Source: a virus. From it: a DNA stretch of 27,608 nt. Position numbers and translations under genes: made by a program. The notes below the pieces were generated by a model. It was not told the origin of the DNA, made no database searches, and saw only the letters and a list, made by a program, of their open reading frames with translations. Shown here in pieces: positions 1 to 27,608 of the stretch (the first letter of the stretch is position 1; the number at the start of each line of letters is the position of its first letter). The stretch lies in IMG/VR virus record IMGVR_UViG_3300041809_001880, positions 1 to 27,608 of that record; one strand, written 5' to 3'.

Positions 1-103
1 GTAGAAGCGCGCGGATCGCGGGTACGACCAGTGCGCGGATCATGAGTAGGGCGAGCGAATCGCGCGATATGTGCAGGGTTCATGGGTACAAACCATTATA
101 AGC

Positions 104-152
104 GACAAAACGACGCTCGCGTGGATGGAATCAGAGCCACGCCGAGCGTCGT
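104..152 (-). terminator. Probable rho-independent terminator after the late operon
   Basis: Bases 110-124 pair with 137-152 (ACGACGCTCG/CGAGCGTCGT plus CGTGG/CCACG). The stem is about 15 bp with one bulged C and a 12-base loop. Read on the minus strand the second arm is followed by TTTTGT, which fits a terminator for the leftward operon after the methylase. Further left (95-100) the minus strand reads TATAAT, 12 bases before an ATG whose frame stays open to the window edge. I see no matching -35 box, so a promoter there is only a suggestion. Bases 153-280 hold no gene that I can support. Confidence 0.6.
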
Positions 153-280
153 TATCCAAAGCCTTTACAGAACTCTCCGCCGCCTAATACGAAAAGCGGC
201 TAAAACTCAAATCAAACCAAAATCTAGCGGCCTGACATACCACTTGGGCTCTGAGATCGAGGCACGAACCGATGTGGAAC

Positions 281-1125
281 TCAGGCAGCCTGCTTCCTGC
301 GATGACCATGCGGCAGGTCGTAGTTGCGCACCAGCAGCTCCCGCACTTCTTGGGGCTTGGCCGCGGCTACCGTGTAAGTGACCTCGCGGCGCTCAATCTT
401 GATTCCCTTCCGCGCGTAGAGAGCTGCTAGCCACGGGTCATCGTTATAGCTCAGCAACCATTTGCCTTTCAACTCAAGTAGGGCCTTGGCCAGGGCCTCG
501 TGGTCGGCATCAGCAAATTTGTGCAGGTAGGCTTTTGAGCCGGCACAGCGGTAGGGCGGATCAGCGTAAAAAACGTGCCTTGCGCATCGTACTTAGCCAG
601 GCACTCACGCCAGTCAAGGTGCTCAATCCAGACCTGGCGCAAGCGCGCGACGATTGCTCCAACCTCTTCACGCAAATCGATCCAGCGCATTGTCGGCCGG
701 CGCGCTGAATGTGCAGCAAAGGCGGTAGGCATGCGCTGAGCGGCAAACCCACACTTAATCACCACGTAAAAGCGCACGGCGCGGTCAATCTCGTCAAGCT
801 GCGGTCCGCGAAGATCCCGGATTCCGGATTCAGGATTCCGAAGCACAGTTGCCCACTCATTCCATAGTTCGCGCGAGGCGAGAGCCAGCGCCGCGCGCTC
901 CGTAAATTCGGCAGGGCAGTGCTTCAGCACACGCCAGAAGTTCACCAGCTCACCATCGCGGTCATTCAACACCTCAGACTTCGAGCCATCGGCAGGCTTG
1001 CCGAGTAGAACCCAGGCAGCGCCGGCAAAGACTTCCACATAGGTGGTGTGAGGCGGGATACGGCTGACAATCTCGCCTCGCAAAAGGGATTTTCCGCCTG
1101 TCCAGGCAAGCGGTGATCTCAACAT
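281..1125 (-). pseudogene. Dam-type (D12 class) adenine-N6 DNA methyltransferase, one-base frameshift
   Basis: The N-terminal part has the AdoMet-binding start of the D12 methylase family (PLAWTGGK, then VFAGAAWVLLGKP) and the LNDRDGELVNFWRVLK block. The catalytic DPPY motif is lost in the original frame. Adding one T to the T6 run at 568-573 (minus strand) restores FFYADPPYRCAGSKAYL and joins the frame to a normal C-terminus ending at 281. The restored protein would be about 281 residues, normal for Dam. The start at 1125 is chosen because GGAGG lies six bases upstream; longer in-frame extensions consist of repeat-derived sequence. It follows the tail-fibre genes and would modify phage DNA, probably against host restriction. 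As written the gene is broken. A sequencing error, a true mutation or slippage-based switching are all possible. Confidence 0.85.
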
Positions 1126-1373
1126 AAAAGGCCTCCAGGGAGATTCCGAATTCGGGACTCTGAATTCCGGACTCAAGCATTTCATCCTCAGCGCCGATAA
1201 ATAAGCTGAGGGCATCCCGAGTGATCGGGACTTTTGGAGGAATCCACTCCGATTGGCCCCGGCGTTCCTGCGCCGGGGTTGCCCCACGGACGATACCGGA
1301 TTCACAATTCCGGATTCCGAAGGGCGACGAAAAATCGATTCAAGATTCAACATTCACAGTTCCCGAAAATGCA
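1126..1373. other. Intergenic region with three hairpins and degenerate heptad repeats
   Basis: No gene is seen here. Three inverted repeats follow each other: CTCAGC/GCTGAG (1187-1192 with 1205-1210), TCCCGA/TCGGGA with a GTGA loop (1215-1230) and CCCCGGCG/CGCCGGGG with a TTCCTG loop (1257-1278). Repeat-like ATTC heptads lie at 1139-1178 and 1300-1372. The hairpins may attenuate or end transcription between the tail genes and the methylase, but none has a clear T-run on the minus strand. Confidence 0.5.
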
Positions 1374-1619
1374 TTACTTCAGCGCGTCTGGGGCGGCCAG
1401 CAGGGCTATGTGCAGCGCCTGCACTTTCGCCAAGTGAGCGGCTTTGTCGGCCGCCATAGTATCGGTGGTGGTTCTCTGGGTCACATAGAACATCAGCACC
1501 GACTCTGTGCGCGGATCGTTACAGCAGCGGGCTCGCACGCTGAACGCTCCGGCCGCCAAGTGCGTGATCTCCGGATTACCTTGCGCGTCACGAATCAAAT
1601 CGGGTGTGTGGTCAGCCAT
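1374..1619 (-). CDS. Small conserved-looking phage protein, function unknown
   Basis: This is an 81-residue soluble protein with no signal peptide or membrane segment. The ATG at 1619 has a good ribosome site (AGGAG, six bases upstream) and starts seven bases after the tail-fibre stop, so the two are probably co-translated. The N-terminal half looks beta-rich and the C-terminal third is an alanine-rich helix. Its position directly after the fibre would suit a fibre-associated or assembly protein, but I recognise no family. Confidence 0.6.
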   Translation of the reverse strand: MADHTPDLIRDAQGNPEITHLAAGAFSVRARCCNDPRTESVLMFYVTQRTTTDTMAADKAAHLAKVQALHIALLAAPDALK

Positions 1620-1626
1620 GATGCTC

Positions 1627-4443
1627 CTAGTAAACCGACAGAGTTAAAAGCTGCGTTGCTACTTGCGCCGGCGAGCTGGAATCCGTAACCTTCACCGTAA
1701 AGGAGTAATCGCCGGAGCTGGACGGAGTGCCGCTGATCAACCCTCCACTGGAGACTAAGAGACCTGGGGGGATACTGCCGGACGGAACCGACCAGGTGTA
1801 CGGGGTCACGCCCCCATAAGCGGTCAACTGATACGAATAGGCGACTCCATGCGTGCCATCAGGCACGTTCTGGTCTTCAATCACCAATACCGTTCCGCCC
1901 TCCCCACCACCGCCGCCAGAGCCGCCACCAGCAGGGATTGTCATGATGCTTCCGAAGCGCACGCGGCCGGGCGCGGCGGTCAGATCCGACTTAACCTTGG
2001 TAGCCTGATAGGTCACCGACCCACCTGTGAATTTGGGGTCGTCAGCGTAAATGTAAAACGTTCCATAAGAGCTTGGATCCACCGATCCGATGCCATAGTT
2101 AACCCCTTGGTAAGGTGTGGAGAGCGTGCTGGCCGCCACATCGATCAGCGTGCTGGTGCCGCTCTGGGAGAGCGTGGCGTTGACGTCCAGGCTCTGAGCG
2201 GTGTTCACCGGGGAAACCGCGTCCACCGAGGTCTGAATATCCAGCAGCTTACAGTCATCGCAGATGATCGTGCTCGTGATGTTCGGCTTCCAATTCCACA
2301 ACTCCAAGCGGACGTAGGTGAAATTTGCGGGGATAGTGCCGCCCGCGACGCTGATCGGGCCCTTTTGCGTCTGGACCACCGTGTCGCCGGCCTGGGGCAT
2401 GGTGAACTGAAACCCGAATTTAGTGGCCGGAGATCCGGCCAGACCCTGGTTGGGGATCAGGTCGGCGTAAACATCATTGGAAAAATTGTTGTCCTGGAAG
2501 TGCAACCGAACGATGAAGCCCGACGTGATGGCAGTGGGAGTGCCCACCGAGTAGAACAGCCCCAGCAAGCCCAGCAGCCAGCCGCTCGACTGATTAAATG
2601 CCGATGCGGCCGCAAGGATGCTCCACGAATAGAGGTCCCCCGGATTCACCGGGATAGCGCGCGACTTGATGGCAACCCACTGATTATTGGCCGCGGTGTG
2701 ATTGTTGCCGACATTCAGGCCCACACTGTACTGGGAATCGATCCCCGGCTGCTGAGTGACGTAACCGTCGACCGTGTTATCCGACTCATCCCAGCCTGCC
2801 AAACTGAACGCGCCATTGACGTAGTGGGCAACCGCCTGCCCGTTGGCAATCAGCAAATTCGTCCAGACATCGAATGAGCCGTTATCAATCCCGTTCACGT
2901 TGGGCGGGGCAACGCCCGGGGATCCACCCAGGCCGATGATAGCGATTTCTCCCAGGTCGACGTTTTCGCCCAGCCTCGCCACCGTCGCGACGTCCAAGAC
3001 GCCGTTGTTGGTGTAGATAGGAGCGCCGCCCTGGTAGTAGTCGACGCGCAGGGTAAGCTGGCCAGTGGCGGGATCGATCAGAGTCGTAAAGAGGCGCAAA
3101 GCGAAGTCCGTACCGGCCGCGACAGCGCCCGTGTCAGCAAGCTCGTACACCTCCATACACTCGCTGCGCGCATAGACATGGCCGCCAAAGCTCGTGGGAA
3201 CAGGAACCGCTTGGCTGTTGGTCTTGCCCGTGTTCCAGAATACCTCCGGCCGCAGGGCCGCGTTGTTGACGTTGTCGGCGAGCAATTGCCCGTTGTTTTT
3301 TGTCTGGCCAGCCTGGGTGTTGCAGAGCCCAGCGCCGCTCATAAACTCGTCGCCGTCGAAGACGTTGTATGGAGGCGGAGTGGTGGGGTAGGACGGCAGC
3401 GCCCGCTGGAAGATCCCAACGCAGTGAACCACCCCGTCATTCGTCACATTTTGATTACTGCCGTCCCAATAGGTGACCGCCGTCGAAACAAGGCCACCAG
3501 GCGCGGATTTTTGCAGCCGCTGGATCCGGCCCTTGCCGGAAGGACCGCTCAGATCCGCTTTGCCCGTGGTTATCCAGGAAGTGAGGCAGCAGACCATCTC
3601 CGCGCTGGTATAAACGTGGCCATCGACAGGCGACGTGGGCATGGAGAACTGCTGACCGTTCGAAAACCCGCGGCTAACGCAGACCCAGATGACTCCGCCA
3701 TCCACGACGCCGGCGCCAATATTCGTGGGCCAAGTGGGCTCATTCGCGCCAGTGGGGCCGATCACTTCGGTTGCCTGGTAGCAGCAACCGTTCGCCCGCG
3801 CCCATGAGGGTTTGGCATAGCCGTAGACTGTGGGAGTCCAACCCGCCCTCCAATTCACTCCCTGCCCTGTGTCGGTAAACACCTCACAGCGCACAGCAGC
3901 GGCCTGCGCGCTGGCACTAAGCGACCGCAACAAACTCTGCGTTAGCGGCTGACCCTTGGCAAAGGCCGATTCCGCCTGATAGGCAAAAGAGAGTCCGGAA
4001 GGAATCGAGATCAGCCCACGGCCGCGAATCCCAAACGTCCAAACGGCCAGAATGCCATCGTTAGTGGGCGTGGTGTCGCCACCTTGAACCATGTACGGCG
4101 TATAGATCGACGCCTTCTGATTGACGGGGTCGACCCAGTCGGCCATTTCCAGGACACCGCCAGAAGCCGCGGGAAGGCCGCCCAAACTCGATACGGTAGA
4201 CTTCCGCTCCCAGTGGCAAATACACTCCGTTGCAGAGAACTCATAATCATCAACAAGCGAGGTGGGCAGCGTCAGCGCGTTGCCATCGTAAAGCTCCTGG
4301 TACGAGACTTCCACCGCGACATTGGCAAAGTCGGCGTCCGTCTGAACGACCGAAAGCGGCAGGCTGGAAAGCACATTGCCCGCTGCCAGCGCCGATGCGG
4401 GCTGGGAGACGAGGCCGGGAGTTTGGGAATAAGTTAAGCTCAT
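1627..4443 (-). CDS. Tail fibre / tip protein with triplicated module and C-terminal putative Ig domain
   Basis: This 938-residue protein is the largest in the window. Residues about 58-140, 268-347 and 413-491 are three copies of one module (PTS, then HVY or equivalent with a following acidic residue, then Y-x-G and TNDG/TNNG). Residues 204-256 form a short W-rich module (EPTWPTNIGAGVVDGGVIW). Residues about 510-760 look like a jelly-roll carbohydrate-binding region. A Gly-rich hinge near 838-850 leads to a He_PIG-type Ig fold (852-938: YSYQLTAYGGVTPYTWSV, PPGL, GLISGTP). The role is probably host-surface sugar binding at the tail tip. No clear Shine-Dalgarno precedes the ATG at 4443; the upstream gap is repeat sequence. 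The Ig call is firm; the jelly-roll is inference. Confidence 0.8.
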   Translation of the reverse strand: MSLTYSQTPGLVSQPASALAAGNVLSSLPLSVVQTDADFANVAVEVSYQELYDGNALTLPTSLVDDYEFSATECICHWERKSTVSSLGGLPAASGGVLEMADWVDPVNQKASIYTPYMVQGGDTTPTNDGILAVWTFGIRGRGLISIPSGLSFAYQAESAFAKGQPLTQSLLRSLSASAQAAAVRCEVFTDTGQGVNWRAGWTPTVYGYAKPSWARANGCCYQATEVIGPTGANEPTWPTNIGAGVVDGGVIWVCVSRGFSNGQQFSMPTSPVDGHVYTSAEMVCCLTSWITTGKADLSGPSGKGRIQRLQKSAPGGLVSTAVTYWDGSNQNVTNDGVVHCVGIFQRALPSYPTTPPPYNVFDGDEFMSGAGLCNTQAGQTKNNGQLLADNVNNAALRPEVFWNTGKTNSQAVPVPTSFGGHVYARSECMEVYELADTGAVAAGTDFALRLFTTLIDPATGQLTLRVDYYQGGAPIYTNNGVLDVATVARLGENVDLGEIAIIGLGGSPGVAPPNVNGIDNGSFDVWTNLLIANGQAVAHYVNGAFSLAGWDESDNTVDGYVTQQPGIDSQYSVGLNVGNNHTAANNQWVAIKSRAIPVNPGDLYSWSILAAASAFNQSSGWLLGLLGLFYSVGTPTAITSGFIVRLHFQDNNFSNDVYADLIPNQGLAGSPATKFGFQFTMPQAGDTVVQTQKGPISVAGGTIPANFTYVRLELWNWKPNITSTIICDDCKLLDIQTSVDAVSPVNTAQSLDVNATLSQSGTSTLIDVAASTLSTPYQGVNYGIGSVDPSSYGTFYIYADDPKFTGGSVTYQATKVKSDLTAAPGRVRFGSIMTIPAGGGSGGGGGEGGTVLVIEDQNVPDGTHGVAYSYQLTAYGGVTPYTWSVPSGSIPPGLLVSSGGLISGTPSSSGDYSFTVKVTDSSSPAQVATQLLTLSVY

Positions 4444-4453
4444 AACAAAAGAT

Positions 4454-4518
4454 GCTGTCAGCGATCAGCTTTCAGCTACGGCTCTTGCTGACCGCTGATA
4501 GCTGATTGCTGATAGCTT
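4454..4518. repeat. Inverted heptad array (TCAGCTT type)
   Basis: Left arm is TCAGCTT-like heptads and the right arm CTGATAG-like heptads, separated by a short centre near 4478-4486. The arms can pair as a hairpin in the gap between the receptor-binding gene and the fibre gene. Confidence 0.7.
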
Positions 4519-4520
4519 CA

Positions 4521-5612
4521 TTACGAAATCACCTTCCGGAATCGGATCGTCTGGTTCAGCTTGTTCATACCGGGATATTTGTGCGCAACGCGATTGCCCT
4601 TAGACATCAGGTGGCAGGTGGTGTAGCTGGACGAGGCCAGGTCAGGGTAGTAATCAAAGTGGCCACCCGTCGCGGCATACTCCAGAAAAGCTTCCCAGTT
4701 GGCGGTATCGGCGCCCAACGTGATCAGGGGCATGTCAAACTCAATAAAATGGTCAATGCGCTCCAGAACCGTCTGGTCGTCACCGTAGCTGCTATAGTCG
4801 GTTTCACCCTTTTCGTCAGGAATGTACGGGTCCTGGTTGCGGGCGGGATAGACAAACGGAAGAACGGAGGGTGGAGTTCCCACGCTCGGCGGCCCTCCCG
4901 CCCAGGGATGACCAGAAGGAAGGAGCGCCTGTGATCCCCACTTCCAGGCGAGGTAGCCCTCGTTATTCTGCAGGTTGGCGGTGGAAAGCTGAGAGGGATA
5001 TAGGATCGCTTCGCCTAACAAGCCGTTGTATGTTGCCCCCGCGCTCTGATTTCCACCCAGGATAATGCCAGTGGTGCTGGATGATCCGGCATTGCCGGTG
5101 AACTGATTCCCATTCAGCCTCAATAGGCTGGATACGCCGTTCGAAACTGCGCCATATACATTGAGAGCGGCAGGCGACGAGAGCGTGCCGGTGCAGCCAT
5201 AGTTTCCCTGGAACCAATAAACCGTTGGCGATGGGTTCACCATCAGCATGTTGCTGCCCACCCCGCTGGAGTAGTCGCCGACGATATAGTCGAAGCCGCC
5301 GCCGCCAGTGCTGCGCGTGGCCACCACAAACAGGGTTGCGGGATTCGAAAGGGAAAGCCCGGCAGTATTCAGCCACAGCATCCCGGTCCGATTGAACTGC
5401 ACGGCGGGAAGGCCGCTGAACTGATTTGTCCGGTAGAGCGGTGAAGTGCCCGTCGCGGCCAGGTTGAACCCGTTACCACTGATGTCCGGCCATGCAGCCA
5501 CACTGCCGCCGCCCGCAATGCCGGTCAAAGCGCTGGCGTCATAGCGCGCCGCCATACCGGAAGGCGTCCACAATGTCTGGCTAGGGTAAACGATTTTTTG
5601 GAGATAAGACAT
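4521..5612 (-). CDS. LamG-like (concanavalin-type) receptor-binding tail protein
   Basis: The 363-residue protein begins with a LamG/concanavalin-like lectin domain (about 20-235): ARYDAS, then AWPDISGNGFNL, then LPAVQFN, a TLFVVATRS strand and the closing EAILYPSQLSTANLQNNEGY, a pattern common in sugar-binding tail and surface proteins. Residues 270-363 form a different domain (TVLERIDHFIEFDMPLI, then RFRKVI) that probably anchors it to the tail tip. It lies between the tail-tip and fibre genes, the expected place for adhesion proteins. The ribosome site is weak (GAG eight bases before the ATG). LamG assignment is confident; the anchor role is inferred. Confidence 0.75.
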   Translation of the reverse strand: MSYLQKIVYPSQTLWTPSGMAARYDASALTGIAGGGSVAAWPDISGNGFNLAATGTSPLYRTNQFSGLPAVQFNRTGMLWLNTAGLSLSNPATLFVVATRSTGGGGFDYIVGDYSSGVGSNMLMVNPSPTVYWFQGNYGCTGTLSSPAALNVYGAVSNGVSSLLRLNGNQFTGNAGSSSTTGIILGGNQSAGATYNGLLGEAILYPSQLSTANLQNNEGYLAWKWGSQALLPSGHPWAGGPPSVGTPPSVLPFVYPARNQDPYIPDEKGETDYSSYGDDQTVLERIDHFIEFDMPLITLGADTANWEAFLEYAATGGHFDYYPDLASSSYTTCHLMSKGNRVAHKYPGMNKLNQTIRFRKVIS

Positions 5613-5618
5613 TTTCAG

Positions 5619-5690
5619 CTCACAGATTACAGGTCACAGGTTATAGGGGCTGGGGGCAGTTCTGTCACCTGTCCCCTGTCACCTGAAACC
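5619..5690. repeat. Inverted heptad array (ACAGGTC / TCACCTG)
   Basis: ACAGATT, ACAGGTC and ACAGGTT on the left arm face TCACCTG, TCCCCTG and TCACCTG on the right arm, with a G-rich centre (5647-5659). It fills the whole gap between the tail-tip and LamG genes. Confidence 0.75.
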
Positions 5691-7028
5691 TCAATACACC
5701 AATTGCCCTTCGTCCACGAAGCCATACTCCGCTTGCTGCGCGGCCGATGCGCTTGCCCACGCGGGCGTGCCGTCCGGAGCGATCACCAGCGGCGTGGTAT
5801 TCATCCAGTTCACGTCGAGCAACTCGTACGCGAACTCACCCTTGGACCAGTCCGGGGTTTTTCCGGTTACCTCAAACCAGTGGTTCACCAGGCCCATGCC
5901 GCCGCCCTTGGCCGGGATGTAGGGATGGGTCACTGCCACGCGATCGCCAATTTCAGGCGCCATGCAGTTCCATGGGCAACGAACCGTCAACACCCAGGGC
6001 TTCATCCCGTAGCGCCGGAACATAGCCTGCTGCGCCAGCATGGCGAAAAGCACGCCGCCATCAGCGCTCTTGAGTCCTCTCGACTGCTTGGTGGTGAGGT
6101 CCTGCAGGCCATACGCGGTCTCGGCCGGGCCGTAGGCATTACCAACACTCGTAGGGTAGTTCTGGCCGTCGTAATCCATCATCGTCAGCAGGCTGGCCAC
6201 GAACGGCCCCTGATCGAGCGTGGGGATCGGCGAAAGGATGTTGCGAGTGTTCAGCACAAACGGAGCGGCCGGCGCGCCCAATGGCAGCGGATAGTAGGGC
6301 GTGTACTGGCCGGCGTAATTCCAGAAGCCATACCCGGCCAGTGGGGAAAAGATTTCCTGCCGCAAAAATGCCAGCGCCTGCGGCGATTGCGTCAACGAAA
6401 ACCGCATCGTCAATGGGGCGAAAAGGTTGTTTTGATAGTTAGCAATGGCAGTAGTGTTGATGCTGCCTGCCGGCAACCCTAGCTGGTTTTGCAGCACATC
6501 GAGCAGGATGGCCATGGGACTGCCTTCCAGCGTGTATGGGTTATCGCTCGACGTCTGCCAGCCATCGTCGCCCAGCAGGTAAACCAAATTTTGCATCTTT
6601 AGGCCGGGATCGCGAAAGTTGAGGGTGTATCGCAGGTTCGATTTGTCGGTCTTGAAACCATCGATGACGTAGGTCCCGAAAGGCGCAAAATCCGCCAGCG
6701 CAAGGCCCGGGAAGCCGGTGGTCACAGTGGCCGTCAGACCTTCCAGTGTGTGGGATTCCAACAGGTTGGTGATGGCCAGGTTCTTGTCGAGAACGCCCAC
6801 GCTGAGCGCGTTATTCGAACCATTGCCGCTCAGAATGTCGCCCTTGGTTCCTCCGCCGCTCATATCGTTAATCCAATGATTCACGCAAGTGGCGGGCGCG
6901 GTGGGATCGTAAACCTCCTTTGAGACCTGAATCAGCGTCGAGCCATCGGGATTTTGGATGGTAACCAGGTGGCGGGGCTTCAGAGCGCCAGCGGCCGCGT
7001 TTTGCCAGTTAGTGGTTAAAGGGACCAT
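5691..7028 (-). CDS. Tail-tip / hub structural protein (probable)
   Basis: A 445-residue protein without a signal peptide, rich in beta structure. The C-terminal part (IGDRVAVTHPYIP, WFEVTGKTPDW, FAYELLDVNW) resembles the hub domain pattern of siphophage tail-tip proteins; the N-terminal half (LVTIQNPDG, LEGLTATVTTGFPG) also fits a tail-tip fold. It lies between the tape measure/sigma pair and the receptor-binding genes, the normal position for a distal tail or hub protein. The ATG at 7028 is chosen because residues upstream are repeat-derived; it overlaps the end of the sigma-like gene by 13 bases, so translation is probably coupled. The specific homologue is not identified. Confidence 0.6.
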   Translation of the reverse strand: MVPLTTNWQNAAAGALKPRHLVTIQNPDGSTLIQVSKEVYDPTAPATCVNHWINDMSGGGTKGDILSGNGSNNALSVGVLDKNLAITNLLESHTLEGLTATVTTGFPGLALADFAPFGTYVIDGFKTDKSNLRYTLNFRDPGLKMQNLVYLLGDDGWQTSSDNPYTLEGSPMAILLDVLQNQLGLPAGSINTTAIANYQNNLFAPLTMRFSLTQSPQALAFLRQEIFSPLAGYGFWNYAGQYTPYYPLPLGAPAAPFVLNTRNILSPIPTLDQGPFVASLLTMMDYDGQNYPTSVGNAYGPAETAYGLQDLTTKQSRGLKSADGGVLFAMLAQQAMFRRYGMKPWVLTVRCPWNCMAPEIGDRVAVTHPYIPAKGGGMGLVNHWFEVTGKTPDWSKGEFAYELLDVNWMNTTPLVIAPDGTPAWASASAAQQAEYGFVDEGQLVY

Positions 7029-7615
7029 TGAGCGACCGGGGTACGGGATTCGGGATACGGAATTCGGGACTCGGGAAAAGCCGCGCACCGCATCTTTGCC
7101 AAGGCGCGCTTCCGGATGCGTTTTATCGACGTGGGATAAAGGGCCAGATCCTTTGCTAGTTGCGAATCAAGCAGCTCTTGAAGCATTCCTCTTATCACCA
7201 GTTGCTCCAAACGCCCCAGGATACAAAGAAGGAAATCGATCGACAATTCCGCCACCAGGCGATCTTCCGGGTTGGCGCTGGGATGCATCTCTTCAGTGAT
7301 TTCCGTATACTCAATCCGGTCGGTGTAGCCGGAGTGGCTGGCATTGACGCACGCGCCGTTCATCTCCCAGTAAATTGCCTTGGTGTAGTAGCTCAAACAG
7401 GTAATGCTTTTCCCGCTGTCAGAGCTTTCCACTGCCTTGATGAGGCCCAGCACACCGATTTGGAAAAGGTCGTTACGGTCCATGCCGTAGAGGGGGCGCC
7501 CGGAGTGGAAGAAGCGGTTGGCAATCTTGTGGACCAGGGGCAACCAGCGCACCACTTCAGCGTTGCGAAGCTCTTCCCGCGTCCCGAGTCCCGTATCCCG
7601 CGTCCCGACGCTCAT
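7016..7615 (-). CDS. Sigma-70-like RNA polymerase sigma factor inside the tail operon
   Basis: The 199-residue protein shows sigma region 2 at about 21-90: WLPLVHKIANRFF, then MDRNDLFQIGVLGLIKAVE (region 2.2 core-binding signature), then SYYTKAIYWEMNGA, matching the aromatic region 2.3/2.4 helix in weaker form. Residues about 118-176 look like a shortened region 4 ending in IKRIRKRALAKMR, the usual recognition-helix end. Regions 1 and 3 are missing or very short, as in small alternative sigmas. The ATG at 7615 overlaps the tape measure stop (ATGA), so the gene is translationally coupled. Its first about 15 and last about 20 residues (TRDTGLGTRE; PESRIPYPESRTP) come from heptad repeats. It may direct late or very late transcription, but could be an inactive relative. 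Family call is good; role is inferred. Confidence 0.75.
   Translation of the reverse strand: MSVGTRDTGLGTREELRNAEVVRWLPLVHKIANRFFHSGRPLYGMDRNDLFQIGVLGLIKAVESSDSGKSITCLSYYTKAIYWEMNGACVNASHSGYTDRIEYTEITEEMHPSANPEDRLVAELSIDFLLCILGRLEQLVIRGMLQELLDSQLAKDLALYPTSIKRIRKRALAKMRCAAFPESRIPYPESRTPVAQWSL
7037..7079. repeat. Heptad array (GGGATTC type) at the 3' end of the sigma-like gene
   Basis: GGGATTC, GGGATAC, GGAATTC and GGGACTC follow in 7-base steps on the plus strand. In the minus-strand gene they encode the PESRIPYPESRTP tail. The array is inverted relative to the one at 7577-7610. Confidence 0.75.
7577..7610. repeat. Heptad array (CCCGAGT type) at the 5' end of the sigma-like gene
   Basis: CCCGCGT, CCCGAGT, CCCGTAT and CCCGCGT on the plus strand encode the TRDTGLGTRE start of the sigma-like protein. 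Confidence 0.75.
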
Positions 7616-9297
7616 CCGAGTTTTTCCCCGCTATACCAGGAGTTTGAGGAGGTCAACACTCCCTGGCCGTTTTTGGCAAGCGTGCTCATCTGAGCCATCA
7701 GTTGAACAACGCTGTCCTGGGTCCACCCCGGGCCCTCCAGGTGAAGATGGATTTCGTTGCCTGACCCAGGCATTCCCGCGCCGCCGCCAGATCCGCCGCC
7801 AGGAGTGGCGGCGCCACTACCGGACCCACCGCCATAGCGCGAATTATTGCCTCCACCACCACCTGAACCACCGCCATAATCGCCATGGCTACCGCCGCTG
7901 CTACCCGCGACTGCAAACATCTGCTCAGCCGCCAATCCATATTTCACGGCGGCAAGTCCCGCCGCCACATCAGTTCCCCAGCTCCCTATAAACTGTGCGG
8001 CAAATTCAATCGCCTTTGCCGCATCGTACGCGCCCTCCACGGCGGCCACAGCCTTTCTCCCGCCGATAATTCCAGCCGCCGTCGTCGCGATGCTTTCGAG
8101 TTCGGCGCTCATGTTGTCAGCAATCGCCTCTTTTTCCCGCTCTAAAGCCTCCGACCAGCTTCCCGATATTCGGGTGGCGTCCTGGGTGATGGCAATCAAC
8201 GTCTTACGCGCATCGCTAAGGTGCTTGGTGGCCGTAGCTTCTACCTCAATCTGAGGCCCAAGCTGCGATTGACGCCCAACCGTTTCCAAGCGCGAGAACT
8301 GGCCGTTCAGCTCGATGAGGAGATTAACCTCGTCCAACTCCAACTTGTTGAGGAACTGCTGCTGCTTTGCCGCTTCGGCAAGTGACGCCGCTTCTTTCGC
8401 CAGTTGCTGTCCTGCCTCAGCCCGCGCCTTGGCCTGCCACTCATGTACTTGCTTCTGAGCCTCCCATTTTTTGTGAATGGCTTCCAACCTCTCAGCGTGC
8501 GCAGTCTTTGCATCCTGTGCAGCCTTTCTCGCTGCCGCCTGGATTTCATCGTCATACGCATAGTTCAGTCTTTGCTGCGCAAGCTCTTCTTTCGCCCGAT
8601 TCGTACGATCGATAAAGTACTGATCCTCTGCGGCGACGTTGACGCGTTCGATTTTCCCACGCTCGATGGCATAATCGTTCTGCTGTTTGATTAGGGCCGC
8701 GCCGGAGAGGTGAACTTCTTTAAGTTTCTCTTCCGCGTCCAGCATCCCCAGGATGATCTTGTGTTGATTTTCTATGCCTTTCTGCTCATCCTGCGCCTTC
8801 TTCGATGTCTCCGAGGTGAAATCCCCCAGCAGCCCAAGCCAGTGAAGCGTATCTGCTTCCGCCTGCGAGATCGGGCCGACGATCTCAGTGACTTTATCCT
8901 TGAATTTGTCCCAATTTTCCACAGCCTCCGCAATCTCGCGCATTGCAAACAGCGTTAACCCGGCTTCGGCTGCTATACGAAAAGCTCCCTCCAGCATCTT
9001 AATGTGGCTAATGGCGCCAACCACGGCGCGGGGCAAGTGGATTCCTAATTCCTGTGCCAGCAAATGTATTGACTGATGGGAGTTCATCAGGCTTTTTTCT
9101 GCCTGTTCCCCAAACTCTTCGAATTTCTGGCCAGATTCCTTTAAAGGAGGGTCGATCTTGTCAGGGAGCAAATCAAATTTATTCCCTAAGTTGTTGACCG
9201 ACTTCCCAAACTGCTGCTCAAACTCATCCATCGTCGTAACTGCAGAGGATGGGTCAGCGGATATCGTGAAAAGGAGTCCTAAAACAGAATCACCCAC
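7612..9297 (-). CDS. Tape measure protein
   Basis: The 561-residue protein has long charged helices (about 160-345: EEKLKEVHLS, KARAEAGQQLAKEAASLAEAAKQQQ), then a small-residue hydrophobic stretch (about 395-465) with the AA-rich C-terminal pattern of tape measures, a Gly-rich segment (about 465-520) and a short folded end (EIHLHLEGPGW). It follows the tail chaperone genes and precedes the tail-tip gene, as in siphophages. At roughly 0.15 nm per residue it would set a tail of about 80 nm. This is short for a tape measure but normal for small siphophages. The stop overlaps the start of the sigma-like gene. Confidence 0.85.
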   Translation of the reverse strand: MGDSVLGLLFTISADPSSAVTTMDEFEQQFGKSVNNLGNKFDLLPDKIDPPLKESGQKFEEFGEQAEKSLMNSHQSIHLLAQELGIHLPRAVVGAISHIKMLEGAFRIAAEAGLTLFAMREIAEAVENWDKFKDKVTEIVGPISQAEADTLHWLGLLGDFTSETSKKAQDEQKGIENQHKIILGMLDAEEKLKEVHLSGAALIKQQNDYAIERGKIERVNVAAEDQYFIDRTNRAKEELAQQRLNYAYDDEIQAAARKAAQDAKTAHAERLEAIHKKWEAQKQVHEWQAKARAEAGQQLAKEAASLAEAAKQQQFLNKLELDEVNLLIELNGQFSRLETVGRQSQLGPQIEVEATATKHLSDARKTLIAITQDATRISGSWSEALEREKEAIADNMSAELESIATTAAGIIGGRKAVAAVEGAYDAAKAIEFAAQFIGSWGTDVAAGLAAVKYGLAAEQMFAVAGSSGGSHGDYGGGSGGGGGNNSRYGGGSGSGAATPGGGSGGGAGMPGSGNEIHLHLEGPGWTQDSVVQLMAQMSTLAKNGQGVLTSSNSWYSGEKLG

Positions 9298-9321
9298 AAC
9301 ACACCTCTTTCAGGTGAAATC

Positions 9322-9330
9322 TGGTAAGAT
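9322..9330 (+). promoter_or_regulatory. Candidate extended -10 promoter for the plus-strand membrane-protein gene
   Basis: TGGTAAGAT matches an extended -10 element (TGn followed by TAAGAT) 20 bases before the ATG at 9351. I see no -35 box at 16-18 bases. The following AGGGGGGAT can act as ribosome site. Confidence 0.35.
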
Positions 9331-9350
9331 TAGGACTAGGGGGGATCGCC

Positions 9351-9569
9351 ATGGACGCCATCAGTTTCCTTAAAAACAATAGTGATTCTGTCGCATTTCT
9401 CTTCTGTTTCGGCCTTCTAATCCTTGGGGGCATGTTCTTCATCTATTTCTTCAGGGCTGTGGGATACCTCAAAACGATTGCCGAAAACACAGAACGTCGC
9501 ACGTTGAGTACGCATCAGCAGGCACCCGCAATCGCGCCTGCCAAAGAGACTTCCCTGCTTGAGGATTAA
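9351..9569 (+). CDS. Small single-span membrane protein, opposite strand
   Basis: A 72-residue protein with one strong membrane segment (about 15-38: VAFLFCFGLLILGGMFFIYF) and a polar tail. A G-rich ribosome site lies about five bases before the ATG, and a candidate extended -10 precedes it. It sits between the tape measure and chaperone genes, on the opposite strand, and ends three bases from the convergent chaperone stop. A plus-strand gene with its own signals in a minus-strand late operon fits a moron (accessory phage gene). Possible roles are superinfection exclusion or lysis control, but there is no direct evidence for either. Confidence 0.6.
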   Translation: MDAISFLKNNSDSVAFLFCFGLLILGGMFFIYFFRAVGYLKTIAENTERRTLSTHQQAPAIAPAKETSLLED

Positions 9570-9572
9570 CTT

Positions 9573-9785
9573 TCACCATTGGATCACGTTTTCTTCACCC
9601 TCAACCGCTCGGTCCAGGCTACGGCCGCGAGCTTCTGCCGCCGCTCGGTCAATCCGAAATGCTGCCATTCCCCGCAGCTCCAGTAGTGCACTTGGCCTGC
9701 AGTGGCTCTCGCTCGCTATCCACGCCAGCCCGTTCAGCAACTCCTGATCCTCCAGGAAAAGGCTTGAGATCGTCCACGGCGCCAT
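9573..9785 (-). CDS. Second tail-assembly protein (lambda T-like position), overlapping frame
   Basis: This 70-residue frame starts at an ATG at 9785 and reads FLEDQELLNGLAWIASESHCRPSALLEL, a composition I recognise in small phage proteins between tail chaperone and tape measure (GLA-x-IA-x-E-x-HCRPS). It overlaps the end of the first chaperone gene in another frame. It may be made as a separate protein, or as an extension of the first protein by a frameshift at the G6 run at 9806-9811. If fused, the product would be about 208 residues. No strong ribosome site precedes the ATG, which slightly favours the frameshift. Confidence 0.6.
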   Translation of the reverse strand: MAPWTISSLFLEDQELLNGLAWIASESHCRPSALLELRGMAAFRIDRAAAEARGRSLDRAVEGEENVIQW

Positions 9786-10197
9786 CAGGCCGCGAAACAA
9801 TCTCACCCCCCAACCAACGGAAGATAAATGCCAGATCGGGTAGAAGGATATCGCGCAGCCCAATTTCACCAGGCCGCGACCCATAAGACGGGCGAACAAA
9901 GATGGCGCTGAAGACGCGGTCCAGGAAATCCTGATAAGCCATAGATGCGTCGAACTTTCTCTCCGCGGGCGCGAGGGTTTCGTTTTGATTCTTTTCCTCT
10001 TTAAAGGCACTCCACACCTGATCATGGAGGCGCAAAAATGTTTGCGCTCCGACAGGGCCTGGGTGCCGCAGGCTCACTATGAGCCCTTTAGATGGAAGAG
10101 GAATTGTTTCTGGCTTGCCTTGCCGCATCTCGTCTTCCAATGCCTCGCGCATGGCGCGCATAAAATCTTCCGCCGTGGCGAAGACTCTCTCGCTCAT
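9649..10197 (-). CDS. Tail-assembly chaperone (lambda G-like position)
   Basis: A 182-residue acidic, mostly helical protein (MSERVFATAEDFMRAMREAL, then LRDILLPDLAFIFRWLGGE). The ATG at 10197 has GGAGG four bases upstream. It lies between the tail tube and tape measure genes, where the chaperone is expected. After residue about 131 the sequence becomes Gly/Pro/Arg-rich, a common tail in this family. The alternative frame from that point carries the second protein. It probably coats the tape measure during tail assembly. Confidence 0.7.
   Translation of the reverse strand: MSERVFATAEDFMRAMREALEDEMRQGKPETIPLPSKGLIVSLRHPGPVGAQTFLRLHDQVWSAFKEEKNQNETLAPAERKFDASMAYQDFLDRVFSAIFVRPSYGSRPGEIGLRDILLPDLAFIFRWLGGEIVSRPDGAVDDLKPFPGGSGVAERAGVDSEREPLQAKCTTGAAGNGSISD
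9805..9813 (-). promoter_or_regulatory. Candidate programmed frameshift site in the tail chaperone
   Basis: The minus strand reads TTG GGG GGT GAG, a run of six Gs in the Leu-Gly-Gly codons. A -2 (or +1) slip here moves ribosomes into the overlapping frame that ends at 9573. Frameshifting at this gene position is known in many tailed phages, with -2 reported for Mu. Confidence 0.5.
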
Positions 10198-10317
10198 AGG
10201 GCCTCCAGAATTGGCTTGACAATTGGTTTTTGTTGATTGAAAGTGGACAGGTAAGACGGGGCCACCCGGTGGTTGCACACCGAATGACCCCTAACCCACA
10301 AAGTGGAGGTACCCACG
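10198..10317. promoter_or_regulatory. Divergent regulatory gap between chaperone and plus-strand unit
   Basis: TTGACA at 10216-10221 is a perfect -35 match on the plus strand, but the -10 at 17 bases (GAAAGT) is poor. CCACC-C-GGTGG at 10262-10272 is an exact 11-base palindrome and could be an operator. Minus-strand transcription of the tail genes may also have to restart here, because the plus-strand unit separates them from the tail tube. Confidence 0.35.
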
Positions 10318-10551
10318 ATGCGAGCTGACCCGCAAAGTAACCCAAAATCCTCGGAAACACAACCCCCCTTTACAGACGATGACGAATTAACTCTCATGCT
10401 CTTCCGCACCGGCATTGAAATCCTGGCCGAGCGTGCGTGCGCGGGGGATACATTCGCCAAGTCGTCAATGATAGATTTGCAAAAGGAATTAAGAGAAAAC
10501 CTAAAAGCCTTAAGGAGACATACAAAATGCACAGCATTGAGGTTGAAATAA
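10318..10551 (+). CDS. Small unknown protein, first gene of the plus-strand unit
   Basis: A 77-residue soluble protein, acidic in the middle and basic at the C-terminus (LQKELRENLKALRRH), probably helical. The ATG at 10318 is chosen because GGAGG lies eight bases upstream; the upstream in-frame ATG lacks this. Its end overlaps the next gene by 25 bases, so the two are co-translated. I recognise no family. Confidence 0.6.
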   Translation: MRADPQSNPKSSETQPPFTDDDELTLMLFRTGIEILAERACAGDTFAKSSMIDLQKELRENLKALRRHTKCTALRLK

Positions 10552-11087
10552 CCGGTACCGCGCCGCTGCTGATGCACCGGTTCAGCGACGAGGCGCGCGA
10601 CCAGATCGAGTCCAGAAGCAGTCGCGTTAGCGCGAGGATTACAAAAGAGGAAACCGCCGAGCGCGGGGCTTACCGAATGCCCGGCAACAACGGGAGCGGC
10701 AACCTGTGCTTGCCCGCCGAAAACCTGATGGGAGCCATGCGTAGAGCAGCAGCCTTTCACAAAATTGGCCGCAGGTCTTCTGTTCCGTCCGTCTGCGGAG
10801 GTGTAACGATCTCCCCCGAACACATCGATCTGGGAACCACTACTTACCAAATCGACTCGCGGGCTGTGGTGATTCCCGCCACCAAGGGCCGCGTGATGCA
10901 GCATCGTCCCAGGTTGAACAATTGGAAGGCCCGCTTCCATATCGAATACGAGGAACGGCTGTTTCCCGGTCCGGAGATCCTGCACTCGATTCTGGACGAT
11001 GCCGGCACGCTGGTCGGCGTGGGGGCCTTCCGGCCGGAAAAACACGGGCCGTTCGGAAGGTTTGTAGTCACGAGTTGGAAGTCTTAG
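10527..11087 (+). CDS. Uncharacterised phage protein with PLLMHRF and FGRF motifs
   Basis: A 186-residue protein with a strong ribosome site (AGGAG, nine bases before the ATG). It opens with MHSIEVEITGTAPLLMHRF and ends with VGVGAFRPEKHGPFGRFVV. This start and end remind me of an uncharacterised family seen in phages; I know no proven function. Glycine-rich ends around a beta-rich core could suggest a RAMP/Cas7-like RNA-binding fold, but this is speculation from two motifs. It is transcribed against the late operon and ends before a strong hairpin, so it is probably an independently expressed accessory gene. Confidence 0.65.
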   Translation: MHSIEVEITGTAPLLMHRFSDEARDQIESRSSRVSARITKEETAERGAYRMPGNNGSGNLCLPAENLMGAMRRAAAFHKIGRRSSVPSVCGGVTISPEHIDLGTTTYQIDSRAVVIPATKGRVMQHRPRLNNWKARFHIEYEERLFPGPEILHSILDDAGTLVGVGAFRPEKHGPFGRFVVTSWKS

Positions 11088-11171
11088 AATCATCACGTTT
11101 TCGATCTTTGCCATGCCGTGCGGAGCAAAGCGATGTACTGCACTGCTATGCAATGCATACCAACGCAATGC

Positions 11172-11191
11172 GGGGGCTCTCCGGAGCCCCC
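11172..11191. terminator. Bidirectional hairpin between convergent genes
   Basis: GGGGGCTC and GAGCCCCC form an exact 8-bp stem with a TCCG loop. It lies between the plus-strand gene ending at 11087 and the tail tube gene ending at 11197. Neither side has a strong T-run, but an exact GC stem at a convergent junction is typical of a terminator. Confidence 0.65.
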
Positions 11192-11196
11192 ATTAA

Positions 11197-11991
11197 TCAA
11201 ATTTGCCTATATATTTTTCCACCCCTATCAGAGACAGGCCTGTTTAAGTCAGCTATAGCCTTAAACGTTACTTTGAACGTGGTCTCTTTCCCTCTTCGGA
11301 AGGGCAATTTCACCGTATCCGCTTGGTAGGCGCGGTAGATCTGCGAGATCACGAATTTGGACGTTTGGTCCTTGCGTTTGGAGATCAGCAGCACGCCGTA
11401 CTTGGGCACAGGCTTGAGTCCGCCAAAGGCGATTTCCTCGTAATTCTGCGCGCCGGTGGGAAGCGTGGTGTCCGTGCCAGCGGTGTAAGTGCCATGGGGA
11501 ACCAGGAGCTGCAGCTTGTTGCAATCCGACTCTTTCAGGGTGACGCCGATCGAATCGACTTCGCCGGTCATTACCACATCGATGGGCAGCGTCTCCTGGT
11601 CGGCTCCGGTTTCTTCCATTTTCGAGCCGATGTCGAGATCCGTGGCGCCTTCCAGCGCGCCCGCAAACAGGTACGCCGGCGCCAAGGCCACGCAAGTCCA
11701 GACCGCCGTGCCGTCAGTGACCGTGGCGCCGATGGCCGGCGTTGCTCCCCAGGTAGGAGCGGGAGTGCCCGTAGTGCCGGGCGTGGTGCATTCCCAGACG
11801 TTGGGAGTGGTGTTGGAATCCAGGATCATTTGCCCGGCAGTGACGGGCGTTGCCGTGACCCATGCGGGCTGGGTGGGAGTGCCGTCCGCGCCGATGACGT
11901 GCCGCTTGCCGCTGGCCGGCGCGCAGACGTTGAGATAGAGCCAGCCGGGTCCTTGGTGAATCAGAGTGGGTGTCGCAGTTCCGAGAGCCAT
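11197..11991 (-). CDS. Major tail (tube) protein
   Basis: A 264-residue beta-rich protein with the pattern of siphophage tail tube proteins: ALEGATDLDIGSKMEETGAD, TGEVDSIGVTLKES and a C-terminal YRAYQADTVKLPFRRGKETTFKVTFKAI. The ATG at 11991 has GGAGG seven bases upstream; the in-frame extension is repeat-derived. Residues about 65-115 (VWECTTPGTTG, PTWGATPAIGATVTDGTAVW) look like an inserted surface module similar to one in the tail fibre. No sheath gene follows, which argues for a long non-contractile tail. Confidence 0.75.
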   Translation of the reverse strand: MALGTATPTLIHQGPGWLYLNVCAPASGKRHVIGADGTPTQPAWVTATPVTAGQMILDSNTTPNVWECTTPGTTGTPAPTWGATPAIGATVTDGTAVWTCVALAPAYLFAGALEGATDLDIGSKMEETGADQETLPIDVVMTGEVDSIGVTLKESDCNKLQLLVPHGTYTAGTDTTLPTGAQNYEEIAFGGLKPVPKYGVLLISKRKDQTSKFVISQIYRAYQADTVKLPFRRGKETTFKVTFKAIADLNRPVSDRGGKIYRQI

Positions 11992-12007
11992 TTCAAAACC
12001 TCCAAAA

Positions 12008-12074
12008 CGGGATACGGGATTCGGGACACGGGACACGGGCCTTTCCCCGTATTCCGTCTACCGTCTACCGCCTA
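12008..12074. repeat. Two-armed heptad array with different arms
   Basis: GGGATAC, GGGATTC, GGGACAC and GGGACAC on the left face GTATTCC, GTCTACC, GTCTACC and GCCTAC on the right. The left and right unit sequences are of two different repeat types, joined at GGGCCTTTCCCC. The array reaches the stop codon of the next small gene. Confidence 0.75.
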
Positions 12075-12233
12075 CTTCTCCTGCTGAATTTCAAACGCCC
12101 AGGGACTGGCCTTGGCGGTTTCCTCGTCAAGCTCGATGGTTTGGCCAGGCTCGAACCGCGCCGGCTCTTCCGCCGTGTGCTCTTTTCCCGCCAAATGGAC
12201 ATGCGCCTTAACGCGAACTTTTACGATTGCCAT
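12072..12233 (-). CDS. Small 53-residue phage protein
   Basis: The ATG at 12233 has GGAGG eight bases upstream. The protein reads MAIVKVRVKAHVHLAGKEH and continues with FEPGQTIELDEETA, a small beta-rich fold of the type found in many phage head and tail operons near connector or tail tube genes. It lies between the tail terminator and tail tube genes. The exact function is unknown. Confidence 0.7.
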   Translation of the reverse strand: MAIVKVRVKAHVHLAGKEHTAEEPARFEPGQTIELDEETAKASPWAFEIQQEK

Positions 12234-12245
12234 TGTTGTATCCTC

Positions 12246-12271
12246 CCGTTTCCCGAGCCCCGAATCCCGAG
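12246..12271. repeat. Short heptad array (CCCGAAT type)
   Basis: TTCCCGAGCCCCGAATCCCGAGG: three or four degenerate heptads in the gap before the tail terminator stop. Confidence 0.55.
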
Positions 12272-12280
12272 GCGCGGTTC

Positions 12281-12823
12281 TTACGTCTCTTCCATAAACA
12301 CATCAAGCTGAATTTCGCCTGCCCAGCGCGGGCCGGCTTCGCTCGGTGGCCCTTGGCCACGGCGGTGGCTCGCGCGATGTACTTCACTGACCGTCCCTGG
12401 AGCGGGAGGTGTCGTGGGCCGCGCGGGCGTCCCTGGAGGAAGCACAATCGACTGTGAGGCCAAGAGGTCAGACGGCTCGATGGTGCTCAGCACGCGGTCC
12501 AGCGCCACCAGGTACTGATTAATCCGGTGCATCCCCTGGTCAGGGTTGGGATCGATCACAAAAATCTTCACGATGATAGGAGCCGTATATTGCACGGTCT
12601 GGGGCGAAGAATCGGGAAATTCCAGCGGCCCCACCGTCACTTCCACCCACACCGGCTGCGTAATTTCGGTTGTGCCTTTGTGAAATTCAAAAGGCAGGTC
12701 CTTCACCGGATCAAGCCCCGCCATTGGCAACGCCTGAGGCAAATAGAGCTGAAGCAGCGCAATGACCTGGTCAACCAGCGGCTCGGCGTACAGCGCATTG
12801 TTCTGTGGAACCAAGGTGTTCAT
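12281..12823 (-). CDS. Probable tail terminator / minor tail protein
   Basis: A 180-residue protein starting with helix-forming sequence (LVDQVIALLQLYLPQAL) followed by beta strands (VWVEVTVGPLEF, APIIVKIFVIDPNPDQ) and ending GEIQLDVFMEE, a layout like siphophage tail terminators. It follows the gpG-like gene and precedes the tail tube, the expected place. The Pro/Arg-rich stretch near 135-165 (PPGTPARPTTPPAPG) looks like an insert. There is no good ribosome site before the ATG at 12823. Confidence 0.5.
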   Translation of the reverse strand: MNTLVPQNNALYAEPLVDQVIALLQLYLPQALPMAGLDPVKDLPFEFHKGTTEITQPVWVEVTVGPLEFPDSSPQTVQYTAPIIVKIFVIDPNPDQGMHRINQYLVALDRVLSTIEPSDLLASQSIVLPPGTPARPTTPPAPGTVSEVHRASHRRGQGPPSEAGPRWAGEIQLDVFMEET

Positions 12824-12833
12824 GATTAGGTTT

Positions 12834-12913
12834 TAGGTGACAGGGAACAGGGAACAGTAAGGGCGCGCGAACCGCGGCTTTTCTGTAACCTGTAACCTGT
12901 CACCTGTTCCCTC
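12834..12913. repeat. Inverted heptad array (AGGTGAC / CTGTAAC)
   Basis: Left arm is AGGTGAC, AGGGAAC and AGGGAAC; right arm is CTGTAAC, CTGTAAC, CTGTCAC and CTGTTCC. A GC-rich centre (12861-12878) separates the arms. Confidence 0.75.
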
Positions 12914-12917
12914 TCTT

Positions 12918-13616
12918 CTACGGCGCTATCGCTGCCTGCCCCGGCCCGATCAGCATCATTCCCGCGTTGATCTGCTCGTAGCCGGCAATTCCCGCCAGGC
13001 GTGCCTCTCCGGGATCGGCGCCCGAGCCGAGGACCCGAAAGCCCAGCTTGCGTTCCTTGGTGGCAGCCCAGCGGATGGCGCTGCGCTGCAGGCTGCGCGT
13101 ATCTTCCGGGACCATGAAGGCGAAAATCTTCCGGGCGGCCACTTTCACGTCCGGATGCCAGGCGCGGCTCTCAATGCTGCGCACGCCAAACAGATGCTCA
13201 ACGGCCGCACCCAACCGGCCGCCGCTGCCGTAATGACTCGGAAGCCAGCCGTCATGCAGGTAACGGGCATAGGCGAGGTCCGTGCCGAACGCCATGCGCG
13301 TGGCCTCAAGCTCCTTGATCGTATGCTCGGACTCGGAAACCAGTGAATCGTAAAGGTCGCCACGAGCCTGCAAAATTGGCGCGCCGGGATACTTCTTCTC
13401 TTTGCGCTTGGCGTACTCTTCCGAAAGCGGCGCCCACTCACCAGTAGGAGGCCGGTCGCCCTGGGCCACAAACCGCGCGCGGAGAATATTCTTGATAATG
13501 CCGATGGCGGCCGGCCACCACTCCGTCCAGTCGCGAATTGGGATCTCGCGCAGAGCGAAGCGGAGCTGCTCTTCGCCGTAGACGTTCAACCCGAAATTGA
13601 GTCCAGAATCTGCCAT
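12918..13616 (-). CDS. Virion morphogenesis protein (Mu gpG / tail-completion-like)
   Basis: The 232-residue protein carries the marker pattern of this family at about 55-95: GDRPPTGEWAPLSEEYAKRK, then PILQARGDLYDSLV, and later a KVAARKIF segment. In Mu and P2 relatives such proteins help finish head and tail joining. It follows the connector gene. I chose the ATG at 13616; a TTG one codon upstream is possible. The ribosome site is not clear because the upstream gap is repeat sequence. Confidence 0.7.
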   Translation of the reverse strand: MADSGLNFGLNVYGEEQLRFALREIPIRDWTEWWPAAIGIIKNILRARFVAQGDRPPTGEWAPLSEEYAKRKEKKYPGAPILQARGDLYDSLVSESEHTIKELEATRMAFGTDLAYARYLHDGWLPSHYGSGGRLGAAVEHLFGVRSIESRAWHPDVKVAARKIFAFMVPEDTRSLQRSAIRWAATKERKLGFRVLGSGADPGEARLAGIAGYEQINAGMMLIGPGQAAIAP

Positions 13617-13620
13617 CAAC

Positions 13621-13659
13621 GATCAGCTCTCAGCTTTCAGCTAGTGCCTACTGCCTACG
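13621..13659. repeat. Heptad array joining two unit types
   Basis: ATCAGCT, CTCAGCT and TTCAGCT are followed directly by TGCCTAC and TGCCTAC. Two repeat types meet in one gap of about 40 bases. Confidence 0.7.
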
Positions 13660-14440
13660 TCCCTCTCGGATCATCGCGCCCGAACTTCGAGTGCATTCCC
13701 TCTTCTTCCAGCGTCTGGTGCGGCTGGTCTCCACCGGCAATTCCCCACATTGTGGCGCGCGGCGTGGGCGTCTTAGCCTGGGGATCAAAGAGGTAGTCAA
13801 AGTCGCCGCCATCAGGCTTAGGCTTCCCGCTTGCGTCCTCTCCGTTCAGCTCGTTGTAGTCCGCCTGGAAGCGCGTGGCATAGCGCGCGCCCTGCTTAGC
13901 TGCGGCGCCGTTACCGTAAGTCGCGAAGATCTCCGCTAACTCTATTGCCGCTCCCCAGCGGTTAAGTTGCTCAAGGAACCCCAGCGCATCGGTTGAAAAT
14001 GAAGCAGAGAAGGCCATAACGCTGGAGAACCCGGCAGCGCTCATTGCTTCACGGAATCGCCGCCCGATGACGGCGTTGATGCGCGACGCCACATCGTTGA
14101 TGATGAGCTGCGCTTCCGCGTCGGTGGGTAGTTGGTTAGCCGCTCCACGCGTCCAGGCGGGGAACATCTGCGCCAGCGCCCCCAGCGTGGTGTAGGCCGC
14201 ATAACCCGTCGAGGGAGGCGCAATACAGGCGGCGTAGATATTGGCTGTCAAGCCCGCGTCGCTTGCACCCAGATAGATGTACATCCCATCGGGAGGCTGA
14301 GCATTATTCAGCCATATCACTCCCGGCCCCGTCATGGTGATTTGAACGGAGGTGGGAGGGCTCGGCAGACCGTGCTCCACGGAGAACGCGGCAAACCCCG
14401 CGGATGGTGACGTAACCGGAATTGTGTTGGAAGAAGACAT
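13655..14440 (-). CDS. Head-tail connector (adaptor)-like protein
   Basis: A 261-residue two-part protein. The N-terminal 75 residues are beta-rich (VQITMTGPGVIWLNN, MYIYLGASDAG). The C-terminal part is helical (DAEAQLIINDVASRINAVIGRRF, LEQLNRWGAAIELAEIFATYG, ATRFQADYNEL), like the helical connectors of the HK97 gp6 or Mu gp36 type that bind under the portal. It lies between the capsid genes and the gpG-like gene. The extra beta domain is unusual and may decorate the neck. Confidence 0.65.
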   Translation of the reverse strand: MSSSNTIPVTSPSAGFAAFSVEHGLPSPPTSVQITMTGPGVIWLNNAQPPDGMYIYLGASDAGLTANIYAACIAPPSTGYAAYTTLGALAQMFPAWTRGAANQLPTDAEAQLIINDVASRINAVIGRRFREAMSAAGFSSVMAFSASFSTDALGFLEQLNRWGAAIELAEIFATYGNGAAAKQGARYATRFQADYNELNGEDASGKPKPDGGDFDYLFDPQAKTPTPRATMWGIAGGDQPHQTLEEEGMHSKFGRDDPRGT

Positions 14441-14446
14441 AAAAGC

Positions 14447-14520
14447 TCGGGATTCGGGATTCGGGGATCGGGCTTTGGGGCTTGGTTTTCCCAGCCCCTA
14501 ATCCCTAGCCCCTAATCCCA
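14447..14520. repeat. Inverted heptad array (GGGATTC / TAATCCC)
   Basis: Left arm: GGGATTC, GGGATTC, GGGGATC and GGGCTTT. Loop: GGTTTTCC. Right arm: TAATCCC, TAGCCCC and TAATCCC. A clear two-arm structure in the gap after the small head gene. Confidence 0.8.
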
Positions 14521-14525
14521 GTTCT

Positions 14526-14816
14526 TCAGACCGTGACGTATACACTGATCGTTGTGCCAGCGCCGGAATCGACGGTGTAATACAGATTTGTGGCGTCCGC
14601 GGCTTGCGTGCGGTGGACCGCGACGATGGAAGTCAAAAGGACGTTTTCTTCTTTCGGCGTCGCCGCGGTGGTGGTACCCGGAATCACCAGGCCATGCGCC
14701 ACCTGGTTTGCGCCATTGGCGAGGCCGGTAATATCCAGGCGCACGCGACGAACCAACCGCGAACGGTCATCACGAAAGGTAAAAACGGTCGTACTAGCTC
14801 CAATTGCTGCTGCCAT
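14526..14816 (-). CDS. Small head protein of unknown function
   Basis: A 96-residue beta-rich protein (TTVFTFRDDRSRLVRRVRLDI, NLYYTVDSGAGTTISVYVTV). The ATG at 14816 is chosen for the GGAGG six bases upstream. It lies between two head genes next to the capsid protein and may be a decoration or neck protein, but I recognise no family. Confidence 0.6.
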   Translation of the reverse strand: MAAAIGASTTVFTFRDDRSRLVRRVRLDITGLANGANQVAHGLVIPGTTTAATPKEENVLLTSIVAVHRTQAADATNLYYTVDSGAGTTISVYVTV

Positions 14817-14829
14817 GTAAAACCTCCTA

Positions 14830-14884
14830 GTAGCACAGCCACTCATGGCTGTGTTGGATCACAGGCAAGAGTGCCTGTGCTACC
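14830..14884. repeat. REP-like palindromic element, copy A
   Basis: The 55-base unit starts GTAGCACAGCCACTC and ends GTGCTACC. It is a nested palindrome: CACAGCC pairs with GGCTGTG, CACAGGC with GCCTGTG, and the outer GTAGCAC with GTGCTAC. A close second copy is at 16283-16338. Confidence 0.8.
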
Positions 14885-14886
14885 GC

Positions 14887-15228
14887 CTACTTCTTCTTCG
14901 CCGCCTTCGTCTTCGCGGCCTTCCACTGCTCGAATTCCTCTTTCTCTGCCGCTTCGGCATCGGCGATTGCCTTGGCCTCAGCCGCTTCTTCCGCTACCCG
15001 CTTGTCGCGGATACGCCAGTACGCTTCAGGGCGCCCTTTGACCATCGGGATCTGGCCGCCCGTCATCTCCAGGGCTTCATCATCGGTTAGCTCGATCGTG
15101 CCCGACGCGTCCACAGGAATCGGCTTGCCGTGGCTCATGCTCAAGACTGTTTTGGGGCCTTTGTGCCCCTTGGGAACGTAGTGAACGCAGTTCTTCTCGA
15201 TAGGTTTCAAAACTTGGTATTGCGCCAT
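14887..15228 (-). CDS. Small protein with charged helical Lys-rich tail
   Basis: A 113-residue protein. Residues 1-75 are a compact fold (YQVLKPIEKNCVHYVPKGH, IPVDASGTIELTDDEALEM) and 80-113 a highly charged Ala/Glu/Lys helix ending KTKAAKKK. The ATG at 15228 has GAGGAG eight bases upstream. It directly follows the major capsid gene and is probably head-associated, but the function is not known. Confidence 0.6.
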   Translation of the reverse strand: MAQYQVLKPIEKNCVHYVPKGHKGPKTVLSMSHGKPIPVDASGTIELTDDEALEMTGGQIPMVKGRPEAYWRIRDKRVAEEAAEAKAIADAEAAEKEEFEQWKAAKTKAAKKK

Positions 15229-15254
15229 TGTTTTAGCTCCTCACAGAAGATGCC

Positions 15255-15301
15255 GTCAGCGGTCAGCCAGAGCCTTAAACTGACCGCTGACAGCTGAACG
15301 C
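15255..15301. repeat. Heptad array (CTGACCG type)
   Basis: AGCGGTC on the left faces CTGACCG, CTGACAG and CTGAACG on the right, in the gap between capsid and small head gene. It touches the capsid stop. Confidence 0.65.
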
Positions 15302-16251
15302 TACGCCGACGCGTTGGAAAAATAAAAACCAGCGGCCGGAACGAACAGCGTTTTGTCGTACCACATCTGGACTTCGATCACGTCGGCGGTGCGGCTCTCT
15401 TCCCTCCAGCGCTTGGTCAGGACGCCCTGGGCGTCGGGGAAGCCAAAGCTCCAGCGCGGCGTGGCTGCCAGGCGCGGATCGAGTTGGTTGAATTCCACGG
15501 GCGAGTAGCCGAGCAGCGCATCCTTGCCCCAGATAAACTGCTTGGTGGGGGACTGCCCTTCATTCGCTGTGTTGACAAGCGCGGAAGCGACGATGTAGCG
15601 ATTTACCTTAAACGCCTTGGCAAGCTGTTCATTGGTGAGAATCCCATCGAAAGGAATGGACCCGCCGCCGAATTTCACAATGTCTTTCAGCACGGGATGG
15701 ATGGACAGCTTGGCGTGAACTGGGTACGACACCAGGAAGAACTCCGGCAACTTCCCGGTGGCCTGCAGAATGTTCTGCTTTTGCGCTTCCACGGCTGCCT
15801 GGGGATCAGAGTTCTGGAAGTCGCTCCATTGCCCCGTGCCGGCCAGCGTCGTGCCGGGGCATTGCGCCTTGAGCATCGCCTGCCAGTCGTATTCCATGCG
15901 CAGACGGAGCTTGGCGTTCAGGTTTTTCGTCGTCGTAAAATCCAGGTTCACGGGCAGGGCGGAAAGCATTTTGCGCTGCTCATCGGAAATCACGTCTTTC
16001 TTGGCTTGGCCCTGGCACCAGAAGCGGAAAGCGTTCAGCGAGTAAGATGCTACCTCGCTCGCTTCCGATTTGGGAGCGCGGGCGGTTTCTTCCAGGTCAA
16101 AGACTTCCTGGCCCCAAGCATAGATAGCGCCGGAAGGTTCGTCGACGGGAAGGAAGGGAGCGATCAGAGGCGAGACAAAGTCAAGGTTGTCATAACCAAT
16201 CGAAACATTGTTCAGCGCCTGGTCGAAATAGGCCATGGATACGTCAGGCAT
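15301..16251 (-). CDS. Major capsid protein (HK97-type fold, probable)
   Basis: A 316-residue protein with a capsid-like layout: an N-terminal arm (FDQALNNVSIGYDNLDFVSPLIAPFLPV), an acidic middle with the ALPVNLDF block and a helical KQNILQATGKLP spine segment, the ALVNTANEG and FIWGKDALLGY strands, and a C-terminal WREESRTADVIEVQMWYDK that matches the closing strand of Mu-T-like and HK97-like capsid proteins. It follows the protease and decoration genes, as in Mu-like phages. The ribosome site (GGTGA) is weak for an abundant protein. Symmetry and expansion cannot be judged. Confidence 0.75.
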   Translation of the reverse strand: MPDVSMAYFDQALNNVSIGYDNLDFVSPLIAPFLPVDEPSGAIYAWGQEVFDLEETARAPKSEASEVASYSLNAFRFWCQGQAKKDVISDEQRKMLSALPVNLDFTTTKNLNAKLRLRMEYDWQAMLKAQCPGTTLAGTGQWSDFQNSDPQAAVEAQKQNILQATGKLPEFFLVSYPVHAKLSIHPVLKDIVKFGGGSIPFDGILTNEQLAKAFKVNRYIVASALVNTANEGQSPTKQFIWGKDALLGYSPVEFNQLDPRLAATPRWSFGFPDAQGVLTKRWREESRTADVIEVQMWYDKTLFVPAAGFYFSNASA

Positions 16252-16282
16252 GTTTCACCCACTAGATTGCCAGGTGTCGCGT

Positions 16283-16338
16283 GGTAGCACAGCCACTCCT
16301 GGCTGTGTCCAATCACAGGCAATAGTGCCCGTGCTACC
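16283..16338. repeat. REP-like palindromic element, copy B
   Basis: GGTAGCACAGCCACTC at the start and GTGCTACC at the end, with the same nested palindrome as 14830-14884. The two copies differ at about six of 55 bases, which is close enough for recent common descent. Confidence 0.8.
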
Positions 16339-16420
16339 AGCAACTTCTAACGCTCAATGGCGATGGGGCCTGGACGCTCCAACATCGCCAAATCCGCCCA
16401 AAGGCTAGCGTCATAAAAGA

Positions 16421-16490
16421 GCGGGATTCGGGACTCGGAGTTAGGGACTCGGGAAAACCCGAACCCCGCATCCCGTATCCCGACCCCCGG
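16421..16490. repeat. Inverted heptad array (GGGATTC / CCCGTAT)
   Basis: Left arm: GGGATTC, GGGACTC, GGAGTTA and GGGACTC. Loop: GGGAAAACCC. Right arm: CCCGAAC, CCCGCAT, CCCGTAT and CCCGACC. The clearest example of the two-arm layout. Confidence 0.85.
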
Positions 16491-16493
16491 TTC

Positions 16494-16988
16494 TTACTGC
16501 TTCACCGGCATATCGATGACCTTGATGCGGATGATGTCATCGGCTTCGGCGGAGGGGGTCAAGGCTTTAGCCACCACGTTTGCCGTGGTGCCCGCCTGGA
16601 TGCCCGCGCCCACAATGCTGTTCAAGCGCCCGTAGCTATCGGCAATCACCAATAGGTCGCCTTCGTTGATCCCGGCCGCAGCGGCGATCGCGAAGTGATC
16701 CCCGGCTGTGACGATGGTGGCGTTACGCCCTGCCAGGCTGTAAGTGGACGGCACGGTACCCGTCACCGTTTCGGGGGGCGTGCCCTGCGGCACAAAGTAG
16801 AGGCCGCCCGGCTCGATGAAATGCTGATCGTTCAGGAAGCCCATGAAGCCTGCGGCGTTTGCCCCGGCAGGCAGGTCGGCATAAACATTCTGCTGACTGC
16901 TGTCGCCGGCGTCGCTGACCAGGGCTGAGTACTTGAAGATGCGCTTGTTTTGCTTCATCCTCACCGTGCGCGAAAAATTGTTAAACAT
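16494..16988 (-). CDS. Capsid decoration / cement protein (DUF2190-like)
   Basis: A 164-residue protein that ends in the DUF2190 pattern: AAAAGINEGDLLVIADSYGRL, then GIQAGTTANVVAKALTPSAEADDIIRIKV, a small beta-tulip type fold that stabilises capsids. The ATG at 16988 has GGAGG six bases upstream. It sits between protease and major capsid, the normal place for a decoration protein. The first 60 residues (MFNNFSRTVRMKQNKRIFKY) are longer than in typical family members. Confidence 0.7.
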   Translation of the reverse strand: MFNNFSRTVRMKQNKRIFKYSALVSDAGDSSQQNVYADLPAGANAAGFMGFLNDQHFIEPGGLYFVPQGTPPETVTGTVPSTYSLAGRNATIVTAGDHFAIAAAAGINEGDLLVIADSYGRLNSIVGAGIQAGTTANVVAKALTPSAEADDIIRIKVIDMPVKQ

Positions 16989-17002
16989 TTAAAACCTCCA
17001 AT

Positions 17003-17066
17003 CGGGGGTTAGGGGCTAGGGGCTAGGGGCTAGGGCTAATCCCCGACCCCAAACCCCGAATCCCGG
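17003..17066. repeat. Inverted heptad array (GGGGCTA / CCCCGAC)
   Basis: GGGGCTA repeats three times almost perfectly after GGGGTTA and is followed by TAATCCC, CGACCCC and AAACCCC-type units facing the other way. Near-perfect copies suggest recent slippage. Confidence 0.8.
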
Positions 17067-17073
17067 CCTTTCG

Positions 17074-17886
17074 TTATTTCGCTGGAGCCGCAGCTTGCGG
17101 CTGTGCATGCCGGTAGCGGCTGTAGAGATCGCGATCCTCGCTCAGCAACACTTCCGTCGCCTTGGCAAGGTTGGGAAGTTTCCGCTCGCTCATCAAGGCT
17201 TGCGAGCGCTGGGCGATTTCCTCCTGGACGTTTGAGAACTCAACTGTGCCGCCCAGGCCGCGCGCGTTGAACAGGTCGCGCGCCGGACGCGTTTCGATCC
17301 ACCTATCAAACTGCGCCACATCGTTCATCGCCACCGAAAATGCAACCTCACGATCGGTGGGTAGGAGCTTACCTGCGCCAAATGCAGCATCCACATGGTT
17401 TCGGGCGCGCTCAGCAGAACGCCGCTCAGCCCGCGTAAAGACTCCGGAGTCTTCTAGCGCGTCCACCGCTTCTTCATTAACCGTGTCGGAAAGGTAGATT
17501 TTAGTGAGTTCCTTGCGCGCATTGGCCGACCGGCCGGCCGCCATCGCGTGAGAAAGGACTTCCTGCAGGTCCTCAGTTGTCTTTCCTTCGCTCGCCAGGA
17601 ATTTCTTTATGGTTAGCGCAAGAGGTTCGAGTGGACCGATACTCTTGCCGCGTTCGATGATCGCCTTCAGATCTGCGACATTCACCGTATCGCCGCCACC
17701 AAGCTCGGAAAGCACCGCGATGCGTATGGCGTCCTCGCTGGCCTTGGCGCCCTCGCACATATCAAGATGCTCTTTCGAGTATTGACGGAGATGCTTATCC
17801 TCGATTTGAAACGCCGGCCCGTCCGGACCGTGCACCTCATGCGTGCCATCGGCGGCGCACTTCAATTGTGCTTTTGGTAGAGCCAT
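17074..17886 (-). CDS. Nested scaffold protein start (Mu gpZ-like)
   Basis: Inside the protease gene an in-frame ATG at 17886 (MALPKAQLKCA) has a near-perfect ribosome site (AGGAGG, seven bases upstream), stronger than that of the full-length gene. It would make a 270-residue scaffold lacking the protease. Mu makes its scaffold gpZ from inside the protease gene in the same way. The start is seen in sequence; expression is inferred. Confidence 0.65.
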   Translation of the reverse strand: MALPKAQLKCAADGTHEVHGPDGPAFQIEDKHLRQYSKEHLDMCEGAKASEDAIRIAVLSELGGGDTVNVADLKAIIERGKSIGPLEPLALTIKKFLASEGKTTEDLQEVLSHAMAAGRSANARKELTKIYLSDTVNEEAVDALEDSGVFTRAERRSAERARNHVDAAFGAGKLLPTDREVAFSVAMNDVAQFDRWIETRPARDLFNARGLGGTVEFSNVQEEIAQRSQALMSERKLPNLAKATEVLLSEDRDLYSRYRHAQPQAAAPAK

Positions 17887-18486
17887 GACTTTTCCTCCTT
17901 CCGCCGAAAGGCGGAGTGACTTTTCAGTGTTTGAACTACTTACAAACTCAAGTTCACCTTCAGCCAGGCGGATCTCCGGCATTTCCTGGATAACAGGCTT
18001 GTTTGTCAGGGCCACGCTCGTGAGCGTCCAGCCTTGGGGCTCGCCAGTCTTACGGTCCGGGCACGGGCTGATTGCGGGAGAGATTTGCCGATACTCTTTG
18101 CTGGCGATTAGCTCCCGAGCTTTTCCCGTGGGCTCATACCAGCCCCACACAATCTTCTGCCCGGTCTCACCAAAATATTCCGGGCTGTCGAGCTTTGTGA
18201 CTTTTCCCGCCGAAGGGGAAGGGCCAAGGAGGCCCTGCAATGGGCTTTCGCTGGCGTGGTCGTAATCCACGTTGACGCCATTGGCTTCCTTGGCAAAATT
18301 GGTGACAAGGTCATCCAGCATCGCCTCAGTGAGGTCGATCTCCTGGCCGGACTTCTTAACCCAGCGGCCCGTGAGCGCAACGGGAATGCGCACCAGATTG
18401 CCAGTGAAAGGCAGGTCGGCAAGCATGATGACGAACCGTGCGGTATTTTCGACTTTCGATTTTCGACTTTCAATTTCACTCGCCAT
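17074..18486 (-). CDS. Mu-like prohead protease with C-terminal scaffold domain
   Basis: A 470-residue protein. Residues about 20-200 are the Mu gpI-like prohead protease: IPVALTGRWVKKSGQEIDL, VNVDYDHASESPLQG (His77 possibly catalytic), ELIASKEYRQISPAISP and LTSVALTNKPVI. Residues 201-470 are a helical scaffold part ending YSRYRHAQPQAAAPAK. The ATG at 18486 lies just after a repeat, and the first residues (MASEIESRKSKVEN) are repeat-derived. It precedes the decoration and capsid genes, as in Mu. A second start inside the gene would make scaffold alone. Confidence 0.8.
   Translation of the reverse strand: MASEIESRKSKVENTARFVIMLADLPFTGNLVRIPVALTGRWVKKSGQEIDLTEAMLDDLVTNFAKEANGVNVDYDHASESPLQGLLGPSPSAGKVTKLDSPEYFGETGQKIVWGWYEPTGKARELIASKEYRQISPAISPCPDRKTGEPQGWTLTSVALTNKPVIQEMPEIRLAEGELEFVSSSNTEKSLRLSAEGGKVMALPKAQLKCAADGTHEVHGPDGPAFQIEDKHLRQYSKEHLDMCEGAKASEDAIRIAVLSELGGGDTVNVADLKAIIERGKSIGPLEPLALTIKKFLASEGKTTEDLQEVLSHAMAAGRSANARKELTKIYLSDTVNEEAVDALEDSGVFTRAERRSAERARNHVDAAFGAGKLLPTDREVAFSVAMNDVAQFDRWIETRPARDLFNARGLGGTVEFSNVQEEIAQRSQALMSERKLPNLAKATEVLLSEDRDLYSRYRHAQPQAAAPAK
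17887..17914 (-). promoter_or_regulatory. Internal ribosome site with upstream hairpin
   Basis: AAGGAGG at 17894-17900 lies directly next to an exact stem-loop CCGCC-GAAA-GGCGG at 17901-17914. In the mRNA the hairpin abuts the ribosome site of the nested scaffold and could tune its use. Confidence 0.55.
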
Positions 18487-18526
18487 ATGCCTCTGCCTTT
18501 CCCTAACCCCTAGTCCCGAATCCCTG
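18445..18526. repeat. Heptad arrays (TTTCGAC and CCCGAAT types) at the protease start
   Basis: TTTCGAC, TTTCGAT, TTTCGAC and TTTCAAT at 18445-18478 encode residues 4-14 of the protease (EIESRKSKVEN). A second array, CCCTAAC, CCCTAGT and CCCGAAT, follows at 18500-18526 beyond the start codon. Confidence 0.75.
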
Positions 18527-18529
18527 CTC

Positions 18530-19624
18530 TCACCTGATTGCCAGGAACGTATAAACTCCCGCTGCCGGCGTGCAGGCCGCAGCCGTGAGGACGGTGAAGT
18601 ATAGAGTGACGGAATTGCTCCCCGTCGCTCGTGCACTGGTTGCCGGACAGAGGGACGTGGGCGCCGGCTGCCCGATCAGCGTGACATACTCGCCTGAAGC
18701 TATGCCGGTGAGAGTGAATGCCTGCCCAACGGTTTGAATGGCGGCCGACGTGGCGGCCGGAGAAATCGACGCCGTGGAAAGCTCAAAGAGTTGCGGCGAA
18801 ATTTCTGATTGTCCCGAGAAGGGGAACGCCGCCACCGGCACGTTGGACGCGTTGGTGGTCATCAGCGTCACGATGACGTTCCCTGCAGCATCCGCGGTAT
18901 TGAACGAGTTGGTGAAACTCAGGCTGGATCCCGACCCCGGCCAATAGATGAAGCCGCAACTGGAGTAGGCGGGAGGCGCACAGTTGCTCAACGCTCCACC
19001 GCTCAGCGTCACGTTTCCAGGAGCAATTTGCGTCTGGGTAACGCCGATCGTAACCACGCCGGCTCCGTAGGTCTGAGTGCTGGTGGACGAGCATCCCATG
19101 CAGGTGGCGCTGGTGCCTGCGCCCGTTAGTGCCGGCAAGGTATATTCACTGAGGAACTGCGAGTATGCCGACCCCGCGGCCGCGCCTCCCATGGAGCCCG
19201 TGCCGGTCAGTAAAACAACCTGTGGGCTTCCGGTAGCATTGTCGGCAATTGAAAGGGAAGCTGATCGCGCGCCGGCCGCCTGCGGAGTAAACGTCACAGC
19301 AAGCGTGCAGGTGGACCCGGCAGTCAGCGAGCCGCCGCAGACGCTTCCAGGAGTGGTCGCAACCGACCAGTCGCCGGTATTCGTCCCCGTGATGCTGATG
19401 GACGACAGAGTCAGGGTTGCCCCGCCCGTGTTCATCAACGTAAAGTTCACCGCCGTGGCGGAAACACCCACAGTGGTTGCGGACCAGCCCCAGCTCTGCA
19501 CCGCTTCCGTGGTGTTGGGCTGATAGATGCTCGCAATCTGGCCGAAAAGAGCGGTAGGTAGAAGGCAGAAAGCAGTAAGCAGTAATGCCATTGCCACGGA
19601 CTTGAAGCTTGTGATCTTCTTCAT
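18530..19624 (-). CDS. Secreted ASH/Hydin-like (choice-of-anchor D) domain protein
   Basis: A 364-residue protein with a Sec signal peptide (MKKITSFKSVAMALLLTAFCLLPTALFGQ) and an ASH/Hydin-type beta-sandwich at about 45-130: VNFTLMNTGGATLTLSSISI, then GSVCGGSLTAGSTCTLAVTF, then SLSIADNATGSPQVVLLTGTG. This domain is frequent in Acidobacteriota. The C-terminal half is another beta-rich, Cys-containing part. The ATG at 19624 has GGAG seven bases upstream. It is not a phage structural family and sits between the fused portal and protease genes, so it is probably a cargo gene acting at the cell surface. The target is unknown. Confidence 0.7.
   Translation of the reverse strand: MKKITSFKSVAMALLLTAFCLLPTALFGQIASIYQPNTTEAVQSWGWSATTVGVSATAVNFTLMNTGGATLTLSSISITGTNTGDWSVATTPGSVCGGSLTAGSTCTLAVTFTPQAAGARSASLSIADNATGSPQVVLLTGTGSMGGAAAGSAYSQFLSEYTLPALTGAGTSATCMGCSSTSTQTYGAGVVTIGVTQTQIAPGNVTLSGGALSNCAPPAYSSCGFIYWPGSGSSLSFTNSFNTADAAGNVIVTLMTTNASNVPVAAFPFSGQSEISPQLFELSTASISPAATSAAIQTVGQAFTLTGIASGEYVTLIGQPAPTSLCPATSARATGSNSVTLYFTVLTAAACTPAAGVYTFLAIR
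19551..19588. repeat. Heptad array (GGCAGAA type) in the signal peptide of the ASH protein
   Basis: GTAGGTA, GAAGGCA, GAAAGCA, GTAAGCA and GTAATGC follow in 7-base steps and encode LLTAFCLLPTAL of the signal peptide core. Confidence 0.75.
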
Positions 19625-19650
19625 CGTTTTCTCCTTTGCGAAGGTCAGTA

Positions 19651-19693
19651 CCGGGGTTTCCCCGAGTCCCGTATCCCGAGACCCGTGGCCCGG
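19651..19693. repeat. Heptad array (CCCGAGT type) between the two secreted-protein genes
   Basis: CCGGGG faces CCCCGAGTCCCGTATCCCGAG with a TTT loop, followed by CCCGTGGCCCGGC. It fills the gap before the ASH gene. Confidence 0.7.
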
Positions 19694-19695
19694 CC

Positions 19696-20217
19696 TTACT
19701 TGTAGACGACCGAGATGGTGACGGGCGCGCCCGTGCCGTAGCTCGAACACGCAAATGTGTACTTGGTGGTTTCGCCAAAACCCAGTGCCGCCGTCGAACT
19801 GGCAGTGGCACTTGTAACGCTGGTGGTGCCGAGCTGCTCGATGACCGACCACGCGTTCAGCGTGTTGCTGGTGGCCGTAACCGAAACCGCCGATCCCAGC
19901 GTTAGAAAATTGGTGCCGTCGTAGCTTGTCTTGGCCTGCACCGTGCAAGTGCCATAACTGCCGGTGACCGTGCCAAAGTTCCACTGGATATCGGCGCGAT
20001 GCGCGCCGCTTGTGGGCGTAGCGCCCGTAGTGGCAGTTGCCCCGGCAATCGCGATGGTGGGATTGTCAATGATCGCCCCGAGCGGCAGTATGCGCTGCGA
20101 GCTGTAGGCATCAGCATGGACGCTGGGAGTTGGCAGTAGGCAGTAGGCAGTAAGCAGCAGGCAAAACGCCACTACCGCCGATATCAGCCACGCGACTTTC
20201 GAGTTTCGATTTTCCAT
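19696..20217 (-). CDS. Small secreted beta-rich protein of unknown function
   Basis: A 173-residue protein with a Sec signal peptide (hydrophobic [21 protein letters not shown] and a VHADA-type cleavage site near residue 36). The mature part is Thr/Ser/Ala-rich and beta-like (IQWNFGTVTGSYGTCTVQAKTSYDG, YTFACSSYGTGAPVTISVVYK), similar to small tail or adhesin modules. The ATG at 20217 is chosen because GGAGG lies nine bases upstream; the GTG two codons earlier is too close to it. It precedes the ASH gene, so the pair may act together outside the cytoplasm. Confidence 0.65.
   Translation of the reverse strand: MENRNSKVAWLISAVVAFCLLLTAYCLLPTPSVHADAYSSQRILPLGAIIDNPTIAIAGATATTGATPTSGAHRADIQWNFGTVTGSYGTCTVQAKTSYDGTNFLTLGSAVSVTATSNTLNAWSVIEQLGTTSVTSATASSTAALGFGETTKYTFACSSYGTGAPVTISVVYK
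20130..20164. repeat. Heptad array (GGCAGTA type) in the second signal peptide
   Basis: TGGCAGT, AGGCAGT, AGGCAGT, AAGCAGC and AGGCAAA follow in 7-base steps. On the minus strand three heptads (21 bases) encode seven residues, giving [10 protein letters not shown]. Confidence 0.8.
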
Positions 20218-20239
20218 GTTCACTTCCCTCCGCCTTCCA

Positions 20240-20274
20240 ATGACCCGATGGTCCGATGAACCGATGGCCCGATT
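20240..20274. repeat. 8-base-period repeat (CCGATG type)
   Basis: TGACCCGA, TGGTCCGA, TGAACCGA and TGGCCCGA repeat in steps of eight, not seven, in the gap before the portal stop. It reaches the stop codon. Confidence 0.65.
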
Positions 20275-22870
20275 AATTCACCGGCTCCACGCTGGGCTGA
20301 CACAAGCAGAGATTTCCGCCCTGGCAGATTACCGAGAGGTCCTGACCCGGCTCGATCTCCGTGCCATCCGCCTTGATGCACGGGTCGCAGCTTCGCGGCT
20401 CCATGGCGCAGATTCGCACCTGGTGGAAGCCTTGAGCCTCCAGCGCTTCGCGAATCTGGTAGAAGGCCTCGCTCCGCGCCACGCGCGTAATGCCCCTTGC
20501 CGCCTCGCCCGCGAAGTTATCCATGTAGCCATCGGACAGGCCTTGCAGCGTGTTTTCAACCGCTGTCTCATCCAGCGTTTCATCAGGGCTGGAAGCTGAA
20601 ATCATCCGCGCGGATTTGCCGATCTGATTGATGACTTTCTGAACCGTCATCTCCGCCCACAAACCAGCGCGCTCGGTAAGAACAGGAAGGTCGGCAGATA
20701 GGCAGATTGGCAGGTCAGAGCGTTCGGCCATCTGCCTGCTGCCCACCTGCCGAGCTGCCACAGCACGTTTCGCTTCTTCCACGGCCAACGCGTGCTGTGC
20801 GCGATACGCCGCCGCCAGGATGGGTGTCAACTTGTCATCCAGTGCCTGGTTATGCCCAAACGTCATGGCACTGGAATCTGTCTTGGTGCGATGTTGCTGG
20901 ACGGTGGAAGCGGCAATAGGCTTGATAACCGCTGTTTTCGAGGCTCGAAGAACCCGCGCAATTTCGTTTTGCGTGTGGTCCATCGCCCGTTGGATCTCGG
21001 GGAAATCGATGTGCGTCTCGTGCGCATGGACCTTGCGTAAATGCTCTGGATGTCCCTCGTGCCAGAACGGCGAGTCGGTGTCGCGAAAGCGACCCAGTGA
21101 CAAGTGACGAGTGACGAGTGACGAGTCAGAAAGATGAATTGCATCCGCCCTTTGCGCGCTTTGAGTCTGTGGTTTGCCGCCTACTGCCGACTGCCTACTG
21201 CCTACTGCCGACTCCCCGCTGCCTACTGCCGCCTGCCCACTGCCGCCTACCCCTGGCACTGAGGCCGTCGCTTTGCCTGGCAAAATCGTTTCCCCGCTCT
21301 TCAGGTCTTCGTGCGAGAGCGCCTGGAATCCCAGTTCACCGCGCAACTGATTCAGTGAGCCTTCATCGGAGATCCACGCGCCCGCCGTAGAGAGTTGACT
21401 AATCGCTTTCACGATGTCATCAAGACCGCGCGCTTGAACGTTTGAGGCTTTCAGCATGGGTACCGGTGCGCCCACGCCGAAATTCATCTCGATAAGCGGC
21501 TTCAGAACTTGGTTGCGAATGCAGTTGGCGACGAAGTCAGCGGAAAGCTGCAAGGCCAGCATGAAGAAATCGGTTTGCCCCTCCATCAGCGCGCGATTGC
21601 CGCCCGAGCCGCCGCTCTTTTGGCCGCCGCCCTGCTGCATAAACATGGCGAGCAGCGAGCGCGCCATCTGCATATCCTCATACTCGATGGTGGGCAGGAT
21701 CTCTCGCGGCGTGCCCTCCACGGCGAGAATCTTCAGCTCCGCGCCATTCGGCAAACTCAGGCCGGTCTTCTCATGAATCGCAAGCTGGGTAACGAAATTC
21801 TGCGCGGTCTGCTTATCCTCGGCGCTGGCGTTGGGAGGCAGGATGATGACCGGAACCCCCATGCCGTTCCGTTCGCAGGCAATGGCATTCAGCCGGCGCA
21901 GAATGGCCTTCACGAATTTATGGGGATACATCGGGCGCGTATCGGGGAAACCCCAGAAGTTCGCCCCCTCCTGATTCGCCGTCACGCGCAGGATTTTGTC
22001 GGCAGGCAATGTGGGCGTAATGAACTGACCGCCGCGCCAGCCATACTGTTGAAGCGCGTAAAGAGTTTCGCCATCATCATATTTGCCCTGCGGCAAACTG
22101 TTGTCCAGGATCCACGGGTCGGTGTGCCATCGGTAGAACGTTAGCGCCTGGCGGTCCGCGAGGCGAGCCACCATCAAGCGCGAACCCTCCACGCGATAGA
22201 CGATCTCGGCAATCGAGCAGCCAAAAGTGTAGGCGCGAAGGCAATTCCGCAGCACGTCATCGAAAGTCTGGCTGACTGTTGCGCCATGGACGGTGCGGAA
22301 TTCCAGGCCGCCGAAAAGATTCTCCCGGCAAAAGTCGGTGCTCTCCTGGCGCTTGTTGGCGGTGTTCCGGCCGGCGCCGTTACTGCCGACTTTCCCCGTC
22401 CCCTGCTCTTCGGGAGGCGGCGCCACTTCCCAGCGCGCTGACTCAATCGGCCAAGTACGCGCGTTGAGTAGGCCTCGCACCTGGCCGTCGCCCCGCCGCA
22501 TCTTCTCGTAGACGCGCACTGCCTGCAGGCCGCGAATCTGCGGGTCATACTCACCCAGGTCGGTGATAAATCCGGAGGGAATGGCGGTGCCGGAAGCGCC
22601 AAACAGAATCGTGTAGCCCTGCGCAACCTTGGCCTGAATCTCGCCAATGGTGGCACGCGGAATGCTGGGAGGAAGAGGCACAGGGGCTGGAAAACCGGGG
22701 GCTAGGGACTGGGGATTAGGGGTTGGGGAACCGGCACCCGACACCTGATACCCTAGCTCCGTATCCGCCAGCGTAACCGCACGATCGGTGCGAGCCTGAA
22801 GCGTGTTGCGCTCGGCGTGAATCACCCGCGCTTCCCGAATCTTTTTCGAATTGGAGCCTTTAGCCTTCAC
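20273..22870 (-). CDS. Portal fused to MuF-type minor head protein
   Basis: An 865-residue protein that combines two Mu-like genes. Residues about 100-540 are a Mu gp29-like portal ([72 protein letters not shown]). Residues about 600-865 are MuF-like: FRDTDSPFW, then [17 protein letters not shown] and [13 protein letters not shown], ending GGNLCLC. The joint and its surroundings (about 540-600 and 705-730) are heptad-coded linkers ([39 protein letters not shown]). The GTG at 22870 has only a repeat-like AGGGTGA upstream. It forms the DNA entry ring of the head, with MuF inside. Confidence 0.85.
20691..20754. repeat. Two-armed heptad array in the MuF part
   Basis: GGCAGAT, AGGCAGATT and GGCAGGT on the left face ATCTGCC, TGCTGCC and CACCTGCC on the right. 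Read in frame it encodes the linker with [14 protein letters not shown]. Confidence 0.75.
21096..21252. repeat. Heptad arrays in the portal-MuF linker
   Basis: AGTGACA, AGTGACG, AGTGACG and AGTGACG (21096-21127) and CTGCCTA/CTGCCGA units (21178-21252) lie in frame inside the fusion joint and encode SLVTRHLSL and [18 protein letters not shown]. Confidence 0.8.
22694..22756. repeat. Heptad array (GGGGCTA type) in the portal N-terminus
   Basis: GGGGCTA, GGGACTG, GGGATTA and GGGGTTG followed by CACCCGACACCTGATACCC. It encodes the Pro-rich [17 protein letters not shown] linker near residues 47-63. Confidence 0.7.
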
Positions 22871-22880
22871 CTGTCACCCT

Positions 22881-24278
22881 TTAGAAAACGTGTACTAAAT
22901 TCTCCGCTGTGAACCCAGGAGCTTCCCGCGCGCCGAAACCTTCACACACCGGCTCGCCGCCAATGAACGCATCCTCCATGCTCGATGTGGGCTGCTCCGC
23001 CGCCGCTTCCGCGAGTGCCGATGCCCAGAAGTGATCGCCATGGCCGAACTTGGAATCGTGCTCGGTATCGAATCGCGCCTGGCCAATCGAATTGGTGGTT
23101 TTCTTCAGCGATTGGAACGAACGCCGCGCCGTTTCGTAATCAGGCAAGCGGCACTTGTGATCTTCCATGCGCCGCTTCTGAAGCACTGCCAACTGCTCTT
23201 TGATCGGAGCGCCGAACTGCACGCCCTCAACTTTGCCGGGGAACTCGCGATCCAGCGTTTCGTACATGGAAAGGCCCATCACGCCCTTATCAATATTCAT
23301 GCGGCGAACAAAGGGCATCAGGACCCGCGCGCGCGCCACTTGGTCAGGCGTGGGGATATTGCGCATTTCGATAATCCCTCGCGTCCAAGTCACGTCGCCA
23401 AGACGACGGAGGCACCAGATCACCGAGAAGTCACGGCTACGCGCTATATCCCATCCTGCGTAAAGCGAGTTCTTCTCGATTGATTCCGGTAACTCAACCG
23501 AAGCCTCACTCGACGTGTTGTCGAGGTAAAGACCGGGCGGAATCCATTGACTCGCCTGCGAAATGAACTGGCAGAGATATTCCTGCTGCCAGGTCTCCTC
23601 GTCGCCTTCCAGGCCCTCTTTGATGTCGGCGGGATCGACGGGCAATCCCTCTTCGACGGCAAGGTAGATATCGCACCAGTGCCCTGACCATCCGTGCGCG
23701 AAGATGGGCTGCCGGCGCGGGCGAATGCCGGTGTCGAGTCCGAGCAGCTTTACAATCTCGTAATATTTGCCCAGCACACCGTTGGGGGTGGAGAGCACGC
23801 GCATCGAATAGCCGCGCGTGATCTGGCGGTAGGCCGCCTTAAAAATCGCGTAGGGGTCCTTATGGAAAGCGAATTCATCAAGGACGATGTCGCCCGAATC
23901 ACCGCGCGCCGTGTCGGGATTAGCCGCCACACAAATCACCCGCGAAGCGTTCGGGAAGGAAACCTGATGAGTCAGAGCGACGGTGTCGCCGAAGCGCATA
24001 GGAACGTCGGGGTGGTACTGGGCGATCACACCTTTATAGCCATCCACCCAAGCCTTTGCCTTCTGTCCTAATTCCATCGATTGCCGGTCCGACCGCGAAA
24101 GAAACGTAATCGTGCGGCGATCAAATTCGATGCAACGGTTCACCGCCCATGCCGCTGTTGCCGTCGAGAAACCTTCCTGCGCACCTTTGACAGCGATAGC
24201 GCGTCGCGCCGGATCATTGGCCCAGCGCCGCTGGTAGGGATAAAGTACCGTTTTGTTCTTGCTCAGATCAGGCTTCAA
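22881..24278 (-). CDS. Terminase large subunit (Mu gp28-like)
   Basis: A 465-residue packaging motor. Walker A-like KGAQEGFST at residues 31-39 (deviant form with Lys at the front, as in Mu-type terminases), Walker B DIVLDEF at 130-136 (Asp134, Glu135), the STPNG coupling motif at 163-167, and the nuclease part with Asp277 (YAGWDIARSRD), Asp330 and Asp415 (GHGDHFWAS). It starts with TTG at 24278, overlapping the small terminase stop (TTGA), so translation is coupled. It packages DNA through the portal encoded next. Confidence 0.9.
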   Translation of the reverse strand: MKPDLSKNKTVLYPYQRRWANDPARRAIAVKGAQEGFSTATAAWAVNRCIEFDRRTITFLSRSDRQSMELGQKAKAWVDGYKGVIAQYHPDVPMRFGDTVALTHQVSFPNASRVICVAANPDTARGDSGDIVLDEFAFHKDPYAIFKAAYRQITRGYSMRVLSTPNGVLGKYYEIVKLLGLDTGIRPRRQPIFAHGWSGHWCDIYLAVEEGLPVDPADIKEGLEGDEETWQQEYLCQFISQASQWIPPGLYLDNTSSEASVELPESIEKNSLYAGWDIARSRDFSVIWCLRRLGDVTWTRGIIEMRNIPTPDQVARARVLMPFVRRMNIDKGVMGLSMYETLDREFPGKVEGVQFGAPIKEQLAVLQKRRMEDHKCRLPDYETARRSFQSLKKTTNSIGQARFDTEHDSKFGHGDHFWASALAEAAAEQPTSSMEDAFIGGEPVCEGFGAREAPGFTAENLVHVF

Positions 24279-24934
24279 TGCTTTTCCGGCTCCGTCTTAT
24301 CTGCGCAATCTGCGTAATCTGCGGATTCAATCCGCTCTTCCGGTTGTCCACCCACTCCGATCACGGCGGAGATCTTTCGTAACACTTCTTTCTCATCAAA
24401 CGGCTTGCCCGACTTGGCCGCTGCATCCGCCTCTTTCGCAACATCCGCCGCCACGGCCGGCAGCTTGCGTTCGAGCATGTCGACGCGCCTTGCATCCAAC
24501 GCGATCTCTTCCTTCTTCAGCCGGTTGCGTTCTTCCACCGCCGCTGTCCGGCGCTCTTGCAAATCCATCCGGCGTTCAGCTTGCGCAAAAGCTACGGCAT
24601 CCTCAGCCTTCATCGGCCCTCCGCTGAAGGCCGAAGACGCCACTTTCTGGGTCACAAAATTCCGGGCAAGCTTGGATACCTGAAGGTGGGGGTTTTGCTC
24701 GACCTGTTTTTCCAGCTCCTCGCCCCAGTCCGCCGCCCAGCTCAAATGCATCGATTCGCGATACGCCTTTAGCGAGGCCCCCAGCGTGCTGACCGCCACG
24801 ACGATTCCATACAGATCCTTCAGCGCCGCCACCATCTGTTCGAGAGTCATGGCGCCATCGTCCATGGCCAGGATTTCCTTGCGGACCTCCTCGGTCTGTT
24901 TTTCCAGCCACGTTTTGCGCGATGCAGTTCCCAT
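24275..24934 (-). CDS. Terminase small subunit (DUF3486, Mu gp27-like)
   Basis: A 219-residue helical protein with an N-terminal helix-turn-helix-like part (DDGAMTLEQMVAALKDLYGI, VSTLGASLKAYRES), a central QNPHLQVSKLARNFVTQKV and a charged helical end, as in DUF3486. It precedes the large subunit with a 4-base overlap. The last residues (ERIESADYADCADKTE) come from a 9-base repeat. The ATG at 24934 has no clear ribosome site, because the upstream gap is a heptad array. Confidence 0.75.
   Translation of the reverse strand: MGTASRKTWLEKQTEEVRKEILAMDDGAMTLEQMVAALKDLYGIVVAVSTLGASLKAYRESMHLSWAADWGEELEKQVEQNPHLQVSKLARNFVTQKVASSAFSGGPMKAEDAVAFAQAERRMDLQERRTAAVEERNRLKKEEIALDARRVDMLERKLPAVAADVAKEADAAAKSGKPFDEKEVLRKISAVIGVGGQPEERIESADYADCADKTEPEKH
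24298..24328. repeat. 9-base-period repeat inside the small terminase end
   Basis: ATCTGCGCA, ATCTGCGTA and ATCTGCGGA repeat in steps of nine. In frame they give the SADYADCAD end of the small terminase. Confidence 0.7.
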
Positions 24935-24937
24935 AAA

Positions 24938-24972
24938 TCAGTTGTCAGCTTTCAGCTCTCAGCTATCAGCTA
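24938..24972. repeat. Heptad array (TCAGCTT type)
   Basis: GTCAGCT, TTCAGCT, CTCAGCT and ATCAGCT lie in the gap upstream of the small terminase start. Confidence 0.75.
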
Positions 24973-24984
24973 AAAGTAAGAGTG

Positions 24985-25317
24985 CTAACCGTCCTCTCGC
25001 CCTTCTGATCCAACGGCAGACACCACATCCAGCTTGTGAGTGTCGAGCGCATCCACACCCATACCCGTAGCCCTCACGCTCAGGATCTCAGGCTCTTCAC
25101 CGATCTCTGTGGGCTTCCACTCAATCTCGATCCAGCGCTTATCCGCCATGGCCATGTAGTTGAGGTGGAAATTCAGCGTCACTCGCGTGCAGGCGTACCG
25201 CAGATCGCGCAGGTGATAGAGCAGCCGCAGAGGGGCGACCCACCCGAACTGTTTCCTGACCAAATACTCCATGATCAACTTGCGCTGCATTCTGTGAACT
25301 CGCAGTTCGTCGCTCAT
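24985..25317 (-). CDS. Small winged-helix-like phage protein (Mu gp26 position)
   Basis: A 110-residue protein (MSDELRVHRMQRKLIMEYLV, then LLYHLRDLRYACTRVTLNFHL and a beta hairpin KRWIEIEW), a layout like the small winged-helix phage proteins before DUF3486 in Mu-like phages. The ATG at 25317 overlaps the preceding stop (ATGA), so it is preferred over the upstream in-frame start. Role unknown; DNA binding in packaging is possible. Confidence 0.65.
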   Translation of the reverse strand: MSDELRVHRMQRKLIMEYLVRKQFGWVAPLRLLYHLRDLRYACTRVTLNFHLNYMAMADKRWIEIEWKPTEIGEEPEILSVRATGMGVDALDTHKLDVVSAVGSEGREDG

Positions 25318-25640
25318 TGCGCCTCGCACTTCTCTGCCAAGGACGATCTCAGCGGGCTGGTAACGCACGGCAGTTCCTGCACGCTCCCCGCCAGCGTGGA
25401 CATTGTCACGCGAATTTGCTCTTGCCCTTCGCGCAGGTCATAGAGCGTCTCGCTGAGTTTGGCGTATTGCTCCGCCACGGCGGCCTGCCGCTCAGCGGCG
25501 TTTGCCGTGCGCTCCAAGGCGTCGGAGATCCGCCCCACCGACTGCGCTCCCGAAAGAAACATCTTTAATGCCCCCGCGCCCGCCATCGATGATCCCAGCA
25601 GTATTCCTGCACCGCCCATAATGTTGCCAACGTCGATCAT
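25314..25640 (-). CDS. Membrane-anchored coiled-coil protein (DUF2730-like, Mu gp25 position)
   Basis: A 108-residue protein with an N-terminal hydrophobic segment (IMGGAGILLGSSMAGAGALKMFL) and a coiled coil (about 40-85: ISDALERTANAAERQAAVAEQYAKLSETLYDLREGQEQI). It sits in the same position as the DUF2730 gene of Mu-like phages. The ATG at 25640 shares a base with the upstream stop (TGATG); a TTG one codon earlier is possible. It could also be an inner-membrane spanin-like lysis protein. Confidence 0.65.
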   Translation of the reverse strand: MIDVGNIMGGAGILLGSSMAGAGALKMFLSGAQSVGRISDALERTANAAERQAAVAEQYAKLSETLYDLREGQEQIRVTMSTLAGSVQELPCVTSPLRSSLAEKCEAQ

Positions 25641-26047
25641 CAAAGACCTCGGGTTTCGGGACTTGGGATACGGGACGCGGGCTCGGACCCCGGAAGCTGC
25701 TTACTGCCTACTGCATTCGTGGAACTCGTTACCACATACCGCCAGAACCCGTCGTAGAGCGCGTGCTGGCCGGCAAGCTGGAAGATTGCCGACACTAAGA
25801 AGACCATCACGCCGTGAAGGAACGTGGTGGCATCGGGATAGTGAATCGTCAAAGTTCCCGGCGCGTGCGCGAACTGGATGCCGCCTGCCGTCAGGAGCGC
25901 CGTGATGGCCGAAGTCGCCATGCAGACTTTCGGCTTCGCCTGGTCGATCCAGTCGAGCCATTTGACCTGTGACCGTTTTGCTAACTGAATCAGTAGCGGC
26001 ATTAAGAACGTTACTAACGCCTGAACTTGAATCGCTTGGATGTCCAT
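25640..26047 (-). CDS. Holin-like membrane protein
   Basis: A 135-residue protein with two or three membrane segments (about 9-24 LVTFLMPLLIQLA, 43-60 MATSAITALLTAGG, 78-92 GVMVFLVSAIFQLA) and a repeat-derived polar tail after residue about 110. It lies in the lysis block with the endolysin, next to a coiled-coil membrane protein, the usual place for a holin. No family signature is recognised, so the role comes from topology and position. The ATG at 26047 follows the upstream stop by one base. Confidence 0.55.
   Translation of the reverse strand: MDIQAIQVQALVTFLMPLLIQLAKRSQVKWLDWIDQAKPKVCMATSAITALLTAGGIQFAHAPGTLTIHYPDATTFLHGVMVFLVSAIFQLAGQHALYDGFWRYVVTSSTNAVGSKQLPGSEPASRIPSPETRGL
25647..25714. 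repeat. Heptad arrays at the holin-like gene end
   Basis: GGGTTTC, GGGACTT, GGGATAC, GGGACGC and GGGCTCG, then TGCTTAC, TGCCTAC and TGCATTC. They encode the last residues of the holin-like protein (AVGSKQLPGSEPASRIPSPE). Confidence 0.75.
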
Positions 26048-26048
26048 G

Positions 26049-26195
26049 TCATTTCACTCCAAAGGCTTTTCCGAGCGCCAGGATGAATGCCACGATTGTC
26101 CTTACCGTGGGATCATTCGAGGGCTCCAGGCGTGCTACGTTTTCCTGGAACCCCTGGAAGCAGCTTTTAACCGCATTAACATCGATTCCGAACAT
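26049..26195 (-). CDS. 48-residue protein in the lysis block
   Basis: The ATG at 26195 has a good ribosome site (GAGGAG, seven bases upstream). The protein reads MFGIDVNAVKSCFQGFQENV and ends in a hydrophobic VRTIVAFILALGKAFGVK, possibly a short membrane-binding helix. Its TGA is one base from the holin-like ATG, so the two are coupled. Function unknown; a holin or antiholin helper is possible. Confidence 0.6.
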   Translation of the reverse strand: MFGIDVNAVKSCFQGFQENVARLEPSNDPTVRTIVAFILALGKAFGVK

Positions 26196-26215
26196 CACGA
26201 AGCTCCTCTAGCCTT

Positions 26216-26275
26216 GGTTCTGGGTACTGGGGGCTGGGTTCTGGGTTTCCCTAATCCCTTCCCCCTGGCCCCGGT
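26216..26275. repeat. Two-armed heptad array (TCTGGGT / CCCTAAT)
   Basis: TCTGGGT, ACTGGGG, GCTGGGT and TCTGGGT face CCCTAAT, CCCTTCC, CCCTGGC and CCCGG, in the gap between the lipoprotein and the 48-residue gene. Confidence 0.75.
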
Positions 26276-26280
26276 CTTCA

Positions 26281-26847
26281 CTACACGTTGGGCGAGCACT
26301 TCTGCCAGAAGTGGCAGGGCTGTATGACCCGCATCTTGTCGTACGCCTTCTTGATTTTCTTCGCCTTCCACCCCTTGGCTTTGTGCGTGCGGGTTACGTG
26401 GATAGCGCCAGCCGGGATGTCTAAAGCCGCGACGGCAGTGTTGGTGTTCGCCTCAAGGATCTGCGCGATTTCATCCACTGCTTGTGCCAAAAGGTTGGCG
26501 TAGGCCGTCGCCTTGGCGGTGGAAGCAGGGTCTTTCACCTGTAACGCGGCCAACAGTTGGTTGATGTTTCCTTGGAGACTATTCACCACTGCGGTCACGT
26601 TCTGGGCAGTCGTGGCGTTGGGTGTCTTTTGCGCAGCCTGGAGTGCTGTCACCAACGCCTGCGCTCCGCCCTGAATCGCGGCAGCGTAAGGCGCGGCTCC
26701 CGGCACTGCCACTGCGAAGACGCTGGCTGCAATCGGCAGAGCCATTTCGGCGATTTGTTCGGCTTCCACTTCCCAGCCCTTGGGCGTGCAGGCCGTGCCA
26801 AAGATCATTGAGTACGCTAGTACCAAACTTAGAACCATTCTCTTCAT
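26281..26847 (-). CDS. Phage lipoprotein
   Basis: A 188-residue protein with a lipoprotein signal peptide (positive MKRM, hydrophobic VLSLVLAYSMIF and lipobox GTAC with Cys20). The mature part is Ala-rich and helical (AALQAAQKTPNATTAQNV, STAKATAYANLLAQAVDEIAQILEANT) and ends with a basic stretch (THKAKGWKAKKIKKAYDKMR). Its ATG overlaps the endolysin stop (ATGA). It could be an outer-membrane spanin-like or exclusion protein, but it is longer than typical spanins. Confidence 0.65.
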   Translation of the reverse strand: MKRMVLSLVLAYSMIFGTACTPKGWEVEAEQIAEMALPIAASVFAVAVPGAAPYAAAIQGGAQALVTALQAAQKTPNATTAQNVTAVVNSLQGNINQLLAALQVKDPASTAKATAYANLLAQAVDEIAQILEANTNTAVAALDIPAGAIHVTRTHKAKGWKAKKIKKAYDKMRVIQPCHFWQKCSPNV

Positions 26848-27551
26848 TGTTTATGCTCCTTGTCTCGGGATTCGGGCTTCGGGGTTAGGGACCCGGAATT
26901 CGCAGCGAGTTCTTCCACAAACCGCTGATCGTCCAGGTGGAGCTCGCGGACCAGTGCGCCGAGCCGTTCGGGATAAGCGCCGTTGGTGGAATAGTTGGCG
27001 TGGTCGGGTTGGATCCCGCGCTTCATGAATGCTCTGTCCTGGTCCGTCCACGGCCCCAGGGCCACGGCCACGGCCTGCCAGCCTTGCGGAATCGCTTTCA
27101 CCACGCACGCATTCCGAAGCAGCAGCAGTGAGTGCGCGCTGAAGCAATCGTGCGTGTTGGGAAACTTCTGGAACGCCGCGAGCATTTCCTTCTTCTGGCC
27201 GTCGATCATTTCCCATGTCCGGCAATCGAACTCGCCGTAATCCTCCGCACCCTGGCGATGGGCGTACTTAATCCCAAACCAGTTGTTGGCCGCTTTGATA
27301 AGGATGGATTTTCCCCAGGAGGTTTCGAGGATCGCTTGAGCGAGGATGATGGCGAAGGGAATGCGGAATGCGTGCCACATATCGAGCGCGATCTGCACGA
27401 TGCTGCGCAGGAAGGATAGTTCGGCAGGTGATAGGTGACAGGTTACAGGTGACAGAAGAGGCGGGGCGGCTGCCGGTCCCGGTAATGTCTGGGGAGCAGC
27501 CGCCCCTGTCGGAGGGGTAACTGGCGAATTCTGTTTTTTCAGTTCGTCCAA
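26844..27551 (-). CDS. Endolysin, glucosaminidase (FlgJ/LytD-type) domain
   Basis: A 235-residue protein with a glucosaminidase domain at about 55-190: FAIILAQAILETSWGKS (Glu as likely catalytic acid), NNWFGIKYAHR, FQKFPNTHDCFSAHS, QGWQAVAVALGPW, then DHANYSTNGAYPERL. It cleaves peptidoglycan. The N-terminal 45 residues are a Pro/Ala linker with a heptad-coded LLSPVTCHLSP. The start is uncertain: the TTG at 27551 has no ribosome site, and the frame stays open to the window end (27608), so the gene may be cut by the edge. It lacks a clear signal peptide, in line with holin-dependent export. Confidence 0.85.
   Translation of the reverse strand: MDELKKQNSPVTPPTGAAAPQTLPGPAAAPPLLSPVTCHLSPAELSFLRSIVQIALDMWHAFRIPFAIILAQAILETSWGKSILIKAANNWFGIKYAHRQGAEDYGEFDCRTWEMIDGQKKEMLAAFQKFPNTHDCFSAHSLLLLRNACVVKAIPQGWQAVAVALGPWTDQDRAFMKRGIQPDHANYSTNGAYPERLGALVRELHLDDQRFVEELAANSGSLTPKPESRDKEHKQ
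26864..26898. repeat. Heptad array (GGGATTC type) in the endolysin 3' end
   Basis: GGGATTC, GGGCTTC, GGGGTTA and GGGACCC encode the last residues of the endolysin (SLTPKPESRDKE) in the overlapping frame. Confidence 0.7.
27424..27457. repeat. Heptad array (AGGTGAC type) in the endolysin N-terminus
   Basis: AGGTGAT, AGGTGAC, AGGTTAC and AGGTGAC repeat in steps of seven and encode LLSPVTCHLSP. Confidence 0.75.
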
Positions 27552-27608
27552 GTCGGGCAGCAGCGACGTTCTCGGGGCCGCCGCCGCCCTCCTACCCCGC
27601 CAGTCCCG

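Follow-up and report, generated by a model that had tools for sequence, protein, structure and literature searches.

The sigma-70-like gene and its place in the tail operon

The window analyzed here, a 27,608-base IMG/VR record, carries a gene for a sigma-70 family factor on its minus strand, in the order tape measure, sigma factor, hub-like protein, LamG/gpM-like protein, and fibre. The features of the locus are as follows.

7016..7615, minus strand: sigma-70 family factor gene, 199 aa (HMM, AlphaFold2 model, Foldseek, coding frame)
7612..9297, minus strand: tape measure gene, 561 aa (synteny with the tape measure genes of relatives)
5691..7028, minus strand: next tail gene, hub-like (homology to the large protein of relatives)
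7570..7609: heptamer array, five imperfect copies (minus-strand unit NNCGGGA), encoding codons 1 to ~13 of the sigma gene
7032..7078: second heptamer array of this family, in the opposite orientation to 7570..7609, supplying most of the final ~20 codons of the sigma gene

The sigma reading frame extends from an ATG at 7615-7613 to a TAA at 7018-7016, and its start codon shares 4 nt (ATGA) with the TGA of the tape measure gene (7614-7612); the overlap claimed in the initial annotation for this 199-residue gene can thus be read directly. From the ATGA overlap we infer that translation of the sigma factor is coupled to termination on the tape measure gene. The 3' end overlaps the next tail gene by 13 nt, counted from its likely ATG (7028), which is preferred over the listed GTG (7088) because the latter falls inside the sigma gene and ahead of the repeat sequence. 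Among the possible frames, only that of the sigma gene matches the codon usage of the phage's coding genes and, together with the profile matches and the structural model, this rules out a chance open reading frame at 7016-7615.

The tape measure gene itself matches no PHROG. Relatives have counterparts of differing length (253, about 290, 652, and 959 residues), and those of 652 and 959 residues match PHROG tape measure families (2.6e-8 and up to 4e-29); the window protein shares an N-terminal stretch with the 652-residue counterpart (E 0.003). By synteny, the assignment of 7612..9297 as the tape measure gene holds. The hub-like gene at 5691..7028 matches a large hub-like protein over the latter's C-terminal part; in relatives, this protein follows the tape measure gene and a gpM-like gene. 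On the 5' side of the tape measure gene, two overlapping minus-strand frames at 9573-10278 recur in relatives (L122 13802-14405; L123 7865-8552; L128 8597-9227), as would be expected of tail assembly chaperones produced as a pair through programmed frameshifting.

Assignment to the sigma-70 family

The NCBIfam profile TIGR02937 (sigma70-ECF) aligns to residues 19-176 of the sigma protein with an E-value of 1.2e-12 and 47.8 bits, above its curated cut-off of 42.9 bits, and phrog_351 covers residues 13-176 (E 1.3e-15). Pfam Sigma70_r2 matches residues 23-76 (E 4.1e-6), and Pfam Sigma70_r4 gives no match in the protein, although the TIGR02937 alignment does run to residue 176. The initial annotation had recognized a region 2.2-like stretch, DLFQIGVLGLIKAVE (residues 49-63), and a region 4-like stretch, IKRIRKRALAKMR (residues 164-176), and had proposed profile searches for both regions. 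The two stretches are borne out by TIGR02937, phrog_351, the Pfam region 2 profile, and a predicted sigma4 helix-turn-helix; the searches themselves were significant for region 2, in Pfam and in TIGR02937, and negative for the Pfam region 4 profile. With homology far beyond chance, the predicted product of 7016-7615 is a sigma-70 family protein, with a polymerase-binding and -10 domain (region 2) as well as a -35 domain (region 4).

The top single relatives of solved structure are WhiG, SigK, and FliA (E 2e-4 to 6e-3). Alignment with proteins of the SigF/SigG/SigK type displays a retained region 2.1-2.2 block and the absence of region 3, and the core-binding stretch D49-L-x-Q52-x-G54-x-x-G57-L-x-K60-A61 is retained as in SigF-type factors; by profile comparison, region 2 resembles the SigB/SigF/SigG type. 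In both alignment and model, the protein has the layout of ECF (group IV) factors, i.e., sigma2, linker, and sigma4 without regions 1.1 and 3. We make no claim of membership in ECF proper, since the adjoining genes are tail genes and no cognate anti-sigma gene is found next door.

Predicted structure

Five distant relatives went into the AlphaFold2 model, which has a mean pLDDT of 65 and comprises sigma2 helices (residues 10-94), a disordered linker (95-125), and a sigma4 domain (126-179), with both termini disordered. Block averages are about 70-91 over residues 11-90 and about 66-80 over residues 141-170, and the three sigma4 helices (126-132, 135-157, and 161-179) lie at a pLDDT of about 58-80; thus, sigma2 is modeled confidently and sigma4 moderately confidently. 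The helix-turn-helix of sigma4 is retained with a basic recognition helix. In Foldseek, the best PDB matches listed are sigma factors or polymerase complexes containing sigma, and sigma factors lead among the named viral matches. The sigma2 domain superimposes on the N-terminal domain of SigE (8b3z) with a TMt of 0.85 and an rmsd of 2.1; full-length TM-scores are low because a flexible linker joins the two domains.

Heptamer arrays

Both ends of the sigma gene are formed by arrays of an imperfect 7-base family, CGGGA(T/C)N, and the inverted pair 7050-7076 / 7582-7608 is 85% identical. These arrays explain the odd ends of the predicted sigma protein. The window contains 25 period-7 arrays (for example 5613-5697, 12825-12916, 16999-17066, and 21172-21253), compared with 0 or 1 in randomized sequence and 0-3 for other periods, and 72% are centered within 60 bases of a gene end, versus 20% expected. 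The heptamer sequence varies from array to array, and pairs are often inverted. Period-7 arrays are also present in close relatives (L122/G002, L123, L124, and L132), where, as in the window, they occupy most gene junctions; distant relatives have few or none. Similar G-rich heptamer repeats, mostly intergenic, have been reported from the chromosomes of Xanthomonas and Nostoc (PMC4692102).

The arrays may serve as recombination borders; however, their presence on both sides of the sigma gene is no proof of its route of arrival, since they occur everywhere in the phage. A small gene at 12072-12233, which also lies between inverted arrays, was considered as a comparable gain and rejected, since L123 has a homologue in place. 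Arrays are tolerated within coding sequence, as the portal/head-morphogenesis gene at 20273-22870 is read through those at 21090-21134 and 21172-21253, which encode a repetitive linker.

In a search for a two-box promoter motif shared among the 150-base stretches 5' of the window genes, only the heptamer arrays exceeded the shuffled controls, one genome giving this search low power. No independent promoter was recognized for the sigma gene.

Distribution among related phages

One near-identical contig (99.986% over 21.6 kb, with 3 mismatches and 0 gaps) carries an identical, intact sigma gene. Relatives were gathered with a two-member MCP profile, and six of them cover the position after the tape measure gene (L122/G002, L123/L211, L126, L127, L128, and L132). 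In all six, this position is occupied by a gpM-like tail gene whose homologue in the window is the C-terminal part of 4521-5612; where the contig extends far enough, the hub-like protein comes next. The comparison of this position in related phages, which the initial annotation had recommended, therefore places a sigma factor after the tape measure gene in 0/6 relatives by the profiles phrog_351 and TIGR02937.

Beyond this position, a convincing sigma gene (phrog_351 and TIGR02937) is found in one of the 50 MCP-related contigs, G075, in which the reading of open frames places it in the replication region, close to the contig end and following a gene for a DnaB-like helicase. The other 49, many of them fragments, contain no sigma gene above the curated cut-off, and their remaining TIGR02937 matches are short region 4-like stretches below it. 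Among 50 TerL-related contigs, phrog_351 matches the near-identical contig and, weakly and partially, two others. No close sequence relatives of the sigma protein were found in IMG/VR apart from the near-identical contig; phage records and plasmids yield weak region 2 matches only, and genome contigs a single weak one, to a FliA-like factor of Mangrovibacter.

The sigma gene so appears to be an accessory gene gained by one lineage rather than a conserved part of a late switch, and an accessory role is favored because the gene is not conserved. Its absence from this position in six relatives speaks against an essential switch for late genes or lysis: sigma switches of late genes, of the Xpf or gp55 type, would be conserved with their late module, and this gene is not. 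An essential part in the late module of the lineage is ruled out, as relatives carry the gpM-like gene after the tape measure gene. Separately, L123 has tandem major tail protein-like copies (5918-6931 and 7001-7807), both about 65% identical to the single copy of the window.

Comparison with known phage sigma factors

Sigma genes are common in phages, usually among the early genes. The Xpf gene lies upstream of the late operon activated by its product, whereas the window sigma gene lies inside the tail operon. Xpf is the positive control factor of the PBSX defective prophage of Bacillus subtilis, a group IV protein of about 20 kDa comprising sigma2 and sigma4 (PMC10141391). Likened by its description, this prophage-encoded factor has the same layout as the window protein, i.e., sigma2 and sigma4 only.

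T4 gp55 is likewise a small phage sigma factor of late transcription; it has no proper region 4 and depends on gp33 and the sliding clamp, whereas the window protein has a sigma4 domain. Furthermore, gp55 is required for late genes, its essentiality being quoted in a passage of PMC9429907, while the window gene is absent from relatives.

In the Prochlorococcus siphovirus P-SS2, ORF003 encodes a group 3 sigma factor of 214 residues directly after terS-terL on the same strand, within the packaging/structural region (PMC2784084). However, ORF003 adjoins the terminase rather than the tape measure gene and belongs to a different phage lineage, and P-SS2 carries a second sigma factor, ORF113. The sporulation-like sigma factors of Bacillus phages (SP10 g120; SigF-like members of phrog_351) resemble the window protein in their SigF/SigB-type region 2 and accessory nature. 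They differ in that the aligned SigF-type relatives retain region 3 and that the one gene with its surroundings read lies outside the tail genes.

Of two annotated phages, Emery has its sigma gene close to replication genes and 278BB001 among small function-unassigned genes. The view that a tail-operon position is out of the ordinary agrees with such placements, either close to replication genes or, outside the structural region, among small genes, and we found no described phage that uses a tail-operon sigma gene in exactly this way. Short sigma2-sigma4 prophage factors and sigma genes in a late or packaging region are already known; the unusual element is the position in the tail operon.

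Proposed mechanism and alternative explanations

The best reading of the locus is an Xpf-like sigma2-sigma4 factor that would appear only after the tail operon has been switched on. We propose, with a probability of about 0.6, that it is a working phage sigma factor, produced from the late operon and coupled to the tape measure gene, which redirects a share of host polymerase to cognate promoters. The gene would have been acquired as an accessory, placed between the tape measure and hub-like genes, and its product would appear only upon transcription of the late tail operon, through translation coupled to tape measure termination. The protein is predicted to bind the host core RNA polymerase via region 2.2, and some polymerase would be diverted late in infection to putative promoters of its own. 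We infer core binding and late timing from the retained motifs and the gene position, and late-stage redirection of host polymerase is plausible; with no promoter motif shared by phage genes, lysis or plus-strand genes as its targets are guesswork. A factor that is itself a product of the late operon cannot be responsible for the initial activation of that operon; the roles left are those of a late amplifier, the opening of a last gene set, or host reprogramming. As no neighboring anti-sigma gene is seen, timing would rest on the operon.

Host reprogramming leads to a rather unlikely alternative, in which the factor is an accessory of the moron type that targets host genes, with phage transcription independent of it. 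Its absence at this position from relatives with the same late module and the lack of a visible phage promoter motif are compatible with such a role, and Bacillus phage sigma factors are reported to be non-essential and to alter dormancy (PMC9429907). However, expression from a late operon near lysis leaves little time for reprogramming a host, and no promoter of its own was recognized. It is improbable that the gene is a functionless, decaying passenger recently brought in between heptamer arrays: it is seen in this phage only, repeat arrays form both of its ends, and the overlaps could arise from chance insertion, but the frame is full-length, follows phage codon usage, keeps conserved motifs in both domains, and contains no frameshift in either contig.

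A short protein without regions 1.1 and 3, abundant if coupled to a structural gene, might also bind core polymerase, displace the host sigma factor, and shut down host transcription; the retained sigma4 helix-turn-helix with its basic recognition helix, unneeded for sequestering, makes this very improbable. The five imperfect 7-base units that stand inside the reading frame directly after the start codon raise a very slight chance of a phase-variable switch, in which gain or loss of one unit would shift the frame and turn the factor off, and the inverted flanking arrays could flip the cassette; the phage population would then be mixed, with and without the late sigma program. Packaging of the factor through tape measure coupling, with injection and immediate action in the next cell, is barely credible. 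The sole point in its favor is the position beside a structural gene; translational coupling does not cause packaging, no targeting feature is seen in the sequence, and virion proteomics of P-SS2 yielded 0 peptides of its group 3 sigma factor from the structural region (PMC2784084). Thus, of the initial interpretation, a sigma factor with regions 2 and 4 lying in a tail operon stands, while its suggestion that the protein may ride in the virion finds no support.

If the proposed working sigma factor is indeed a by-product of tail gene translation, it would provide a simple clock, appearing no earlier than the expression of structural genes. Should it have its own promoters, a single accessory gene would add a step of transcription beyond the usual late stage. 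The locus also gives a small, testable sigma factor for an uncultured phage group.

Other elements of the window

A 65-base element occurs in two copies (86%) at 14830-14894 and 16284-16348, with two internal hairpins (GCCACTC... and CACAGGCA...); by exact pattern in IMG/VR it is found in the near-identical contig only. At 281-1353 on the minus strand, a gene for an adenine methyltransferase of the D12 class (the first half of the Pfam profile matches at 3e-10) appears broken by frame changes, with its C-terminal part seemingly in another frame at 281-472.

Follow-up and report, generated by a model that had tools for sequence, protein, structure and literature searches.

Repeats built from seven-base units have been described in several bacteria. 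The closest systems are those of Xanthomonas and Nostoc, in which heptameric repeats of the GGGAATC and GGGGA(C/T)T types have been reported (PMC4692102). The repeats considered here resemble them in having seven-base units that are mainly intergenic and near gene ends, and also in the inverted pairs, of which Xanthomonas carries about 70-75 per genome in convergent orientation while Nostoc has few (PMC4692102). They differ in one respect: the Xanthomonas and Nostoc heptads are treated as G-quadruplex or regulatory elements, whereas one arm of a repeat codes here for the hydrophobic core (h-region) of a signal peptide, and the main text of that paper nowhere uses the term 'signal peptide' (PMC4692102). 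Geobacter metallireducens likewise has dispersed heptad arrays inside and between genes; however, these are annotated as putative regulatory elements, and no link to signal peptides was found in the available part of the article (PMC2700814).

Two further systems share individual traits with the present case. The tandem repeats of Borgs evolve rapidly as nucleotide repeats that are turned into protein, often in exported or membrane proteins, but according to the consulted part of the source their in-gene units are all multiples of three and code mostly for disordered stretches, whereas the unit here has seven bases and codes for a hydrophobic targeting signal (PMC9879509). The heptanucleotide repeat of hmw1A in Haemophilus influenzae also affects a surface-protein gene, yet it is described there as switching expression, while the repeat studied here is degenerate and coding (PMC8262952). 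A literature search, which mostly covered sources other than subscription journals, found among its listed entries no article in which heptads write signal peptides.

Genes A and B in a Mu-like Phage

The stretch of DNA analyzed here, referred to as the window, measures 27.6 kb and is an IMG/VR fragment from a Mu-like phage, in which the portal, protease, terminase and major head protein were matched. The portal, B, A and protease genes described next lie on the minus strand. The Mu-like portal gene (20273..22870; Portal_Mu, phrog_113) is followed by gene B (19696..20217), which encodes a protein of 173 amino acids without a family match, and then by gene A (18530..19624, the start being at 19624), which encodes a 364-amino-acid protein with an ASH/HYDIN-like Ig domain, judged from sub-threshold ASH/HYDIN matches, and with the N-terminus MKKITSFKSVAMALLLTAFCLLPTALFGQ. 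Downstream of A lies the gene for the Mu-like head maturation protease (17074..18486). Within the portal gene, a 9.6-copy heptad array (21179-21245) codes for a linker-like stretch, and the N-terminus of the protease (ESRKSKVEN) is likewise heptad-coded (20/28). The terminase has matches at 1e-3 in nine of 297 Acidobacteriota genomes, the best E-value corresponding to 31% identity; gene B was matched in none of the 297, in a search run without a positive control.

As read from their deduced sequences, A and B begin with signal-peptide-like N-termini that would export their proteins. The n-regions are positively charged (MKKITSFK in A, MENRNSK in B), the core of A (ALLLTAFCLL) is uninterrupted when read directly from the sequence, and in B and in relatives the best 10-residue hydrophobic window exceeds the threshold of our home-made signal-peptide filter. 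B passes this filter with its HADA cleavage site. A, with ALFG-Q and thus Leu at -3, misses the filter's -3 rule; its counterpart in the related phage locus L128 passes. The structure model of B has an N-terminal helix (residues 6-26) followed by an all-beta part, with a mean pLDDT of only 61.5. A lipobox motif ends in Cys; inspected directly, TAFC and TAYC have Phe or Tyr at -1 and do not conform to it. Shine-Dalgarno sites are present at both starts. The initial annotation had considered that the true starts might lie downstream of the repeats; for A, this is disfavored by the strong Shine-Dalgarno site together with the conserved n-region.

Heptanucleotide Arrays in the Signal-Peptide Regions

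The h-region array of A (19560..19585, minus strand) is of the CTGCTTA/CTGCTTT type, was reported by Tandem Repeats Finder as two overlapping rows, reads TTACTGCTTACTGCTTTCTGCCTTCTACC on the sense strand and codes for LLLTAFCLLPT; it covers the entire h-region. That of B (20128..20163, minus strand) is of the CTGCYTA type (Tandem Repeats Finder, 5.1 copies, 86% matches) and reads CTGCTTACTGCCTACTGCC on the sense strand. In B, a second and different heptad of the TCGAAAN type (20193..20214, minus strand) codes for the n-region residues ENRNSKV. The region between B and A holds an array with a 14-base period (19661..19692, minus strand; CCCGAGACCCGTAG on the plus strand), and the leader of B contains a period-8 array (20236..20273, minus strand) located precisely at the stop codon of the portal gene, next to the heptads; both were recorded by Tandem Repeats Finder. 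At a strict threshold of 13/14, the window contains nine runs of period 7 and seven of period 14, with zero to one for each of the other periods between 4 and 15.

The best 28-nt stretch at lag 7 scores 22/28 in A (first 35 codons) and 24/28 in B (first 40 codons), while lags 5, 8, 10 and 11 in the same N-termini give only 8-12 (A) and 9-13 (B) matches of 28. One might suppose that this merely reflects chance, since signal peptides are rich in Leu, Ala and Thr, and leucine-rich stretches of CTG and CTT codons look periodic. When the identical peptides were recoded with random synonymous codons according to the codon usage of the window, the observed lag-7 score was attained in 0 of 5000 trials for A and 2 of 5000 for B; the period thus sits in the DNA and not merely in the peptide, and with the lag controls this makes the chance explanation highly improbable. 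The observation in the initial annotation that both hydrophobic cores are coded by seven-base repeats is confirmed. In B, the repeat takes up the C-terminal half of the h-region and extends toward the c-region, the initial part of the h-region (WLISAVVAF) being non-repeat.

Heptads might also serve as phase-variation switches: seven cannot be divided by three, so that one unit more or fewer would put the mature protein into another frame, and phase variation has been offered as the explanation for N-terminal repeat enrichment (Lin and Kussell, cited in PMC4692102). Those in A and B are short as well as degenerate, with about three near-perfect copies at most, so that slippage should be rare; the long, near-perfect array typical of a contingency locus that is able to slip is absent from both genes, and we consider a switch quite unlikely. 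Nor do A and B display the inverted pairs of the Xanthomonas type: no complementary upstream arm was found by folding z-scores or by eye, the folding of the leader RNAs in the window shows no excess (z of -0.44 for A and -0.65 for the other of the two genes), and the B-A intergenic array has no complementarity by eye to the array of A.

Relatives of A and B in Other Phages

The comparison with related phages rests on six loci, some of which are copies of one contig. In L128/L130, this part of the late operon likewise contains B and A (62% and 69% identity, respectively), and in L127 it contains B (59% identity). In L515, whose terminase matches at 53%, just a 259-bp gap is found where A and B sit elsewhere, which makes A and B resemble optional cargo. 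Their N-termini are kept in relatives at 57-69% identity, and their period is either retained or partly decayed. The A protein of L128 preserves MK-I-S-K...LLLxAFCLLPxALFGQ with 23/28 at lag 7. Of the first 30 codons of A, 10 are identical between the window and L128, 9 differ synonymously and 11 are changed, the figures for the remaining codons being 104, 129 and 101; the signal is thus no more conserved than the mature part. The B gene of L128 has an n-region of about eight GGAAACT-type units and a longer CTGCC-type array, the array length differing between B of the window and this 62% relative. Hence, in both B genes, repeats of two unrelated heptads write part of the n-region and part of the h-region. 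In L127, B keeps AAYC while its periodicity has faded to 17/28, a score attained by 149 of 5000 recodings.

Across 79 related phage loci, N-terminal heptads were found in seven of 1228 genes, three of them signal-peptide-like and four other (p = 0.047, which is weak), and there were no N-terminal hits at lags other than 7. One related phage has a lipoprotein-like N-terminus that is heptad-coded (L578, 1605-2042; LLIYCLLPIACCLTLSSC). Two viral contigs (L200, 7154 onward; L269, near 1312-1470) encode related small proteins with AQDAAxCxTVAEAEQIA, in which the n- and h-regions both look heptad-coded and the arms look complementary.

Taken with the periodicity, the Shine-Dalgarno sites and the findings in other families described below, these comparisons lead us to regard it as likely that A and B are secreted cargo candidates whose signals are largely decayed heptads, and that arrays at gene junctions can serve as an h-region.

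Coding Properties of Heptanucleotide Arrays

Because 7 = 1 mod 3, each of the three frames of a heptad array yields one and the same cyclic heptapeptide. Among the 2340 heptad necklaces, 1608 (69%) are stop-free, and this share amounts to 88%, 100% and 100% with five, six and seven pyrimidines. The mean hydropathy climbs in parallel from -3.1 without pyrimidines to +1.06 with seven, and heptads that have five, six or seven are on average hydrophobic. CTGCTTA gives LLTAYCL (hydropathy 1.96), and TTTTGCC gives FCLLPFA (2.27), its complement coding for GKRQKAK. A pyrimidine-rich array would therefore be expected to provide the same stop-free hydrophobic heptapeptide whatever the frame, and purine-rich arrays are a possible source of the charged n-region. 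The idea that a repeated heptad can write a hydrophobic, Sec-type h-region is upheld by these properties and by its occurrence in several unrelated secreted families and, with varying units, among the orthologs of one chaperone.

Heptanucleotide Arrays in Other Genomes

Trimers of CTGCCTA occur in at least 117 stretches spread over many phyla, and a degenerate CTGCCTA dimer is present in 35 of the 297 genomes of the Acidobacteriota sample. Most arrays are intergenic (139/191 in one set, 148/168 in another). Inverted pairs are frequent and have one fixed arm order (119 'up' neighbor counts, every pair being counted twice), and among the matches listed the 'up' unit is absent from the 'down' neighbors. 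Dozens of heptads form inverted pairs in Acidobacteriota (L144-L150, L394-L413 and others), with an arm order that is, as far as seen, fixed for each unit; GTTTCAA, for instance, precedes TTGAAAC.

Only 8 of 427 CTGCCTA-type arrays pass a relaxed signal-peptide filter, and some of these eight look spurious. Heptads nevertheless code for signal-peptide-like N-termini of secreted proteins that are unrelated to one another. The clear cases, whose families were assigned by Pfam matches to the mature parts, comprise an OEP/TolC protein from a Prevotellaceae MAG (L030), a PD40-repeat protein from a Nitrospinae MAG (L071), and, in Acidobacteriota, an M16 peptidase (L312), a GH92 protein (L172) and an endo/exonuclease-phosphatase protein (L395), for which recoding gave a weak result (59/5000). 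When ORFs were called naively near CTGCCTA arrays, many N-terminal hits appeared that mostly looked antisense or had a true start apparently downstream, so that these counts were not used as evidence; a GGGATTC control on viral contigs (34 stretches, 41 arrays) is weakened by the same artefacts.

The initial annotation had gone further and proposed that heptad repeats could create new Sec signals, and hence new secreted proteins, from intergenic sequence. Stop-free, hydrophobic arrays that can be read in any frame do lie in many intergenic regions, and B has no relative among the Acidobacteriota genomes in the search that lacked a positive control. However, the clear cases with a recognizable mature domain belong to families that are usually exported, and of the 15 PLSDB plasmid records matching a heptad peptide, 14 do so in DNA without a listed gene, the PLSDB gene table being incomplete. 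Arrays are mostly intergenic, ordinary signals prevail in the chaperone panel discussed below (32/50), and the 794-gene sample shows no excess of heptads at N-termini. The proposed birth of secreted proteins is consequently not sustained, and we judge it unlikely.

A SurA/PpiC-like Chaperone with Exchangeable Heptanucleotide Units

One protein came to attention because its signal peptide in genome G206 is heptad-coded, which makes this member an ascertained case. The protein is SurA/PpiC-like, as judged from weak, sub-threshold matches, and its gene comes after a BamA-like gene (also a sub-threshold match). Orthologs were matched in 59 of the 60 genomes of the bacterial family sampled, and 50 of the 59 were read (30, plus 20 of the other 29) by scanning the 90 nt preceding the mature start at a threshold of at least 20/28. 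At lag 7, 18/50 orthologs reached it (17/49 without the ascertained one), compared with 1/50 at lag 8 and 0/50 at lags 4, 5, 10, 11 and 13; for L349, which is among the 18, the highest-scoring stretch lies in the n-region. The units include CTGCCTA, CTGCTCA, CTGCCTT, TTTTGCC, TTTTACC, CCCTTTA and TTTCTAC, among others, and amount to 10 canonical units, or nine once L358 is merged by hand.

At this locus, the chaperone, heptads replace one another. Parsimony on the mature-protein tree requires at least 10 changes in heptad presence, five of them forced by well-supported branches, and 16 changes of heptad unit; presence is clustered, as all 18 fall among 33 of the 50 rows. In the pair L344 and L345, the mature parts are 93% identical while the signal peptides are only 36% identical. 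This turnover of units is accompanied by matching upstream arms. A pairing of at least 17/21 with the upstream 160 nt is present at 14/18 heptad loci versus 3/32 others, and the pairing within the own locus has a mean of 18.4 compared with 15.5 when own and swapped combinations are all taken together (0/20000 permutations). Heptad loci have a mean RNA folding z-score of -3.39, the other loci one of -0.11, and in most of the 11 loci listed the purine-rich arm starts at, or just past, the BamA-like stop codon.

These very data are what one would expect if inverted heptad pairs were primarily intercistronic RNA or DNA structures, with the signal peptide merely tolerating their 3' arm, and inverted pairs are already known from Xanthomonas (PMC4692102). 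A good pair is, however, missing at 4/18 heptad loci, and A and B of the phage have no such hairpin. We hold this to be a serious possibility that falls somewhat short of being probable.

Alternatively, leucine-rich signals with T/C-rich codons may slip into heptads, the repeats then expanding within pre-existing signals. That 32 of the 50 chaperone orthologs possess ordinary signal peptides without heptads, the gene product being secreted regardless, is consistent with this. The complementary arms outside the coding region nevertheless match the unit inside it, the whole signal differs between L344 and L345 despite their nearly identical mature parts, and nearly all arrays in these genomes lie outside genes; an origin within the signal itself is possible, yet we lean against it. 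The same 32 orthologs indicate, in our view, that the repeats remodel the signal of an already secreted protein.

Control Panels and Genome-Wide Sampling

In an M16 panel, 3/29 scored at lag 7, one of them being the ascertained case, and there were no hits at the other lags. For the cytosolic MoaA (TIGR02666, above cut-off), 0/30 were found in the first 150 coding nt and 2/29 upstream of the start. The match to MoaA breaks in two at around residue 92 in eight genomes (G349, G328, G004, G309, G320, G343, G337 and G351), a pattern that resembles an in-frame insertion.

An unbiased sample of three genomes (1.19 Mb, 794 genes) contains 94 strict period-7 arrays, with periods 5, 6, 8 and 10 accounting for 0-13 in each genome. 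At a threshold of at least 20/28, heptad-coded N-termini were found in 1/206 signal-peptide-like and 1/588 other genes, with two genes at lag 8 and one at lag 13 as controls. Among the 794 genes of these three genomes, signal peptides thus revealed no genome-wide enrichment of heptads, which marks the junction at the chaperone gene as a hot spot rather than the rule. Signal peptides with period 7, whose search in further proteomes the initial annotation had recommended, thus do recur in several families and in the chaperone panel, but without a general N-terminal excess.

In the three genomes, no strand bias of arrays was found near gene edges, and the pyrimidine-strand bias near starts that was reported for Xanthomonas was not seen (14/28 arrays within 30 bp of a start). 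In a smaller set, arrays 12-45 codons from the start were pyrimidine-rich in 5/5 cases and C-terminal ones in 0/7; this set contains chaperone loci and is hence biased toward such a finding.

Heptanucleotide Arrays as a Possible Source of Secretion Signals

Returning to the phage locus, we propose that A and B would be secreted cargo proteins of a Mu-like phage and that decayed tandem repeats of seven bases appear to supply the greater part of their Sec-type signal peptides. In the mechanism that we envision, heptad arrays would be made at gene junctions in many bacterial genomes and in this phage, often as inverted pairs and probably by replication slippage; where an array extends one arm across the beginning of an exported protein's gene, that arm could become the h-region. 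Such arrays would renew signals already in place instead of giving rise to new ones, and the data as a whole suggest that simple repeats can rebuild secretion signals.

Signal peptides evolve rapidly and show little sequence conservation. Inverted heptad pairs might represent ready-made signal-peptide cassettes with which bacteria and phages repeatedly swap the signals of envelope proteins, using new units each time; we put this forward tentatively, as an idea with a little less in its favor than against it. If it is true, the purine arm would supply the charged n-region or lie before the start, and the complementary pyrimidine arm would supply a frame-independent hydrophobic core. Signal peptides would then turn over through repeat dynamics and not by point mutation alone, and a repeat that codes for a hydrophobic helix in any frame would offer a concrete mutational route for the renewal of signals. 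This would tie dispersed intergenic heptads, usually deemed regulatory or neutral, to protein targeting.
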